From positions 1,871,001 through 1,935,000 of the forward strand of contig NZ_CP016027.1 in NCBI RefSeq assembly GCF_001663815.1: 64,000 bases of DNA, given 5' to 3'. The stretch is from Halothiobacillus diazotrophicus (GTDB lineage: Bacteria > Pseudomonadota > Gammaproteobacteria > Halothiobacillales > Halothiobacillaceae). The notes below the pieces were generated by a model, which was given only the letters and a program-made list of their open reading frames with translations, made no database searches and was not told the origin of the DNA. The translations under genes were made by a program, and so were the position numbers. This document shows, in pieces, positions 1-64,000 of this stretch (position 1 is its first letter; every line of letters begins with the position of its first letter).

Positions 1-532
1 TGATCTTGGTGTACTCGCGCAATCCGGCGTTGGGCAACTCGCGTTCCAGCAACTGGGCCGCACCGTGCAACCCGCCCAGCGGATTCTTCAACTCATGCGC
101 CAGCCCACGGACCAGTTGCCGGGTGGACAACTGCATGGCATGCAGTTGCGCCTCGCGTGAAATCCGCACATGGCGCTCGATATCGGTCAACTCCATGAGG
201 ATGGCGGCATCCTCGATACTCGGATCCGGGGTGATCGCGCAGTCCGCGATTCGGGTCTGCCCGTGAGGCACGATCAATTCCGCCTCGCGCAACGTCACCA
301 CCTGCTGCGAGGCGCGCGCCTCTTCCACGGCATTCGCCAGGATCGGATTCATGGCGAAAAAGAACTGCCCGCCCTGCTTCAGCACAGAGGCATAACTCGT
401 ATCCCAGAATTGTTCCGCCGCGGAATTGAGGTAAAGCAACTGCCCCGCCCGGTCCAAAACCACAATGGCGGTATTCAGTGCATCCGCCAGGCGCGCCGGA
501 CGTATGGGCGAATTGATCACAGACTGGGTCAC
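1..532 (-). CDS. glnL: Nitrogen regulation sensor kinase NtrB/GlnL (3' end cut by window)
   Basis: Cytosolic histidine kinase that phosphorylates NtrC under nitrogen limitation. The visible 177 codons give a PAS-like N-terminal half (LLYLNSAAEQFW) and the H-box with the NtrB-type sequence LAHELKNPLGG near residues 145-157; the catalytic ATPase domain lies beyond position 1. The start is GTG at 532: an in-frame TAG lies five codons upstream and a GGAG ribosome site sits about 7 nt before the GTG. It follows a DUF4124 gene on the same strand, a common arrangement in gammaproteobacteria (glnA, DUF4124, glnL, glnG). A candidate sigma-54 promoter and an NtrC palindrome lie upstream, suggesting autoregulation by NtrC. 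Confidence 0.93.
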   Translation of the reverse strand, partial: MTQSVINSPIRPARLADALNTAIVVLDRAGQLLYLNSAAEQFWDTSYASVLKQGGQFFFAMNPILANAVEEARASQQVVTLREAELIVPHGQTRIADCAITPDPSIEDAAILMELTDIERHVRISREAQLHAMQLSTRQLVRGLAHELKNPLGGLHGAAQLLERELPNAGLREYTKI

Positions 533-584
533 AGTGGCTCCGATTTCCTAGATTGCCCTGCAAAGGTTCGATAGGCGGACAAAC

Positions 585-600
585 GCAAAATATATGCCTA
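585..600 (-). promoter_or_regulatory. Candidate sigma-54 promoter of glnL
   Basis: On the minus strand the sequence reads AGGCATATATTTTGC. It has the -24 GG and -12 GC exactly 12 nt apart and TTTTGC at the -12 element; the -24 element (AGGCAT) is one base off TGGCAY. The predicted start would be near 573, giving a leader of about 40 nt before the glnL GTG. Confidence 0.5.
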
Positions 601-738
601 AGACCGCCACCCTTGTTCAGGCAAAAAAATAAACCCTTAACAATCAGCAAACTGCACAAAAAAAAGGAACGACACAGAAATCATTTTCGCGTTCCCGGAG
701 GCCAAACGACCGGAAATATACAATTTCAGCGACGCCAT

Positions 739-755
739 GGCACCAATATGGTGCC
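739..755. promoter_or_regulatory. NtrC-binding palindrome upstream of glnL
   Basis: A perfect palindrome GGCACC-N5-GGTGCC matches the NtrC consensus TGCACC-N5-GGTGCA except at the two outer bases. It is centred about 174 bp upstream of the predicted glnL start. A weaker half-site, TTGGTGCA at 780-787, lies 32 bp (three helical turns) further upstream by centre, the same spacing as the paired NtrC sites of enteric glnA. The remaining intergenic DNA (533-846) is AT-rich, apart from a small stem-loop at 800-818. Confidence 0.6.
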
Positions 756-846
756 CAATGCGCCGTATTGTGTGTGTTTTTGGTGCATTCAAAGGCGGTG
801 TGCGGAAAAACCCCGCACCCGAAAGATGCCCTTCGCCCGAATAGGG

Positions 847-1587
847 CTAGCTGGCTGCGCCAGTCAGATGAATCACGACCGGCGACGACTGAAAGATGTT
901 CTTGCCTTGGCGCGAGACCAGAGCAATCAATGTGTGCTCACCATTCGACAAGCCACTGATCATAAAGCGATGCCCCGTCGAATCCTCCACCTTGTCCTCA
1001 CCGTCAATCACGATACGGATCCGGTCCCCGGCCGACACATCCAGTGCCGGCGTGATTTGCACCTGCACAAAGATCGTGCCTCCGGGATGTGCTGCAACCG
1101 GCCCCGAATGGGGCTCGGAGATCGACAGGGTTTGATAATGCCCCCCTGCCGCCGGCGATACCGTCGTCGACACGAGCGGCGCCGGTTTGGATGCACTCGG
1201 CGGCAGCACAGTCGGAGGTTCGGCTCGAGGCCCGGATCCGGATGCCGGCGCCTCGGTCACCGGCATCTGAACAGAGGGTACCAGGGGGGCTTGGGGCGCC
1301 GACTGGGGCGCCGCCTGACTCCCGACGGGCGCGGACGGCGGTGGTGTAGCCGGCGGCAGATTGATGGGCGTCAACGGAATGGGCGGTGGCGGGTCGACAT
1401 GAATCTTGCGCGCGCCCTTGGTCGGCTCATCCGTAAACACCCGATCTCCCTGGCTGTTCGTGTAGGTATAGATCGTCTCCGCCTGAGCGGCGGCCAGGGC
1501 AGCGGCGATCAAACAGCCAACCAGTCCCAACGAAAGAATCCGACGCGGACGAAGGAACCCGTCCCGCAGTGCGTTTGGAACGTTCAT
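847..1587 (-). CDS. Secreted DUF4124 domain protein
   Basis: A 246-residue exported protein of unknown function. The start is set at 1587 because GGAGG precedes that ATG and an export signal follows directly (RRILSLGLVGCLIAAALAAAQA). The DUF4124 domain comes right after cleavage (IYTYTNSQGDRVFTDEPTKGA), followed by a long Pro/Ala-rich linker and a C-terminal beta-rich region resembling an Ig-like fold (VVIDGEDKVEDSTGH, HTLIALV). It sits upstream of glnL on the same strand, as in many gammaproteobacteria; any link to nitrogen control is only positional. Confidence 0.75.
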   Translation of the reverse strand: MNVPNALRDGFLRPRRILSLGLVGCLIAAALAAAQAETIYTYTNSQGDRVFTDEPTKGARKIHVDPPPPIPLTPINLPPATPPPSAPVGSQAAPQSAPQAPLVPSVQMPVTEAPASGSGPRAEPPTVLPPSASKPAPLVSTTVSPAAGGHYQTLSISEPHSGPVAAHPGGTIFVQVQITPALDVSAGDRIRIVIDGEDKVEDSTGHRFMISGLSNGEHTLIALVSRQGKNIFQSSPVVIHLTGAAS

Positions 1588-1719
1588 CACTTGGCCTCCA
1601 TGACAGAAGATGAATACGATCAAGCACCGATTGATACAGAACACCGATGTCTCGCCCGGCAAGCAGCCGCTCGAATCCTTGAGACGGCGCGAACGATATC
1701 CGGTTCCCGCCGGAAACCG

Positions 1720-2847
1720 TCAGGCACCCTGGATGAGTCGGGACACCGCCTCCGCCCGGGTGATACACGCCGCGCGCGTCGGCGCCGTGACGTTGACGTG
1801 CCCCAGCTTCCTGCCCGGCCGCGGCTCCTTGCCATAATCATGCACATGAACGCCCGGAATCGCGAGCATGCCCATCCGCGCCGGGATCGTGCCGATCAGA
1901 TTCAGCATCACGCAGTGCCCGACACTCTCCGTTGCGCCCAAGGGCCAGCCAAGGATCGCCCGGAGATGATTCTCGAACTGCGATGTAACGGCACCATTCT
2001 GCGTCCAGTGGCCGCTATTGTGGACCCGGGGCGCCATTTCGTTGGCAATCAATTGACCTTGCCGCTCGAAGAACTCGATAGCCATGACGCCGACATAGTC
2101 CAGCCCTTCCAGAACCCGGCGGGCATAATGCGTCGCATCGGCCTGGGCCGGATCGTTCGGCAGGATGTCCGTACGATAGAGAATGCCGCCTTCATGACGG
2201 TTCTGACCCACGGGATAGAACGCCATCTCGCCCGAGGCGCTCCGCACCGCCACGATGGACACTTCGCGATCGAAAGGAATCATCTGCTCGAGGATCGCCG
2301 CGTGTCCGCTCAACGCGGACCAGGCAGCGGCCGCGTCATCCGCCGCACGAATGACGGCCTGACCCTTGCCGTCATAACCGAGTCGACGGGTCTTGAGAAT
2401 GGCCGGATAACCGATTTCCTGCAATGCGGCATGCAGATCCGCCAGGGAGTCCACCGCGCGATAGGCTGCGACCGGCACACCCAGTGACGCCAGATACTGC
2501 TTCTCATGAACCCGGTCCTGAGCGATGGATAGCGGCTTGGCGCCCGGGCTGATCCGATTGTGCCGACTCACGCTCTCCACCGCGGAAACCGGGATGTTCT
2601 CAAACTCCAGCGTGATCAGGTCGCACTCGACCGCAAGCTGTGCCAACGCGCGCTCGTCATCGTACTCCGCCTGAATCTGTCGCCCCAGACGAGCGGCAGG
2701 AGGTTGCGCCCCCGGGTCCAGAAACGTGAAGCGGTGGCCCATGGCGATACCCGCCAACGCCAGCATCTGACCAAGCTGCCCCGCACCGATGACCCCGATG
2801 TGGGCCTGGGCCGGAGCTACGCCCGATCCTACCGCCGGATGGCTCAT
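1720..2847 (-). CDS. purK: 5-(carboxyamino)imidazole ribonucleotide synthase PurK
   Basis: Cytosolic ATP-grasp enzyme of purine synthesis that makes N5-CAIR from AIR, bicarbonate and ATP. The 375-residue protein begins with the nucleotide-binding loop IGVIGAGQLGQML and carries the family motifs TLEFENIP, TRRLGYDGKGQ, EQMIPFDREVS and NEMAPRVHNSGHW. The start at 2847 gives normal PurK length; the open frame continues upstream, but only across purE. purE ends 16 bp before this start, so the two are translationally linked in the usual purE-purK order. Confidence 0.95.
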   Translation of the reverse strand: MSHPAVGSGVAPAQAHIGVIGAGQLGQMLALAGIAMGHRFTFLDPGAQPPAARLGRQIQAEYDDERALAQLAVECDLITLEFENIPVSAVESVSRHNRISPGAKPLSIAQDRVHEKQYLASLGVPVAAYRAVDSLADLHAALQEIGYPAILKTRRLGYDGKGQAVIRAADDAAAAWSALSGHAAILEQMIPFDREVSIVAVRSASGEMAFYPVGQNRHEGGILYRTDILPNDPAQADATHYARRVLEGLDYVGVMAIEFFERQGQLIANEMAPRVHNSGHWTQNGAVTSQFENHLRAILGWPLGATESVGHCVMLNLIGTIPARMGMLAIPGVHVHDYGKEPRPGRKLGHVNVTAPTRAACITRAEAVSRLIQGA

Positions 2848-2863
2848 ACGCCTGCCGCCCGCT

Positions 2864-3418
2864 TCATGGGGCGATCGGCGGCGCCACGCGCGGATCTGCC
2901 GACGCCAGCACCGATCGCGTTTGCGCGGAGCGATAGGCATCCAGCCGGTCGGCCAGCGCCGCATCCGTCGTCGCCAACTGCGCCGCCGCGAACAGTGCGG
3001 CATTCACGGCACCGGCGCGACCGATGGCAAGGGTACCGACAGGGATGCCGGCCGGCATCTGCACGATGGAAAGCAGCGAATCCCAACCGGAAAGCGCCTT
3101 CGACTGAACGGGCACCCCCAGAACCGGAATGCGCGTCTTGGCCGCGAGCATACCCGGCAGGTGCGCGGCCCCGCCCGCGCCGGCAATGATCACCCGCAAC
3201 CCTCGTTCTGCCGCCGTGGCTGCGTAACTGAACAGCCGGTCGGGGGTTCGATGTGCCGAAACCACCTCGGCTTCAAAGGGAATATCGAGTGCCGTGAGGG
3301 TCGCACAGGCATGCTGCATGGTTTCCCAGTCGGACCGGGACCCCATGACCACGCCGACCAGCGGCGATTCATGATTGGCCGCGATATTCAGGTCATCGGA
3401 CGCGGCAGGTGCGCTCAT
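2864..3418 (-). CDS. purE: N5-CAIR mutase PurE
   Basis: Class I PurE, which converts N5-CAIR to CAIR, the step after PurK. The 184-residue protein shows the active-site loops [13 protein letters not shown] (22-34) and SAHRTP (54-59), then [12 protein letters not shown] and the [11 protein letters not shown] loop. A roughly 15-residue N-terminal extension precedes the core. Its ATG overlaps the stop of the upstream sirB2 gene by four bases, so the three genes form one operon. Confidence 0.95.
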
Positions 3419-3846
3419 CCCTGTACCCCCGTTTGGACCGCCGGTGTCGTGGCCGGTGCCGACATGAACGGCGTCGCCGTCTTCATGCCGCCCGCCGCGG
3501 CGATATACAGATACAGGACGATGGCCGCGACCCAGGCGCTACCGCGAACCGCCTTGGTCTTGCCAAGCTTCAGGGCGAACAGGCCCAACACGATGTACAC
3601 GATCAGCCCGACGATCATGACCGTCACATAGTCGGGGTTCACGCCATGGCGCCAGAACATCAGGTACGCCGCCATCAAACCGCTCAGCAGCAAAATCGTG
3701 TCGATGACGTGGGGCGTGATCTTGACCCAGCGGGCCTTGAGCCGGACGGAGTCCGTCAGCATCCACAACCCGCGCAGGACGAACCCGATCAAGGAAAGAA
3801 GCACAGCAAGCCCATGGATATGGACAGTGATTTGGGCGATAGTCAT
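3415..3846 (-). CDS. sirB2: SirB2 family membrane protein
   Basis: A 143-residue inner-membrane protein with four predicted hydrophobic helices, matching the SirB2 family (opening [18 protein letters not shown], then [21 protein letters not shown]). The name comes from a reported effect on Salmonella invasion genes; its biochemical role is unknown. The Pro/Thr-rich C-terminal tail (TTPAVQTG) is not part of the core. It is the first gene of an apparent sirB2-purE-purK operon. Confidence 0.85.
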
Positions 3847-4037
3847 GGAATTTCCTGTCGGACGGCTGGTGATAGAAGCGCCTCATTAAACACCAAGCCC
3901 CCGGCGAAGAAAAGAGCCCCAGAACCGGCGACGCTCTTTGATGCATCGCCGCAGGTTCTACAGCATTCACCCTGCCTTGCCGGGCAAAATGGGGCGACCA
4001 GAGAGGATTCGCGAGCCCCTCGCACACCGGAGTCACC

Positions 4038-4703
4038 ATGAATCTGCCCGACAGCCTGCTTTCGAACACCGCAACCCTGATCGGATGGCTCAGCCTGCTT
4101 GTCACACTGGGGTTTGCCGCGCAACGGGCACCCTGGCGCGCGCTGATCCGCGTGCCCGTTCGGCTGAACCTGATCCTCGCCAGCATCCTTGGCCTCACTC
4201 TGCTCTGGCTCCTGCGCGCCGACACGCTGCCCGGCCTTTCCGTACACTTCCTCGGACTGACGGCCGTCACCCTGTTGATCGGCTGGCCGTTCGCCCTGAT
4301 CGCGGGCACGGCAGCCTTGATTATGTTGGCCCTGCTCGGGCACCAGGGCTGGGCCGGACTGGGAATCGATTTCCTGGGCACGATCGCCCCGCCCGTGCTG
4401 ATCACGACGCTGGTCGCCCGCGGCGCTCAACGCCACCTGCCACCGAACCTCTTCATCTATCTGTTTGTGGATGTATTCCTGTCCGCCTGCCTCGGCGTGC
4501 TGGCCGCCGCATTGGTCACCGCTCTGCTGATGACGGCCCTTGGTCTCTACACCTGGAGTACGCTTTGGGAGAGCTACCTGCCCCTTTCGCTCCTTCAGAC
4601 CATCCCCGAAGGCATCGTCAATGGCATGATCATGACGGCGCTGGCCCTTCTGGCGCCGACCTGGGTCATTTCATTCGACGAATCACGTTATTTCCCCGGC
4701 TAG
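4038..4703 (+). CDS. Multi-pass membrane protein, ECF-permease-like (COG3235 type)
   Basis: A 221-residue integral membrane protein with about seven hydrophobic helices and little soluble sequence. It resembles predicted membrane proteins distantly related to CbiM-type energy-coupling-factor permeases (LPPNLFIYLFVDVFLSA, then QTIPEGIVNGMIMTALALL). The substrate is unknown, and no ATPase or substrate component lies nearby. The ATG follows GGAG by 5 nt. It stands alone, divergent from sirB2. Confidence 0.6.
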   Translation: MNLPDSLLSNTATLIGWLSLLVTLGFAAQRAPWRALIRVPVRLNLILASILGLTLLWLLRADTLPGLSVHFLGLTAVTLLIGWPFALIAGTAALIMLALLGHQGWAGLGIDFLGTIAPPVLITTLVARGAQRHLPPNLFIYLFVDVFLSACLGVLAAALVTALLMTALGLYTWSTLWESYLPLSLLQTIPEGIVNGMIMTALALLAPTWVISFDESRYFPG

Positions 4704-4929
4704 GAAATTGGCTCCGGGGTTGCAAACCGGATTGCGACTGTGCAAATTGCAATTCGGCACCGGCCAACCGCGCATACCGGGATGAGATAACCTATGATTA
4801 TTAGGCCGGTTTTCCACCCCGCCCCCTTTGGCATGAAACTTGGATGACCATCCGGACCGCCCCACAGATGTGGGCCGAATAATGTTTCAGTAGAATTTAC
4901 GTGCAACCGACCCTTCAGGAGAGAGTTCG

Positions 4930-5268
4930 ATGAAAAAAATGACCGTATTGATGCTGGCCGCAGGCCTGATGACTTCCGGCGCTGCAATGGCCGGTGGCGA
5001 CGCCGCTGCAGGCAAGACCCTGTTCGACGCATCCTGCGCCTCCTGCCACGGCATGCAGGCCCAGGGTCAGGGCATGTTCCCCAAGCTGGCCGGCATGTCC
5101 GCCGCTGACATCAAGACGACCCTGGCTGCGTTCAAGGCGGGCGACATGGCCACGCTGAAGAAGCACAACCTGGGTGGCCCGAACTACGCCATCATGGCCC
5201 CGAACGCGGCCGGCCTGTCCGATCAGGACATGGAAAACCTGGGCGCGTACATCGCCACCCTGAAGTAA
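4930..5268 (+). CDS. Periplasmic class I cytochrome c (c553/c5-like)
   Basis: A 112-residue monoheme cytochrome c, probably a soluble periplasmic electron carrier. A signal peptide ends at AMA (21-22), the heme motif CASCH is at 36-40, and the likely axial methionine is M89 in AIMAP. A strong GGAGAG ribosome site precedes the ATG. It is monocistronic, with a bidirectional terminator about 80 bp downstream. The redox partner cannot be told from context. Confidence 0.88.
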   Translation: MKKMTVLMLAAGLMTSGAAMAGGDAAAGKTLFDASCASCHGMQAQGQGMFPKLAGMSAADIKTTLAAFKAGDMATLKKHNLGGPNYAIMAPNAAGLSDQDMENLGAYIATLK

Positions 5269-5347
5269 TTCCCAACACGACCCGTCTTGCCATGGCAATA
5301 ACGGGTTGCGGACAGGAAGATTCGCCGAGCGCCATGCCGGCGACATG

Positions 5348-5375
5348 AAAAAAGCCCCGAATCCGGGGCTTTTTC
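5348..5375. terminator. Bidirectional intrinsic terminator
   Basis: A 7-bp stem AGCCCCG/CGGGGCT (353-359 and 364-370 of 5xxx) with a 4-nt loop, flanked by an A-run on the left and a T-run on the right. It can terminate the cytochrome gene (plus) and phoU (minus), which converge here. Confidence 0.9.
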
Positions 5376-5451
5376 GTTAGGGAGCCGCGTGTCATCGGCA
5401 AAAGGGGCGGGCAAACAGATATCTACCCGCTCCCCGGTCACGCTCCCCCGG

Positions 5452-6165
5452 TCAGATTTGCGTACGCTGCTTGTCGCGAGCGATATCGCTATGACGCACG
5501 TCGGCACCCTTCTTCTGAAAAATCACGTATTCGGCAATGTTCGTGCAGTGATCGCCGATCCGCTCGATCGCCCGGATGCAGGACAGCATCCGCAAACTCG
5601 TATCGGCCGAATTCGGATTGTCCGTCATGAACTTCAACAAGACTTCATGGACGGCATTGTATTCCTGATTCACATGGGTGTCCCGGCGAATGATCTCCTC
5701 AGCCGCAACGGGATCCAGCCGCACGAAGGCATCCAGCGCATCGTGCAGCATGCCACCGACGATTCGCCCCATGACCCGTAGATGATCGGGGAAATCCGTC
5801 GTACGCAGCACCGGACCGATTTCCTCGGCGATGCGCGCCAGCTTTTCGGACTTGTCGCCGATACGCTCCAGATCGGTGATCGCCTTGACGATCGACATGA
5901 TGCCGCGCAGATCGATGGCCGTCGGTGAATAACGTGCGATGATCTGGATGGCCAACTCGTCGATGGTGGTTTCCAGCTGATTGATTTCGTAATCCTGCTT
6001 GATCGCCCGCACGCCGCGCGAAGCATCGCCATCCAGCAGGTAGGCCATGGCGTCGGCGAAATGCTGCTCTGCCACCCCGCCCATGTTCATCAACAACGTG
6101 CGCAGGGCATTGAGATCGTCGTCATAGCGCGTCAGCGTATGAGGGGTGCCAGTGAAAGGATCCAT
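5452..6165 (-). CDS. phoU: Phosphate transport regulator PhoU
   Basis: A 237-residue cytosolic negative regulator linking Pst transporter activity to PhoR. It has the two-repeat PhoU architecture (LRTLLMNMGGVAEQHF, and later GRIVGGMLHDALDAF) with repeated metal-binding signatures (ERIGDKSEK; ERIGDHCTNIAEYVIF). The start at 6165 (MDPFTG) is preceded by AGGAG about 11 nt upstream. It is divergent from ppk1; pst genes are not in the window. Confidence 0.93.
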   Translation of the reverse strand: MDPFTGTPHTLTRYDDDLNALRTLLMNMGGVAEQHFADAMAYLLDGDASRGVRAIKQDYEINQLETTIDELAIQIIARYSPTAIDLRGIMSIVKAITDLERIGDKSEKLARIAEEIGPVLRTTDFPDHLRVMGRIVGGMLHDALDAFVRLDPVAAEEIIRRDTHVNQEYNAVHEVLLKFMTDNPNSADTSLRMLSCIRAIERIGDHCTNIAEYVIFQKKGADVRHSDIARDKQRTQI

Positions 6166-6216
6166 GAACGTACATACTCCTGAGTGCGAATAGATAATCA
6201 ACGACGACGGCCGCGC

Positions 6217-6234
6217 TCTTCACCGTACTGTCAC
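6217..6234. promoter_or_regulatory. Possible Pho box between phoU and ppk1
   Basis: Two 7-mers, TCTTCAC and CTGTCAC, are spaced 11 bp apart as in PhoB sites. The second matches the consensus CTGTCAT at six of seven positions; the first is poor. The placement, between two Pho-type genes, is what makes it plausible. Confidence 0.3.
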
Positions 6235-6427
6235 CTGCCAAAGGCATAATGAAGAATGTTGCCTAGCGCGTGCAAAGGTTTGTATCCTGACATGTCTGCC
6301 CCGCTGACGGCAAAGCCCAGCGGGCGCCGCAGGCCTGTCAACCGGAGATCGCCCGAGGGACCCTGAACGCTGCTGGCCAGGCCGCCAGAAACCCGGCTAT
6401 ATTTTATTCCAAACACGTTGCGAAATT

Positions 6428-8503
6428 ATGACCGAGACTCTTCCCGCCCCCGTATCCCCGGTGTTCATCAATCGGGAGCTGAGCCTGATCGCATTCAACC
6501 GACGCGTTCTGGAACTGGCTCAGGATACGTCCCTGCCTCTGCTGGAACGCCTCAAGTTCCTTTGCATTTCGTCAGCCAACCTCGACGAACTCTTCGAGGT
6601 GCGCGTCGGATCGCTCACCCAGCAACGCCGCGCCGGCATCGATCGCCCCGACGACTCCGGACTCACGCCCGTCGAACAATTGAGCCAAGTATATACCAGG
6701 GCCCACGAGCTGGTCCGGGACCAATACCACACCCTGAATGACGAAATCATCCCGTCACTCGCAGAATCGGGCATCCACTTCCTGCGCCGCACGCACTGGA
6801 ATGAAGCGCAGGCTTTGTGGGTCAAGCAGTTCTTCCGGCGGGAACTGCTGCCCTTGCTGACCCCCCTGGGGCTGGACCCGGCCCACCCCTTCCCGCGTAT
6901 TCTGAACAAGTCGCTGAATTTCGTGGTTTCCCTGGAGGGCACCGACGATTACGGCCGCGAAGGGTGGATGGCCGTCGTCCAGGCACCTCGGGCGCTGCCC
7001 CGCATCATCCGGATGGATGAGGAGGCTGCGGGCAGCGAGGAAAGCTTCGTGTTCCTGAGCTCGATCATTCATGCCCATGTGCACGAGCTCTTCCCCGGCA
7101 TGACCGTCACTGGTTGCTACCAGTTCCGCGTTACGCGCAACAGCGATCTCGCCATCGACGTCGACGACGACGAGGATCTGCTCAAAACACTCCAGGGTGG
7201 GCTTTTCGAGCGCAACTACGGCGACGCAGTCCGCCTCGAGGTGGCCGACAACTGCCCACAGGAAATGATCGACTTCCTCTGCGATCGCTTCAAACTGGGC
7301 GAGCAGGCGGTTTTTCAGGTGCACGGCCCGGTCAATCTGAATCGCCTGATGGCCCTGTACGGCCTCGTGAGCCGACCTGACCTCAAGGACGCACCGTTCA
7401 CCCCCCGTATCAAGAGCGAGCTCGGCCCGGAGAGCAACATCTTCGAAACCATCGAGCAGCGCGGCGCCATTCTGCTCCACCATCCCTACGAATCCTTCCT
7501 GCCGATCATCGAATTCATCCGCCAGGCCGCCAGCGACCCGAAGGTCGTTGCCATCAAGATGACCCTCTACCGCACGGGCCGAGATTCCGCCATCGTCGAC
7601 GCCCTGGAGGCCGCCGCCCGGGCAGGCAAGGAAGTGACAGCCGTCGTGGAACTGCGCGCACGGTTCGACGAAGAAGCAAACATTGACATCACCACCCGCC
7701 TGCAGAAGGCTGGCGCCTATGTCGCCTACGGCATCGTCGGCTACAAGACACACGCCAAGATGGCGCTCGTCCTCCGGCGGGACGGTTCCCGGCTCAAACG
7801 TTTCGTGCATCTGGGTACAGGGAACTACCACCCCGGAACGGCCCGTATCTACACCGACTTCGGCCTGCTGACCGACGACCGCTTCTTCGGTGACGACGTC
7901 AACAAGCTGTTCATGCAGCTGACCGGCCTGGGGCGGGGCATGCGCTTGAAGCGCCTGCTTCAGTCGCCCTTCACCTTGCATAGCGGCATGCTGGAACGGA
8001 TTCATCGCGAACGCGACCACGCACTGGCCGGGCGCAAGGGCCTGATTCGCGCCAAGATGAATGCACTGATCGATCGACAAATCATCGAGGCGCTCTACGA
8101 GGCATCCCAGGCAGGGGTGCACATCGAACTCATCATTCGTGGCGTTTGCTGTCTGCAGCCCGGCGTGCCCGGCCTATCAGAAAACATCCACGTCCGGTCC
8201 GTCATGGGGCGGTTTCTGGAGCACCCGCGCGTGTTCTACTTCCTCAACGACGGGGATGACGAACTCTTCCTTTCCAGCGCCGACTGGATGCCGCGCAATT
8301 TCTTCGTCCGTGTGGAAAGCTGCTTCCCGATCGATGCGCCAGAGATCAAGGCCCGCGTCATGAACGAAGCGTTCGAGCGATACCTCGCAGACAATACCGG
8401 CGCCTGGACCCTGGGACCGGATGGCGTCTACACCCGCGTGAAGCGGCACCATAACGCGAAGCCGCGCTCAGCCCAGCAATCCCTGCTGGACGACCTGAGT
8501 TAA
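6428..8503 (+). CDS. ppk1: Polyphosphate kinase Ppk1
   Basis: Reversibly polymerises the gamma-phosphate of ATP into polyphosphate. The 691-residue length is typical. The N-terminal domain starts FINRELSLIAFNRRVLE; the active-site region has KMTLYRTGRDSAIV, YKTHAKMALV and the phospho-accepting histidine H461 in RFVHLGTGNYHPGT; the C-terminal region has RGVCCLQPGV and NDGDDELFLSSADWM. It stands next to divergent phoU, fitting a phosphate-storage role. Confidence 0.96.
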   Translation: MTETLPAPVSPVFINRELSLIAFNRRVLELAQDTSLPLLERLKFLCISSANLDELFEVRVGSLTQQRRAGIDRPDDSGLTPVEQLSQVYTRAHELVRDQYHTLNDEIIPSLAESGIHFLRRTHWNEAQALWVKQFFRRELLPLLTPLGLDPAHPFPRILNKSLNFVVSLEGTDDYGREGWMAVVQAPRALPRIIRMDEEAAGSEESFVFLSSIIHAHVHELFPGMTVTGCYQFRVTRNSDLAIDVDDDEDLLKTLQGGLFERNYGDAVRLEVADNCPQEMIDFLCDRFKLGEQAVFQVHGPVNLNRLMALYGLVSRPDLKDAPFTPRIKSELGPESNIFETIEQRGAILLHHPYESFLPIIEFIRQAASDPKVVAIKMTLYRTGRDSAIVDALEAAARAGKEVTAVVELRARFDEEANIDITTRLQKAGAYVAYGIVGYKTHAKMALVLRRDGSRLKRFVHLGTGNYHPGTARIYTDFGLLTDDRFFGDDVNKLFMQLTGLGRGMRLKRLLQSPFTLHSGMLERIHRERDHALAGRKGLIRAKMNALIDRQIIEALYEASQAGVHIELIIRGVCCLQPGVPGLSENIHVRSVMGRFLEHPRVFYFLNDGDDELFLSSADWMPRNFFVRVESCFPIDAPEIKARVMNEAFERYLADNTGAWTLGPDGVYTRVKRHHNAKPRSAQQSLLDDLS

Positions 8504-8637
8504 GTTCGGAAACCCCGGCACGGCGCTTGAACCAAGGATGATTCTCGCCCTAAAAATGTGACACACTAAGCGTATCGGCCACCGAAGAATCGGACTCAAC
8601 GAACGCCGAGCATCTTTGAGCGACCGAGAAGAATGCC

Positions 8638-8883
8638 ATGATCAAGCTGTTGTTTTGGATCGCCCTGATTGGCGGAGCGATTGGCTATGTCGCCTTCCGA
8701 CTCAAGCGACGCAACCTGCCGTCCGCTCCCGCGCAGACGGCAGCGGAGCCCCGCACCTTCGAATCGGTCCGTTGCCGTCAATGCGGCGTCTACCTGCCGA
8801 TCGAAAAATCGATCCAGCGGGATGGCGAGTTCTTTTGCAGCCAGGAACACGCACAAAAGTGGCTCGGGAAAAAGGCAACCTGA
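8638..8883 (+). CDS. PP0621 family small membrane-anchored zinc-ribbon-like protein
   Basis: An 81-residue protein with one N-terminal membrane helix (LLFWIALIGGAIGYVAF), a basic stretch (RLKRRN), and a metal-knuckle-like domain with CRQCGVYLP followed by FFCSQEHAQKWLG, as in the PP0621 family. Function is unknown. Its stop codon overlaps the pilS ATG (TGATG), so it is probably co-translated with the pilus regulator genes, the context usually seen for this family. Confidence 0.8.
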   Translation: MIKLLFWIALIGGAIGYVAFRLKRRNLPSAPAQTAAEPRTFESVRCRQCGVYLPIEKSIQRDGEFFCSQEHAQKWLGKKAT

Positions 8884-10535
8884 TGCACTGGGGCACCACC
8901 CTCTCACCACCAGAGCGGGATAACTGGCGCGGCATCCGCCTCGTCAATGCCTATCGGGTGCTCCTGTCCTTCGCCCTGGTCGCCGCCGCGATTACCGGTC
9001 GCGGTCCGCATGTCCTGGGGCAGCAGGACCTGTATCTGTACGCCTTCGCCGCCTGGGGCTACCTGCTGATGTCCGTTGGCTTCGAGTTCCTCCTCGAACT
9101 GCACGTCATGCCCTTCCGCCCTCAGGCCCACCTCCATGCGCTGGGCGATCTCCTGGTGCTCATCCTCATCATGCACGCCTCAGGCGGGCCGGGCGGGGGC
9201 GTGGCGCTGCTGATGATCATCTCGGTGGGCCTGAACGCCGTCCTGCTCGGCGGCAGTGCCGCAATCGGTTATGCCGCCCTGGCCTCACTGGCCGTACTGG
9301 GTGAGGCGGTTTTCAGCACCTGGCTCGGGCAATCCGAGCGCCAGTTCGCTGCCGCCGGCTTTCTCGGCTTCGCTCTGTTCGTCGTCACCATACTGGTCGC
9401 CACCTTCGAACAACGCGCCCAACGGTTCGAACGTATTACCCGGCGCCGCGAACAGGAGGTCAACTATCTGTCGACGCTGGCCGTCCAGATCATCGAGCAA
9501 TCCTCGAATGGTGTTCTGATCAGCGAGCCGAACGGGCAGGTTGACTACATCAACAGCGCCGCTTGCCAGTTGTTGGGTGCGCAATGTCGCAACGAACCCC
9601 GATCACCCGCCAAGGTTCACGTTGCCCGGAGCGGTGCCGCAATGCGCCTGCAGGACACCCACGCCGCACTCGCCGCCGCACTCGAGGATTGGCAGGGCAG
9701 CCATCGGGACGGCCATTCCGTCGAGATGAGCCAGCCTCAACGATTCCGCGCCGAATTCCATGCGCTGGATACCGAACTCGGCCCCCGCTACCTGGTCGTC
9801 CTGATCGATTTGTCCGCCGAAGATGCACGCGTGCAGCAGAACAAGCTCGCCTCTCTGGGGCGACTGACCGCCAGCATCGCACATGAAGTGAGAAACCCGT
9901 TGTCCTCCATCCGCCAGGCGGCCGAGCTGCTCGCGGACACCAAAACCGAGGAGGAGCGGGAACAACTCATCCCCATCATCATTCGCCACAGCATCCGCAT
10001 CAATACGCTGGTAGAGGGCGTGCTGGATGTCGCCAGACGACCCAATGTACAACCGGCGAAAATCGATCTGGCCACCTGGCTCGGCGAGTTCGTGAATCTG
10101 CACCGACTCGACTGGGAAGCGAACAACGTCCATTGGCAGGTCCCCACTCTTTCGCCCGGTAAGCACCTGATTCGTTTCGACCTGATGCACCTGGGACAAA
10201 TCATGGATAATCTGGTCATGAACGCGCAGCGACACGGTCGCGACAGCGATGGTGCCGTGCAACTGCGCCTGGAGATACGCGAAGGCACACAGGATCCCGA
10301 GATGATCGAGATCTGTGTTTGCGACACCGGTCCGGGGCTGGCGAAAGAGGTCAGGAATGCGCTTTTCGAGCCATTCATGACCACCCACAATCAGGGTATC
10401 GGGCTGGGCCTCTACATCAGTCGCGAGTTGGCGCTGGCCAATGGCGCGCAACTCTATGCACGCGCACAGAGCAACGAGACGACGGGTTGCTGCTTCTGCC
10501 TCCAGGCGCCCGAATGGACCGAAAATCCTGACTGA
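8883..10535 (+). CDS. pilS: Type IV pilus two-component sensor kinase PilS
   Basis: A 550-residue membrane histidine kinase controlling sigma-54-dependent pilin transcription through PilR. The N-terminal third holds about six membrane helices (residues 20-175), followed by a linker, a PAS-like region (IIEQSSNGVLISEPNG), the H-box with H334 in SIAHEVRNPLSS, and an ATPase domain (NLVMNAQRHG, DTGPGL, GIGLGLYISREL). The ATG at 8883 overlaps the upstream stop, and pilR follows 42 bp later. No pilin gene is visible in the window. Confidence 0.92.
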   Translation: MHWGTTLSPPERDNWRGIRLVNAYRVLLSFALVAAAITGRGPHVLGQQDLYLYAFAAWGYLLMSVGFEFLLELHVMPFRPQAHLHALGDLLVLILIMHASGGPGGGVALLMIISVGLNAVLLGGSAAIGYAALASLAVLGEAVFSTWLGQSERQFAAAGFLGFALFVVTILVATFEQRAQRFERITRRREQEVNYLSTLAVQIIEQSSNGVLISEPNGQVDYINSAACQLLGAQCRNEPRSPAKVHVARSGAAMRLQDTHAALAAALEDWQGSHRDGHSVEMSQPQRFRAEFHALDTELGPRYLVVLIDLSAEDARVQQNKLASLGRLTASIAHEVRNPLSSIRQAAELLADTKTEEEREQLIPIIIRHSIRINTLVEGVLDVARRPNVQPAKIDLATWLGEFVNLHRLDWEANNVHWQVPTLSPGKHLIRFDLMHLGQIMDNLVMNAQRHGRDSDGAVQLRLEIREGTQDPEMIEICVCDTGPGLAKEVRNALFEPFMTTHNQGIGLGLYISRELALANGAQLYARAQSNETTGCCFCLQAPEWTENPD

Positions 10536-10577
10536 CAACCGACGCTATAACCCCAGCACAGCCCATGGAAGCCGCTC

Positions 10578-11981
10578 ATGCCCGCCTGCCTAATCATTGA
10601 CGACGAACCGGACATCCGCACCCTGATCGCCCTTGCGCTCGGCCGCGACGGTATCACCTGCCATTTGGCGGCCGATCTCGCAGAAGCGCGTCAACTGCTC
10701 GACGCAGCGGGTGAGGAACTCGATTTCTGCCTGACGGACATGCGGCTGCCGGATGGGGATGGTCTCGATCTGCTGGAGGAAATTCGCGACACATTTCCGA
10801 CCCTCCCGGTCGCCGTCATCACCGCGCATGGCCAGGTGGATGCCGCCGTTCGCGCCCTCAAGGCGGGGGCATTCGATTTCGTTTCCAAACCGATCGAGCA
10901 GCTGGTACTGAAACGCCTGGTGCGCGATGCGCTCAAACGCCGGGCTGCTGATGCCACGACAGAACCCGACGACACCCCCATCAGTCGGACCGAAGCACCG
11001 GTCGATGCCTCGCCACTGCTGGGCGAGTCACGCGCCATGCAGGCGCTGCGCATGACCATCGACAAGGTTGCCCGCTCCCAGGCACCGGTGTTCATCCATG
11101 GCGAATCCGGAACGGGCAAGGAACTGGTTGCCCGTCAGATTCACGCGCGCAGTGGTCGTGCAGATGGACCGTTCGTCCCGGTGAACTGCGGCGCCATCCC
11201 CGCAGACCTGATCGAAAGCGAGCTGTTCGGTCACAAGAAAGGCGCCTTCACGGGCGCCCACCAATCGAACAGCGGTCTGTTCCGGGCGGCCGAGGGGGGG
11301 ACACTGCTGCTGGACGAGGTTGCTGAGCTGCCGCTGAGTCTCCAGGTGAAGTTGTTGCGCGTGATTCAGGAGCGGAAAGTACGCCCCGTCGGCGAGCACA
11401 GCGAGATTCCCGTCGACGTCCGCATCCTCTCGGCCTCCCACCAGGATCTTGCAGCCGCCGTGCGCGAAGGCCGTTTCCGCCACGATCTCTTCTACCGCCT
11501 GAACGTCATCGAACTCAAGGTCCCGCCCCTGAGAGATCGCCTCGACGATTTGCCGATCCTCTGCCGACACATTCTCGACAAGCTCGCGGCCCGGGAGCAG
11601 TGCGCACCGATGGACATCACGCCTGACGCCCTCAGCTGGCTCGCTTCGCTTTCGTTCGAGGGAAATATCCGTGAGCTGGAAAACCGGCTCGAGCGCGCGA
11701 TGGCGCTCAGTGACGGTGATCGGCTGACCCGAAAAGTCCTGTCGGACTCCCTCATGACCCCCGCCGCACACTTGCCCGCCCAGGATGCGCATCTGGAAAT
11801 CCCCGGCCTGCCCAGCCTCAACTTTGGACAGGCCCCGCACAATGCCCTCGAGGCGGAAGAACAGCGCATGGTTCTCAATGCCCTTGAAGATACGCGGTGG
11901 AATCGCAGCGAGGCCGCCCGGCAACTGGGCATGACCCTCCGGCAGCTGCGCTATCGGCTGAGCAAATGGGGCGTGGAATAA
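10578..11981 (+). CDS. pilR: Sigma-54-dependent response regulator PilR
   Basis: A 467-residue NtrC-type activator. The receiver domain (1-120) has acidic residues IDDEPD and the phospho-acceptor aspartate in LTDMRLPDGDG. The AAA+ domain follows with Walker A GESGTGKE, the sigma-54 contact loop GAFTGA and Walker B GGTLLLDEV. A C-terminal Fis-type helix-turn-helix (WNRSEAARQLGMTLRQLRYR) completes it. It is paired with pilS and ends 6 bp before the convergent phoR. Confidence 0.94.
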   Translation: MPACLIIDDEPDIRTLIALALGRDGITCHLAADLAEARQLLDAAGEELDFCLTDMRLPDGDGLDLLEEIRDTFPTLPVAVITAHGQVDAAVRALKAGAFDFVSKPIEQLVLKRLVRDALKRRAADATTEPDDTPISRTEAPVDASPLLGESRAMQALRMTIDKVARSQAPVFIHGESGTGKELVARQIHARSGRADGPFVPVNCGAIPADLIESELFGHKKGAFTGAHQSNSGLFRAAEGGTLLLDEVAELPLSLQVKLLRVIQERKVRPVGEHSEIPVDVRILSASHQDLAAAVREGRFRHDLFYRLNVIELKVPPLRDRLDDLPILCRHILDKLAAREQCAPMDITPDALSWLASLSFEGNIRELENRLERAMALSDGDRLTRKVLSDSLMTPAAHLPAQDAHLEIPGLPSLNFGQAPHNALEAEEQRMVLNALEDTRWNRSEAARQLGMTLRQLRYRLSKWGVE

Positions 11982-11987
11982 CCGGGA

Positions 11988-13403
11988 TCAGTCCTTGTTG
12001 ACGTTCGGGCCACTGCCTGACGCCATCCGATGACGTTCTGCACGCAATGCCGGGAAGGTCACCCGGAACGTGCTGCCCAAGTGCGGCTGGCTCGTGATGT
12101 CCAGTTGGGCGTCATGACGCAGAATGACATGCTTGACGATCGCCAGACCCAACCCGGTCCCGCCCCGAGCACGGGAACGGCCGACGTCAATCCGGTAGAA
12201 CCGCTCCGTCAACCGGGGAATATGGCGCGGCTCGATGCCGATACCGGTGTCCTGAACCTCGAATACGGGCTGCCCCTTGCCATTCGCGAACCAGCGGATC
12301 GTGACCTTCCCGCCGCCCGGCGTGTACTTGACCGCGTTGAACACCAGATTCGAGAGTGCTGAGTGCAACTCGCGAATGATGCCCACCAGCCAGAGCTGCG
12401 GATCCACCTCCAGCACGATTTCATGCTGCTCCGGCCCGGACAACAGCTGCGCGTCGTGCGCGATGATGCCCAGCAGGCCCGCCATATCGATCGACTCGAA
12501 GTACTCCTCGTCGGGATGGGTCGTTTCCAGACGCGACAGGAGCAGCAAATCCTCGACGATCCGGCGCATCCGCTCCGACTGCTGATGCATGTTCGTCAGG
12601 ATGCGATGCATTTCGCTCGAGGCGTCCTCCTCGCTGTCGAGCAGGGTCTCGAGATAACCGGCGAGCACCGTCAACGGCGTACGCAACTCATGAGACACGT
12701 TGGCCACGAAGTCCTGGCGGACGCCCTGAAGCCGATAGAGCGCCGTGACGTCCCGACCGATCAGCAGATTGCGATCCTCGCCGTATGGCTCCATGCGCAG
12801 GCTGATCGCGCGATTTTCGTCGCCCGGCGACTGGAACTCCAAGCTCGTGCCCTGCTCGTTGAGCCAGTGCACGAAACTCGGACTCCGGATCAGATTGTCG
12901 ATGCGGAATCCGGTATCCCCACGCGACAGGCTCAATAACTCGCAGGCCGCGTCGTTCAACCATTCAATCTCGCGCGTGGGGGTCAGCACCACCATGGCAT
13001 CCGGCACCGACATGGCCGAATGGTGGTATCGCTTGAGCAGTTCGACGAGTTTTCGCTGACGCCGGCGCCATGCCGTCCGGATGCGGCGCTGGCGATCCTG
13101 GACGAGCCCGGGCATCCCGTACACCGCCAGACCCCGCTGATGCCGTCGGGCACTGCGCGCGAGACGGATCAATCGATAGACCAGGGAAAGGTTGTACGCG
13201 GCCAGCGCCGCCGCCACGGACCAGCCCCACTGCCCCAGGATCAGAAACACCAGCGCACCGACGCCGACGCACAGTGCGACCACCAACAGCTCCTGACGCC
13301 AGCGCGCCACGCTCAGGCGAAGCGTTCGCGCGGGACGCTGCCCCTGTCGCACATCCGTTGGAGATGACGAGGTGGGGGGATAGGGAACGGATTTCTGGGC
13401 CAA
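11988..13403 (-). CDS. phoR: Phosphate regulon sensor kinase PhoR
   Basis: A 471-residue membrane histidine kinase that phosphorylates PhoB under phosphate limitation. It has two N-terminal membrane helices (LLVVALCVGVGALVFLIL, WGWSVAAALAAYNLSLVY), a basic linker, a PAS domain (VPDAMVVLTPTREIEWLN), the H-box VANVSHELRTPLT and an ATPase domain (NLVFNAVKYTP, DTGIGIE, GGTGLGLAIVKH). The best start is TTG at 13403, with GAGAG upstream; no ATG precedes the first membrane helix. phoB lies 95 bp upstream, separated by an intrinsic terminator. Confidence 0.93.
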   Translation of the reverse strand: MAQKSVPYPPTSSSPTDVRQGQRPARTLRLSVARWRQELLVVALCVGVGALVFLILGQWGWSVAAALAAYNLSLVYRLIRLARSARRHQRGLAVYGMPGLVQDRQRRIRTAWRRRQRKLVELLKRYHHSAMSVPDAMVVLTPTREIEWLNDAACELLSLSRGDTGFRIDNLIRSPSFVHWLNEQGTSLEFQSPGDENRAISLRMEPYGEDRNLLIGRDVTALYRLQGVRQDFVANVSHELRTPLTVLAGYLETLLDSEEDASSEMHRILTNMHQQSERMRRIVEDLLLLSRLETTHPDEEYFESIDMAGLLGIIAHDAQLLSGPEQHEIVLEVDPQLWLVGIIRELHSALSNLVFNAVKYTPGGGKVTIRWFANGKGQPVFEVQDTGIGIEPRHIPRLTERFYRIDVGRSRARGGTGLGLAIVKHVILRHDAQLDITSQPHLGSTFRVTFPALRAERHRMASGSGPNVNKD

Positions 13404-13425
13404 CTGAAACTCTCGCGGGCGAAGA

Positions 13426-13458
13426 CGAAAAACAAAACCGGGGTCAGTTCGACCCCGG
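13426..13458 (-). terminator. Intrinsic terminator between phoB and phoR
   Basis: On the minus strand an 8-bp stem CCGGGGTC/GACCCCGG with a 5-nt loop is followed by TTTTGTTTTT. It lies after the phoB stop and before the phoR start, so it would set partial read-through into phoR. Confidence 0.8.
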
Positions 13459-13498
13459 CGCCACGATCAACGATCGGAAAATGATATACCGAACCCGA

Positions 13499-14191
13499 TC
13501 AGGACTTGCTCGACAGGCGATAGCCGACACCGCGCACCGTCTGGATCAGTGCATCGAACCCGCTCGGCATCAGGGCCTTGCGTAGGCGGAGGATATGCAC
13601 ATCCACAGTACGCTCCTCGACGTAGGCATTACGCCCCCAGATCCGGTCCAGCAACTGGGTCCGGCTGAACACGCGTTCGGGATGCGTCATGAAGAAGGTC
13701 AGCAGACGGAATTCGGTCGGTCCGATCTCGATGTCCACGTCACCGCCGGTCACCCGATGGCTCTCCGGATCGAGACGAAGGCCCGCCACCTCAATCACGC
13801 CGCCTTCACCTTCCGGGGAAACCCGACGAAGAACGGCCTTGATCCGCGCCATCAACTCCCGCGGAGAAAATGGCTTGGTGATGTAATCGTCGGCACCGGC
13901 CTCCAGGCCACTGACCTTGTCTTCCTCTTCGCCCCGGGCGGTGAGCATGACGATCGGCACATCCCGTGTCAGTTCGTCGCGCTTCATGCGGCGGGCGAAC
14001 TCGATACCGCTGGCACCGGGCAGCATCCAGTCAAGCAGGACCAGATCCGGCAACTTGTGGGACAATTGCTCGAAGGCTTCGGCGACATCGCCCGCCTCGA
14101 CCAGATCATAGCCCGCGCGCCCCAATGCGAAAGCCACCATCTCGCGGATGGGTTTTTCATCTTCAACGATCAGAATTGTCTTGCGCACCAT
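13499..14191 (-). CDS. phoB: Phosphate regulon response regulator PhoB
   Basis: A 230-residue OmpR-class activator of the Pho regulon. The receiver domain begins [13 protein letters not shown], with the phosphorylated aspartate in [10 protein letters not shown] and conserved [18 protein letters not shown]. The winged-helix domain follows ([54 protein letters not shown]). The start at 14191 matches PhoB homologues; the open frame runs 83 codons further upstream, across the Pho box, and is not coding. A strong Pho box 47 bp upstream indicates autoregulation. Confidence 0.96.
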
Positions 14192-14237
14192 GCTCGCTAC
14201 TCGTGTTGCACTGTAATGACCATTGAACCTCAGTGCA

Positions 14238-14263
14238 GTGACATGAATATGACAATATGACAA
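14238..14263 (-). promoter_or_regulatory. Pho box upstream of phoB
   Basis: On the minus strand TTGTCAT-ATTC-ATGTCAC gives two PhoB 7-mers 11 bp apart (14238-14255), with an extra TTGTCAT repeat 8 bp further out (to 14263). Both repeats keep the GTCA core. It is placed for PhoB autoactivation and could also affect nadC, which is divergent. Confidence 0.75.
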
Positions 14264-14442
14264 TCGATTGAAAACATCCAGCTGGGGGGTTTTGGTCGCC
14301 CCCATCTTTCGGGCGCCCTGTTTCCACACAGGTTTGACGGGACAACAATAGGCGCCCGACACCAATCGATTTTCGGACATCCGACTGGCCCGAACCCGAA
14401 ACGCGCAGTAAAGTACCGGTCCCGCCTTCGGATGACGCAACT

Positions 14443-15276
14443 ATGATCGACCCCCAACACATTGCCGACGACGTGACCCGAGCCCTCGAAGAGGATATTG
14501 GCAGCGGGGACGTCTCTGCCCGCCTGATCCCGATCGAACAGGAGAACACGGGCCGGATCATTGCCCGCGAAGATTGCGTGCTTGCCGGCCTCGCCTGGGC
14601 GGAGGCGGCCTTCCGCCGCGTCTCGAATCGCATCCAGATCGACTGGCTCAAGCAGGATGGCGACCGGGTCGCCGCCAACGACGTGCTGTGCACGCTGTCG
14701 GGACCGGCGCGTGCGCTACTGACGGCCGAACGGACCGCATTGAACTTCCTGCAGACCCTCAGCGCCACGGCCACGGTGACGCGGCAGTACGTCGATATCG
14801 TCGCCGGAACCCAGGCGCACATTCTCGACACCCGCAAGACGTTGCCGGGTCTGCGTCATGCACAGAAATACGCCGTAACCTGCGGCGGTGGTCTGAACCA
14901 CCGCATCGGTCTCTACGACATGGTTCTGCTGAAGGAAAATCACATCATGGCCGCGGGCTCGATTACGGCTGCCGTCCAGGCCAGTCGCCAGATCCATCCC
15001 GATCTGCCGCTGGAAGTGGAGGTCGAAACCCTCGCCCAACTGCACGAGGCCCTGTCCATCGGGGTGGACCGGATCCTGCTGGACAATTTCGATCTGGATG
15101 GCCTGCGCGCAGCGGTGGTACTGAATCAGGGCCGTGCCAAGCTGGAGGCTTCAGGTAATGTCGATTTGACGACCTTGCGGGCCATCGCCGAAACCGGCGT
15201 GGATTTCATTTCGATCGGCGGGCTGACAAAACATATTCGGGCAATCGATCTCTCGCTGCGCTTCGATCACCCCTGA
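14443..15276 (+). CDS. nadC: Nicotinate-nucleotide diphosphorylase (carboxylating) NadC
   Basis: Converts quinolinate and PRPP to nicotinate mononucleotide in NAD synthesis. The 277-residue length is normal. Family signatures are ALEEDIGSGDVSARLI, RTALNFLQTLSATAT, DTRKTLPGLRHAQKYAV with the catalytic lysines, CGGGLNHRIGLYDMVLLKENH, VEVETLAQ and FISIGGLTKH. It is single-gene and divergent from phoB. Confidence 0.96.
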   Translation: MIDPQHIADDVTRALEEDIGSGDVSARLIPIEQENTGRIIAREDCVLAGLAWAEAAFRRVSNRIQIDWLKQDGDRVAANDVLCTLSGPARALLTAERTALNFLQTLSATATVTRQYVDIVAGTQAHILDTRKTLPGLRHAQKYAVTCGGGLNHRIGLYDMVLLKENHIMAAGSITAAVQASRQIHPDLPLEVEVETLAQLHEALSIGVDRILLDNFDLDGLRAAVVLNQGRAKLEASGNVDLTTLRAIAETGVDFISIGGLTKHIRAIDLSLRFDHP

Positions 15277-15301
15277 CGCGCTGCTCGGCGCTCGGCCCGG
15301 A

Positions 15302-15634
15302 TCAGTCGTATTTGTAGTATTTGGTGTTGAGGTAGCTGGTCACGGCATCCACTTCCTCATCGAACCACGCTATATTGAAGTAGTTGGCACATGACTGAAC
15401 CATCGTGAACACACTGGCCCGGCTTTTCAGCTTCTTGCCACGGCGCGACTCGTAAAATGCGGCATTATGGGGCGTCTTGTGACAGCCAGCACACTCGGCC
15501 TCGTGGAGCGAGGCGCCCCAATTCGGATCATGCTGATCGGCCGAGGCGGGCTGGGCAAATGCCAATCCCAGCGCGAGGCTCGCCACCAGGTAAATAGGGA
15601 CGGTTCGACGATGCGACAAAGCGGTCTGGTTCAT
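15302..15634 (-). CDS. Small periplasmic monoheme c-type cytochrome
   Basis: A 110-residue exported protein with a signal peptide ending at ASA (about residue 32) and one heme motif, CAGCH, near residue 50. The C-terminal half has a free cysteine (VQSCANYFNIAWFD) and ends YLNTKYYKYD, a pattern seen in small uncharacterised cytochromes of sulfur bacteria and other gammaproteobacteria. No axial methionine is obvious, so the second ligand may be His or absent. GAGGAG precedes the ATG. It converges with nadC. Confidence 0.7.
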   Translation of the reverse strand: MNQTALSHRRTVPIYLVASLALGLAFAQPASADQHDPNWGASLHEAECAGCHKTPHNAAFYESRRGKKLKSRASVFTMVQSCANYFNIAWFDEEVDAVTSYLNTKYYKYD

Positions 15635-15780
15635 GAGGCCACACTCCTCGGTTGAAGGGTCCGAAGGGCAGAATCGCCCTCGAAAACCGGATGATCATGA
15701 CAGCCCAGTCTAGACCGGCGCGACAGACGGAAAAATCAAACTTTCCTATCCAGACCAATCAAATTCACTTGCCAGAACAA

Positions 15781-16134
15781 ATGATTAACATGATGACAGT
15801 TTACGGAATACCGCAGTGCAGCACGGTCAAGAAGGCGCGAGCCTGGCTGGATGAGCAGAGGGTCGACTACGCGTTCCACGATTACAAGAAAAAGGGCGTC
15901 CCCGAAGCGCTGCTCGACGAGTGGATCGATCGTTTCGGATGGGACGTTGTGATCAATCGACGCGGCACGTCCTGGCGTGCGCTCCCGGAGGCGGTACGAT
16001 CCAGCATGGACGCCGCCGGCGCACGCGCGGCCGCGCTGGCCAACCCCAGCCTGATCAAACGACCGATCCTGGTGGCTGGAGACACCACGCTGATCGGCTT
16101 CGACCCGGAACAATGGCAGGAGGTAGGCGCATGA
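15781..16134 (+). CDS. ArsC/Spx-like thioredoxin-fold protein (YffB type)
   Basis: A roughly 117-residue cytosolic protein of the ArsC/Spx family. It opens [18 protein letters not shown], with the single active-site cysteine of the family in GIPQC, and has the arginine-rich loop INRRGTSWR. The reductase activity of the YffB branch is undefined; it is not expected to be a true arsenate reductase. The start could be 15781 or 15790, and neither has a good ribosome site. The stop overlaps the dapE ATG (ATGA), as in the E. coli yffB-dapE pair. Confidence 0.82.
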
Positions 16135-17279
16135 GCCCTCGTCGTCACGCCGACGCCACCGTCGCCCTTGCCCAGGAACTGGTCTCGCGCCCCTCCGTGA
16201 CGCCGGAGGATGCCGGTTGCCAACCGCTGCTGGCCGAGCGCCTGAGCGCGCTTGGATTCCGTATCCACAACCTGCGCTTCGGTGACGTCGACAACCTCTG
16301 GGCAATCCGGGGCGAGACGGGGCCTTTGTTCTGCTTCGCGGGCCACACCGACGTGGTGCCCACCGGTGACGAATCCGCCTGGCAGCACCCGCCCTTTGCT
16401 GCCGAGATTCACGCGGACATCCTGTTCGGACGTGGCACGGCCGACATGAAAGGCTCGATTGCCGCCATGGTCACCGCCTGTGAACGATTTCTTGCGGACA
16501 CGCCAACCCCACCGTTCCGACTGGCCTTCCTGATCACCAGCGACGAGGAAGGGCGCGCGACGGACGGCACCGTGAAGGTGGTCGACTGGCTCAAGACACA
16601 AGGGGAACGGATCGACTGGTGCCTGGTCGGCGAACCGTCCAGCAAACACCGATTGGCAGACGAATACAAGATCGGGCGACGCGGCTCGATCACCGGCAAT
16701 CTCGTCATACGGGGAAAGCAGGGGCATGTCGCCTATCCACACCTCGCCGACAACCCCGTGCATCGCGCCGCACCGTTTCTGGCGGAATTGACGGCCATCG
16801 AATGGGATCAGGGCAATACGCATTTTCCGCCGTCCACCCTGCAAGTGGCGAACATTCAGGCCGGCACGGGTGCCAACAACGTCATTCCCGGCACCCTGAA
16901 CATCCAGTTCAATCTCCGATTCAACACCGAGACTACCGTGGACTCGATCAAGGAACGCGTCACCGCGCTCCTGGCCAAGCATGGATTGAATTATTCGCTG
17001 GACTGGCAACTGTCCGGTGCGCCCTTTCTCACGGAAAGTGCCGCACTGGTCCAGGCTGTCGAACGCGCCGTCGGCACGATCATCGGCAGTACGCCGGCCG
17101 CTTCGACGGCCGGGGGCACCTCCGATGGCCGCTTCATCGCCCCCACGGGTGCCCAGGTGGTCGAACTCGGGCCGCTCAACGCCACCATTCACCAGATCGA
17201 CGAACAGGTACCCACCGAACACCTGATCACGCTGTCGACCATTTACGAGCGCATCCTTCAGGAACTGCGCACAGCTTAG
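16131..17279 (+). CDS. dapE: Succinyl-diaminopimelate desuccinylase DapE
   Basis: A zinc hydrolase that releases LL-diaminopimelate and succinate in lysine and peptidoglycan synthesis. The 382-residue protein shows the metal ligands in FAGHTDVVP and [10 protein letters not shown], the catalytic glutamates in [17 protein letters not shown] and, in the C-terminal part, the [11 protein letters not shown] and [14 protein letters not shown] motifs. The start is the ATG overlapping the upstream stop, with AGGAGG before it. Confidence 0.96.
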
Positions 17280-17296
17280 GGTGTGCGACTGTCGGT

Positions 17297-20200
17297 CTAA
17301 CGCAGGCAGGTGACGCGCGCCTGCTCTTCGTGGACCTGCTCAGACAGCCAGGAAAGCAACCGGGCCGCCAGATCCGGATCTGATGGCGCGGCCTGCAACT
17401 GTGCATGCCATTCTGCCGCGTCGGGATCCGTTCGACCAGACGCGCGCAGGAACGCCATCAGCGGGCATCCCGATTCGGGCTGTCCGTGACCGGATCGCTT
17501 CTGATGCATCATGCGCCACTGATAGGCCAGCGCCCCCAGGAAGGTACGGATCTCCCGGGCATCGACAGGGAGTCCCTCCGGCGGGCGCCAGGCAGGCAGT
17601 TCGTCTGCCGGCATGGGGCGCGCAATACCGAACCCCTGTCCGAAGACGGCACCCAACTGCGTCACGGCTTCGATCATCCCGAGATCCTCCAGACCTTCGG
17701 CCACGACTTCCCGATCGAAATCCTTACCCATCTGCAGGATCGACGCGATCAGGCTGATCGCCTGAACGGGATTTTCCCGGATATGCAGCAAGAGCCCCTG
17801 ATCGATCTTGATCGTGTGGAACGGCACCTTGGAGAGACGGAGCAGACTGCTGTAACCGGAGCCCAGGTCGTCCATCGCCAGCTTCACGCCGAGATCCAGA
17901 AAGGCGGCGATCGTCCTGTCCTGATGCGCCACATCCATGCTCTGGGTCTCCAGCAGTTCCAGCGTCAGCCGCTCCGGCGCGACATTGAACCGGCTCAACG
18001 TTTCCGCGACCCAGCGCGGGCATTCGGCATCCAGGAGATTACTGGGCGGCAAGTTCACGGCGATATCGATCGACAGACCCGCCGCATCCCATCGCGTGAG
18101 TTCGGTCAGCGTTGCGACAAGCCCTAATCGGAACAGATGATCCAGGTCGGCTTGGCCGAGCAACGGCAGAAACACGCCCGGGGGGATGATCTGCCCATCG
18201 GGCATCTGCAGTCGGGCCAGCGCCTCGGCCTTGACGAGTCGACCCGTGGCTAGGGAGATAACCGGCTGCATGAACATGCGCAGCCCCCCCGAGAAGAGGG
18301 CACGACGCAATCCGATGGCCTGATCCTCCGGCATGACGGGGGCCGGGGTCGAACAACGCTGCCAGATCTGCTCCCAGCGCTGTTGCAAGCCCCGTGCGAA
18401 ATGCTGGATCGTCGCGGACTCGAACTGGTTGGGGTAGGCACCGAACAGACTGACAACGGCCTCTGCTTGGCCGGCAGCATTGAGGAGCGGTACGCTCAGG
18501 GCGGAACGCAGGCCCAGTGGCTCGACCACCTTATGCCAGGCACGATAGCGAGGATCCAACGCATAGGAGGGTGTGCTCAGTATCTGGAGGCTTCGCCAGG
18601 CCTGGGCACTGAGCCCTTGCCCCCGGGGCGAGTCGGGATCGACTACCGCTTCCCGCCCGGGCTCCCCGAGCACCGCCGCGATGCGCCCGCCATGCGGGCC
18701 TGCACTTCGCTCCACCGTGAAGACCCCTTCCGGACTCAAGCGCATCAGGATGGCGCCCTGTATGCCGGGTAAATCGCCCAGCCAGTCGATGTCGAGGGCG
18801 CTGGCCTCGATCCAGGACGTACCGGCCGCCGGCATGGGACGCGACAGATGATCGAAATAGGCGCTGAGCACCCGGCCCTCCATGTCGAGCTGGATTTCCA
18901 GGTCCGCCTGGAGTCGCGCTTCCACCGTCTGCAGGAGCCGATACCGCGTCCCGGTGGGCAGCTGAAACTCCTTGAGCTGCTCGCTGAGCAGGCGGCGATA
19001 GAGCGACAGCATCTGGGTCAACAAGACGGCCGACACCCCGACCAGGGCATGAACCTGTCCGACATGGCGCGCACGATCGTGAATCATGGCCTGCGTCGTG
19101 GACGGAGCAAGCAGGAACTGAAGATAGGCCGCCTGCTGCGTCATCAAAGAACGGACCTGCTCGGTGGTGAAGTTGCGCAGAATCGTATGCATCTGCGCTT
19201 CCTGGCTGAGTTCGGTGTAGAAATGCTCGATAAAACGATCCGTCACAGGCTTCAGGTACGGCTGCGACTTGGCCAGGAGGGCGTTGGCATCCTCGCCGAA
19301 GACATCGAACGACGCATCTTCCGCCAATGCTTCCGCCTCGTCGATCTCCGACACGCTCGGCTGCCACCAATTCTGTCGATGCTGCTTGTTCTGCTTGGCT
19401 CGATACATCGCTGCATCGGCCAGACGAATGAGACTGTCCCCATCCGTCCCGTCAAAAGGGAAAAGCGCGACCCCCAGACTCAGCCCCACGACGGCCTGAG
19501 CGCCCGGTGCCACGTCGAAGGGGGATTCGACGGCCCGGTGCAGACGATCCAACACCCGAGATAGCTGCTCGGCCGCATGATCCGCATCCAGGTCCTCGAT
19601 GACGATCACGAACTCGTCCCCCCCGAGCCGGGCCAGCAGATCCGTCTCCCGCAGGTGGTTCTTCAGCCGCAACCCCAGTTCCTTGAGCAACCGGTCTCCG
19701 GCCGTATGCCCCCAGGTATCGTTGACCGGCTTGAAGTTATCGAGATCCATCATGCCAACGGCTACCACCCCCTGATTGCGCTGGGCACGGGCAATCGCCA
19801 GGGGCAAATGGTTGTCGAGCGCCCGCCGGTTCGGCAGATCGGTGAGGATATCGTGCAATGCCTGGCGTTGGACCTGCTCCCGCGCTTCCTGCAAAGCCGT
19901 AATATCGATCATGCTGCACAACACGCCGCTGCCGCCCTGCGGCAGGCTGATCTTGGTGCCCAGCGCTTGAACCGTCAGGGTCTCCCCATTGCTGCGCTGC
20001 AGCGACATCATCAGTTGAATCGAGGCTTCCGAACGGATCCGGGATTCGTAGAAGTCGGCGAAATCGTCGAAAGGCCGGTCGTCGGCGTATAGCATGGCCA
20101 GGCTCTGCCCGATCAGCACCTCGGCCGGAAACCCCGTCATCTCGCATAGGGAGGTATTCACGTCGACGATGATGCGCTGGGCATCGATGATCAGGATACC

Positions 20201-21739
20201 GGCCGCATTCCGTTCGAAGAGGGTGCGCTGATACACCCGGGCACGTTCGAGATCCTGTTCGAGCTGACGCTTGCGTTCGGCAGCCTCCAACCGGTCCAGA
20301 CCGTTGGAAATGGCCTGAGCCAGATCTTCCAGCAGCCGACGCAGGTCATCGTCCCAGATGTTGGCGCGCTCGTGAAATACGGCGAGGACGGCCACGGTCC
20401 GCCCATTCTGCAGGATGGGCAGCGTGGCACCGGCACGCAGCCCCCATCGTTCGGCGCGTGCCTGCCAAGGCTTGAGCGTTACGGTCGCGCCGAACGACTC
20501 GCTGTAATAGGCCCGACCCTCCCGCCAGGTACGCCCACCGGCCCCCTGACCTTCAGGAATCGAGGGGTCCGCCGAGATGAACAGTCCGTCGATATACGAC
20601 ACATCGCCCCCCGCAGCGATGAACTGGAAACGCTGCGCATCGTCCGGGCGCCCTACCCAGGCCAATTTCAGATGACCATAACGAATGGCGAGATCGCAAA
20701 TTGCCTGGAACAGATCATCTTCCCGAACGCTGTCGGCGACCACCTGACTGGCCTGCGCCAACAGGGCATTGAAGTCGCTCAGCCGTTGCAGACGCAACGC
20801 ATCCTGGGCCCGTCGCCGCAGAAGCGCCGTCACCCAGTAGACCGCGAGCAACAGCAACAGCAAGGCCCCGACCTCGAACACCCAGCGCGACGGCGCCGCC
20901 TCGAGATAACGTTCACGCACCAGCCCTTTCGGCCAGGCGACCCGGACCGCCAACGGGTAGCCGCTGATCTGCAGGCGTTTGCCGAATCGTGCCAGATCCG
21001 GCTGATCGAACTCGACCCGGTCCCGCCGCCAGGTACCGAGGACGCTTCCGTCCCGCGTGTCGATCACCGCAAAGTCCCAGGGAATGCGCGTGACCACGCC
21101 CGCCAGGAGATAGTCGAGCCGGTAGGGCGTCCCCACGAAGTAACGGGTCTTGCCCGATGCGTCTCGCAAGCGGTAGCGCGTGGTCAGCACATGAAAACCG
21201 ATCCGGGGCGCGAACTGTGCCTGTCCGAACATCAGGTTGGCATTGCCCGCGAGGGCCGTGAAGTCGCGCCCCGAATCAATGGGGTCGGAAGACTGGTGCT
21301 TGGTCGACCAGAGAATTCGGTTACCGTCGGCGGACTGGACATTGAAGGCATACAAACCGGGGTGCGTCGCCATGAAGCGGCGCAGCGTCTGCACGGTCTT
21401 TTCATCCGGTGTCGTCGGGTCGTTGCCGGACCCGATCAGCTCGACGGCCACGAACTCCAGCTCGGCATAATGGGCCATCAGGCGGTTGGCGATCTGGGCG
21501 CCGTAGGTCATACCGGCCTGATTGGCATCCTGGGTGACTTCACGATTCTCGAGATGATATTGCTCGGACTCCACCCAGAGACTGAGCACCCCCACCAGGA
21601 GCAAAGGACCGAGAAAGGACAGCAGGAGCCACCCCGGCAGCACCCCGCTCTCCCTCCGGGCGACTCGGTTCAGCGGCATCGATCGCTGGCCCTTGGTCGG
21701 CTCCGAAACGGGTCGAGAATCGGGGTGATCACAACACAC
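17297..21739 (-). CDS. Giant membrane GGDEF-EAL protein with internal globin sensor domain
   Basis: A 1480-residue c-di-GMP enzyme. Order by residue: membrane helix 34-55; periplasmic Cache-like sensor about 57-285; membrane helix 288-307; GAF about 325-490; PAS about 500-620; GGDEF 625-785, with an intact GGDEF at 706-710 and the inhibitory RxxD (697-700) five residues before it; a globin-coupled-sensor domain about 815-965 with proximal histidine H897 in VGQVHALVG; a second GAF about 975-1125; and EAL about 1140-1385. The EAL keeps E1172, N1229, E1261/E1264, DD1290-1291, K1311, E1348 and Q1368, so both synthesis and hydrolysis of c-di-GMP look possible. The start is uncertain (M1 or M21). 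It converges with dapE. Confidence 0.88.
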   Translation of the reverse strand: MCCDHPDSRPVSEPTKGQRSMPLNRVARRESGVLPGWLLLSFLGPLLLVGVLSLWVESEQYHLENREVTQDANQAGMTYGAQIANRLMAHYAELEFVAVELIGSGNDPTTPDEKTVQTLRRFMATHPGLYAFNVQSADGNRILWSTKHQSSDPIDSGRDFTALAGNANLMFGQAQFAPRIGFHVLTTRYRLRDASGKTRYFVGTPYRLDYLLAGVVTRIPWDFAVIDTRDGSVLGTWRRDRVEFDQPDLARFGKRLQISGYPLAVRVAWPKGLVRERYLEAAPSRWVFEVGALLLLLLAVYWVTALLRRRAQDALRLQRLSDFNALLAQASQVVADSVREDDLFQAICDLAIRYGHLKLAWVGRPDDAQRFQFIAAGGDVSYIDGLFISADPSIPEGQGAGGRTWREGRAYYSESFGATVTLKPWQARAERWGLRAGATLPILQNGRTVAVLAVFHERANIWDDDLRRLLEDLAQAISNGLDRLEAAERKRQLEQDLERARVYQRTLFERNAAGILIIDAQRIIVDVNTSLCEMTGFPAEVLIGQSLAMLYADDRPFDDFADFYESRIRSEASIQLMMSLQRSNGETLTVQALGTKISLPQGGSGVLCSMIDITALQEAREQVQRQALHDILTDLPNRRALDNHLPLAIARAQRNQGVVAVGMMDLDNFKPVNDTWGHTAGDRLLKELGLRLKNHLRETDLLARLGGDEFVIVIEDLDADHAAEQLSRVLDRLHRAVESPFDVAPGAQAVVGLSLGVALFPFDGTDGDSLIRLADAAMYRAKQNKQHRQNWWQPSVSEIDEAEALAEDASFDVFGEDANALLAKSQPYLKPVTDRFIEHFYTELSQEAQMHTILRNFTTEQVRSLMTQQAAYLQFLLAPSTTQAMIHDRARHVGQVHALVGVSAVLLTQMLSLYRRLLSEQLKEFQLPTGTRYRLLQTVEARLQADLEIQLDMEGRVLSAYFDHLSRPMPAAGTSWIEASALDIDWLGDLPGIQGAILMRLSPEGVFTVERSAGPHGGRIAAVLGEPGREAVVDPDSPRGQGLSAQAWRSLQILSTPSYALDPRYRAWHKVVEPLGLRSALSVPLLNAAGQAEAVVSLFGAYPNQFESATIQHFARGLQQRWEQIWQRCSTPAPVMPEDQAIGLRRALFSGGLRMFMQPVISLATGRLVKAEALARLQMPDGQIIPPGVFLPLLGQADLDHLFRLGLVATLTELTRWDAAGLSIDIAVNLPPSNLLDAECPRWVAETLSRFNVAPERLTLELLETQSMDVAHQDRTIAAFLDLGVKLAMDDLGSGYSSLLRLSKVPFHTIKIDQGLLLHIRENPVQAISLIASILQMGKDFDREVVAEGLEDLGMIEAVTQLGAVFGQGFGIARPMPADELPAWRPPEGLPVDAREIRTFLGALAYQWRMMHQKRSGHGQPESGCPLMAFLRASGRTDPDAAEWHAQLQAAPSDPDLAARLLSWLSEQVHEEQARVTCLR

Positions 21740-21901
21740 ATCGGCATTCAGGCGTTATCCCTAAAACAGATGACGCCAATGTATCAGATCGGCAAATTCG
21801 CCACATAATTGCGCAACAGGAATTACCCCACGGTCATGAAGGAAGTTTCTGGACAGGTGGGGATGAGCGGATACCGCAGGCAACTCGCCGCGACCCGAAA
21901 A

Positions 21902-24900
21902 TCAGACATCCGGCCGGAGCACCAGCAACGTCTGCCCGGCGGAAACCGGCGTGCCCTGGGCGCAGAGCACCTCGACCACGGTGCCGGCTTCGTCGGCCTC
22001 GATGGCGATTTCCATCTTCATGGCCTCGACCACCACCAGGGCCTGTCCCGCGGCCACGCGATCGCCGGGTTTCGCCGCTACCTGCCACACGCTGCCCGTA
22101 ACCGGTGAGGCCAGCGCCTCGCAGCCTTCCGGCAGATCGATCCCGGCATCTGCGCTTGCCGCATCGCCGGCAGGGTCCGCCTCGTAATGGGCCTGCCCCG
22201 TCGCCACCCAGCGTTCGCGCTCTTCCTCGAAAGCAGCATGACGATGCTGCTGGAAGGCGTCGATGGATGCGCGCTCGGCCTCGATGAACGCGCGGTAGTC
22301 GCGCAGCTTGAGCACGGTTTCCTCGATCTTGAGCTTGAAGCGACCCTGCGGGAATTCCTCACGCATCTTTGCCAGCGCCTCGGAGGAGACCGGGTAGAAG
22401 CGCAGCTGGTCGAAGAAGCGCAGCAGCCACTGCTTGCCGTCGGTGAAATCGGCGGTCTGACGGTAGCGGTTCCACATCTGTACCGTGCGGCCGACGAACT
22501 GGTAGCCGCCCGGCCCTTCCATGCCGTAGACGCAGAGATAGGCGCCGCCGATGCCCACGGCATTTTCGGGGGTCCAGGTACGGGCCGGATTGTACTTGGT
22601 GGTCACCAGGCGATGGCGCGGATCCATCGGCGTGGCGACAGGCGCGCCGAGATAGACGTCGCCCAGCCCCATGACGAGGTAACTGGCGCTGAACAGGATC
22701 TTCTGCACCGCGTCGATGCTGTCCAGTCCATTGATGCGGCGGATGAACTCGATGTTGCTGGGGCACCAGGGCGCGTCCGGACGCACCGACTGCATGTATT
22801 TCTCGATGGCCAGCTGCGTGGACGGATCGTCCCAGGACAAGGGCAGGTGCACGATGCGACTCGGCACTTCCATGTCGTCGATGGCCGGCAGTTCGGCCTC
22901 TGCTTTTCGCAACGCTGCCAGCAGATCGGACTGGGTGATGATCCGGCTGTCGTAGTGCACCTGCAGGGAACGGATGCCGGGCGTGAGATCGAGGATCCCC
23001 GGTACGCGGGCTTCCTGCATCCAGGTCATCAGTGCATGCACCCGGAAACGCAGATCCAGATCCAGCACCAGCGGGCCGTACTCCACCAGCAGATACTTGT
23101 CGCCCGCCTGTCGGTAGCAGACCGCGACCGGCTCGCCCGCATTCTGGGCGTGGGCATGCTCGCTCCGGTAGAGGATCGGCGACGCGGATGCCCCGGCCGT
23201 CCGCGTCGCCGTCACGGTGTGATCGAACGCGGCGAGCGCCGCAATGGCGGCATCCTGTGCCGCTTCCCGCCGATTGGCCTCGGCCACGTCGATACAGTGA
23301 AAGCGGATCGTGTCGCCCGGCTTGAGTTGGCCCATCTTCCACAGTTCGGCCTGCACGATGGTGACCGGGCAGACGAAACCGCCGAGGCTCGGACCGTCCG
23401 GCCCCAGGATCACCGGCATGTCGCCCGTGAAGTCGACGGCGCCGATGGCGTAGGCGTTGTCGTGAATGTTCGAGGGATGCAGGCCCGCCTCGCCGCCATC
23501 CCGGCGCGCCCAGGCCGGTTTCGGGCCGATCAGGCGGACGCCGGTGCGGCTGGAGTTGTAATGCACTTCCCAGTCGGTGGCGAAGAAGGTGGCGATGTCC
23601 TCGTCGGTAAAGAAGTCAGGCGCGCCGTGCGGGCCGTACATCACGGCGATGTTCCAGTGACGCGCGAAGTCGGGCACCAGGCTGGCGGGCGCCGGCGTGC
23701 AGGCGGCGAGATCGGCACCCGGCGCATTCAAACGCAGCACATCGCCGACCCGCAACGTCCGGCCGGCATGACCACCGAACTGACCGAGGGTGAAGGTCGA
23801 CTTGCTGCCCATGTAGTCGGGCACGTCGAACCCGCCCTGCACGGCGAGGTAGGTCCGGCTGCCACCGCCGCCCCCATCCTTGGCGGGAATGCCGCGCAAC
23901 TTGAGCACGGCCCCGGCGGCCACCGCGACGGGTTGGCCGTAGGCAACCGCGACGCCGTCCAGCTCGGCCTTCATCCGGGCACCGGTCAACGCAATCACGG
24001 TATCGGCATTGAAGCGCAGTGTCGGGCCGGTGATGGTGAGTTCCAGCCCGGCCACGCCCTCCGGATTGCCCACGATACGGTTGGCGACGCGGAACGCCAG
24101 CGCATCCATCGGGCCGGAGGGCGGCACGCCGATATCCCAGTAGCCCGTCCGCCCCGGATAATCCTGGATCATGGACTGGGTGCCCGGCGAGAGCACATCG
24201 ATCGTCCGCGGCCTGAAGGCGAATCGGCCGAGATAGCGGGTGTATTGGCGACCCTCGACGAACACATCGTCGGCAATCACCTGCTGCAGATAGTCGAGGT
24301 TGGTCTCGATGCCATAGACGCGGGTGTTCTTCAGGGCGGCGGCGAGATTCGCCAGCGCCTCGGTCCGATCCGCGCCATGGGCAATGATCTTTGCCAGCAT
24401 GGGGTCGTAGTAGGCCGAGACTTCGGTACCGGTCTCGATCCAGCTGTCGATCCGCAGGCGATGGGCGGGCTGGTCGTCCGGGAACTCGACCGCATTCAGC
24501 AGACCGGCGCTCGGCTGGAACTGCTTGCCGGGATCCTCGGCGTACAGGCGCACCTGGACGGCATGGCCCTGTGGCGCGAAAACGTCGCGGTCCAGCGTCG
24601 GCGGTTCGTTCGCCGCCACCTGCAGCATCCACGCCACGAGATCGGTGCCGGTGACCATCTCGGTCACGCCATGCTCCACCTGCAGGCGCGTGTTGACCTC
24701 CAGGAAGTAGAACGCGTCCTCCTTGACGTCGTAGACGAATTCCACCGTACCGGCAGATCGATAGTTCACGGCACGGCCCAGGCGCAACGCGGCCTCATAG
24801 AGCTGCGCCCGCGTGGCGTCGTCCAACCCCGGTGCCGGGGTTTCCTCGATGACCTTCTGATTGCGGCGCTGCACGGAACAGTCTCGCTCGCCGAGGGCAA

Positions 24901-25561
24901 CGACGTTGCCGCGGCCGTCGCCGAAGATCTGTACCTCGATATGCCGGGCGATTTCGACGTACTTCTCGAGGAAGATGCCGCCCTGGCTGAAATTGCTGCG
25001 CGACAACCGCTCCACGGAGTGGAAGGCCTCGCCCAGCTCCGTCGCGTTCCAGCACAGTTGCATGCCGATGCCCCCGCCGCCGGCGGTGCTCTTGAGCATG
25101 ACCGGATAGCCGATCCGCTCGGCCTCGGTCAGGGCATGCGCCGCGTCGTTCAGCAGGCCGCTGCCCGGCAGGAGCGGCACGGCATTGCGCTCGGCCAGTT
25201 CGCGCGCGGTGTGCTTGAGCCCGAAGTCGCACATCTGCTGCGGCGTGGGCCCGATGAAGGCAATACCGTTGGCTTCGCAGGCCTCGGCGAAGGCGGCGTT
25301 CTCGCTCAGGAATCCGTATCCGGGGTGGATGGCCTCGGCACCCGTCGACCGGGCGGCGTCCAGGATCTTGTCCTGGCGCAGATAGCTTTCATTGGCGGGT
25401 GCGGGCCCGAGAAAGATGGCCTCGTCGGCCTCGATGACGTGGCGGGCGTGTCGGTCGGCTTCGGAATAGACCGCCACCGAGGCGATGCCCATCTCTTTGA
25501 GTGTCCGGATGATGCGACAGGCGATCGCACCCCGGTTGGCAATCAGAACCTTCTTGAACAT
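21902..25561 (-). CDS. uca: Biotin-dependent urea/guanidine carboxylase
   Basis: A 1219-residue single-chain carboxylase. An N-terminal biotin carboxylase half ([61 protein letters not shown]) is followed by KipA/AHS2-like and KipI/AHS1-like carboxyltransferase domains ([30 protein letters not shown]) and a C-terminal biotinyl domain with the modified lysine in EAMKME. Enzymes next to the two DUF1989 proteins found here have been shown in the literature to carboxylate guanidine rather than urea, which I infer for this one. It is the last gene of the nitrogen operon. Allophanate hydrolase, the usual partner, is not downstream. The start is MFKK at 25561; it lacks an obvious ribosome site and follows a run of hairpins. 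Confidence 0.9.
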
Positions 25562-25572
25562 GATGTTGTCGT

Positions 25573-25669
25573 GCGGCAGCAGAGCCGCATACTCCCTGGG
25601 TGTGGGCCGTCCCACATGGCTTCAGAGCCGCAGCGGGACGTCCCGCGCGGGGCAGCCGACGAGGCTGCC
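25573..25669. other. Run of four hairpins in the leader of uca
   Basis: The 116-bp gap between cgdB and uca holds four consecutive inverted repeats: GCGGC/GCCGC (25573-25588), TGTGGG/CCCACA (25601-25616), the perfect palindrome GCGGGACGTCCCGC (25633-25646) and GGCAGCC/GGCTGCC (25651-25669). None has a T-run, so they look like mRNA processing, stabilising or translation-control structures rather than terminators. Confidence 0.6.
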
Positions 25670-25677
25670 GGATTCAC

Positions 25678-26319
25678 TCAGGGGTTCCAGACCAGAACCT
25701 CGATCGGGGTCGGATTATACGCGTTGCAGGGGTTGTTGAGCTGAGGGCAGTTGGAAATGAGCACGATCACGTCCATCTTGGCCTCGAGCTCCACGTACTT
25801 GCCGGCGTCCGAAATCCCGTCGGCAAAGGTTAACCCACCCTCGGGCGTCACGGGTACATTCATGAAGAAATTGATGTTGTGCGTGATGTCCCGCTTGCTC
25901 AGGCCCATGTCGGCATGCTCGGCCACCGCCAGCATCCAGCTGTCCCGGCAGGCGTGCATGCACTGGGTATGCAGCCCGTAGCGCACGGTGTTCGATTCGG
26001 TCGCGCAGGCGCCGCCCAGGGTGTCGTGGCGACCGCAGGTATCGGCCACGATCTCCAGCATCGGATTACCTTCGCTGCTGAGCAGCATCGTGCCCGTGGT
26101 GAGGTAGACGTTGCCCTGCTCACGGATCGTGTCGATGGCGCTGTAGCGTTCGGTCGGATTGGACGCGCTGTAGAACAGCGTATCGGCCGCCTGGTTGCCT
26201 GCCAGGTCCAGGATGCGAACGGTCTGGCCCTTGAGCACCGTATGGATGAAATAATCGCCGGCCGGGACGACCTGACGGAAACAACTGTCGTCGGCGTGCA
26301 GCATGCTTTCTCGGATCAT
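25678..26319 (-). CDS. cgdB: Urea carboxylase-associated protein / carboxyguanidine deiminase subunit (DUF1989)
   Basis: A 213-residue cytosolic protein of the DUF1989 family, adjacent to the carboxylase. Characterised homologues form a two-subunit enzyme that deiminates carboxyguanidine to allophanate. Features seen: [34 protein letters not shown], and the metal-ligand-type region [11 protein letters not shown] with [18 protein letters not shown] precedes the ATG. It lies 12 bp after its partner gene, supporting a heteromeric complex. Which of the two is called A or B follows the usual TIGR-type pairing and is not certain. Confidence 0.82.
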
Positions 26320-26331
26320 GATGTGCGCTCC

Positions 26332-27069
26332 TCAGCTACAGCAGGCGCCGGTGTGGCAACCGGCGAGATAGCGTTCGTTGTTCTGGAAACCGCGCTGGTT
26401 TTCCGCGCAGGCGTTCATGCACTCGTCGTCCGCCGTCACCGGATCGGCCTGCCAGAGCTGGTAGATCACCGGCTTTTTCGGATAGGCCGGCGCCGGGTTC
26501 ATCGGATGCGGACAGGTATGGAACACCACCAGCGTATCCATCTCGAACCTCAGGGAGATGGCATCGCCCGCCTGGCTGTTGCCTTCGACGAACTGCAACG
26601 CGCCGTCCTCGGCGACCACCAGCTTGCTGAACAGATTGAGGTTGGCCGCCAGATCCTTCTTGCCCAGCCCGTACTTGGCCAGCTCGACGAGGAAACTGTC
26701 CGTACCGCTCAGGGTCCAGTCGTTGCGCGCTTCCTGATAGGTGCGTTCCTGCCATTTTTCCCGCAGCTTCGCCTTGCTCAGATTTCCGCCCACCGTGTCG
26801 TGCCAGCCGACGGTATCGTCGACGATGGAGCAGAAGATCCGCCCCATGTCCGAGTACAGGCAATGCCCCTGCGTCAACTTGAAGGTATGCTGGCACTTGA
26901 GGGTATCCGGCGCGTTGTAGCGCTCCAGCGGATTTTGCGGGTTGTAGAACAGCATGCCCACGTTCGCACCGCCTTCCTGGTCGATGAGCTTGAGCGTGGT
27001 GCCCTGCTTCATCTCCAGCGACCAGTGCGTGCCGCCCGGCATTCGGTTTTCGTAAAGCATCTTAGCCAT
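26332..27069 (-). CDS. cgdA: Urea carboxylase-associated protein / carboxyguanidine deiminase subunit (DUF1989)
   Basis: A 245-residue DUF1989 paralogue of its downstream neighbour, with MPGGTHWSLEMKQGTTLKL, EGGANVGMLFYNPQNPLERYN and the shared VGWHDTVGG loop. It ends in a cysteine-rich tail (DDECMNACAENQR, GCHTGACCS) that could bind metal. It is inferred to act with the neighbour on the carboxylase product. GAGGAG sits just before the ATG. A strong hairpin separates it from the NikR-like gene upstream. Confidence 0.82.
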   Translation of the reverse strand: MAKMLYENRMPGGTHWSLEMKQGTTLKLIDQEGGANVGMLFYNPQNPLERYNAPDTLKCQHTFKLTQGHCLYSDMGRIFCSIVDDTVGWHDTVGGNLSKAKLREKWQERTYQEARNDWTLSGTDSFLVELAKYGLGKKDLAANLNLFSKLVVAEDGALQFVEGNSQAGDAISLRFEMDTLVVFHTCPHPMNPAPAYPKKPVIYQLWQADPVTADDECMNACAENQRGFQNNERYLAGCHTGACCS

Positions 27070-27117
27070 TGGTTCTCCTCATTAAGCTCCGCTAAATAGC
27101 ATTCTTGAATCATGGTG

Positions 27118-27138
27118 GCACGGCGTTCTTCGCCGTGC
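27118..27138. other. Intercistronic hairpin nikR-like/cgdA
   Basis: A perfect 8-bp stem GCACGGCG/CGCCGTGC with a 5-nt loop lies between the NikR-like stop and the cgdA start. There is no T-run. It may separate regulator and enzyme expression within the operon. Confidence 0.6.
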
Positions 27139-27151
27139 GTCGCCCCGGCCG

Positions 27152-27598
27152 CTACGACAGCGGATGCAGGGGCGGAATCTGCGTCGTGGTGAGCTGCAAG
27201 CGGCCGGTAATCACACCGCCGCAGGTCACCATCTGGTCGGCGATCCACTGCAGTTTCGCGGCCGGCCCCTGCACGAGAATGACCTCCATGGTCTGATTCT
27301 GCATCAAGTGCACATGCAGCGAACTGATCACCTCGTCGATGTACTTGTGCTGCAGATCCGCCAGATCCTTCTGCAGCCCGGGCGTCGAGTGGTCGTACAC
27401 CAGGGTGATGGTGCCGGCCATGACTTCGTTGCCCAACTCGCTCTTGTGGGCGACCAGCTGCCGGTTGATCATTTCGACGATGGCCTGGGAGCGGCTTTCG
27501 AAGCCCCGTTCCGTCACCATGCGATCCAGTTCGCCCAGCAACCGCGCCGGGAGTGAAATGCTGATCCGGCTGATCTGGCCCTTGTTCAGATCATTCAT
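27152..27598 (-). CDS. NikR-family ribbon-helix-helix regulator with altered metal site
   Basis: A 148-residue regulator. An N-terminal ribbon-helix-helix DNA-binding domain (ISRISISLPARLLGELDRM, ESRSQAIVEMIN) is followed by the NikR ACT-type domain. Aligning by eye with E. coli NikR, the nickel ligands H76, H87 and H89 correspond to H84 (LQH), H95 and H97 (LHVH), but the fourth ligand Cys95 is Thr103 (QTMEV). A canonical square-planar nickel site is therefore not possible. It lies inside the nitrogen operon, 13 bp after the glutamine synthetase gene. A NikR-type palindrome in the operon promoter is its likely target. Confidence 0.87.
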   Translation of the reverse strand: MNDLNKGQISRISISLPARLLGELDRMVTERGFESRSQAIVEMINRQLVAHKSELGNEVMAGTITLVYDHSTPGLQKDLADLQHKYIDEVISSLHVHLMQNQTMEVILVQGPAAKLQWIADQMVTCGGVITGRLQLTTTQIPPLHPLS

Positions 27599-27611
27599 CA
27601 GCGTGCCCTCC

Positions 27612-28997
27612 TCAGAACAGGTGACTGTACCGCTGCACTTCCCAGGCGGAAATGCTCTGGTGGTAATCGGTCCACTCGCGGCGCTTGTAGGTGACGAACT
27701 CGTCGCGCAACTCTTGACCCAGCACCTCGGTGACGAACGGATCGGCCTCGAAGGCCTCCACCGCCGCCAGCAGGTTGTTGGGCAGGAATTCGATACCCCG
27801 GGCCGTGCGCTCCGCTTCGCTCAGTTCGTACAGGTTGTCCTCCTGCGGCTTGCCCGGGTCGAGCCCCTCGCGAATGCCTTCGAGGCCGGCGGCCAGCACC
27901 AGCGTCGCCGCCAAGTACGGGTTGACCGCACCGTCGGCATTGCGCGACTCGAAACGCCCGCCGCCCATGGGCACGCGGATGGAATTGGTGCGGTTGTTGG
28001 AACCGAAGGAATTGAACACCGGCGCCCAGGTGAAGTACGGCATGTCGCCCTGACGAACCAAGCGCTTGTAGCTGTTGACCGTCGGCGCGAGCACCGCGCA
28101 GAGCGCCTTGCCGTGCTTGAGGACGCCCGCGATGAACTGATAACCGAGCTCGGTCAGACCCAGACCCTTCGGATCGTCCTTGGGATCGCAAGCGAACAGG
28201 TTCTTGCCGGACTCGAGATCGTACAGCGACATGTTGAAGTGCGCGCCGTTGCCGGTCTTGTTGGCGAACGGTTTGGGCATGAAGGTCGCGATCAACCCTT
28301 CCTGCTTGGCGTATTCCTTGGCCATCAGGCGCAGGAAGGTGTAGCGGTCGCAGGTGGTCAGCGCGTCGGCATATTTGAAGTCGAACTCGTACTGGCCGTT
28401 GGCGTCTTCGTGGTCGAAGGAATACAGATCCCAGCCCAGGTCGTTGATCGTGGTCGCCATCCGATCCAGCCAGCTGAACTGGTCGAGGAAGCAGCGCGCG
28501 TCGTAGCAGGGCTTGGTCAGGCGGTCGTCCGGATTTGGTACCGCCAGGGATCCGTCCTCGTTCTGCTTGAGCACGAACAGCTCCGCCTCGATGCCGAGGT
28601 TCATGCCAAAGCCCATCTCGGCGGCCTTGGCCAACTGCAGCTTCAGCGCCACGCGGGTGTTGAGCGGGTACGGTTCGCCGTGGAAGGTGTTGTCCGCCGG
28701 CATCCAGGCCATTTCCGGCTGCCACGGCAATTGGATGATGTGGTCGAGATCCGGCACGGAGGCGATCTCGTCGTCGTTGGGCCGCTGGCCGAGGCCATCG
28801 AGCGCATAGCCGGTGTACAGCTCGGAGCCGTGCGCCATGTGCTCGAGGTGGTCGATCGGCACGACCTTGCCCTTCGGCACGCCATGGATGTCGACATAGG
28901 CCCCGAGGCAGTACTTCACGCCCCGGCTCTTGAGCTGCTTCTGGATGGCCTCGATTTCCGGGGTCGATTTCTGTTCAAAGGTACTGTTGGATTTCAT
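27612..28997 (-). CDS. glnT: Type III glutamine synthetase-like ligase (GlnT family)
   Basis: A 461-residue member of the GlnT group of glutamine synthetases, first described in rhizobia. It has [19 protein letters not shown], the Mg/ATP motifs [14 protein letters not shown] and [33 protein letters not shown], and the C-terminal signature [17 protein letters not shown]. It should join ammonia, or possibly an amine such as methylamine, to glutamate. In this operon it could assimilate the ammonia released downstream. The start at 28997 follows AGGGA; a TTG two codons earlier is a less likely alternative. Confidence 0.87.
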
Positions 28998-29020
28998 GAC
29001 CAATCCCTAATGTTCAGTGC

Positions 29021-29824
29021 TTAACTTGCAGCGACCTTGTCGCCATAAATCGACGCGCTGTAGCCATGGGCCAACGGCGGGGCCTCCCGCATCGCCCGGC
29101 GGATCAGCGCCGTCAGGTCCTCAACCATCCAGTCGAACAGCGCGCGCCCGTCGTCGGGCGTGGCTGTCGACGGCGTCCCGGTAACGCCGTTGAGACTGGT
29201 TCGGTTGACGGGGTGGGAAAACACGCAGCCGACGGTGCGATCCGGATCGTCGGCCGTCGCCAGACGATCCTCGCGCACCAGCTCGGGTGCGATGGCCTGC
29301 ATGAGCGCAGTCTCGGCGGCATTGGCGTGCCAGTCTTCGGCATCGGCGAAATGTCGCTCGCGAACGCGCTCACTGATGTGCGCGCTGTTGACGACGGCGA
29401 CCATCAGGTCGTCGTGGTCGGCACGCAGCATTTCGAGTGCACAACGCAGCGGCGCCGCGTTGGTCACGTGACTGTTGACGATGATCAGGCGCTTGACGCC
29501 AGAGGCGCACACCCAGTCACCGATATCCTTGATCACGTCGATCAGGGTCTTGGGCTGGAGGGCGAGGGTACCCGGCCAACGACGCGAATGACCGATCGAA
29601 CAACCGAACGGCAGCGTCGGCAGCAGCAGCGCACCCGCCGCCTCGGCGGCGCGGGCACAGAGCTGATCGGCCAGCTCGGTATCCATGCCGCAGCCCAGAT
29701 GCGGACCGTGCTGCTCGGTGGCACCGACCGGCAGAACTGCCGTGTCGATGCCCTCGGCGACGCACTGACCGACTTCTTCCCAGGTCAGGGCATGCCAACG
29801 CCGAGTGTTCGGTTCGCGCGTCAT
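29021..29824 (-). CDS. Creatininase family amidohydrolase
   Basis: A 267-residue member of the creatininase/FAPy-hydrolase superfamily. The metal-binding residues are evident: LPVGATEQHGPHLG, GCSIGHSRRWPGTL, the glycine-poor variant VNSHVTNAAPL, and AEDWHANAAETALM with the conserved His and Glu. Family members hydrolyse cyclic amides (creatinine to creatine) or formamides. Its place between the importer and the ligase suggests it acts on the imported nitrogen compound or a derivative; the actual substrate is unknown. The ATG overlaps the ATPase stop by one base. Confidence 0.8.
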   Translation of the reverse strand: MTREPNTRRWHALTWEEVGQCVAEGIDTAVLPVGATEQHGPHLGCGMDTELADQLCARAAEAAGALLLPTLPFGCSIGHSRRWPGTLALQPKTLIDVIKDIGDWVCASGVKRLIIVNSHVTNAAPLRCALEMLRADHDDLMVAVVNSAHISERVRERHFADAEDWHANAAETALMQAIAPELVREDRLATADDPDRTVGCVFSHPVNRTSLNGVTGTPSTATPDDGRALFDWMVEDLTALIRRAMREAPPLAHGYSASIYGDKVAAS

Positions 29825-30732
29825 CAGAAAATATCGCTCACGTCGTCGTCGACACGCACCATGCGCATCATGTTCAGATGGTCGCCTTCGGCCTCCTTCT
29901 CCCCCGGCGGATGAATCAGGGCCTCCAGGCGTTTCTTGGTCGCCAGGAATTCCGGCGACAGCTGCTGACCCACGGAACGCGGCTGGGGCACCGGCACCTC
30001 GATGATTTCCTGGACTTCGCCCGGATGGGCCTTCAGCACCAGCACGCGGTCGGCGAGATAGACGGCCTCGTCCAGATCGTGGGTGATGAACAGGATGGTG
30101 ACGTCGATGTTCTTCCAGATCTCCATCAGGTAGGACTGCATCTTGGCGCGCGTCTGGGCATCCAGGGCGCCGAAAGGCTCGTCCATCAGCAGGATGCGCG
30201 GCTGGTTGGCCAGCGCACGGGCGATGGCCACGCGCTGCTTCATGCCGCCGGAGAGCTGATGCGGATAGTGGTCGGCGAACTTGGACAAACCGACGAGATC
30301 GATCCACTGCATGGCCTCCTGCTCCGGCAAACCGCCGCGGCCGGACACCTCGAGCCCGAACATGACGTTCTTCTTCACCGTCAGCCAGGGAAACAGGGTA
30401 TAGCCCTGAAAGACCATGCCGCGATCCGGCCCCGGACCGTCCACCGCCTCCCCGTTCAGCAGGACCTCACCCTCGGTGGCCTGCTCCAGACCGGCGAGTA
30501 TCCGGATCAGGGTGGACTTGCCGCAGCCCGACGGGCCGATGACGCAGACGAATTCGCGCTTGTGCACCTTGAAGTTGATGTCCTTGAGCGCGGTGACCTT
30601 GCCCTGAACGGAGTCGAACTGCTTGTGCAGCCCCTTGACCTCCAGGGTCACCGGGCGCTGCTTGAGGCGCTCGAAGCGGTCGCGGACTTCCGGCGACTGA
30701 TCGAGATAGCTGGGGAGATTCATGTCGTTCAT
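29824..30732 (-). CDS. ABC importer ATPase, nitrate/taurine type
   Basis: A 302-residue ATPase energising the adjacent permease. Walker A is GPSGCGKST (66-74), the signature is LSGGMKQR, Walker B is [12 protein letters not shown], and the switch is [15 protein letters not shown]. An N-terminal extension of about 25 residues and a C-terminal extension of about 50 flank the core, as in the versions linked to urea carboxylase. GGAG precedes the ATG at 30732. Confidence 0.92.
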
Positions 30733-30790
30733 GGGCCACTCCTACCTTAGGTTCCTTATGCGGTTCTCTTCACTGCGCTCGGCGTCTGAG

Positions 30791-31753
30791 TCAGGCCTTG
30801 GCGCCACGCTGCCAGGGGAAGATGCGCCGGCCCAGCCAGGCAAGGAACAAATCGGTGGCGATTCCGATGATCCCGATCATCATGATGGCGGCGTACACGT
30901 TGTCGAAGTTCTTGTAGCGGGCCTGCTGGGTGATGAACCAGGTGATCCCCGAACTCGCGCCGATCATCTCGGCGACGATCAGGTAGGTCCATGCCCAGCC
31001 CAGCAGGATGCGCATGTCGCGGAACAGATCCGGCAACACACCGGGAATCACCACCTTGAACAACAGGGTCAACCGCTTGGCACCCAGGGTCATCGCCGCC
31101 TCAAGCAGCGAGGGATCGAGCTTGCGGGTGGTATTGGCCATCACCAGCACCTGCTGGAAGAACGTGCCGATGAAGATGATCGCGATTTTCGGCGCCTCGT
31201 TGATGCCGAGGATGGCCACCGCCAGCGCCCCGAAGGCCGGCGCGGGGAGATAGCGGAAGAACTCGACGAACGGTTCGGTCAGCCGCCCGAAGAAATCGTA
31301 GGTGCCGGCAAGAATGCCGAGCGGCAGGCCGATCAGGGTCGAGATCACGAAGCCCAGGAAGATGACCGAAATACTGTCGCCGAGACTCTGGTACAGCCAT
31401 TTCTCGTCGCGACGTTGCGGGGGGGTGGTGAAGGCGGTGTAGAAGGCCTCTGCGACCTCATGGGGCGCCGGCAGATACACCGGATTGGCGGGCACGCCCT
31501 GCGGCGGTGCCTTGCCTTCTTTTTCGAGGCGCTCTACCTCACGATGGAACGAGGCTTTCGGCAGCATCATGCCATCGCTGAAGTAACTGACGGATCCCGG
31601 ATTGGTGATCTTCACCATCGGGTGCCAGATGCCCGGTACGTAACTGACCAGACACCAGAGCAACAGCGGAATGCCGAAACTCATCAACGACAGGAACAGG
31701 CGTCGTTTCGGTGACAATTCCCGGCGTACGGCGAACCATGATGAATTCGACAT
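30791..31753 (-). CDS. ABC importer permease, nitrate/taurine type
   Basis: A 320-residue inner-membrane permease with one N-terminal helix (FLSLMSFGIPLLLWCLVSYV), a long hydrophilic insert of roughly 80 residues (about 45-125), and then the standard BPD_transp_1 core (SISVIFLGFVISTLIGLPLG, with the ATPase-contact loop EAAMTLGAKRLTLLFKVVIPG). The large insert is probably periplasmic and is seen in permeases of urea carboxylase regions. It lies between the binding protein and ATPase genes. Confidence 0.9.
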   Translation of the reverse strand: MSNSSWFAVRRELSPKRRLFLSLMSFGIPLLLWCLVSYVPGIWHPMVKITNPGSVSYFSDGMMLPKASFHREVERLEKEGKAPPQGVPANPVYLPAPHEVAEAFYTAFTTPPQRRDEKWLYQSLGDSISVIFLGFVISTLIGLPLGILAGTYDFFGRLTEPFVEFFRYLPAPAFGALAVAILGINEAPKIAIIFIGTFFQQVLVMANTTRKLDPSLLEAAMTLGAKRLTLLFKVVIPGVLPDLFRDMRILLGWAWTYLIVAEMIGASSGITWFITQQARYKNFDNVYAAIMMIGIIGIATDLFLAWLGRRIFPWQRGAKA

Positions 31754-31786
31754 TGTGATCGTCTCCGCGGTCTATCTGATGACCGG

Positions 31787-31812
31787 CTCAGGGATTACTT
31801 TCAGGGATTACT
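31787..31812. repeat. 13-bp tandem duplication over the binding-protein stop codon
   Basis: TCAGGGATTACTT occurs twice, head to tail, at 31787-31799 and 31800-31812. The right copy contains the stop codon of the binding protein, so the duplication leaves a second, out-of-use copy of the gene end in the intergenic gap. Confidence 0.9.
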
Positions 31813-32791
31813 TCATTTCTTCGATCAGGGACGGATCGATGTAGGAATCGATGTCCTGCGGCTTGGCGTAGACCTTGTTGTCGACGTTGAACTTGTCGAC
31901 GATCGCGCTGGAGCCATAGATCGAGCTGAAGCCGTCACCCTTCTTGAAATGCACCTTGTCTTCCTTGAGGGTCAGGATCTTGGTGCCGTCCACGAACGAC
32001 TGGTATTCCTTCGGCGACACGCCAACGCGCGAGGCCATGATGCGGATCGCATCTTCGTGGGTCTTCGGGTCGTTGATGTAATTGACGACCTTGTACCAGA
32101 CCTTGATCACCTTCTTCCATTCGTCGCGATGCAGGGCCAGACTCTGCGGCGAGACCGCCAGGACGTCATAGATCAGGCCGGGCTCGTCGGCACTGGTGTA
32201 GATCGGCTTGGAGCCCGGAACCATCTTCAGCGCCACGCCGGAGTTCGGCTGCCAGGCGGCGATGGCGGAAACCTGACCGGAGGCCAGAACCTGCGGGGTT
32301 TCGTTGGTCGGCACGTTCACCAGGGTCACGTCCTTGTCGGTCATCCCGGCCTTCTTGAGACCGTTGAGCAGCAGCAGGTGATCGACAAAGCCGATTTCCA
32401 CGCCGATCTTCTTGCCCTTGAGGTCCTTCAGGGAGTTGATGCCCGGGCCGCCAACGACCATGTCGTTGCCGTTGCTGTAGTCGTTGATGAGAATCATGAC
32501 ACTCTTGCCGCCGGTCGCACCGGTCACCAGCGCATCGCCGTTCGTCATGCAAACCGCATCCAGCTTGCCTGCGGCAAAGGCATCCATGGACGGCACGTAG
32601 TCGAACCAGTCGAACTTGACGTCCACACCCTCTTTCTTGAACCACTGTTTCTCGATGGCGATCTGCCATGCAACCCAGCCCGGCCAATCGCTGTACCCGA
32701 TCTTCAGGGGCTCGGCGAGTGCCGTGGCGGACATACTGAGAAAGGCTGCACCAGCAACCATGTTGAAGAACGTTTTGATCGTTTTTTTCAT
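31808..32791 (-). CDS. ABC importer periplasmic substrate-binding protein, urea carboxylase region type
   Basis: A 327-residue SsuA/TauA-like binding protein. The signal peptide ends ATALA (about 26), then [31 protein letters not shown], and [21 protein letters not shown]. Acidic and aromatic pocket residues would suit a cationic ligand such as guanidinium, but this is inference. The start at 32791 is set by GAGGTGGGG just upstream; an ATG eight codons earlier lies within the operator region. It is the first gene of the operon. Confidence 0.9.
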
Positions 32792-32805
32792 GCCCCACCT
32801 CTTGA

Positions 32806-32833
32806 GTATTACCAAACAACGAAACAGTAATAC
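32806..32833. promoter_or_regulatory. NikR-type operator palindrome at the nitrogen operon start
   Basis: The sequence GTATTA-N16-TAATAC (arms 32806-32811 and 32828-32833; one further matching base inside gives 7-bp arms) has the half-site pattern and the 16-bp spacing of the E. coli NikR operator GTATGA-N16-TCATAC. It covers about -5 to +22 relative to the predicted sigma-54 start and ends 14 bp before the first start codon, so bound protein would block initiation. The operon itself encodes a NikR-like protein. Confidence 0.75.
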
Positions 32834-32839
32834 CAGTTA

Positions 32840-32854
32840 GCAGAACCTGTGCCA
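32840..32854 (-). promoter_or_regulatory. Sigma-54 promoter of the nitrogen operon
   Basis: On the minus strand TGGCACAGGTTCTGC, followed by T, matches the sigma-54 consensus TGGCACG-N4-TTGCW with correct GG-to-GC spacing. The predicted start is near 32828, giving a leader of under 40 nt. Confidence 0.78.
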
Positions 32855-32928
32855 AAAGAACCCGGCAAGAATATTCTTTTATAGTCAGACAGTTGGAATA
32901 AGCACAACAATCGAGGGGAAAACATGGC

Positions 32929-32945
32929 GGCACCGGAACAGTGCA
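32929..32945. promoter_or_regulatory. NtrC site 1 of the nitrogen operon
   Basis: GGCACCGGAACAGTGCA matches the 17-bp NtrC consensus TGCACY-N5-RGTGCA at all but the first base. Its centre is about 109 bp upstream of the predicted sigma-54 start, the classic NtrC distance. Confidence 0.7.
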
Positions 32946-32950
32946 TTGGA

Positions 32951-32967
32951 TGCGCAATGAGGGCGCA
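32951..32967. promoter_or_regulatory. NtrC site 2 of the nitrogen operon
   Basis: TGCGC-N7-GCGCA is a perfect palindrome of NtrC layout, centred 22 bp (two helical turns) from site 1 and about 131 bp from the predicted start. Paired same-face sites are typical of NtrC enhancers. Confidence 0.55.
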
Positions 32968-33043
32968 TGTCGACGGAGTCGAGCCTGGTCGGCTTAGCGC
33001 GGTTAACTCGCCGGGGCGGAGGCAAAACCGTCAGGGACGGGCG

Positions 33044-33832
33044 TCAGCCTTCGGCGGTGAGCAGTGTTGGATAGGCATGTTCCAAGATCGTCCAGACCGC
33101 ACTCGTATCCCGCAACACCGAACCGAGCGGCGGCGACCAGTCGGTCCCTGCCGCTGGAATGGTCACCGACGGCGGCAGCAATCGACTGCCCTCGACGATC
33201 GGCAGAGAGGATCGTTCGATGATCCAGGGCTGACTGCCCCAGATATGTCCGTAGCCAATCTCGCAGCCCCGAAACCGGGACTGTTCCGAAACCGATCCCT
33301 CGATATCGCGACCCCGCAGGGGAATCTCGCCCTGCCAGTCGATGGCATACATGAAGTCGTTGCCGACCGCGACGAACACGCCGGCTCGCGCCCTGGACGA
33401 GGGCTTCATGCGCATGGCCAGCACGCGTTGCTCGTTCACCGGTGTCGTTTTGCGCCAGCGCTCCACATAATCGACCAGGGTGCCCGTCTCGATCATGTGC
33501 ACCTGGTCGAGGAACTCGATCCGCCCGCGATCCTCGAAAGCGCCCGGCGGTTGCAGATCCAGATCCCGCTGCCAGTGGCAGAGATCGCCCTGAACGTCGA
33601 GCACCCCGGCAAAGCCCTCCTGACGGGAAAGCCATTCCCGGTGGTGCGGCGGGCAATCCGCAACGAGCCAGTCCAGCCGAAAATCGGGGCGTCCGGCGGG
33701 AATCCGCAAGTCGACATAGAGCCCATGGCTCTGCAACCAGTAGACCTCCGTCGTGTCGTCGCGAACACCCTGTGCATCCACCAATTCATCACGACGCCAG
33801 AGCCCGACATAGGCAGAGGGGACCATCGACAT
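33044..33832 (-). CDS. Conserved-looking cytosolic protein, function not recognised
   Basis: A 262-residue soluble protein without signal peptide or membrane helices. It is Trp- and acid-rich, with YVGLWRRDELVDAQG, DDTTEVYWLQSHGLYVDLRIP and RFRGCEIGYGHIWG, which suggests a lipocalin-like or beta-rich small-molecule domain; I do not recognise the family. The start at 33832 is set by AAGGAG 8 nt upstream. It is on the same strand as proB, about 100 bp downstream of it, and its stop lies before the NtrC sites of the nitrogen operon. Confidence 0.65.
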   Translation of the reverse strand: MSMVPSAYVGLWRRDELVDAQGVRDDTTEVYWLQSHGLYVDLRIPAGRPDFRLDWLVADCPPHHREWLSRQEGFAGVLDVQGDLCHWQRDLDLQPPGAFEDRGRIEFLDQVHMIETGTLVDYVERWRKTTPVNEQRVLAMRMKPSSRARAGVFVAVGNDFMYAIDWQGEIPLRGRDIEGSVSEQSRFRGCEIGYGHIWGSQPWIIERSSLPIVEGSRLLPPSVTIPAAGTDWSPPLGSVLRDTSAVWTILEHAYPTLLTAEG

Positions 33833-33932
33833 ACCAAAGACTCCTTTCAACGAATGGACGATGACCTTCTGTCGCCGAATTCGTCTGCTGGGCGCGGGGG
33901 CGAGACGCCGGGTGATACGCGAGAATCGACGG

Positions 33933-36181
<2,249 letters not shown>

Positions 36182-36311
36182 CTACCATCCCGGCCCGACC
36201 GGGCCCAACTCACATCGCCTATATGCCGGTGGACCCCATTGGATCCGTCGGTTGCGTCGCACATCGCAACGCCCGGCGCACATCTTCGGCCTGAATACAC
36301 CAAAGACCCAA

Positions 36312-36339
36312 ACACAAAAGCCCCGCATACGACGGGGCT
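36312..36339 (-). terminator. Intrinsic terminator after rpmA
   Basis: On the minus strand a 7-bp stem AGCCCCG/CGGGGCT is followed by TTTTGTGTTT. It ends the rplU-rpmA transcript before obgE. Confidence 0.85.
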
Positions 36340-36406
36340 GGATAATCTCGTGGACCGAGCGGAACGACCCGACGCACGGGCCGAATCAGCCCGCGCGTCC
36401 AGCAGA

Positions 36407-36664
36407 TCAGGCGGGAACGATGCTCACGAAGCGACGGCCTTTATCGCCCTTCACTTCGAACTGAACCGTACCGTCGACCAGGGCAAACAGGGTGTAGTCC
36501 CGACCACAACCGACGTTGTCGCCCGGATGGAACTGAGTGCCGCGCTGGCGAACGATGATGCTGCCAGAGCTGACGACCTGACCGCCGTAGCGCTTGACGC
36601 CCAGTCGCTTGCTTTCGGAATCACGGCCGTTGCGTGACGAGCCGGCTGCTTTTTTATGTGCCAT
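36407..36664 (-). CDS. rpmA: 50S ribosomal protein L27
   Basis: An 85-residue ribosomal protein near the peptidyl-transferase centre. It opens [20 protein letters not shown], with KRYGGQVV and [21 protein letters not shown], the standard L27 profile without a cleavable leader. It follows rplU by 51 bp. Confidence 0.98.
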
Positions 36665-36715
36665 GTTTAAACTCCAAACAAGTATCGAAACCGGGGTTCA
36701 CCCCGGAGACGACAA

Positions 36716-37027
36716 TTAACCATTGATGCTGGTGATCTTGATCTCGGTATACGCCTGGCGATGACCTTGATGCTTGCGGCTGTGCTTACGGCGACGGAAC
36801 TTGACGATGTCGACCTTCTTGCTACGACCCTGACCGATGATCTCGGCAGTGACGGTCGCGCCGTCCAGAGCGGGCGCACCCACCTTGACCGAATCGCCAT
36901 CGGCAATCATCAGGACGCGATCCAAAGACACGACACTGCCTTCCTCGCCTTCCAGTTTCTCGACCCGAAGCCAAGCGCCTTGTTCTACGCGGTACTGCTT
37001 ACCGCCGGTGACTACTACTGCGTACAT
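36716..37027 (-). CDS. rplU: 50S ribosomal protein L21
   Basis: A 103-residue 23S-binding protein, with [45 protein letters not shown]. The start at 37027 (MYAVV) follows the family; an in-frame ATG four codons upstream (37039) has the better AAGG ribosome site, so a four-residue extension is possible. It usually sits divergent from ispB, but here ispB is 16.7 kb away. Confidence 0.97.
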
Positions 37028-37170
37028 GTTTACATTCAACCTTTGATGAGGTCACGTACACCCGCCGGGAAAAGACGCTCGGCACAGCGCACGTATTGAT
37101 CGTACAGAAAGGCGGCGGATATTACCGGCATCGGCCGCGGCCGTCAAGAGCGACCACGACTTTTGCCCCC

Positions 37171-38610
37171 TCAGGCCGCATCGAAAATCACGCTGGTATT
37201 CCGGCCTGCATGCTTGGCGCGATACAGGGCCGCGTCCGCCCGACGAATCAGCTCTTCATGATCCATGTCTTCACGGGCCAGGTTTTCACGGTCCCGGTCT
37301 TCACTGTCCATGGGGCCGCCCTGTCCATCGTAGGTCGCAATGCCGATGCTGACCGTGACATGCGCCGAGAGCCCATCGAAGCGGGGAATCTGCAACAGCG
37401 CGATCTGCGCGTGAATCTGGGTGGCGATCGACTCGGCCGTGTGCGCATTCGCACCGGGCAGCACCACGACGAACTCCTCGCCGCCATATCGCGCCACGCA
37501 ATCCCCGGCACGGCGCAATACCTTCTTGATCGCGGCAACGATGGCCACCAGGCATTGATCGCCCTTCTGATGGCCCTGATGATCGTTGTAACCCTTGAAG
37601 TGATCCGCATCGATCATCAACAGGGACAGCGGCACACCCTCCTGCCGGGCAAGCACCATGGCCTTTTCCAGGTGACTGGTGAAGTACCCCCGGTTGTAGG
37701 CTTCGGTCAACCCATCGTAGGTCACCCGATCCTCGAGCTGACGATGCGAATCGAGCAGTTGGCGATACAGCCCGGAAATCTCCCAGATCAGGAACCCGAG
37801 CACCATCGACGAGGAAATCAGACTCAACACCCGCGCGGCATACCAACCCACACTGTATCGTGCGATCGCGGCCAGCGTCAGCACCACATCCCCGAGCGCG
37901 GCCAGCAGTGCGAGCGCAAGCCAGAGGCCCAGCAGATCGCGCATGCGCGTTACGTATACGCAGGCCGCCAGCGCCGCCAGGCCGAGCGCGATCACCAACG
38001 GCGCCAGCAAGGAATCGGCAATGTTCGAATAGGATTTTCCGGCGACCAACTCGGGCAGCCGATGCCCCAACGACACGACGACCAGGGCGACGATCAGCCC
38101 AAAAATAACCGGCCACAACATCAGGATGATACCGGGAAGATGCCTGTACCGACCGACCGCCAACTGCGGCGCCGGAGACGGTCGCGGCGAGTAGAACAGC
38201 AGGGCAATCAGAATGAAAAACGGAAACCCCGCGTGCCAGGTCACCCAGAACCACGGCGCGCTTTGCGGCCCCGTGTCCAGCAATCCCATCTCGGAAAAGA
38301 CACCGGGAAAGACGATAACCTGGAAGATAACCATAACGACCACGTAGCCATAGGCACCGGACAACGCCGCCATGAAGCGCCAACCGGTGAATCGATACTG
38401 GATGGCGAAAAAGTAGGCCGTCAACCCTTCGATAAGCACCACGGCCATGGCATACATCGGCATGTAGGCCTCGATGACCGGGAGTGGACGAGCACTGAGC
38501 GGAAAGAGCAGAACCGTCGACAAAATGACGAGGGCCGCGACGATGCTGACCACCCGAAGCATCCTTGGGGACGGTGCCTGATTCAAGATTTCATTAACGG
38601 CCTGGCTCAT
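37171..38610 (-). CDS. MASE4-GGDEF diguanylate cyclase
   Basis: A 479-residue membrane diguanylate cyclase. The N-terminal half (about 18-285) has around eight hydrophobic helices with MASE4-like features (LLDTGPQSAPWFWVTWHAGFP). The GGDEF domain follows, with an intact GGEEF at 376-380 and the inhibitory RxxD (RAGD, 367-370) five residues before. An acidic/charged insert (DSEDRDRENLAREDMDHEEL) lies near the C-terminus. It is monocistronic, divergent from the copper block. Confidence 0.9.
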   Translation of the reverse strand: MSQAVNEILNQAPSPRMLRVVSIVAALVILSTVLLFPLSARPLPVIEAYMPMYAMAVVLIEGLTAYFFAIQYRFTGWRFMAALSGAYGYVVVMVIFQVIVFPGVFSEMGLLDTGPQSAPWFWVTWHAGFPFFILIALLFYSPRPSPAPQLAVGRYRHLPGIILMLWPVIFGLIVALVVVSLGHRLPELVAGKSYSNIADSLLAPLVIALGLAALAACVYVTRMRDLLGLWLALALLAALGDVVLTLAAIARYSVGWYAARVLSLISSSMVLGFLIWEISGLYRQLLDSHRQLEDRVTYDGLTEAYNRGYFTSHLEKAMVLARQEGVPLSLLMIDADHFKGYNDHQGHQKGDQCLVAIVAAIKKVLRRAGDCVARYGGEEFVVVLPGANAHTAESIATQIHAQIALLQIPRFDGLSAHVTVSIGIATYDGQGGPMDSEDRDRENLAREDMDHEELIRRADAALYRAKHAGRNTSVIFDAA

Positions 38611-38784
38611 GGACTCATCCTGACAGTGACGGGATCAGCTCTGTTTTTATCGCCGAATCGGCGTCTACGCGGCGATTCGGTCGATGTTGGTTTTTAGGCG
38701 CGCACCTTTATCGGCCGATATTCGAAAAAATTAAGCACGCAGCGAACCGGCATAGCCGCTTGATTTTTCTTCCATCGTACCGTC

Positions 38785-38790
38785 TATAAT
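38785..38790 (+). promoter_or_regulatory. -10 element directly before the first Cys-rich gene
   Basis: A consensus TATAAT ends 6 nt before the ATG at 38797, in the context GTCTATAAT. The transcript would start at or next to the A of the ATG, so the mRNA is probably leaderless. No ribosome site is present. The paralogue at 46469 has the same GTCTATAAT. Confidence 0.55.
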
Positions 38791-38796
38791 TAGTCC

Positions 38797-39180
38797 ATGA
38801 TGAAAACACCGCGCATTCTGCGACTTCTGATCCTGCTGCTCGCCGTCTGGCTGCCGCTGGACAACGCCGTGGCCGGCGCGGTGATCGCGGATTGCCCGAT
38901 CATGTCCCATGCCTTCGAGAAGGGTGTGGCGGCCACCATTGATGCCCCCCATCAGCCAGCCATCATGAGCGCCATGCCGACGCCACATGCGCCAATGACG
39001 ACGTCCTCGAACGGCTGCTGCGAGCACTGTGGCGTCTGTCTGCTTCTGGGTGGCATCGCACTGCCGAGTGTCCCTGCCACGATTGTGCGCCCAACCCTCT
39101 CCCTCGACTATTCCACCGCCCCGGAAACGCAAGGTCCCGTCGGCGTCCACACCCTTCCTTTCCGACCGCCCATCGTCTAA
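38797..39180 (+). CDS. Cys-rich exported small protein (DUF2946-like), copy 1
   Basis: A 127-residue predicted periplasmic protein. The signal peptide (LRLLILLLAVWLPLDNAVA) is followed by CPIMSHAFEKG, a Met/His region (IMSAMPTPHAPM) and a cysteine cluster CCEHCGVC, ending RPPIV. It shares the WLPLDNA, CPxMSHAF, CLLLG and RPPIV landmarks with the protein at 46469. The Cys, Met and His content suggests copper binding; this is inference. It is the first gene of the copper block. Confidence 0.65.
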   Translation: MMKTPRILRLLILLLAVWLPLDNAVAGAVIADCPIMSHAFEKGVAATIDAPHQPAIMSAMPTPHAPMTTSSNGCCEHCGVCLLLGGIALPSVPATIVRPTLSLDYSTAPETQGPVGVHTLPFRPPIV

Positions 39181-39416
39181 TCCCCCGAGCCCGATGTCGT
39201 ATCGATCGGCGCCGTGCGTACGCGCTCGCCTGATCGACCGAACTCGGGCATGGGGGCGATGGCGGGACAGACATCCCGACGCGCCATGACCCCGTGAATG
39301 ATCCCGTGACCCTGCCGCCCCTGCGGTCGGGCATCCCGTTCCGGGTCGGCGTCCGCCCGTCCATCGCCTCAAATCCCAGGCTTAACCGCTTTGATCACGA
39401 TTTTGAGGAAACAACG

Positions 39417-41564
39417 ATGAACATCATCCGTAAAAACCCGAACCGGCCCGGGTCAACCGCGTCCGGACAACAGCCCGATGCGTCCCGGCGTATCTTTCTG
39501 CAGGGACTCGTCGCCGGCGGCGTCATGAGCGCCCTGGGTCTCAATCCGGCCCGCGCCCTCGCCGCCGACGGCCAACCGGCGGCCAACGTGCTGCGTGGCA
39601 CCGAATTTGACCTTGTCATCGAGGAGATGCCGGTCAACTTCACCGGTCAGCCCCGCCCGGCCATGACCATCAACGGCTCGATTCCCGGCCCCACCCTGCG
39701 CTGGCGCGAGGGCGACGTGGTGACGCTGCGGGTCACCAACCGCCTGAAGGTATCCACCTCCCTGCACTGGCACGGCATCATCCTGCCGTTCGAGATGGAC
39801 GGCGTCCCCGGCCTGACCTATGCAGGCATCGCCCCCGGCACCACCTTCACCTACCGCTTCCGCGTCCAGCAATCCGGCACCTACTGGTATCACAGCCATA
39901 GCGGGTTCCAGGAACAGAACGCCGTCTACGGCGCCATCGTGATCGACCCGGCCAACGCCGATCGCGTTGCCTACGACCGGGATCACGTCGTCATGCTCAA
40001 CGACTGGAGCGATGCCAGCCCGGACTTCATCTTCAACCGGCTCAAGACCGCCGACGGCTACTACAACTACGTGAAGCCCGATCTCATGGATCTGATCCGC
40101 CAGTCGGAAAAAATGGGCTTCGGCGCGGCCATCGAGGATCGGCTGATGTGGGACAGGATGCGCATGAGTCCGCGCGACCTGCTGGACGTGACCGGCGCCA
40201 CCTACACCTACCTGATGAACGGCAGCACGCCGGCCGCCGACTGGACCGCGCTGTTCCGGCCCGGCGAGAAAATCCGCCTGCGCTTCATCAACGGCTCCTC
40301 GATGAGCTACTTCGACGTACGCATCCCCGGCCTGAAAATGACCGTGGTCGCCGCCGACGGCCAGGACGTGCATCCGGTCACCGTCGACGAGTTCCGGATC
40401 GGTGTCGCGGAAACCTTTGACGTGATCGTCGAACCCGCCAGCGACCAGGCCTACTGCGTCTTCGCCCAGGCCCTGGACCGCTCCGGCTATGCCCGCGGCA
40501 CGCTCACGCCCCATACCGATCTTCGGGCACCCGTACCGCCCATGGACCCCGTGCCGACCCTGACCATGGCGGATATGGGTATGGACATGAGTGGCATGGA
40601 CATGAGTGGCATGGACATGAGCGGGATGGATATGGGCGGGATGGATATGGGGGGCATGAACAGGCATGGCCAACCCATGAACGGCATGGCCATGGGCGAC
40701 CAGAAATCCATGGCCGGAATGGCGGGCATGAATCACGATCAGAGCGCACATCCGGGCATGGCCAGCATGAACATGGGCGGCCAGTCCAAGCAGGGCATGG
40801 CGATGGACCAGCCGAAACCCATGTCCGGAATGGGCGGCATGAACCACGACCACAACGCACATCCAGGCATGGCCGACATGGACATGAGCGGCCAGTCCAA
40901 GCAGGGCATGGCGATGGGCGCGCAGAAACCCATGTCCGGCATGGCTGGCATGGATCAAGAAGCATCGATGCATCAGCCCATGCCGCACAATCCGATGGAT
41001 CTCCCCGGCCTGCACAATCGCCAACTCAAGGACGGCATGCTGAAGATCGACTGGCACCCGGAGACCGAACACGGGGTTGGGGTCGGCATGAAGGCGCAAC
41101 AGGTCTCCATGAGCCTGAACGATCCGGGGGCGGGGCTGCGGAATAATGGTCGCCGGGTGCTCACCTACGGCGATCTGCGCGGCATCGATGGCCCGATCAG
41201 CCCACGCGAGCCGGAGCGCGGCATCGAACTGCACCTCACCGGCAACATGGAACGGTACATCTGGGGCTTCAACGGCGTCAGTTACCGCGACGCGACACCC
41301 GTCGAACTCAAATACGGCGAAACCGTGCGCGTCGTGCTCATCAACGACACCATGATGAACCATCCCATCCACCTGCATGGGATGTGGAGCGAGCTGGAGA
41401 ACGACCGGGGCGAATATCTCGCGCGCAAACACACCCTGAGCGTCGCGCCCGGCCATGCCATCAGCTACCGCGTGCACGCCAACGCCATCGGCCGCTGGGC
41501 CTACCACTGCCACCTGCTCTACCACATGAACGCTGGCATGTTCCGGGAAGTTCGCGTGGTTTAA
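39417..41564 (+). CDS. copA: Periplasmic multicopper oxidase CopA
   Basis: A 715-residue copper-tolerance oxidase of the PcoA/CopA type. The Tat signal has R24-R25 in SRRIFLQG. Type 2/3 copper ligands are HWHG (117-120) and HSH (159-161); the C-terminal set is HPIHLHG and HCH-LLYH-M (H697, C698, H699, H703, M708). Between domains lies an unusually long Met-rich segment built from repeats (about residues 385-520). The start at 39417 has GAGGAA upstream. copB follows 24 bp later. Confidence 0.95.
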   Translation: MNIIRKNPNRPGSTASGQQPDASRRIFLQGLVAGGVMSALGLNPARALAADGQPAANVLRGTEFDLVIEEMPVNFTGQPRPAMTINGSIPGPTLRWREGDVVTLRVTNRLKVSTSLHWHGIILPFEMDGVPGLTYAGIAPGTTFTYRFRVQQSGTYWYHSHSGFQEQNAVYGAIVIDPANADRVAYDRDHVVMLNDWSDASPDFIFNRLKTADGYYNYVKPDLMDLIRQSEKMGFGAAIEDRLMWDRMRMSPRDLLDVTGATYTYLMNGSTPAADWTALFRPGEKIRLRFINGSSMSYFDVRIPGLKMTVVAADGQDVHPVTVDEFRIGVAETFDVIVEPASDQAYCVFAQALDRSGYARGTLTPHTDLRAPVPPMDPVPTLTMADMGMDMSGMDMSGMDMSGMDMGGMDMGGMNRHGQPMNGMAMGDQKSMAGMAGMNHDQSAHPGMASMNMGGQSKQGMAMDQPKPMSGMGGMNHDHNAHPGMADMDMSGQSKQGMAMGAQKPMSGMAGMDQEASMHQPMPHNPMDLPGLHNRQLKDGMLKIDWHPETEHGVGVGMKAQQVSMSLNDPGAGLRNNGRRVLTYGDLRGIDGPISPREPERGIELHLTGNMERYIWGFNGVSYRDATPVELKYGETVRVVLINDTMMNHPIHLHGMWSELENDRGEYLARKHTLSVAPGHAISYRVHANAIGRWAYHCHLLYHMNAGMFREVRVV
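40581..40655 (+). repeat. Five 15-bp tandem repeats in copA (MDMSG/MDMGG)
   Basis: Five successive 15-bp units (ATGGACATGAGTGGC and variants) encode MDMSG, MDMSG, MDMSG, MDMGG, MDMGG. This is a classic Cu(I)-binding methionine array. Confidence 0.95.
40719..40961 (+). repeat. 111-bp tandem repeats in copA
   Basis: Two full 111-bp (37-codon) units start at 40719 and 40830, and a partial third starts at 40941. Each encodes M-G-G-MNHD, then AHPGMA, QSKQGMAM and KPMSGM. The units are nearly identical at DNA level, so they expanded recently. Confidence 0.9.
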
Positions 41565-41588
41565 CAGAGATCAAACAGGAGCATCATC

Positions 41589-42422
41589 ATGAAAAAAATC
41601 GCACATTTCAGCACGCAGGCCGTCGTACTCGCCCTGGCGGTCTCCGCCGCGGCGGGCTCGGGCACGGCCCAGGCACAAACCGACTACGCTGCCGCCAACG
41701 CGGCGAGCTACCAGCCGCCCTCTTTGGCACAGCAACGGGCCGACGTGAAGAAACTGGCCGAGGAATCCGCGCGCCACGAAACCCACAATCCCCTGATCTA
41801 CAAGGTGATGATCGATCGCCTGGAACGGGATTTCACCCATAAGGGCAGCTTCACCCAGTTCGAAGGCCAGGCTTATGTGGGCACCGACACCGACAAGCTC
41901 TGGCTCAAGGGCGAAGGCCAACGCATGGGCGGTAAAACCCAGGATGCCGACATCGAGGCCTACTACAGCCATGCCATCGCGCCGTTCTGGGATGCGCAGA
42001 TCGGCGCCCGGCACGACTTTTCGGCCGGCACGGTTCCGGGGCGCAACTGGCTCGCGATCGGCGTCCAGGGTCTGGCCCCGTACAAGTTCGATACGGCCGC
42101 CACGGCCTATGTCGGCAATGCGGGACGCACGGCCCTGCGGCTGACCAGCGAGTACGACTTCTTCATCACCCAGCGCCTGATCTTCTGGCCCGGGGTGGAG
42201 CTGAACCTCTACGGCAAGAACGATCCGGAACGCGGCGTGGGCCGGGGCTTGTCCGATTCGCGGGTCGCCCTGCGGCTGCGCTATGAAATCCGCCGAGAGG
42301 TCGCGCCGTACGTCGGTATCCAGTGGACGAACAAGTACGGCCAGACGGCCAGCTACGCCCGGGCGGACGGGGAAGCCACCAGCGACATGCAGGTCATCGC
42401 CGGCCTGCGCCTCTGGTGGTAA
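41589..42422 (+). CDS. copB: Outer-membrane copper-resistance protein CopB
   Basis: A 277-residue PcoB/CopB beta-barrel. A signal peptide ends AQA (about 30). The family core follows: DRLERDFTHKGSFTQFEGQAYVGTDTDKLWLK, then alternating beta-strands, and the terminal GLRLWW. The Met-rich N-terminal region of many CopB proteins is missing here. AGGAG precedes the ATG. It is translated with copA. Confidence 0.93.
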   Translation: MKKIAHFSTQAVVLALAVSAAAGSGTAQAQTDYAAANAASYQPPSLAQQRADVKKLAEESARHETHNPLIYKVMIDRLERDFTHKGSFTQFEGQAYVGTDTDKLWLKGEGQRMGGKTQDADIEAYYSHAIAPFWDAQIGARHDFSAGTVPGRNWLAIGVQGLAPYKFDTAATAYVGNAGRTALRLTSEYDFFITQRLIFWPGVELNLYGKNDPERGVGRGLSDSRVALRLRYEIRREVAPYVGIQWTNKYGQTASYARADGEATSDMQVIAGLRLWW

Positions 42423-42566
42423 CGACAGGAATATCGTCCCGTGGACTGACCGGGCAAACCTCTGCCTGGCCACGGTAACGATCCCAGGGCGGCCGCGAAC
42501 ATCCGGTTCCCGGCCGCATTTCAACACGAACGATGGCCATCACGACGCCATCAGGAGGATATCGAC

Positions 42567-42833
42567 ATGCCTTTTTACGATCATTGGGGAATGGGTGGGT
42601 TCTACGGCGGCTTCGGCCTGATCTTCATGCTGCTCGGCATGGTGCTGATGGTGTTCATCATCCTTGCCATTCTGCGTTTTCTGCTGGGCGGCAGTTCATC
42701 CGCGCCAACCCAGACCCCGCAGGAACGCAGCCGCGCCCTGCACATTCTGGAGGAGCGGTTCGCCCACGGCGAAATCGACGAGGCGGAATACAACGAACGC
42801 CGCCGCATCCTGGAGAGAGGCTATCGATCCTGA
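42567..42833 (+). CDS. SHOCT domain membrane protein
   Basis: An 88-residue protein with one strong membrane helix (LIFMLLGMVLMVFIILAILRFLLGG) and a C-terminal SHOCT domain (ILEERFAHGEIDEAEYNERRRILE). Such proteins are frequent in copper and metal clusters, but their role is not known. AGGAGG lies 8 nt before the ATG. Confidence 0.85.
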   Translation: MPFYDHWGMGGFYGGFGLIFMLLGMVLMVFIILAILRFLLGGSSSAPTQTPQERSRALHILEERFAHGEIDEAEYNERRRILERGYRS

Positions 42834-43024
42834 AGGGAACGGGCCGAACGCATCGAACCGCACGGGAAGCAAAACCGTACCTGACGGAGACACGAACGTG
42901 AAACCGCCCCCGTTTCGGATCGCTGCGCAACGGCTTTTCGACGCCCCCTTCCGACAACCTTTGTCCCGACATCTGCCTCATACACGGTGCGCTGCGACGC
43001 GCGCCGTACACTCAGGAGCAAACC

Positions 43025-44776
43025 ATGTCTCAATTTGATTCGCATGAACATCCAAAGGCACGCGAAGCTGCGGCTTGCGACGATACAGCCGAACCTGCCG
43101 CATACTCGCCGCAGCGCCGACACGCCCTGAAAACGCTGGTCCAGGGCTCGGCGGCCGTGTTCTCCGGCATCGCCCTGGAGGGCTGGACTTCCGCCGCATC
43201 GGCCCAGACGATGGGGTCTGGAATGGGCACCGGGATGGGCCCGGGGATGGGTATGGGCCCAGGCATGATGATGGGCGGCATGATGGGCTCGTCCCGATCG
43301 GCCGTCAGCAAGTCGGGCCTGTTCGACCGGGCGATGCCGATCCCCCCGCAATTGTTCGGCACGACCGATACCCAGGGCGTTCGAACCTACGCGCTGAACG
43401 CCATGGCCGGACAACATACCGAACTGGTTGCCGGCCGGCGCACCCCCACCTGGGGTTACAACGGCGCCTACCTGGGGCCGACGATCCGGACACCCCGAGG
43501 CAAACCGCTGCGCTTCGACATCCGGAACGGGCTCGATCAGTCCACCACCGTCCATTGGCACGGTGCCCACATTCCCGGCAACGTGGACGGCGGACCGCAC
43601 AACCCGATCGCCCCCGGCGATCGGACGAGCATCGCGTTCACGCTGGACCAGCCGGCCGCCTCGTTGTGGTATCACCCGCACCCCAACGGCCGCACCGGTC
43701 CTCAGGTCTATGCCGGACTGGCGGGATTCCTGCTCGTGGACGACGGGCTGGACGCGCGCCTGGACATGCCCCACACCTATGGCGTCGACGATTTCCCCGT
43801 CGTGCTCCAGGACCGCCGCATCAATGAGGCCGGCACGCTCGATTACATGACATCCATGCGGGACATGATGGGCATGAAAGGCGATCGATTTCTGGTCAAT
43901 GGCGTCGAGCAGCCCTATCTTGCGGTACCCGGCCAGTGGATTCGCCTGCGGGTGCTCAACGGCGCCAACGCCCGTGCATTCAACCTGACGTTCTCCGACC
44001 AGTACCCTTTCCACGTCGTGGGCAGCGATGCCGGATTGCTCGAACGCCCGGTCGAACGCACGAATCTCGTCCTGGCCAGCGGCGAACGGGTCGAGATCAT
44101 GCTCGACCTGCGCCGGATGCAGGGCAAGCGACTGGTGTTGCGCAGTGAGTCGGCTGGCGTGATCCCCGACATGAACCGCATGCCCATGGCCGCAGACGGC
44201 TACGACCATGGTCGATTCGATCTCCTCGAACTGCGGGTGGGCGCCCCTGCCGGACAAAGCGGAAAACTACCGGCCCGCATGGCCGAGATACCGACGCTGA
44301 ACGCGGACGGCCCCCATCGGAAAATCATTCTGGATGGCATGGCGATGCGGATGATGCGCGGCATGATGATGGGCGGCGGTACGCCCGAAGGCGCGGCCTC
44401 GGGCCCGGGCGGCATGCGCATGGGCGTGGGCGGACGCGACCTGTTCGCGATCAATGGCACCTTCATGGACATGAAGGTCATCAACGAGCGCGTAAAACTG
44501 GGCAGCACGGAAACCTGGACCGTAACCAACCAGGGCATGATGGCGCATCCCTTCCACATCCACGGCACCTCGTTCCAGATACGCGACCGCGACGGCGCAC
44601 CGCCGCCCGCGCACGAGCGCGGGTGGAAGGACGTGGTATTCGTGCCCAGCGGGCAATCGGTCGAACTGATCGCACGATTCGATCAACCCGCCGGCGACGC
44701 CCACCCCTTCATGTATCACTGCCATATCCTCGAACATGAGGACAATGGCATGATGGGGCAGTTTACCGTGGCTTAA
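43025..44776 (+). CDS. CueO-like multicopper oxidase
   Basis: A 583-residue three-cupredoxin oxidase, probably oxidising Cu(I) in the periplasm. The RR-containing signal (SPQRRHALKTLVQG) is Tat-like but lacks the usual Phe. A Gly-Met stretch (GMGTGMGPGMGMGPGMMMGG) follows it. Copper ligands: TVHWHGAHIPG, WYHPHPNG, HPFHIHG and YHCHILEHEDNGMM. A Met-rich segment (MAMRMMRGMMMGG) sits before the last domain, as in CueO. GGAG precedes the ATG. Distinct from the CopA in the same block. Confidence 0.9.
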   Translation: MSQFDSHEHPKAREAAACDDTAEPAAYSPQRRHALKTLVQGSAAVFSGIALEGWTSAASAQTMGSGMGTGMGPGMGMGPGMMMGGMMGSSRSAVSKSGLFDRAMPIPPQLFGTTDTQGVRTYALNAMAGQHTELVAGRRTPTWGYNGAYLGPTIRTPRGKPLRFDIRNGLDQSTTVHWHGAHIPGNVDGGPHNPIAPGDRTSIAFTLDQPAASLWYHPHPNGRTGPQVYAGLAGFLLVDDGLDARLDMPHTYGVDDFPVVLQDRRINEAGTLDYMTSMRDMMGMKGDRFLVNGVEQPYLAVPGQWIRLRVLNGANARAFNLTFSDQYPFHVVGSDAGLLERPVERTNLVLASGERVEIMLDLRRMQGKRLVLRSESAGVIPDMNRMPMAADGYDHGRFDLLELRVGAPAGQSGKLPARMAEIPTLNADGPHRKIILDGMAMRMMRGMMMGGGTPEGAASGPGGMRMGVGGRDLFAINGTFMDMKVINERVKLGSTETWTVTNQGMMAHPFHIHGTSFQIRDRDGAPPPAHERGWKDVVFVPSGQSVELIARFDQPAGDAHPFMYHCHILEHEDNGMMGQFTVA

Positions 44777-45018
44777 TTGAACAGGGGCTATACGAATCGG
44801 CTCGCGAATCGCTGGACCGGGATGAATCCTCTGTCGGACGCACCCCGGCCAGATGTGGCGTGCGACGCCGCGCCGGCATAGCGTGATCGATTCATTCGGT
44901 GCCCCCCGCATGACCGGACGAAAGCGAGACGTGCATGCACGGCCTCGGACAAACCAAGAAAAGACAATATAAGTAACCCGGATAAAAATCCCGGTATGCA
45001 CACTTGAGGAGCCCTACG

Positions 45019-46332
45019 ATGCAATCGCTGAAAACCCTGACTCTGAGCGCCTCGCTGGCCGCACTCTCACTGGGACTCGCGGGTTGCCCGGATACGACGA
45101 CGGTCTATACCATCAGTGGTTCGGTCACGGGGCTGGACAGCGCCGCATCGGTCACCCTGCTGAACAACGGCAAGGATTCGCTGACCGTGACCCGCAACGG
45201 CAACTTTGTCTTCCCCGCAGCCCTGGTCGACGGCGCGACCTATTCCGTCACCGTCGGGACTCAGCCCATCGGGGAGACCTGTACCGTGCGCAACGGCAGC
45301 GGCGTCCTGGTGGCCGGCAACGTGACGAATGTCTCGGTCACCTGCGGCACGCCCCTGGTTTCGACGCTGGCCGGCTCTACGACACCCGGCGCCGCCAACG
45401 GATTGGGCGCAGCCGCGTCGTTCTACTATCCGACGGGCGTCGCGGTCGATACCAACGGCAATCTCTACGTCGCGGACACCAACAATTTCGAGATCCGTAA
45501 GATCACGGCGGCCGGACTCGTCACGACACTGGCCGGAACGACGACCCAGGGTTCTGCCGACGGCATCGGTGCTGCCGCCGGATTCAGCTATCCCACGGAC
45601 GTGGCGCTCAGCGCCAACGGCACGACACTCTACGTGGCCGACTCCTACAACAACGAAATCCGCACGATCGATCTGGCGACGGGCATGGTCAATACCTTCG
45701 CCGGATCGACCACGCCCGGCTTCAAGGACGGCGTCGGCACCGCAGCTGGCTTCCACTATCCCAAGGGCGTGAAGCTGGATACCGCCGGCAATCTCTACAT
45801 CGCAGACTTCAACAACAATGCGATCCGCAAGATTACCCCCGGCGGGGTCGTGACCACCCTGGCCGGCTCGGGTGCGGCAGGGGCTACCGACGGCACGGGC
45901 ACCGCAGCCACGTTCAACCATCCGAAAGGCATCGCCGTCGACGCCCAGGGGAACGTGTATGTCGGCGACGTCGACAACAATGAAATCCGCAAGGTGACCC
46001 CCGCCGGGGTCGTCACCACGCTGGCGGGTTCCACGACCCCGGGGGCCGCCGACGGCATCGGGAGCGCCGCGTCGTTCAAGGCACCCAAAGGCGTGGCGCT
46101 CAATGCCGACGAAACCGCGCTGTACGTCGCCGACGGCAACAACGAGATCCGCCGGATCGATCTGGCGACGCGGATGGTCACGACGGTGGCCGGCTCGACC
46201 ACGCCCGGGACCACGAACGGCCCGGCCGCTTCCGCCTCGTTCAACAACCCGGTGGGCATTGCGCTCGACGCAACTGGCAACATCTACGTGGGCGACACGG
46301 ACAACCACCAATACCGCAAGATCACCCCATGA
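45019..46332 (+). CDS. NHL-repeat beta-propeller lipoprotein
   Basis: A 437-residue predicted lipoprotein. The lipobox LAGC places the acylated cysteine at 23; the start at 45019 has GAGGAG upstream. After a small beta domain (TISGSVTGLDSAASVTLLNNG) come six NHL repeats, each close to TTLAGSTTPGAADG, then FxxPxGVALD and NLYVADxxNNEIRKI, enough for one six-bladed propeller. The ligand is unknown. It lies within the copper block but has no copper motifs. Confidence 0.85.
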   Translation: MQSLKTLTLSASLAALSLGLAGCPDTTTVYTISGSVTGLDSAASVTLLNNGKDSLTVTRNGNFVFPAALVDGATYSVTVGTQPIGETCTVRNGSGVLVAGNVTNVSVTCGTPLVSTLAGSTTPGAANGLGAAASFYYPTGVAVDTNGNLYVADTNNFEIRKITAAGLVTTLAGTTTQGSADGIGAAAGFSYPTDVALSANGTTLYVADSYNNEIRTIDLATGMVNTFAGSTTPGFKDGVGTAAGFHYPKGVKLDTAGNLYIADFNNNAIRKITPGGVVTTLAGSGAAGATDGTGTAATFNHPKGIAVDAQGNVYVGDVDNNEIRKVTPAGVVTTLAGSTTPGAADGIGSAASFKAPKGVALNADETALYVADGNNEIRRIDLATRMVTTVAGSTTPGTTNGPAASASFNNPVGIALDATGNIYVGDTDNHQYRKITP

Positions 46333-46454
46333 TCCCCATCGAGATCTGCGGTGTGACCCCTAACGCGCTCTCAGACGCTATCGACCGGATGAACGGCACA
46401 GCGCCGCCCACTGGCGACATCCGCCAATCCAGTGGCTTTTCCCGCAGGCCAGTC

Positions 46455-46460
46455 TATAAT
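46455..46460 (+). promoter_or_regulatory. -10 element directly before the second Cys-rich gene
   Basis: TATAAT, in the context GTCTATAAT, ends 8 nt before the ATG at 46469. As with copy 1, the predicted transcript has almost no leader and there is no ribosome site. Confidence 0.5.
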
Positions 46461-46468
46461 CCATCTCC

Positions 46469-46867
46469 ATGAAAATGCCGCGCTTTCTGCACTACGTCTT
46501 CCTGCTGCTCGCTGTCTGGCTCCCGCTGGACAACGCGCTGGCCGTTGCCGTGGTGGAAGGCTGCCCGATGATGTCCCATGCCTTCGCCCAAGGGCTAGCG
46601 GCCACGGAACATCCCTCGACCGACGGCGGCCACTGCATGCACACAGCCACGCACGGCGCGGATATCAGCCAGCAGGCGCAGTCGGCGCCCTGCGAGCAAT
46701 GCGACAACCATTGCTGCGCCCTCTGTCTGCTGCTGGGCAGCGTGTCCCTGCCCAGCCAATACGGCATCGCGGTGCCGGCATTTCATGGCATCGTCGCCTT
46801 CGCAGACCTGCATGCCGTTCGTCCTGCAGCCCCCTCCACTCCGCTGTATCGCCCACCGATCGTATAA
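46469..46867 (+). CDS. Cys-rich exported small protein (DUF2946-like), copy 2
   Basis: A 132-residue paralogue of the protein at 38797. It has the signal peptide VFLLLAVWLPLDNALA, CPMMSHAFAQG, a His-rich stretch (HCMHTATHG) and a larger cysteine cluster, CEQCDNHCCALC, ending YRPPIV. It stands just upstream of the CusCBA genes, as copy 1 stands before copA. I infer a copper-binding periplasmic role. Confidence 0.65.
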   Translation: MKMPRFLHYVFLLLAVWLPLDNALAVAVVEGCPMMSHAFAQGLAATEHPSTDGGHCMHTATHGADISQQAQSAPCEQCDNHCCALCLLLGSVSLPSQYGIAVPAFHGIVAFADLHAVRPAAPSTPLYRPPIV

Positions 46868-47020
46868 CCCCACACGGACGGATCGCTTCGGCGTTCCAGG
46901 ATCGCATCCGAATCCGCACCAAGGCGCGCCCGTCCGAAATACCACGCAATGATTCCGGTTTGATCTGCCGCCTCCGGCTTATTCTGACCGCCACACTGTT
47001 CGTGAATTGAAGGGGTTATC

Positions 47021-48331
47021 ATGAAACCACGCCCTCCGAGGTTGCATCGCGCAACCCTGACGCCGATGGCCATCGCCACGGCATTGCTGTGCCTGCCGTT
47101 CCTGGCGGGACTCAGCGCGACCACCTACGCCGCCGCGGTCAAATCAACCGAGATCAAACCGACTGACGTGCAGCAATCGCTAAGCCTGCAGGAAGCCGAG
47201 CAGCTGGCCATCCGGCACGATCAGGGCCTGGACGCCGCCCAAACCGTCCGGGACGCCAACGCCAGCGCCGCCCGTGCCGCCAACCAGCTACCGGACCCGA
47301 CGGTTTCCGTGCAGCTGGCCAACCTGCCGCTGGACACGTTCAGCTTCACGCAATCGCCGATGACGATGACCCAGGTCAGCCTCAGCCAGATGCTGCCGCC
47401 CGGGGATACCCTCGCACAACGGGCATTGGTTGCCGATGCGAAGACCGCCGCCGCCACGGCGAATCTTGCGGTGAAAACCCAGATTCTCCGTCGGGAAGTC
47501 GGGCGCTTCTGGCTGACGGTCTACCGCGACCGGCAGACCCTCGCCCTGCGCCAGCAGGAACGGACGCTCTACCGCAAGCTGCTGCACAGCGCCGAAACGG
47601 CCTACAGCGTCGGACGCGCGCGACCCACGGATCTCGTGCGCCTGCGCGTGCGCCTTGCCGAACTGGACGACCGGATCGAGCAGCTGCGCGGCGACACCGC
47701 CGCCACCCAGGCCCGTCTCGCCCGCTGGATCGGCCCGCGTGCCGAGGCTCCGTGGCCATCGGCCCTCCCGGAGGCCCTGACCACCCTGCCGCAGGGCGAT
47801 CTGAACAACCAGCCGGAGCTGAACGCATTACGCGCCCAGCTGGCCGAAGCCCGCGCCGAAACCGGGGTCGCCCGAGCGGCCTTCAAGCCTCAGTTCGGTG
47901 TGCAACTGGGCTATGGAATACGCGCGGGCCATCAGCCCGACACCCTGAGCGTCGGCGTCAGCATGAGCCTGCCGATCTTCACCGGCGAACGCCAGACGCC
48001 GCTGCTCGTAGCCGCCCAGAAGCGGGCCCAGGCGCGCCAGCTCGATCTGGACAACCGCGCGGCGGAACTCCACGCCCAGGCCGAGGCGCTGCGCCAGGCA
48101 TTGGCGAGTCTCGACCGCCGCATTCACGGCTACGATCACGACATCCTCCCCCAGTTGCGGCAGGTCGCCAAAATCGCCCAGAACCAATTCGGCTCGGGCA
48201 GCGGCGAATTCACCGCCGTGATCGACGCCGAGCAAGCCATTCTGCAGGGCCGCCAGCAGCGGCTCGACCTCATGATCGACCGGGCCGGCCGCCTGATCGA
48301 CCTGCGCTATCTTCTGGAGAATCCCGCATGA
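47021..48331 (+). CDS. cusC: TolC-family outer-membrane efflux protein CusC/CzcC type
   Basis: A 436-residue outer-membrane channel of an RND metal efflux system. The signal peptide is at the N-terminus (to about 38), with repeated coiled-coil OEP domains (LQEAEQLAIRHDQGLDAAQ; LRAQLAEARAETGVARAAFKPQFGVQLGYG; SVGVSMSLPIFTGER). No lipobox cysteine is visible. The stop overlaps the cusB ATG (ATGA). Confidence 0.88.
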   Translation: MKPRPPRLHRATLTPMAIATALLCLPFLAGLSATTYAAAVKSTEIKPTDVQQSLSLQEAEQLAIRHDQGLDAAQTVRDANASAARAANQLPDPTVSVQLANLPLDTFSFTQSPMTMTQVSLSQMLPPGDTLAQRALVADAKTAAATANLAVKTQILRREVGRFWLTVYRDRQTLALRQQERTLYRKLLHSAETAYSVGRARPTDLVRLRVRLAELDDRIEQLRGDTAATQARLARWIGPRAEAPWPSALPEALTTLPQGDLNNQPELNALRAQLAEARAETGVARAAFKPQFGVQLGYGIRAGHQPDTLSVGVSMSLPIFTGERQTPLLVAAQKRAQARQLDLDNRAAELHAQAEALRQALASLDRRIHGYDHDILPQLRQVAKIAQNQFGSGSGEFTAVIDAEQAILQGRQQRLDLMIDRAGRLIDLRYLLENPA

Positions 48332-50241
48332 ACCGCCCGAACCTCTTCCGCACGGTCGTGACCGGCGTCGCCGCCTCCGCCGTGACTTATACCCTCATCA
48401 GCGTCCCGATGATCCATCCAAAGGACGCCCATGCGAACGACGCCAGCCAAACGGTCAATCCGACAGGCAATGGCCATGACCATGCCGCGATGCCTGCCAG
48501 TCCCGCCGCCAGCAGCAAGGCCGGCGACGAAACCAAGTTCGTCACCAAGTACACCTGCCCGATGCACCCGCAGATCATCGAGGATCATCCTGGCACCTGC
48601 CCGATCTGCGGCATGAACCTCGTGCCCAAGCTCTTCCCCGTGAAGGTGAAGCCCAGCGCGGCCGAAACGGCGACGCACGCGGTCGCAACACCCCAGGCTC
48701 AGCAGCAAATGGCCGACGACCATAGTGCGCATGACCACTCCGCGATGCCCAGCGGGACCACGGCCAGCGCCAAATCCGGGGCCGAGACGAAATTCGTCAC
48801 CAAGTACACCTGCCCGATGCACCCACAGATCATCGAGGATCATCCCGGCACCTGCCCGATCTGCGGCATGAACCTCGTGCCCAAGCTCTTCCCCGTGAAG
48901 GTGAAGCCCAGCGCGGCTGAAACGGCAACGCAAGCGGTCGTAACGCCCCAGGCCCAGCAGCAAATGGCCGACGACCACAGTGCTCATGACCACAGCGGGC
49001 ACGACCACACCGCCCTGCCCAGTGGGACCACGGCCAGCGCCAAATCCGGGTCCGAAACGAAATTCGTCACCAAGTACACCTGCCCGATGCACCCGCAAAT
49101 CATCGAGGACCATCCCGGTACCTGCCCGATCTGCGGCATGACCCTGGTGCCCAAGCTGTTCCCCGCCGACACCAAGGATTCCGGCGGACAGGCCCAACCT
49201 CAGGCGCAGGCCGCCCAACCGACCGTAGCCGCGCCGGCAGCTCAGGAGACTTTGCCCCCGGTTGCCGTGGCGCCGATGACCCTCAAGTACATGAACGTGG
49301 TGCTCGCGCCCGTGCAGTGGCGTAACCTCACACGTCAGATCCACAGCGTCGGTCTCGTCGGGTTCGATGAAAATCGGATTTCCCACGTGCATCCGCGCGC
49401 CAGCGGCTGGGTGGAAACCCTGAACGTGCGCGCCCTGGGCGACACGGTGAAGAAGGGCGAGGTGCTGCTCACGGTCTATTCGCCGGACATCCTGGCGGCG
49501 GAGAAGGATTATCTGGTCGCTGCCAAGAGCGGCATGCCGGCCTTGCGCGATGCCGCACTGGAACGCCTGCGGCTGCTGAGCGTGCCCGAGTCGATCATCA
49601 AGCAGATCGCCGATACGGGGCGCGTGACCCGCACCATCCCCATCACCGCGCCGCAATCGGGCTATATCTCCGCGATCAACCTGCGCGAGGGCATGTACAT
49701 CACCCCCACGCTGGACCTGTTCACCATCGCCGATCCCGGCAAGGTCTGGGTACAGGCGGAAATCCTGGAACGCGACATGCAGCAGGTCGCGGTCGGTCAA
49801 CCGGCCGAGATGACCGTCGACGGCATTCCCGGCCGTATCTGGCACGGCAAGGTCGATTTCGTGTATCCCGAGCTCGACCCCAAGTCCCGCACGCTGAAAG
49901 CGCGACTGGTGTTCGACAACCCGGACGGCGTGCTCAAGCCGAACCAGTTCGCCGAGATCGGCATCAGCGGGGTATCGCAGGGCGACGTGCTGACCGTCCC
50001 GTCCACAGCCGTGATCCCGACGGCGAGCGGCGCGCGCGTGGTGCGCAAGAATGCCGACGGCACCTTCCAGCCGGTCCATGTGCAGCTGGGCGACTCGGCC
50101 GGCGGCTATACCCAGATCACCCACGGCCTGTCGCCCAACGACGTGGTCGTGGCCTCCGGCCAGTTCCTGATCGACTCGGAAAGCAACGTCCAGGCGGCCT
50201 TCGCCCGGATGACCGGCGCCGTCGATCAGCCGGCACAATGA
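48328..50241 (+). CDS. cusB: RND periplasmic adaptor CusB with three heavy-metal-binding modules
   Basis: A 637-residue membrane fusion protein linking the pump to the outer channel. The N-terminus has a membrane/signal segment, then three near-identical modules, each YTCPMHPQI...CPICGM (first cysteines at 77, 162 and 252), joined by His-rich linkers (HDHSGHDHT). The adaptor core follows from about residue 310 (HPRASGWVETLNVRALGDTVKKGEVLLTVYSP; DPGKVWVQAEILERDM; VPSTAVIPT). CusB homologues normally have no or one such module. Confidence 0.92.
   Translation: MNRPNLFRTVVTGVAASAVTYTLISVPMIHPKDAHANDASQTVNPTGNGHDHAAMPASPAASSKAGDETKFVTKYTCPMHPQIIEDHPGTCPICGMNLVPKLFPVKVKPSAAETATHAVATPQAQQQMADDHSAHDHSAMPSGTTASAKSGAETKFVTKYTCPMHPQIIEDHPGTCPICGMNLVPKLFPVKVKPSAAETATQAVVTPQAQQQMADDHSAHDHSGHDHTALPSGTTASAKSGSETKFVTKYTCPMHPQIIEDHPGTCPICGMTLVPKLFPADTKDSGGQAQPQAQAAQPTVAAPAAQETLPPVAVAPMTLKYMNVVLAPVQWRNLTRQIHSVGLVGFDENRISHVHPRASGWVETLNVRALGDTVKKGEVLLTVYSPDILAAEKDYLVAAKSGMPALRDAALERLRLLSVPESIIKQIADTGRVTRTIPITAPQSGYISAINLREGMYITPTLDLFTIADPGKVWVQAEILERDMQQVAVGQPAEMTVDGIPGRIWHGKVDFVYPELDPKSRTLKARLVFDNPDGVLKPNQFAEIGISGVSQGDVLTVPSTAVIPTASGARVVRKNADGTFQPVHVQLGDSAGGYTQITHGLSPNDVVVASGQFLIDSESNVQAAFARMTGAVDQPAQ
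48526..49164 (+). repeat. Three tandem 255/270-bp repeats in cusB
   Basis: The module starting GTCACCAAGTACACC begins at 48541, 48796 and 49066 (255 and 270 bp apart). The copies are nearly identical at DNA level, including the linkers KVKPSAAETAT and QQQMADDHSAHDHS, so the duplication is recent or homogenised. Confidence 0.92.
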
Positions 50242-50254
50242 GGGAGATGCCCGC

Positions 50255-53200
50255 ATGCTGAAATCCCTCATTGAACTGTCCATCCGCAATCGCGTGATGG
50301 TCCTGCTGCTGGCCGCGTTTCTGGCGGCCATCGGCTGGTATGCCTGGCAGGCAACGCCGCTGGACGCGATCCCGGATTTATCCGACACCCAGGTCATCAT
50401 CAAGACGAGCTACCCGGGGCAATCGCCCCAGGTGGTGCAGGACCAGGTGACCTATCCGCTCACGACCACCTTGCTTTCGGTGCCGGGCTCCACGGCGGTG
50501 CGCGGCTATTCCTTCTACGGCGATTCCTATATCTACGTGACCTTCAAGGACGGCACGGACCTGTACTGGGCCCGCTCCCGCGTGCTCGAATACCTGAACC
50601 AGGCCCGGGCCAACCTGCCGGCCAACGTGCAACCGGCGCTCGGCCCGGACGCCACGGGCGTCGGCTGGGTGTACGAATACGCGCTCACCGACCCCAGCGG
50701 CACGATGAACCTCGCCCAGCTCACCACGTTGCAGAACTGGTTCATGAAGTTCCAGCTGCAGACCGTGCCCGGTGTCGCGGAGGTGGCCACCGTCGGCGGC
50801 ATGGTTCAGGAATACCAGATCGTGGTCGATCCCAACCGCCTGCGGGCTTTCGGCGTTTCCATCAACACCCTGCGCACCGCGATCGCCGGGGCCAACCGGG
50901 AAGTGGGCGGCGGCGTGGTCGAACTGGGCGGTTCGGAATACATGGTCACGAGCCGGGGTTATCTGAAGAGCGTGGCCGACATCGAGCGCATTCCCGTCGG
51001 CGTCACGAAGACCGGCACGCCGATCCTGGTGCGGGATCTCGGCAGCGTCCGACTCGCGCCCGCGCCCCGGCGCGGCGTGGCGGATCTCAACGGCAAGGGC
51101 GAGGTGGTCGGCGGCATCATCGTGATGCGCAGTGGCGAGAACGCCCGCCAGGTCATCGACGCGGTGAAGACCAAGCTCGAACACCTGAAGCCCAGCCTGC
51201 CCAAGGGCGTGGAGGTCGTGCCGGTGTACGATCGCTCCGGGGTCATCAATCGCGCGGTCGATACCCTGAGCAACAAGCTCATCGAGGAATTCCTCGTCGT
51301 GGCGCTCGTCTGCATCGTGTTCCTGTTCCACTTCCGTTCCGCACTGGTGGCGATCGTGAGCCTGCCCCTGGGCGTACTCGCCGCCTTCATCGTGATGCAT
51401 CTGCAGGGAATCAACGCCAACATCATGTCGCTGGGCGGCATCGCCATCGCGATCGGCGCCATGGTCGACGCGGCGATCGTACTCATCGAGAACGCCCACC
51501 GACACCTGACGGACTGGCAGGAGAAACACGGGGCCCCGCCACGCGGAGACGACCACTGGGCGCTGATCGCCAAATCGGCGGGCGAGGTCGGGCCGGCGCT
51601 GTTCTTCTCGCTGCTCATCATCACCCTGTCGTTCATGCCGGTCTTCACCCTGCAGGCGCAGGAAGGGCGGATGTTCGCGCCGCTGGCCTTCACCAAGACC
51701 TATGCCATGGCCGCCGCCGCCGGCTTGGCCGTGACCCTGGTGCCGGTGCTGATGGGCTATTTCATCCGCGGTCGCATTCCGCCCGAGGAGCGCAACCCCA
51801 TCAACCGCGCCCTGATCTGGCTGTACCGCCCGGCGCTGCGTGGCGCCTTGCGTTTCCCCAAGACGCTGATCGCGCTCAGCCTCGTGTTCATGCTGTCCAT
51901 GGTCCTGCCGCTGGCGGGGGTCCAGGGCTTTCTCAGCCCGCTCAAGTGGGGTGGCAGTACCGACTGGCAGCTGAAGGTCACCCAGTGGCAGAACGCGATC
52001 GCCAACGGCTGGTCGCAGACGTTCTCGGGGTCGCCGCGTATCGCCCAGCTCGGCCGGGGTCTGGGCAGCGAGTTCATGCCGACCCTCGACGAGGGCGACC
52101 TGCTGTACATGCCGACGACGCTGCCGGGCCTGTCCATTGGCGAGGCCCGCATTCTGTTGCAGCAGGTCGATCACCTGATCGCCGAGGAGCCCGTGGTGAA
52201 ATCGGTGTTCGGCAAGATCGGCCGGGCCGCTACGGCCACCGACCCCGCACCGCTGACCATGATCGAAACGACCATCCAGCTCAAGCCACGGGACGAGTGG
52301 CCCGCCGGGATGACACTCGACAAGCTGATCGACAATCTGAACCAGAAGATCCAGTTTCCGGGCCTGAACAATGCCTGGGTCATGCCGATCAAGACGCGGA
52401 TCGACATGCAGACCACCGGCATCCAGACACCAATCGGCGTGAAGATCTCCGGCCCCGACCTCACCGAGATCGCCCGGATCGGCAAGCAGGTGGAAGCCGT
52501 GCTGCAGACGGTGCCCGGCACCCGGACGGCCTATGCCGACCGGACCAACAGCGGCCGCTATATCGAGATCACGCCGGATCGCGTCAAGGCGGCCCGCTTC
52601 GGGCTCAACATCGGCGACATCCAGGACGTGATCAGCATGGCGGTCGGCGGGGTGGAGGTCACCCAGACCGTCGAAGGCCTGGAACGCTTCCCCGTGAGCC
52701 TGCGCTACCCCCGGGCGGATCGGGACAGCGTCGCCAAGCTGGAAGACCTGCCGATCGTGACCCCGAGCGGCGCCACCGTCGCCCTGGGGCAGATCGCATC
52801 CGTCGCCGTGGTCGAAGGCCCGCCGATGATCCGGAGCGACGACAGCCGACCGGCCGGGTACGTGTTCGTCACCACGCAGAACGTGGATCTCGGCGGCTAC
52901 GTCAACGCGGCGCGGCGGATCGTCGACAGCAAGGTGCACTTGCCCGAAGGTTATGCGATCAACTGGACCGGCCAGTACCAGTACCTGCAGCGTGCCAGCA
53001 AGCGGCTGGAACAGGTGGTGCCGCTGACCCTCGGCATCATCTTCGTCCTGCTGTTCCTGATTTTCCGGCACGGCGGCAAGGCGCTGATGATCATGGGCAG
53101 CCTGCCGTTCGCCCTGGTCGGCGGATTCTGGCTGCTCTGGGCGCTCAACTTCGAGATCTCCATCGCGGTGGCCGTCGGCTTCATCGCCCTGGCGGGCGTC

Positions 53201-53527
53201 GCGGCGGAGTTCGGCGTGGTGATGCTGATCTATCTCGACCAGGCCATCGCGCGGCGTCGCGCGGCCGGCACGCTGAACACCCGCAGCGATCTAGCCGAGG
53301 CGATCATGGAGGGCGCCGTGCTGCGCGTGCGTCCCAAGGCAATGACCGTCGCCGTCATTCTCGCCGGCCTGATTCCGATCCTTATCGGCCACGGCACGGG
53401 GGCGGAAGTGATGTCCCGCATCGCCGCCCCGATGATCGGGGGCATGATCACCGCGCCGCTGCTCTCGCTGTTCCTGCTACCGGTCATCTACTGGCTCTGG
53501 CAGCGTCGGGGATTGCCGCGCGGCTGA
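50255..53527 (+). CDS. cusA: RND heavy-metal efflux pump CusA
   Basis: A 1090-residue inner-membrane proton-driven pump of the HME-RND family. It begins IELSIRNRVMVLLLAAFLAAIGW, with the family motifs DAIPDLSDTQVIIKTSYPGQSPQVVQDQVTYPL (shortened here: DLSDTQV), VDAAIVLIEN, and the second membrane half (GFIALAGVAAEFGVVML). About 12 helices in two groups flank two large periplasmic loops. Cu/Ag specificity is inferred from the block; the methionine ligands were not mapped. It starts 13 bp after cusB. Confidence 0.93.
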   Translation: MLKSLIELSIRNRVMVLLLAAFLAAIGWYAWQATPLDAIPDLSDTQVIIKTSYPGQSPQVVQDQVTYPLTTTLLSVPGSTAVRGYSFYGDSYIYVTFKDGTDLYWARSRVLEYLNQARANLPANVQPALGPDATGVGWVYEYALTDPSGTMNLAQLTTLQNWFMKFQLQTVPGVAEVATVGGMVQEYQIVVDPNRLRAFGVSINTLRTAIAGANREVGGGVVELGGSEYMVTSRGYLKSVADIERIPVGVTKTGTPILVRDLGSVRLAPAPRRGVADLNGKGEVVGGIIVMRSGENARQVIDAVKTKLEHLKPSLPKGVEVVPVYDRSGVINRAVDTLSNKLIEEFLVVALVCIVFLFHFRSALVAIVSLPLGVLAAFIVMHLQGINANIMSLGGIAIAIGAMVDAAIVLIENAHRHLTDWQEKHGAPPRGDDHWALIAKSAGEVGPALFFSLLIITLSFMPVFTLQAQEGRMFAPLAFTKTYAMAAAAGLAVTLVPVLMGYFIRGRIPPEERNPINRALIWLYRPALRGALRFPKTLIALSLVFMLSMVLPLAGVQGFLSPLKWGGSTDWQLKVTQWQNAIANGWSQTFSGSPRIAQLGRGLGSEFMPTLDEGDLLYMPTTLPGLSIGEARILLQQVDHLIAEEPVVKSVFGKIGRAATATDPAPLTMIETTIQLKPRDEWPAGMTLDKLIDNLNQKIQFPGLNNAWVMPIKTRIDMQTTGIQTPIGVKISGPDLTEIARIGKQVEAVLQTVPGTRTAYADRTNSGRYIEITPDRVKAARFGLNIGDIQDVISMAVGGVEVTQTVEGLERFPVSLRYPRADRDSVAKLEDLPIVTPSGATVALGQIASVAVVEGPPMIRSDDSRPAGYVFVTTQNVDLGGYVNAARRIVDSKVHLPEGYAINWTGQYQYLQRASKRLEQVVPLTLGIIFVLLFLIFRHGGKALMIMGSLPFALVGGFWLLWALNFEISIAVAVGFIALAGVAAEFGVVMLIYLDQAIARRRAAGTLNTRSDLAEAIMEGAVLRVRPKAMTVAVILAGLIPILIGHGTGAEVMSRIAAPMIGGMITAPLLSLFLLPVIYWLWQRRGLPRG

Positions 53528-53553
53528 TTCGGCCATGACCGTACTGCCTGCAC

Positions 53554-53579
53554 CCCCGGCCCCGTGCCGGGGATTTTTT
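53554..53579 (+). terminator. Intrinsic terminator after cusA
   Basis: A 7-bp stem CCCCGGC/GCCGGGG with a 5-nt loop is followed by ATTTTTT. It closes the copper block on the plus strand. Confidence 0.9.
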
Positions 53580-53749
53580 GCGCCACAATCGGGGGGAAAC
53601 ACACCGATGAAGGCCCGCAGCATGCCGATCCCGGCTGAACGATCGCGCGAAATCCTGTACTGTATGACCCGATCCTGACCGCGCAGGTCGGATGATCGGT
53701 GCGCGCACCCTTCGCCCGATCGGCCCGCGTCACGCCCCGTTGTACCTGA

Positions 53750-54751
53750 ATGAGCGACTCTATGCCCCCGATGACCGTCGACCAGATTCGTCACCTCGCC
53801 GCGCCCGACATGGCGGCGGTGAATACCGTGATTCAGCAGAAGCTGTCCTCGGATGTCGCGCTCATCAACCAGTTGTCGCAGTACATCATTGCCGGCGGCG
53901 GCAAGCGGTTCCGACCGATGGTGCTGATGCTGAGCGCCCAGGCGCTGGCCTTCCCCGCGCTGGAGGCCCCCGCCTGGTCCGCTCAGATGGCCGCCGTGGT
54001 CGAACTGATCCACACGGCCACCCTGTTGCACGACGACGTGGTCGACGAATCCACCCTGCGCCGGGGTCGCGACACGGCGAACGCCCTGTTCGGCAACGCC
54101 GCCTCGGTGCTGACCGGAGATTTCCTGTACTCGCGCGCCTTCGAGATGATGGTGGAAGTTGGCGAACCCCGCGTCATGGCCATCCTGGCCCAGGCGACCA
54201 ACCGGATCGCCGAGGGCGAAGTACTCCAGCTCATGAACATGGGCGACCCGGACGTCGACGAGGCCCGCTATCTGGACGTGATCGTGCGCAAGACCGCCAC
54301 CCTGTTCGAGGCGGCCACCCGGCTGTCGGCCGTACTGACGAAGCAGGCGCCGGATGTGGAAGACGCCATGGCGGCCTACGGCCTGCATCTGGGCACCGCC
54401 TTCCAGCTCATCGACGACGTGCTGGATTATGACGGCGACGAGCAGGAGACCGGCAAGCACGTCGGCGACGATCTGGCCGAGGGCAAGCCGACCCTGCCCC
54501 TGATCGTCGCCATGCGCGAGGGAGATGCGGCCACCGTGGCCCTGATCCGCCGGGCGATCACCGAACAGAGCAGCGCCGAAATCGACGCCGTGTGCGCGGC
54601 GATTGAACAGACGGGCGCTCTGGCCTATACTGCGCGCCTTGCCGAGATCGAGGCGGATCGGGCGAAGGCGGCCATCGCGTCGCTTCCCGATAGCCCGTAC
54701 AAGAACGCCCTGATCTCGCTGGCCGATGCGGCCGTGCAAAGAAAAGGCTAA
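53750..54751 (+). CDS. ispB: Octaprenyl diphosphate synthase IspB
   Basis: Makes the long isoprenoid tail of ubiquinone. The 333-residue protein has the two aspartate-rich motifs LLHDDVVDESTLRRG and LIDDVLDYDGD, plus GGGKRFRPMVL and KTATLFEAATRL. The start is 53750 or 53762; neither has a clear ribosome site. In most relatives it lies divergent from rplU; here it is separated from rplU by the copper block. Confidence 0.95.
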   Translation: MSDSMPPMTVDQIRHLAAPDMAAVNTVIQQKLSSDVALINQLSQYIIAGGGKRFRPMVLMLSAQALAFPALEAPAWSAQMAAVVELIHTATLLHDDVVDESTLRRGRDTANALFGNAASVLTGDFLYSRAFEMMVEVGEPRVMAILAQATNRIAEGEVLQLMNMGDPDVDEARYLDVIVRKTATLFEAATRLSAVLTKQAPDVEDAMAAYGLHLGTAFQLIDDVLDYDGDEQETGKHVGDDLAEGKPTLPLIVAMREGDAATVALIRRAITEQSSAEIDAVCAAIEQTGALAYTARLAEIEADRAKAAIASLPDSPYKNALISLADAAVQRKG

Positions 54752-54801
54752 TGTACTGATTTTACAGCGCTTATCTGCCGATTGTTTGCACAAGGCATTT
54801 T

Positions 54802-54878
54802 CGGAGTGTGGCTCAGTCTGGTAGAGCACTACGTTCGGGACGTAGGGGTCGTAGGTTCGAATCCTATCACTCCGACCA
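54802..54878 (+). tRNA. tRNA-Pro (anticodon CGG)
   Basis: A 77-nt cloverleaf: acceptor CGGAGTG/CACTCCG, encoded CCA end, anticodon stem CTACG/CGTAG with loop TTCGGGA (anticodon CGG), and T-arm GGTTCGAATCC. It is followed at once by a terminator. Confidence 0.96.
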
Positions 54879-54883
54879 ATTCG

Positions 54884-54928
54884 AAAACCCCGCCAAGAAC
54901 CCGCTCGGGTCGTCTGGCGGGGTTTTTT
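54884..54928. terminator. Bidirectional terminator after tRNA-Pro
   Basis: A 9-bp stem ACCCCGCCA/TGGCGGGGT with an A-run before and TTTTTT after. The loop contains a second small stem (ACCCG/CGGGT). It serves the tRNA and the convergent Lrp-type gene. Confidence 0.9.
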
Positions 54929-54962
54929 CATGTGCGGTAGAACAAAACGGCCAGATCCCCCA

Positions 54963-55430
54963 TCAGGTCGGTATCGGCAAGGCCGTCTTGTCCAGCACCC
55001 GGCGCAAGACGAAACTGGTGTGCACCCCCGTCACCCCTTCGATCCGGGTGATCTTGTTCAGCAGCAACGCCTGATACGCATCCATGTCGCTCACCACCAC
55101 CTTGAGCTGGTAATCCGCCGACTGCCCCGTGATGAGCAGGCACTCCAGCACCTCCGGCAACCGGGCGATCTGCGCCTCGAAGTGCGCGAACCGCTCCGGC
55201 GTGTGCTGATCCATCGAGATATGCACCAGCGCCTCCAGATTCAGACCCAGCTTGCGGGCGTCGAGCAGGGCGCGATAACCCTGGATGATGCCGCTTTCCT
55301 CGAGGGCGCGGACCCGACGCAGGCAGGGCGACGGCGAGAGACCGATCGCATCGGCCAGTTCGATATTGCTCAGGCGCCCGTTCTCCTGCAGCAGACTGAG
55401 GATATGGCGATCGTAGCGGTCCAGCGACAT
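54963..55430 (-). CDS. Lrp/AsnC family transcriptional regulator
   Basis: A 155-residue Lrp-type regulator. The helix-turn-helix domain (LDRYDRHILSLLQENGRLSNIELADAIGLSPSPCLRRVRALEE; landmark LSPSPCLRR) is followed by the RAM ligand-binding domain (ALVHISMDQH, VLECLLITGQSADYQLKVVV). The start at 55430 has AAGGGGA upstream; the open frame extends 21 codons further without support. It is divergent from leuA, so leucine-responsive control of leuA is plausible. Confidence 0.92.
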   Translation of the reverse strand: MSLDRYDRHILSLLQENGRLSNIELADAIGLSPSPCLRRVRALEESGIIQGYRALLDARKLGLNLEALVHISMDQHTPERFAHFEAQIARLPEVLECLLITGQSADYQLKVVVSDMDAYQALLLNKITRIEGVTGVHTSFVLRRVLDKTALPIPT

Positions 55431-55781
55431 GGAAAATCCCCTTTTCAGACCCTGTTTGGCATGTAAATTCAATAATGAATTTATTTTTAGCACGATTTTG
55501 CCAAAAACACGTCAATCACGCTGAAATACGCAATCGCCTGCCGCATCGAACGACATAGAATTTCTTCGTACCCGGTGACCCCGGGCCGCCCCCGACCTGA
55601 GGCCTACCCGGCTGGCAGGTCGGCTCGCCGCCTCACGAGGGCCGCAGGGCGGTGCAGGGGGTTTTTCGGGCCACCCCCGAACCGTGGTACCCCATCGCTT
55701 CCGCCACCCACCCCCGGGAAAATCCCAGGAAAACCCCAGGAAAACCCCAGGAAAACCCCAGGAAACCCCAAGGAGCCCATC
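55431..55781. other. Intergenic region between the Lrp-type gene and leuA
   Basis: The left third (55440-55510) is AT-rich and probably holds the divergent promoters. The rest is very GC-rich with one GGGGGT/ACCCCC stem near 55657-55678 and a tandem repeat array before leuA. I see no leucine-rich leader peptide and no T-box. Confidence 0.5.
55714..55775 (+). repeat. 11-bp tandem repeat array in the leuA leader
   Basis: The unit CCAGGAAAACC occurs perfectly at 55725-55757 (three copies), with a degenerate copy before (55714), a 10-bp copy after (55758-55767) and a final CCAAGGAG that is the leuA ribosome site. Each unit contains AGGA, so the array presents several ribosome-site-like motifs at one-helical-turn spacing. 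Confidence 0.9.
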
Positions 55782-57494
55782 ATGTTGTCGCAGCCCAGCC
55801 GGAAATACCGCCCCACGCCCGTCCCCGACCTGCCCGATCGCCAGTGGCCCAGCCGGCGCATCGAAGCGGCGCCCGTCTGGCTGAGCACCGATCTGCGCGA
55901 CGGCAATCAGGCCCTGTTCGAGCCGATGGATACCGCACGCAAGCACCGGATGTTCCGCATGCTCTGCGCCATCGGCTTCAAGGAAATCGAGGTGGCGTTT
56001 CCATCCGCCTCCCAGACCGACTTCGACTTCGTGCGCCAGCTGATCGAACAACGGCACATCCCCGACGACGTGACCATCGCCGTGCTCACCCAGGCCCGGC
56101 CGCATCTGGTCGCCCGCACGCTGGAGTCCCTGCAGGGTGCGCGGCGCGCCATCGTGCACCTCTATATCGCCACCTCGCCGACGTTTCGGGAAACCGTATT
56201 CGGCATGAATCGGGAAGAAGTCACGCAGCAGATCCTGGCGGCCGTCGAACAGACGCGACGCCACGCCGACGCCCATCCGGAAACCGAATGGGTACTGGAA
56301 TTCAGCCCGGAAACCTTCAATGCCACCGAACCGGAATTCGCCCGCGATCTCTGCGATGCGGTGGTCGACCGGTGGGGCGGTACGCCCGAACAGCCCGTGA
56401 TCATCAACCTGCCCGCCACGGTGGAAATGGCCACGCCGAACGTGTACGCGGATCAGATCGAATGGATGCATCGCCATCTGGCCCACCGCGACCGCATCGT
56501 GCTGAGCGTGCATCCGCACAATGACCGGGGTACGGCCGTGGCCGCCGCCGAGCTGGCCCTGATGGCCGGCGCGGACCGGGTCGAAGGTTGCCTGTTCGGC
56601 CAGGGGGAACGCACCGGCAACGTCGACCTGATCACGCTCGCCCTGAACCTCTATACCCAGGGCATCGACCCGCAGCTGGATTTCGGCGACATCGACGCCA
56701 TCGCCCGCGTCTGCACCGAGTGCAGCCAGCTGCCGATCTCGCCGCGCCATCCGTACGTGGGCGACCTGGTCTATACCGCCTTTTCCGGCTCGCACCAGGA
56801 CGCCATCAAGAAAGGCTTCGCGGCCCGGGACCCCGACGCGCCCTGGTCCATTCCCTACCTGCCCATCGACCCGGCGGATCTCGGCCGGACCTACGACGCC
56901 GTCATCCGGGTGAACAGCCAGTCGGGCAAGGGCGGCATCGCCTACCTGCTGGAGACCGCCTACGGCCTGCGCCTGCCGCGCCGCATCCAGATCGAGTTCG
57001 CGGGCGTGGTCCAGCAGGCCATGGATCGGCAGCATCAGGCGGGACAGTCGGCGGAAATGAGCGCCGCGCAATTGATGGCGCTGTTCGAGGCGACCTATCT
57101 GGCGCCAACGACGGCCATCACGCTCGTCGAAAGTCGCCTGGCCACGGCAGCGGACGGCGTCACGCAGACGGTGAAGGCGACCTGGGAAGCGGGTGGCGCG
57201 CGCTTCGAACGCCAGGGTTCGGGCAACGGGCCCATCGCCGCCTTTCTCGACGCCCTCGATCTGCCCGTGCGCGTCCAATGGTATGAGGAGAGCGCCATGA
57301 CCCAGGGCAGCGATGCACGGGCCTCGGCCTTCGTGGGGCTCGTCACCGACGACGGACGGTACAGCGCGCAAGGCGCGGGCATCGATGCGAATATCGTGTC
57401 CGCTTCGTTCCAGGCGATCATCTCGGCTCTCAACCGGATGGATGCGTTTCGCGTTGCGGACCCCGCGATGGCGTTCGAAGCCGCGGCGCATTGA
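55782..57494 (+). CDS. leuA: 2-isopropylmalate synthase LeuA (long form)
   Basis: First committed enzyme of leucine synthesis, condensing 2-ketoisovalerate and acetyl-CoA. The 570-residue protein belongs to the long LeuA type 2 group: YRPTPVPDLPDRQWPSRRI, STDLRDGNQALFEPM (metal-binding Asp), LSVHPHNDRGTAVAA, the LeuA dimer region, and a C-terminal regulatory domain (VQWYEESAMTQGSDARA). The start at 55782 has AAGGAG 5-6 nt upstream. Confidence 0.95.
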   Translation: MLSQPSRKYRPTPVPDLPDRQWPSRRIEAAPVWLSTDLRDGNQALFEPMDTARKHRMFRMLCAIGFKEIEVAFPSASQTDFDFVRQLIEQRHIPDDVTIAVLTQARPHLVARTLESLQGARRAIVHLYIATSPTFRETVFGMNREEVTQQILAAVEQTRRHADAHPETEWVLEFSPETFNATEPEFARDLCDAVVDRWGGTPEQPVIINLPATVEMATPNVYADQIEWMHRHLAHRDRIVLSVHPHNDRGTAVAAAELALMAGADRVEGCLFGQGERTGNVDLITLALNLYTQGIDPQLDFGDIDAIARVCTECSQLPISPRHPYVGDLVYTAFSGSHQDAIKKGFAARDPDAPWSIPYLPIDPADLGRTYDAVIRVNSQSGKGGIAYLLETAYGLRLPRRIQIEFAGVVQQAMDRQHQAGQSAEMSAAQLMALFEATYLAPTTAITLVESRLATAADGVTQTVKATWEAGGARFERQGSGNGPIAAFLDALDLPVRVQWYEESAMTQGSDARASAFVGLVTDDGRYSAQGAGIDANIVSASFQAIISALNRMDAFRVADPAMAFEAAAH

Positions 57495-57622
57495 CCCCGC
57501 CGATGACGCGCTGACTCGGGGACCGCCCCCCGAGCCTCAGGTAAACCCCAATCCGCCGCCAAAACGCGGTATCCTGCCGCGTCGCTCTGTTCACCCATTT
57601 CCACGCCCACAAGACTATCTCC

Positions 57623-59500
57623 ATGATCCAGCTTCAGGCCGTCAGCCTGCGTCGCGGTACGCAACTGCTCCTCGAAAACGCCAACCTCACCCTGCAGCCG
57701 GGCCATCGCCTGGGACTGGTGGGGCGCAACGGCACGGGCAAATCCAGCCTGCTCGCACTGATCGAAGGCACGCTCACGCCCGACGAAGGAGACATCGAGC
57801 GGGCCGGCGGGCAGCGCCTCGCGACCGTCGCACAGGAAATCGACGACATCGAGGTCAGCGCCATCGAGCACGTCCTGGCGGGCGACACCGAATGGGCCCG
57901 GCTGAACGCGGCCATCCAGGTGGCGGAAGCCGAAGAAGACGGCATGGCCCTCGCCACGCTCTATCATGATTTTTCCGCCATCGACGGCTTCAGTGCGCGG
58001 GCGCGCGGCGCCAAGCTGCTGGACGGCCTGGGCTTCGCCCCCGACAGCATCGACCGGCCCGTCCGTTCGTTTTCCGGCGGCTGGCGGATGCGGATCAACC
58101 TGGCGCGGGCCCTGCTGGCACCCAGTGACATCCTGCTGCTGGACGAACCCACCAACCACCTGGATCTCGACGCCGTGTTCTGGCTGGAGCAATGGCTCGT
58201 CACCTACCCCGGCAGCCTCGTCGTCGTCTCCCACGACCGCGACTTCCTCGATCAGGTCTGCACCCACATCGCCCACCTCGAAAACAAGACCCTCACCGTC
58301 TACACCGGCAACTACAGCGATTTCGAATCGATGCGTGCCGAACGACAGGCTCAGAATCAGGCCTTTGCCGCCAAGATCGCCCGCGAGCGGGCGCATCTGA
58401 CCGCCTTCATCGATCGGTTCCGCGCCCAGGCCACCAAGGCGCGTCAGGCCCAGAGCCGAATCAAGGCCCTGGCGCGACTGCCGCTCATCGCCGCCACCCA
58501 CGCCGACAGCACGTTCACCTTCTCGTTTCGTCCGGCCCCGAACGCCCCCGATCCGCTGCTCACGATGGAACACCTGGCGCTCGGCTACAACGGCAAGGCC
58601 CTGCTGAAGAACATCACCGCCTCGGTGCGCGCCGGGGACCGCATCGGCCTGCTGGGCGCGAACGGCGCGGGCAAGACCACCCTGATGCGCGCCCTCGCCG
58701 GGGTCGAGAAACCCATGGATGGCATCCTCCACTGCTCCGCCGGTGTCCGCATCGGCTACTACGCCCAGCACCAGCTCGAGCAACTCGACCCGCGCGACAC
58801 GCCGCTCACGGCGCTGGAACGCATTGCCGGCCGGGCAACCACGCAGGAACTGCGCAACTTCCTCGGCGGCTTCGGCTTTATCGGCGACCGCGCCTTCGAG
58901 GTCATCGCACCGTTTTCCGGCGGGGAGAAGGCCCGTCTTGCCCTGGCCCTGCTGGTCTGGCAGGCGCCGAACCTGCTGCTGCTCGATGAACCGACCAACC
59001 ATCTGGATCTCGAGATGCGCGAATCCCTGGCCTCGGCCCTGCAATCCTTCGAGGGCGCGCTGGTCGTCGTGTCGCATGATCGCAGTCTCATCGAACTCGT
59101 CTGCGACGGTTTCTGGCGCGTACATTCGGGCAAGGTCGAAGTATTCGAGGGCGATCTCGAGGATTACCGCCGCACCCTGGCCGACGAGCGCAGGGCAGCC
59201 AATCAGCCAGCGGAAAAACCCACAAAGCCTGCCTCAAACCCGCAGACGTCAACCTGGGCACCGGAACGTGTGAGCAAACCGGCGGCGCCCACCAAACGGG
59301 TTCAGCAACGGATCGCCGCCATCGAAACGCGTCTGGCGGAACTGACCGAGCTGTGCGCGCAAACCGATGCCGAACTCGCCGACCCGGCGCTCTATGCCGA
59401 CCCGGCAAGCCCCCGCATCCAGGCGCTGAACGATCAACGCCAAGCCCTGACCCACGAACAGGCCGAACTCGAGGCCGAGTGGCTGACCCTGCAGGAATAA
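57623..59500 (+). CDS. ABC-F family ATPase (YheS-like)
   Basis: A 625-residue soluble tandem ATPase thought to act on ribosomes. First ABC: GRNGTGKSSLLALIEG, FSGGWRMRINLARALL, LLLDEPTNHLDLDAVFWLE. Second ABC: GANGAGKTTLMRALAG, FSGGEKARLALALLVW, LLLDEPTNHLDLEMRE. A linker rich in Arg and Ala lies between, and a charged C-terminal coiled coil (about 555-625) follows. Spacing and the YheS-type linker favour YheS over Uup or EttA. Confidence 0.92.
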   Translation: MIQLQAVSLRRGTQLLLENANLTLQPGHRLGLVGRNGTGKSSLLALIEGTLTPDEGDIERAGGQRLATVAQEIDDIEVSAIEHVLAGDTEWARLNAAIQVAEAEEDGMALATLYHDFSAIDGFSARARGAKLLDGLGFAPDSIDRPVRSFSGGWRMRINLARALLAPSDILLLDEPTNHLDLDAVFWLEQWLVTYPGSLVVVSHDRDFLDQVCTHIAHLENKTLTVYTGNYSDFESMRAERQAQNQAFAAKIARERAHLTAFIDRFRAQATKARQAQSRIKALARLPLIAATHADSTFTFSFRPAPNAPDPLLTMEHLALGYNGKALLKNITASVRAGDRIGLLGANGAGKTTLMRALAGVEKPMDGILHCSAGVRIGYYAQHQLEQLDPRDTPLTALERIAGRATTQELRNFLGGFGFIGDRAFEVIAPFSGGEKARLALALLVWQAPNLLLLDEPTNHLDLEMRESLASALQSFEGALVVVSHDRSLIELVCDGFWRVHSGKVEVFEGDLEDYRRTLADERRAANQPAEKPTKPASNPQTSTWAPERVSKPAAPTKRVQQRIAAIETRLAELTELCAQTDAELADPALYADPASPRIQALNDQRQALTHEQAELEAEWLTLQE

Positions 59501-59685
59501 GGCCGCCTGGGGGCACATCACCGCCCCATTCGCCACAAAACCGTTATCAAAACGCCGCATACTGCGCAAAAAGGGGTGCACAGGGACTATGATCGCTGAT
59601 CATCATCTGGCAACCTGAACGCTCCTGAGTCGTGCGCAGCCCAAGCACTGCACGACAGGCGAACCCAACCGGAACCCGAACGCGC

Positions 59686-60192
59686 ATGGATCTACTGATT
59701 ATTCGTCACGCACCCGCCGAAGACCGCGACCAGTTTGCCCTGACCGGTCTGGCCGACGATCTGCGCCCGCTCACCGAGCGCGGCATCGAGCGCATGCAGT
59801 TGGCAGCCCGCGGCGTGATGACCCTGGCATTGCCGATCGAGCGACTGATCGTGAGTCCGCTGACCCGCGCGCAGCAAACGGCCGAGATCCTGGCGCCCGC
59901 CCTGGAAATCCGCAAGTTCGATACCGAGGCCATCCTCTCGCCGGAGGCCACGATCGACAGCGTGATCGACTGGCTCCGCAAACAACCGCGCGTCGATGGC
60001 ATGGCGCTGGTCGGTCACGAACCCAACCTGGGCCAACTCGCCGAAACCCTGATCCACGGGCGAGCGAACGGCAACATGCCATTGAAGAAGGGCAGTGCCA
60101 TGCTGATCCGGTTCAGCGACGCGATCGCCGCGGGGCAGGGACAGCTGATCTGGTTCCTCCCGCCCGGCGTGCTGCGGGCACTGGCAGACTGA
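59686..60192 (+). CDS. sixA: Phosphohistidine phosphatase SixA
   Basis: A 168-residue histidine phosphatase superfamily protein. It begins MDLLIIRHAPAED, with the RH catalytic motif at 7-8, then LTERGIERMQLAARG, SPLTRAQQTAEILAP and the second catalytic histidine in ALVGHEPNLGQLAE. SixA dephosphorylates HPt or PTS histidines. The start at 59686 matches the family. Confidence 0.9.
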   Translation: MDLLIIRHAPAEDRDQFALTGLADDLRPLTERGIERMQLAARGVMTLALPIERLIVSPLTRAQQTAEILAPALEIRKFDTEAILSPEATIDSVIDWLRKQPRVDGMALVGHEPNLGQLAETLIHGRANGNMPLKKGSAMLIRFSDAIAAGQGQLIWFLPPGVLRALAD

Positions 60193-60231
60193 CGGACCGA
60201 CACCGCGCAATTCAAGGACCCGATTCGCACC

Positions 60232-60795
60232 ATGACCGAATCCACGCACAAATGGCTCATCTCGCTGACCGTCGCCGCACTCACCATCGCGATTCTGTTC
60301 TTTCACGGCGGCCACTGGTTCCGCTTTGATCGGGGCGACATTTTTCACGGTCAGATCTGGCGCATCCTCACGGCCAACTTCACGGAGGGCAACGGCCGGC
60401 AACTGGTGGTCGATCTCGCCGGCCTGATGATCTGGACCCTGCTCGCCGCCTACCTCGAAACCGCACGGACTTACGTCATCCTGCTGCTGGGCACCGGTCT
60501 TGCCATCGGCCTGGCACTGCTGTGGTTCGACCCGCGCATCGGCGGCTACATCGGGTTGTCGGGCATTCTTCACGGTCTGTTCGCCGCCAGCGCCATCCGG
60601 CTGATCTCGCGCCGGGAATGGCTCGGCGGGCTTTCCCTGCTCACGGCCGTGGCACTGAAAATCTACTGCGAGCAGCATCTGGGCGACCTCGCTCTGGCCC
60701 GTCTGCTCGACGTACCCACGGTATTGGCGCCCCACCTCTATGGCGCCGTGGCCGGCGCGGCCATCGCATTGGCCCTACTGCTTTTTCGCCGTTGA
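60232..60795 (+). CDS. rrtA: Rhombosortase-type rhomboid protease
   Basis: A 187-residue intramembrane serine protease with about six helices. The catalytic serine is in GYIGLSGILHGLFAA and the catalytic histidine in APHLYGAVAG, the rhombosortase variants of the rhomboid dyad. Rhombosortases process GlyGly-CTERM proteins; no such C-terminus is evident among the complete proteins here. It is single-gene, 39 bp after sixA, and followed by a 9-bp hairpin at 60810-60840 that has no T-run. Confidence 0.85.
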   Translation: MTESTHKWLISLTVAALTIAILFFHGGHWFRFDRGDIFHGQIWRILTANFTEGNGRQLVVDLAGLMIWTLLAAYLETARTYVILLLGTGLAIGLALLWFDPRIGGYIGLSGILHGLFAASAIRLISRREWLGGLSLLTAVALKIYCEQHLGDLALARLLDVPTVLAPHLYGAVAGAAIALALLLFRR

Positions 60796-60971
60796 AGGAC
60801 GGCAGGGGGTGCCCGGGGGAATTCATGCGCGCCCCGGGCATCCAATACGACAGGAAAGAACGATCCGGGGCACGTATCACCGGACTGCTTGATTGAGGAT
60901 CAGAACACCCGAAAACCGGGGCATCGGTGCACGCGCACCCCACGACCCCAACGTTCATGGAGATCACGCTC

Positions 60972-62084
60972 ATGCCTGCCAACGATTTGTCGACCCTTCA
61001 TGCCAGCCTCGGCCAGAGTCTCTGGCTGGACAACCTTTCCCGGGAGCTGCTGTCGGACGGCAAGCTCGCCAACCTGATCGCCAACTACGGCATTCGCGGC
61101 CTCACCTCCAACCCGGCGATCTTCAAGAAAGCCATCGTCGGCAGCCCGTTCTACACGGAAGACATCGCCACGCTGAAACGCACCTACGACGAGATCGAGG
61201 CCGTGTACGAGCATCTGGTGCTCAGCGACATCCAGCAGGCCTGCGATCTGCTGCGCCCCATCTGGGACGAAAGCCGCGGCGAGGATGGCTGGGTGAGCTG
61301 GGAGGAATCCCCGCGGATCGCCCATGACGCCGCCTCGACCGTACAAGCGGCCGAACGCCTGAAGAAACTGGCCGACCGGCCGAACCTGCTGATCAAGGTG
61401 CCCGCCACCGACGAGGGCATCGACGCCTTCGAGCAGCTGATCGGCCGCGGCATCAGCGTCAACGTCACGCTCATGTTTTCCCTCGATCAGGTCCAGCGCG
61501 TCTTCGCTGCCTATCTGCGCGGACTGAAAGCACTGCGGGAAAGCGGCGGCGCCGTCGGCCGCGTGCGGGCCGTGGCCAGCCTCTTCATGAGCCGGGTCGA
61601 CACCCTGGTGGACCAGCAACTCACGGAAATCGACACCGCCCAGTCGCTGGCACTGCGCGGCAAGGCTGCTCTGGCGCTGGCCGGCATGGCCTATCAGCAT
61701 TTCCGCGAAGTATTCGAAGGCGAGGCATTTTCGGAACTGGCCCAGCTGGGCGCTCGCCCCCAATACCTCCTGTGGGCCAGCACGGGCACCAAGAACCCGA
61801 CCTACTCCGATGTCCTCTATGTCGAGAACCTGATCGCGCCCAAGACCATCAACACGCTGCCCGAAGCCACCCTCAAGGCCTTTGCCGAGCACGGGCGCCT
61901 GGCGTCCATGCTCAAGCCCCGCCTCGCCGAGGATCGGGATGTCTGGGCACAGCTCGCGGATGCGGGGATCGATATGGACGGTGCCGTGGGCCATCAGCTG
62001 CTGAACGAGGGGCTGGATCTGTTTGCCGAGGCCTTCGACGATCTGCTGGCCGCCATTGCGGCCACCGGCAACGTCCCTGACTGA
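60972..62084 (+). CDS. tal: Transaldolase
   Basis: A pentose-phosphate enzyme transferring dihydroxyacetone units. The 370-residue protein fits the longer TalA/Tal-Pgi-type transaldolase: QSLWLDNLSRELLSDGKL, GIRGLTSNPAIFKKAI, the Schiff-base lysine in NLLIKVPATDEG, NVTLMFSLDQV and VASLFMSRVD, WASTGTKNPTYSDVLYVE. The start at 60972 is chosen because GGAG lies 9 nt before it; an ATG five codons upstream is the alternative. Confidence 0.94.
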   Translation: MPANDLSTLHASLGQSLWLDNLSRELLSDGKLANLIANYGIRGLTSNPAIFKKAIVGSPFYTEDIATLKRTYDEIEAVYEHLVLSDIQQACDLLRPIWDESRGEDGWVSWEESPRIAHDAASTVQAAERLKKLADRPNLLIKVPATDEGIDAFEQLIGRGISVNVTLMFSLDQVQRVFAAYLRGLKALRESGGAVGRVRAVASLFMSRVDTLVDQQLTEIDTAQSLALRGKAALALAGMAYQHFREVFEGEAFSELAQLGARPQYLLWASTGTKNPTYSDVLYVENLIAPKTINTLPEATLKAFAEHGRLASMLKPRLAEDRDVWAQLADAGIDMDGAVGHQLLNEGLDLFAEAFDDLLAAIAATGNVPD

Positions 62085-62134
62085 TCGAACCGCCCGACGC
62101 ACATACACGGCCTGAACCCACTGTCGAGCACCCC

Positions 62135-62176
62135 TGAATATCCGACAATGAATATCCGACTATGAACATCCGACAA
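62135..62176 (+). repeat. Three 14-bp tandem repeats over a start codon
   Basis: TGAATATCCGACAA, TGAATATCCGACTA and TGAACATCCGACAA follow one another at 62135, 62149 and 62163. The junction of copies 2 and 3 makes the methyltransferase ATG. Each unit carries an ATG-like junction but in different frames. Confidence 0.92.
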
Positions 62177-62947
62177 TTCATACGCCGGAAAACCGATCGC
62201 GAGTGGGAAAAATTCGGCACGGACGATCCCTATTTCGGGGTCATTGCCGACGAAAAATATCGCGCGGCGCATCTGACGGAAACCGGCAAGGAGGCCTTCT
62301 TCCGATCCGGCGCCGAATATATCGACTATGTGCTCGGCAGGGTGCGCCAACTCTTCTCGCCGGACTGGCGCATCGGCAAGGCGCTGGATTTCGGCTGTGG
62401 GGTCGGCCGGCTGGTCATCCCCCTGGCCACCCATGCGCGGGCAGTCACCGGCGTCGACGTCTCGGACGCCATGCTGGCCGAAGCCCGCAGGAACTGCACG
62501 GCACGATCGATCGGCAATGCCACCTTCGTCAAATCCGACGACGACCTGTCGCGGCTCGACCAAACCTACGACTTCATCCATTCGACCATCGCGTTCCAGC
62601 ACATACCCGTGCCGCGTGGCGAACACATTCTCAAACGCCTGCTGACGCTGCTCGAACCCGAAGGCATCGGCGTGCTCCACTTCAGCTACGCCGAACCCCG
62701 CCGCGCCTCCTGGGCCGCACGAATCAACCATCTCGCGATCGACTATCTACCGTTCTACCGGAACGTCCGAAACGCACGTAAGGGCCGGGGATTCTTCTAC
62801 CCGGAAATGCGGATGCACGCCTACGACATGAGTGCGATTCTGTCGATCCTGCAAACCGCGGGCATCGCGAACTTCCATGCCGAATTCACCGACCACGGCG
62901 GCTTTCTCGGCATCACCCTGTATTTCCGCAAGCCCCGGTCGGATTAG
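62162..62947 (+). CDS. Class I SAM-dependent methyltransferase
   Basis: A 261-residue methyltransferase of the UbiE/Methyltransf_11 type. SAM-binding motif I is ALDFGCGVGRLVIPLA, then TGVDVSDAMLAEAR, and FIHSTIAFQHIPVPRGEHIL for the post-motif region. The N-terminal 70 residues and the C-terminal Tyr/Phe-rich part have no clear match. The substrate is unknown. No ribosome site precedes the ATG, which lies in a tandem repeat. Confidence 0.85.
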   Translation: MNIRQFIRRKTDREWEKFGTDDPYFGVIADEKYRAAHLTETGKEAFFRSGAEYIDYVLGRVRQLFSPDWRIGKALDFGCGVGRLVIPLATHARAVTGVDVSDAMLAEARRNCTARSIGNATFVKSDDDLSRLDQTYDFIHSTIAFQHIPVPRGEHILKRLLTLLEPEGIGVLHFSYAEPRRASWAARINHLAIDYLPFYRNVRNARKGRGFFYPEMRMHAYDMSAILSILQTAGIANFHAEFTDHGGFLGITLYFRKPRSD

Positions 62948-62969
62948 CGCCGCCCTAAATTAGCATTCT

Positions 62970-62987
62970 CTGTAATACGCAGGTAAC
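62970..62987 (+). promoter_or_regulatory. Weak Pho box candidate before the phosphoesterase gene
   Basis: CTGTAAT-ACGC-AGGTAAC has two 7-mers 11 bp apart; the first fits the PhoB consensus at six of seven positions, the second at about four. Confidence 0.2.
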
Positions 62988-63037
62988 GACGGAACCGCAT
63001 AGTGTGCGGCCGTTTTCCCCAAAACCAGAGACTCGAC

Positions 63038-64000
63038 ATGCCCATCGACAATCGCCGCGACTTTCTGCGTGCGCTCGCCGGAACCGTCGGCGCCGCAGCC
63101 GCCGTTTCCGTGTTGCCCCCCGCCATCCGCAACGCGCTCGCCATTGAGGCCAACCACCGTACCGGGACCATCAAGGACGTCGAGCACATCGTCGTCCTGA
63201 TGCAGGAAAACCGGGCATTCGACCATTACTTCGGCACGATGGCCGGCGTGCGGGGGTTCGGCGACCGGTTTCCGATCCCGCTCCCCGACACGCAGAACGT
63301 TCAGGGCAAGAGCGTCTGGTATCAGACCAATGACGCCGACCCCGCCCATCCCCAGGTCATTCCGCCGTTTCACCTGAACACGGTACAAACCTTCGACTAC
63401 ATGCGCGTCACCGGCACGCCCCACACCTGGCTCGATGCCCAGGCCGCCTGGAACAACGGCAAGATGAACACGTGGCCAACCTACAAGCACAACCACGCCA
63501 TGGGGTATTTCACGGCGGAGGACATCCCGTTCCAGTACGCACTGGCCAACGCCTTCACCCTCTGCGACGCCTATCACTCCTCGTTCCAGGGCGGCACCAA
63601 CACCAACCGCCTGTTCCACTGGACGGGCACGAACGATCCGTTGGGCAAGGGCCACGGCCCGGCCACGTACAACAATTACGATCATTTCGATGGCGACCCG
63701 GGCAAGAACGGCGGATACACCTGGACGACCTACCCCGAACGTCTGGAGAAAGCGGGCATCAGCTGGCAGATCTATGAAAACATGGCCGACAACTTCACAG
63801 ACAATCCATTGGCGGGGTTCAAGGTCTTCCGCGATGCGTGGTTCGAAAAGCCCGGTTATTCGAAATCGCTGAAGGCACGGGGCGTCAGTACGCGGGATCT
63901 CGACAAGCTGAAGGAAGACGTCCTGGCAGACAAGCTGCCGCAGGTTTCCTGGATCATCGCGACGGCCGACGGCTCCGAGCACCCCGATGCCTCAAGCCCG
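63038..64000 (+). CDS. Tat-exported phospholipase C/phosphoesterase family protein (cut by window end)
   Basis: The first 321 residues of a phosphoesterase-family (PF04185) enzyme. The Tat signal has R6-R7 in NRRDFLRALAG, with the export region ending ALA near residue 35. The catalytic motif IVVLMQENRAFDHYFGTMAG follows, then DAYHSSFQGGTNTNRLFHWTG and the SWQIYENMADN region. Members are phospholipases C or acid phosphatases; the substrate cannot be fixed from this part. No stop occurs before 64000. Confidence 0.9.
   Translation, partial: MPIDNRRDFLRALAGTVGAAAAVSVLPPAIRNALAIEANHRTGTIKDVEHIVVLMQENRAFDHYFGTMAGVRGFGDRFPIPLPDTQNVQGKSVWYQTNDADPAHPQVIPPFHLNTVQTFDYMRVTGTPHTWLDAQAAWNNGKMNTWPTYKHNHAMGYFTAEDIPFQYALANAFTLCDAYHSSFQGGTNTNRLFHWTGTNDPLGKGHGPATYNNYDHFDGDPGKNGGYTWTTYPERLEKAGISWQIYENMADNFTDNPLAGFKVFRDAWFEKPGYSKSLKARGVSTRDLDKLKEDVLADKLPQVSWIIATADGSEHPDASSP

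Follow-up and report, generated by a model that had tools for sequence, protein, structure and literature searches.

The window analysed here, a stretch of 64,000 nucleotides from Halothiobacillus diazotrophicus, contains a minus-strand operon in which the genes of an ABC transporter precede those of a NikR-like regulator and of a large carboxylase annotated as urea carboxylase (Table 1). In an alignment with K. lactis urea amidolyase the carboxylase has an Asp in place of Asn1330, and Asp at this substrate position marks guanidine carboxylases (PMC12186494); every readable carboxylase among the loci compared below has the same guanidine-type Asp. An allophanate hydrolase gene is present elsewhere in the genome, outside the operon. 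Since an Asp-type carboxylase, the two carboxyguanidine deiminase subunits (UAAP1 and UAAP2; CgdA/B) and allophanate hydrolase are the features of the guanidine carboxylase pathway, the route encoded by the operon is identified as this pathway. Read on the minus strand, the leader consists of a possible NtrC site, a sigma-54 element, a palindrome over the predicted start, a ribosome-binding site and the ATG at 32791.

Table 1. Operon genes and predicted promoter features in the window
Feature	Position	Strand	Remarks
Possible NtrC (enhancer) site TGCACTGTTCCGGTGCC	32929..32945	minus	2 mismatches to TGCACC-N5-GGTGCA; ~100-115 bp upstream of the predicted start
Sigma-54 -24/-12 element TGGCACAGGTTCTGCT	32854-32839	minus	score 8.2/8.7; 1% of shuffles equally good
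Predicted operator palindrome GTATTAC-N14-GTAATAC	32806..32833	.	arms 32806-32812 and 32827-32833; kept in 72/74 promoters (best 80 of 175 loci and the window)
ABC transporter substrate-binding protein (SsuA / ABC_peri_uca type)	31808..32791	minus	first operon gene
ABC transporter permease	30791..31753	minus	
ABC transporter ATPase	29824..30732	minus	
Creatininase-family amidohydrolase	29021..29824	minus	PF02633
Type III glutamine synthetase-like	27612..29003	minus	TIGR03105
NikR-like regulator	27152..27598	minus	RHH_1 + NikR_C
UAAP1, one carboxyguanidine deiminase subunit (CgdA/B)	26332..27069	minus	TIGR03425; enzyme name from PMC12508155
UAAP2, second carboxyguanidine deiminase subunit (CgdA/B)	25678..26319	minus	TIGR03424
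Guanidine carboxylase, annotated urea carboxylase, large biotin carboxylase	21902..25561	minus	Asp at substrate-specifying position

The first-pass annotation had placed a motif GTATTA-N16-TAATAC at 32806-32833, and it is present exactly there, as GTATTACCAAACAACGAAACAGTAATAC; the true arm length is 7 bp, one base beyond that description. In a scan of the 64-kb window this exact match is the sole one even at three mismatches. The 2.91-Mb genome likewise holds a single exact palindrome, and its remaining hits have two mismatches and are not commoner than those of a reversed-pattern control; with one exact site in the whole-genome scan, no wider regulon was found in this genome. The annotation had also likened the motif to the E. 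coli NikR operator. The inverted repeat does have the 27-28 bp geometry of NikR operators; it resembles the NikR consensus of deltaproteobacteria, GTGTTAC-N13/14-GTAACAC, more than that of enterobacteria, GTATGAT-N13/14-ATCATAC (PMC545781). The position of the sigma-54 element puts the predicted start at about 32828, with the palindrome spanning about -5 to +23, which upholds the claimed overlap of the two in the window; orthologous promoters have the same arrangement. No sigma-70 promoter was found in the window's leader. The genome has one copy of rpoN, and ntrC is found above cut-off at G000:C1:1868972-1870375.

Orthologous loci were retrieved by regulator sequence, and the best 80 of 175 were compared; with the window, 74 promoter regions from alpha-, beta- and gammaproteobacteria were available. 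Among these best 80 loci the closest named relative is a Halothiobacillus MAG with a 95% identical regulator, the gene order of the operon is well kept, and the regulator is linked to the guanidine carboxylase pathway and its transporter in nearly all of those whose flanks are long enough. The annotation had proposed, as a check, to look for the palindrome in front of orthologous operons with the regulator gene, and the idea passed this check strongly: GTATTA-N16-TAATAC with at most two mismatches is found in 72 of the 74 promoters at spacing 16, against at most 21 of 74 at each other spacing from 10 to 22, in a sample that is biased in that the promoters were chosen via the regulator sequence and are kin by descent. 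The consensus in these promoters, from the best 80 of 175 loci and the window, is GTAWTAC-N14-GTAATAC, and identity between promoters is 90% in the arms, 38% in the spacer and 27% in the upstream stretch. A scan of 1.42 Mb of locus sequence located 75 sites in front of genes of the cluster and two at other places. The exact site occurs in 21 of 30 regulator-bearing genomes, in 20 of these at a single place; the palindrome occurs about once per genome. A chance motif is ruled out by the spacing control, the shuffles and the reversed-pattern control. Where the operon is broken up, each unit has its own palindrome (three units in G192, two in L108), and a second palindrome precedes UAAP1 in L042, L046, L132 and L133. 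In L133 the cluster contains three palindromes (5338 and 8162), one of them upstream of the carboxylase gene, a place that is occupied in other genomes by a guanidine-II riboswitch.

The promoter element is kept together with the palindrome. A -24/-12 element TGGCAY-N5-TTGCW is present in all 73 site-bearing promoters from the best 80 of 175 loci and the window, and in these the palindrome begins between -7 and +9 relative to the predicted sigma-54 start. NtrC-like sites at spacing 5 with at most two mismatches occur in 24 of the 74 regions, compared with at most eight at other spacings, a modest enrichment. A repressor seated over an NtrC/sigma-54 promoter, by which nitrogen shortage and substrate would be joined at one site as the annotation had proposed, is well supported by sequence comparison. 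Palindrome starts fall into two clusters, at -7 to -2 or at +2 to +9, and never at -1 to +1 or at +5 to +6 (promoters L032-L111); the two clusters perhaps correspond to two ways of blocking.

The NikR-like protein and the guanidine-I (ykkC) riboswitch are exchanged for one another on this operon. No guanidine-I riboswitch (RF00442) was found in the window, including the leader, or in the rest of its genome. UAAP1 scores above cut-off in 29 genomes of a 369-genome class sample: 19 with the riboswitch only, eight with the NikR-like protein only, one with both in separate operons and one with neither, the last because its contig ends before the regulator's place; the palindrome is present there. 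The corresponding Fisher value (p = 2e-5) is a guide and not a probability, since the genomes are related by descent and the loci were gathered by regulator sequence. Among 50 regulator genomes, a riboswitch is found in one of the 31 that have the carboxylase genes inside the operon and in 17 of the 19 that have them elsewhere, where one of the two exceptions, L090, is a truncated contig and should not count. The riboswitch immediately precedes the separate carboxylase operon in L041, L050, L051, L054, L060, L079, L089 and L102, and the NikR-type operon of L097 shows a weak guanidine-II match before its carboxylase gene. Among the NikR-type promoters, 74 in all from the best 80 of 175 loci and the window, L052 alone lacks a recognizable palindrome; a guanidine-I riboswitch (100 bits) occupies that place, behind a sigma-54 element. 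Riboswitch operons mostly carry sigma-54 elements as well, about 35-70 nt before the aptamer; with sigma-54 promoters on both kinds of operon, the promoter logic of nitrogen shortage plus guanidine appears constant and the sensing device varies. The exchange points to guanidine, rather than creatinine or a metal, as the substrate signal that the annotation had left more general.

Three loci deserve mention in their own right. The Gallionellales operon of L052 (4560-4950) has kept its NikR-like gene with the guanidine-I riboswitch at the promoter, and is possibly an intermediate in the exchange of regulators. The L091 genome (G406:C4:102180 and 107667) alone combines an intact carboxylase operon of NikR type with guanidine-I riboswitches elsewhere. 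In L146 (G363), which belongs to the window's family, UAAP1/2 and the carboxylase are under a guanidine-I riboswitch and the transporter is dissimilar (~31% identity), indicating that the regulator changed along with the transporter genes.

The same repressor, operator and sigma-54 promoter might instead respond to methylguanidine, creatinine or a product of it, urea, carboxyguanidine, allophanate or glutamine. Such a ligand would suit the frequent presence of creatininase-family and glutamine synthetase-like enzymes in the operon, and also those several betaproteobacteria that have the transporter, creatininase and synthetase under NikR-type control and the carboxylase unit under a riboswitch; a riboswitch and a NikR-like protein on separate units of one cell could mean two ligands. 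Yet about eleven minimal palindrome operons (L036, L038, L039, L047, L048, L056, L068, L071, L077, L104 and L111) comprise the transporter, regulator, CgdA/B and carboxylase and lack both creatininase and synthetase, and in G119 the same full gene set, creatininase included, is under two guanidine-I riboswitches with neither a NikR-like gene nor a palindrome. These creatininase-free operons and the creatininase-containing riboswitch operon weaken creatinine as the main signal, and we regard a ligand other than guanidine as unlikely. Guanidine is favoured by the minimal operons and by the exchanged riboswitch class, which is guanidine-specific where assayed (PMC12508155).

It is far less probable that a different regulator binds the palindrome, or that the NikR-like protein is an activator. 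Palindromic sites do occur for some activators; the geometry, however, is that of NikR operators (PMC545781), and the palindrome tracks the NikR-like gene and is absent where the gene is absent. It also lies on the start point or downstream of it, an unusual place for activators of sigma-54 promoters. Repression through the palindrome by the NikR-like protein is the reading that we prefer.

The regulator itself has the ribbon-helix-helix and NikR_C domains of NikR (PF01402, E 2.6e-05; PF08753, E 1.2e-26) and is named NikR by NCBIfam NF003381, which it matches above cut-off. Its predicted fold, from a single-chain model that bears on the fold and not on the ligand pocket, matches chain B of 6mrj, H. 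pylori NikR with DNA, at a TM score of 0.82 by query, and its best PDB matches are all NikR. In a phylogeny it falls in a clade of 68 proteins apart from 21 true NikRs (support 100/98). The His3Cys nickel site (His76-His87-His89-Cys95) is complete in 21 of the 21 true NikRs versus none of the 68 clade members. In the clade Thr, Met, Leu, Ile or Ser stands in place of the Cys, and most members have Tyr, Phe, Cys, Ser or Arg instead of His76. In the window's protein H84, H95 and H97 are kept and the Cys is replaced by Thr103, giving His-His-His-Thr. Nickel was rejected as the signal on this loss of the ligand site, and the protein, called NikR-like in the annotation, is so in fold and operator and not in signal; nor was control of nickel uptake or of nickel enzymes found. 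Two of the ligand histidines are still mostly His in the clade (62/68 and 57/68), so that the proteins may have some metal role. Arg3, Thr5 and Thr7, which we take to be the DNA-reading positions of E. coli NikR and which were placed on the clade by alignment, correspond to Arg-Ser-Ser in 68 of 68 members, with Ser where true NikRs have Thr or Gly. An ordinary nickel-responsive NikR that couples the operon to nickel supply is hardly credible, for although the family name, the fold and operator geometry and three of four ligands in the window's protein speak for it, the Cys ligand is missing throughout the clade, His76 is substituted in most members and both other histidines are Asn in some, the operon has no nickel enzyme and the carboxylase route is biotin-dependent, one genome (G084) has a true NikR beside the NikR-like protein, and TIGR02793 (nikR) is missed widely, at 80.7 versus 175.45 bits. 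In nine clade members position 84 (E. coli His76) is Cys alongside His-His-Met at the other ligand positions, possibly another kind of metal site in a subset of the clade.

We propose that a nickel-independent, NikR-family ribbon-helix-helix protein represses its own operon through GTATTAC-N14-GTAATAC over the start of an NtrC/sigma-54 promoter and that guanidine releases it, a reading to which we assign a probability of roughly three in four. Sequence comparison shows the operator and promoter in their arrangement, the link to the regulator gene, the lost nickel site and the riboswitch exchange; binding, repression, the ligand and activation by NtrC are inferred. DNA binding by the protein would most likely be metal-free. 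Without guanidine, the bound protein would keep the promoter from melting or from being cleared; when guanidine or an immediate pathway intermediate binds the NikR_C domain, the protein would leave the DNA, and transcription would require nitrogen shortage, through NtrC with sigma-54, plus the substrate. Such a protein switch at the DNA level would do the job of the guanidine-I riboswitch on the same operon in relatives. The NikR-like protein is a strong candidate for a guanidine-sensing protein switch, which would be the first one known. It seems reasonably probable, more broadly, that a widespread nickel-independent NikR subfamily constitutes the first guanidine-sensing transcription factor and stands in for guanidine-I riboswitches, in places perhaps also for guanidine-II ones, on sigma-54 guanidine operons, protein and RNA sensors having been exchanged repeatedly.

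Compared with the NikRs of E. coli, H. pylori and Pyrococcus, the present system shares the domain composition, the predicted fold and the operator type, an inverted repeat of 27-28 bp with 7-bp arms, and differs in the lost His3Cys site, in the apparent regulation of guanidine use and in the operator over a sigma-54 start. Repressor sites that overlap sigma-54 promoters are known, such as those of ArgR at nitrogen-regulated transport promoters; these resemble the proposed arrangement in the ligand-controlled repression of a nitrogen-regulated promoter, and ArgR belongs to another protein family with another ligand. In the open-access literature searched, no NikR was found at a sigma-54 promoter, the search returning only H. 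pylori NikR repressing flgR, a sigma-54 activator gene, which is weak evidence of novelty. Guanidine-I riboswitches on guanidine carboxylase operons share the genes, the place in the operon and the kind of promoter, but are RNA aptamers that act after initiation, whereas the protein and its operator would act at initiation. HisR and similar factors are also protein regulators in a role taken by RNA devices in other lineages, though HisR concerns histidine metabolism and is of another family (PMC9413887). A 2025 review named riboswitches as the only known guanidine receptors besides transporters and enzymes, and regarded guanidine-binding transcription factors as a matter for later work (PMC12186494). 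The present analysis names a candidate for such a factor, together with its operator and dozens of genomes for tests. A metal-sensor fold apparently now serves a different signal, and protein and RNA devices have traded places on one operon; biosensors would benefit from a small guanidine-sensing protein.

Elsewhere in the window, at 39294-44776, two Met-rich multicopper-oxidase-like genes with a CopB-like gene between them resemble a copper-resistance cluster.
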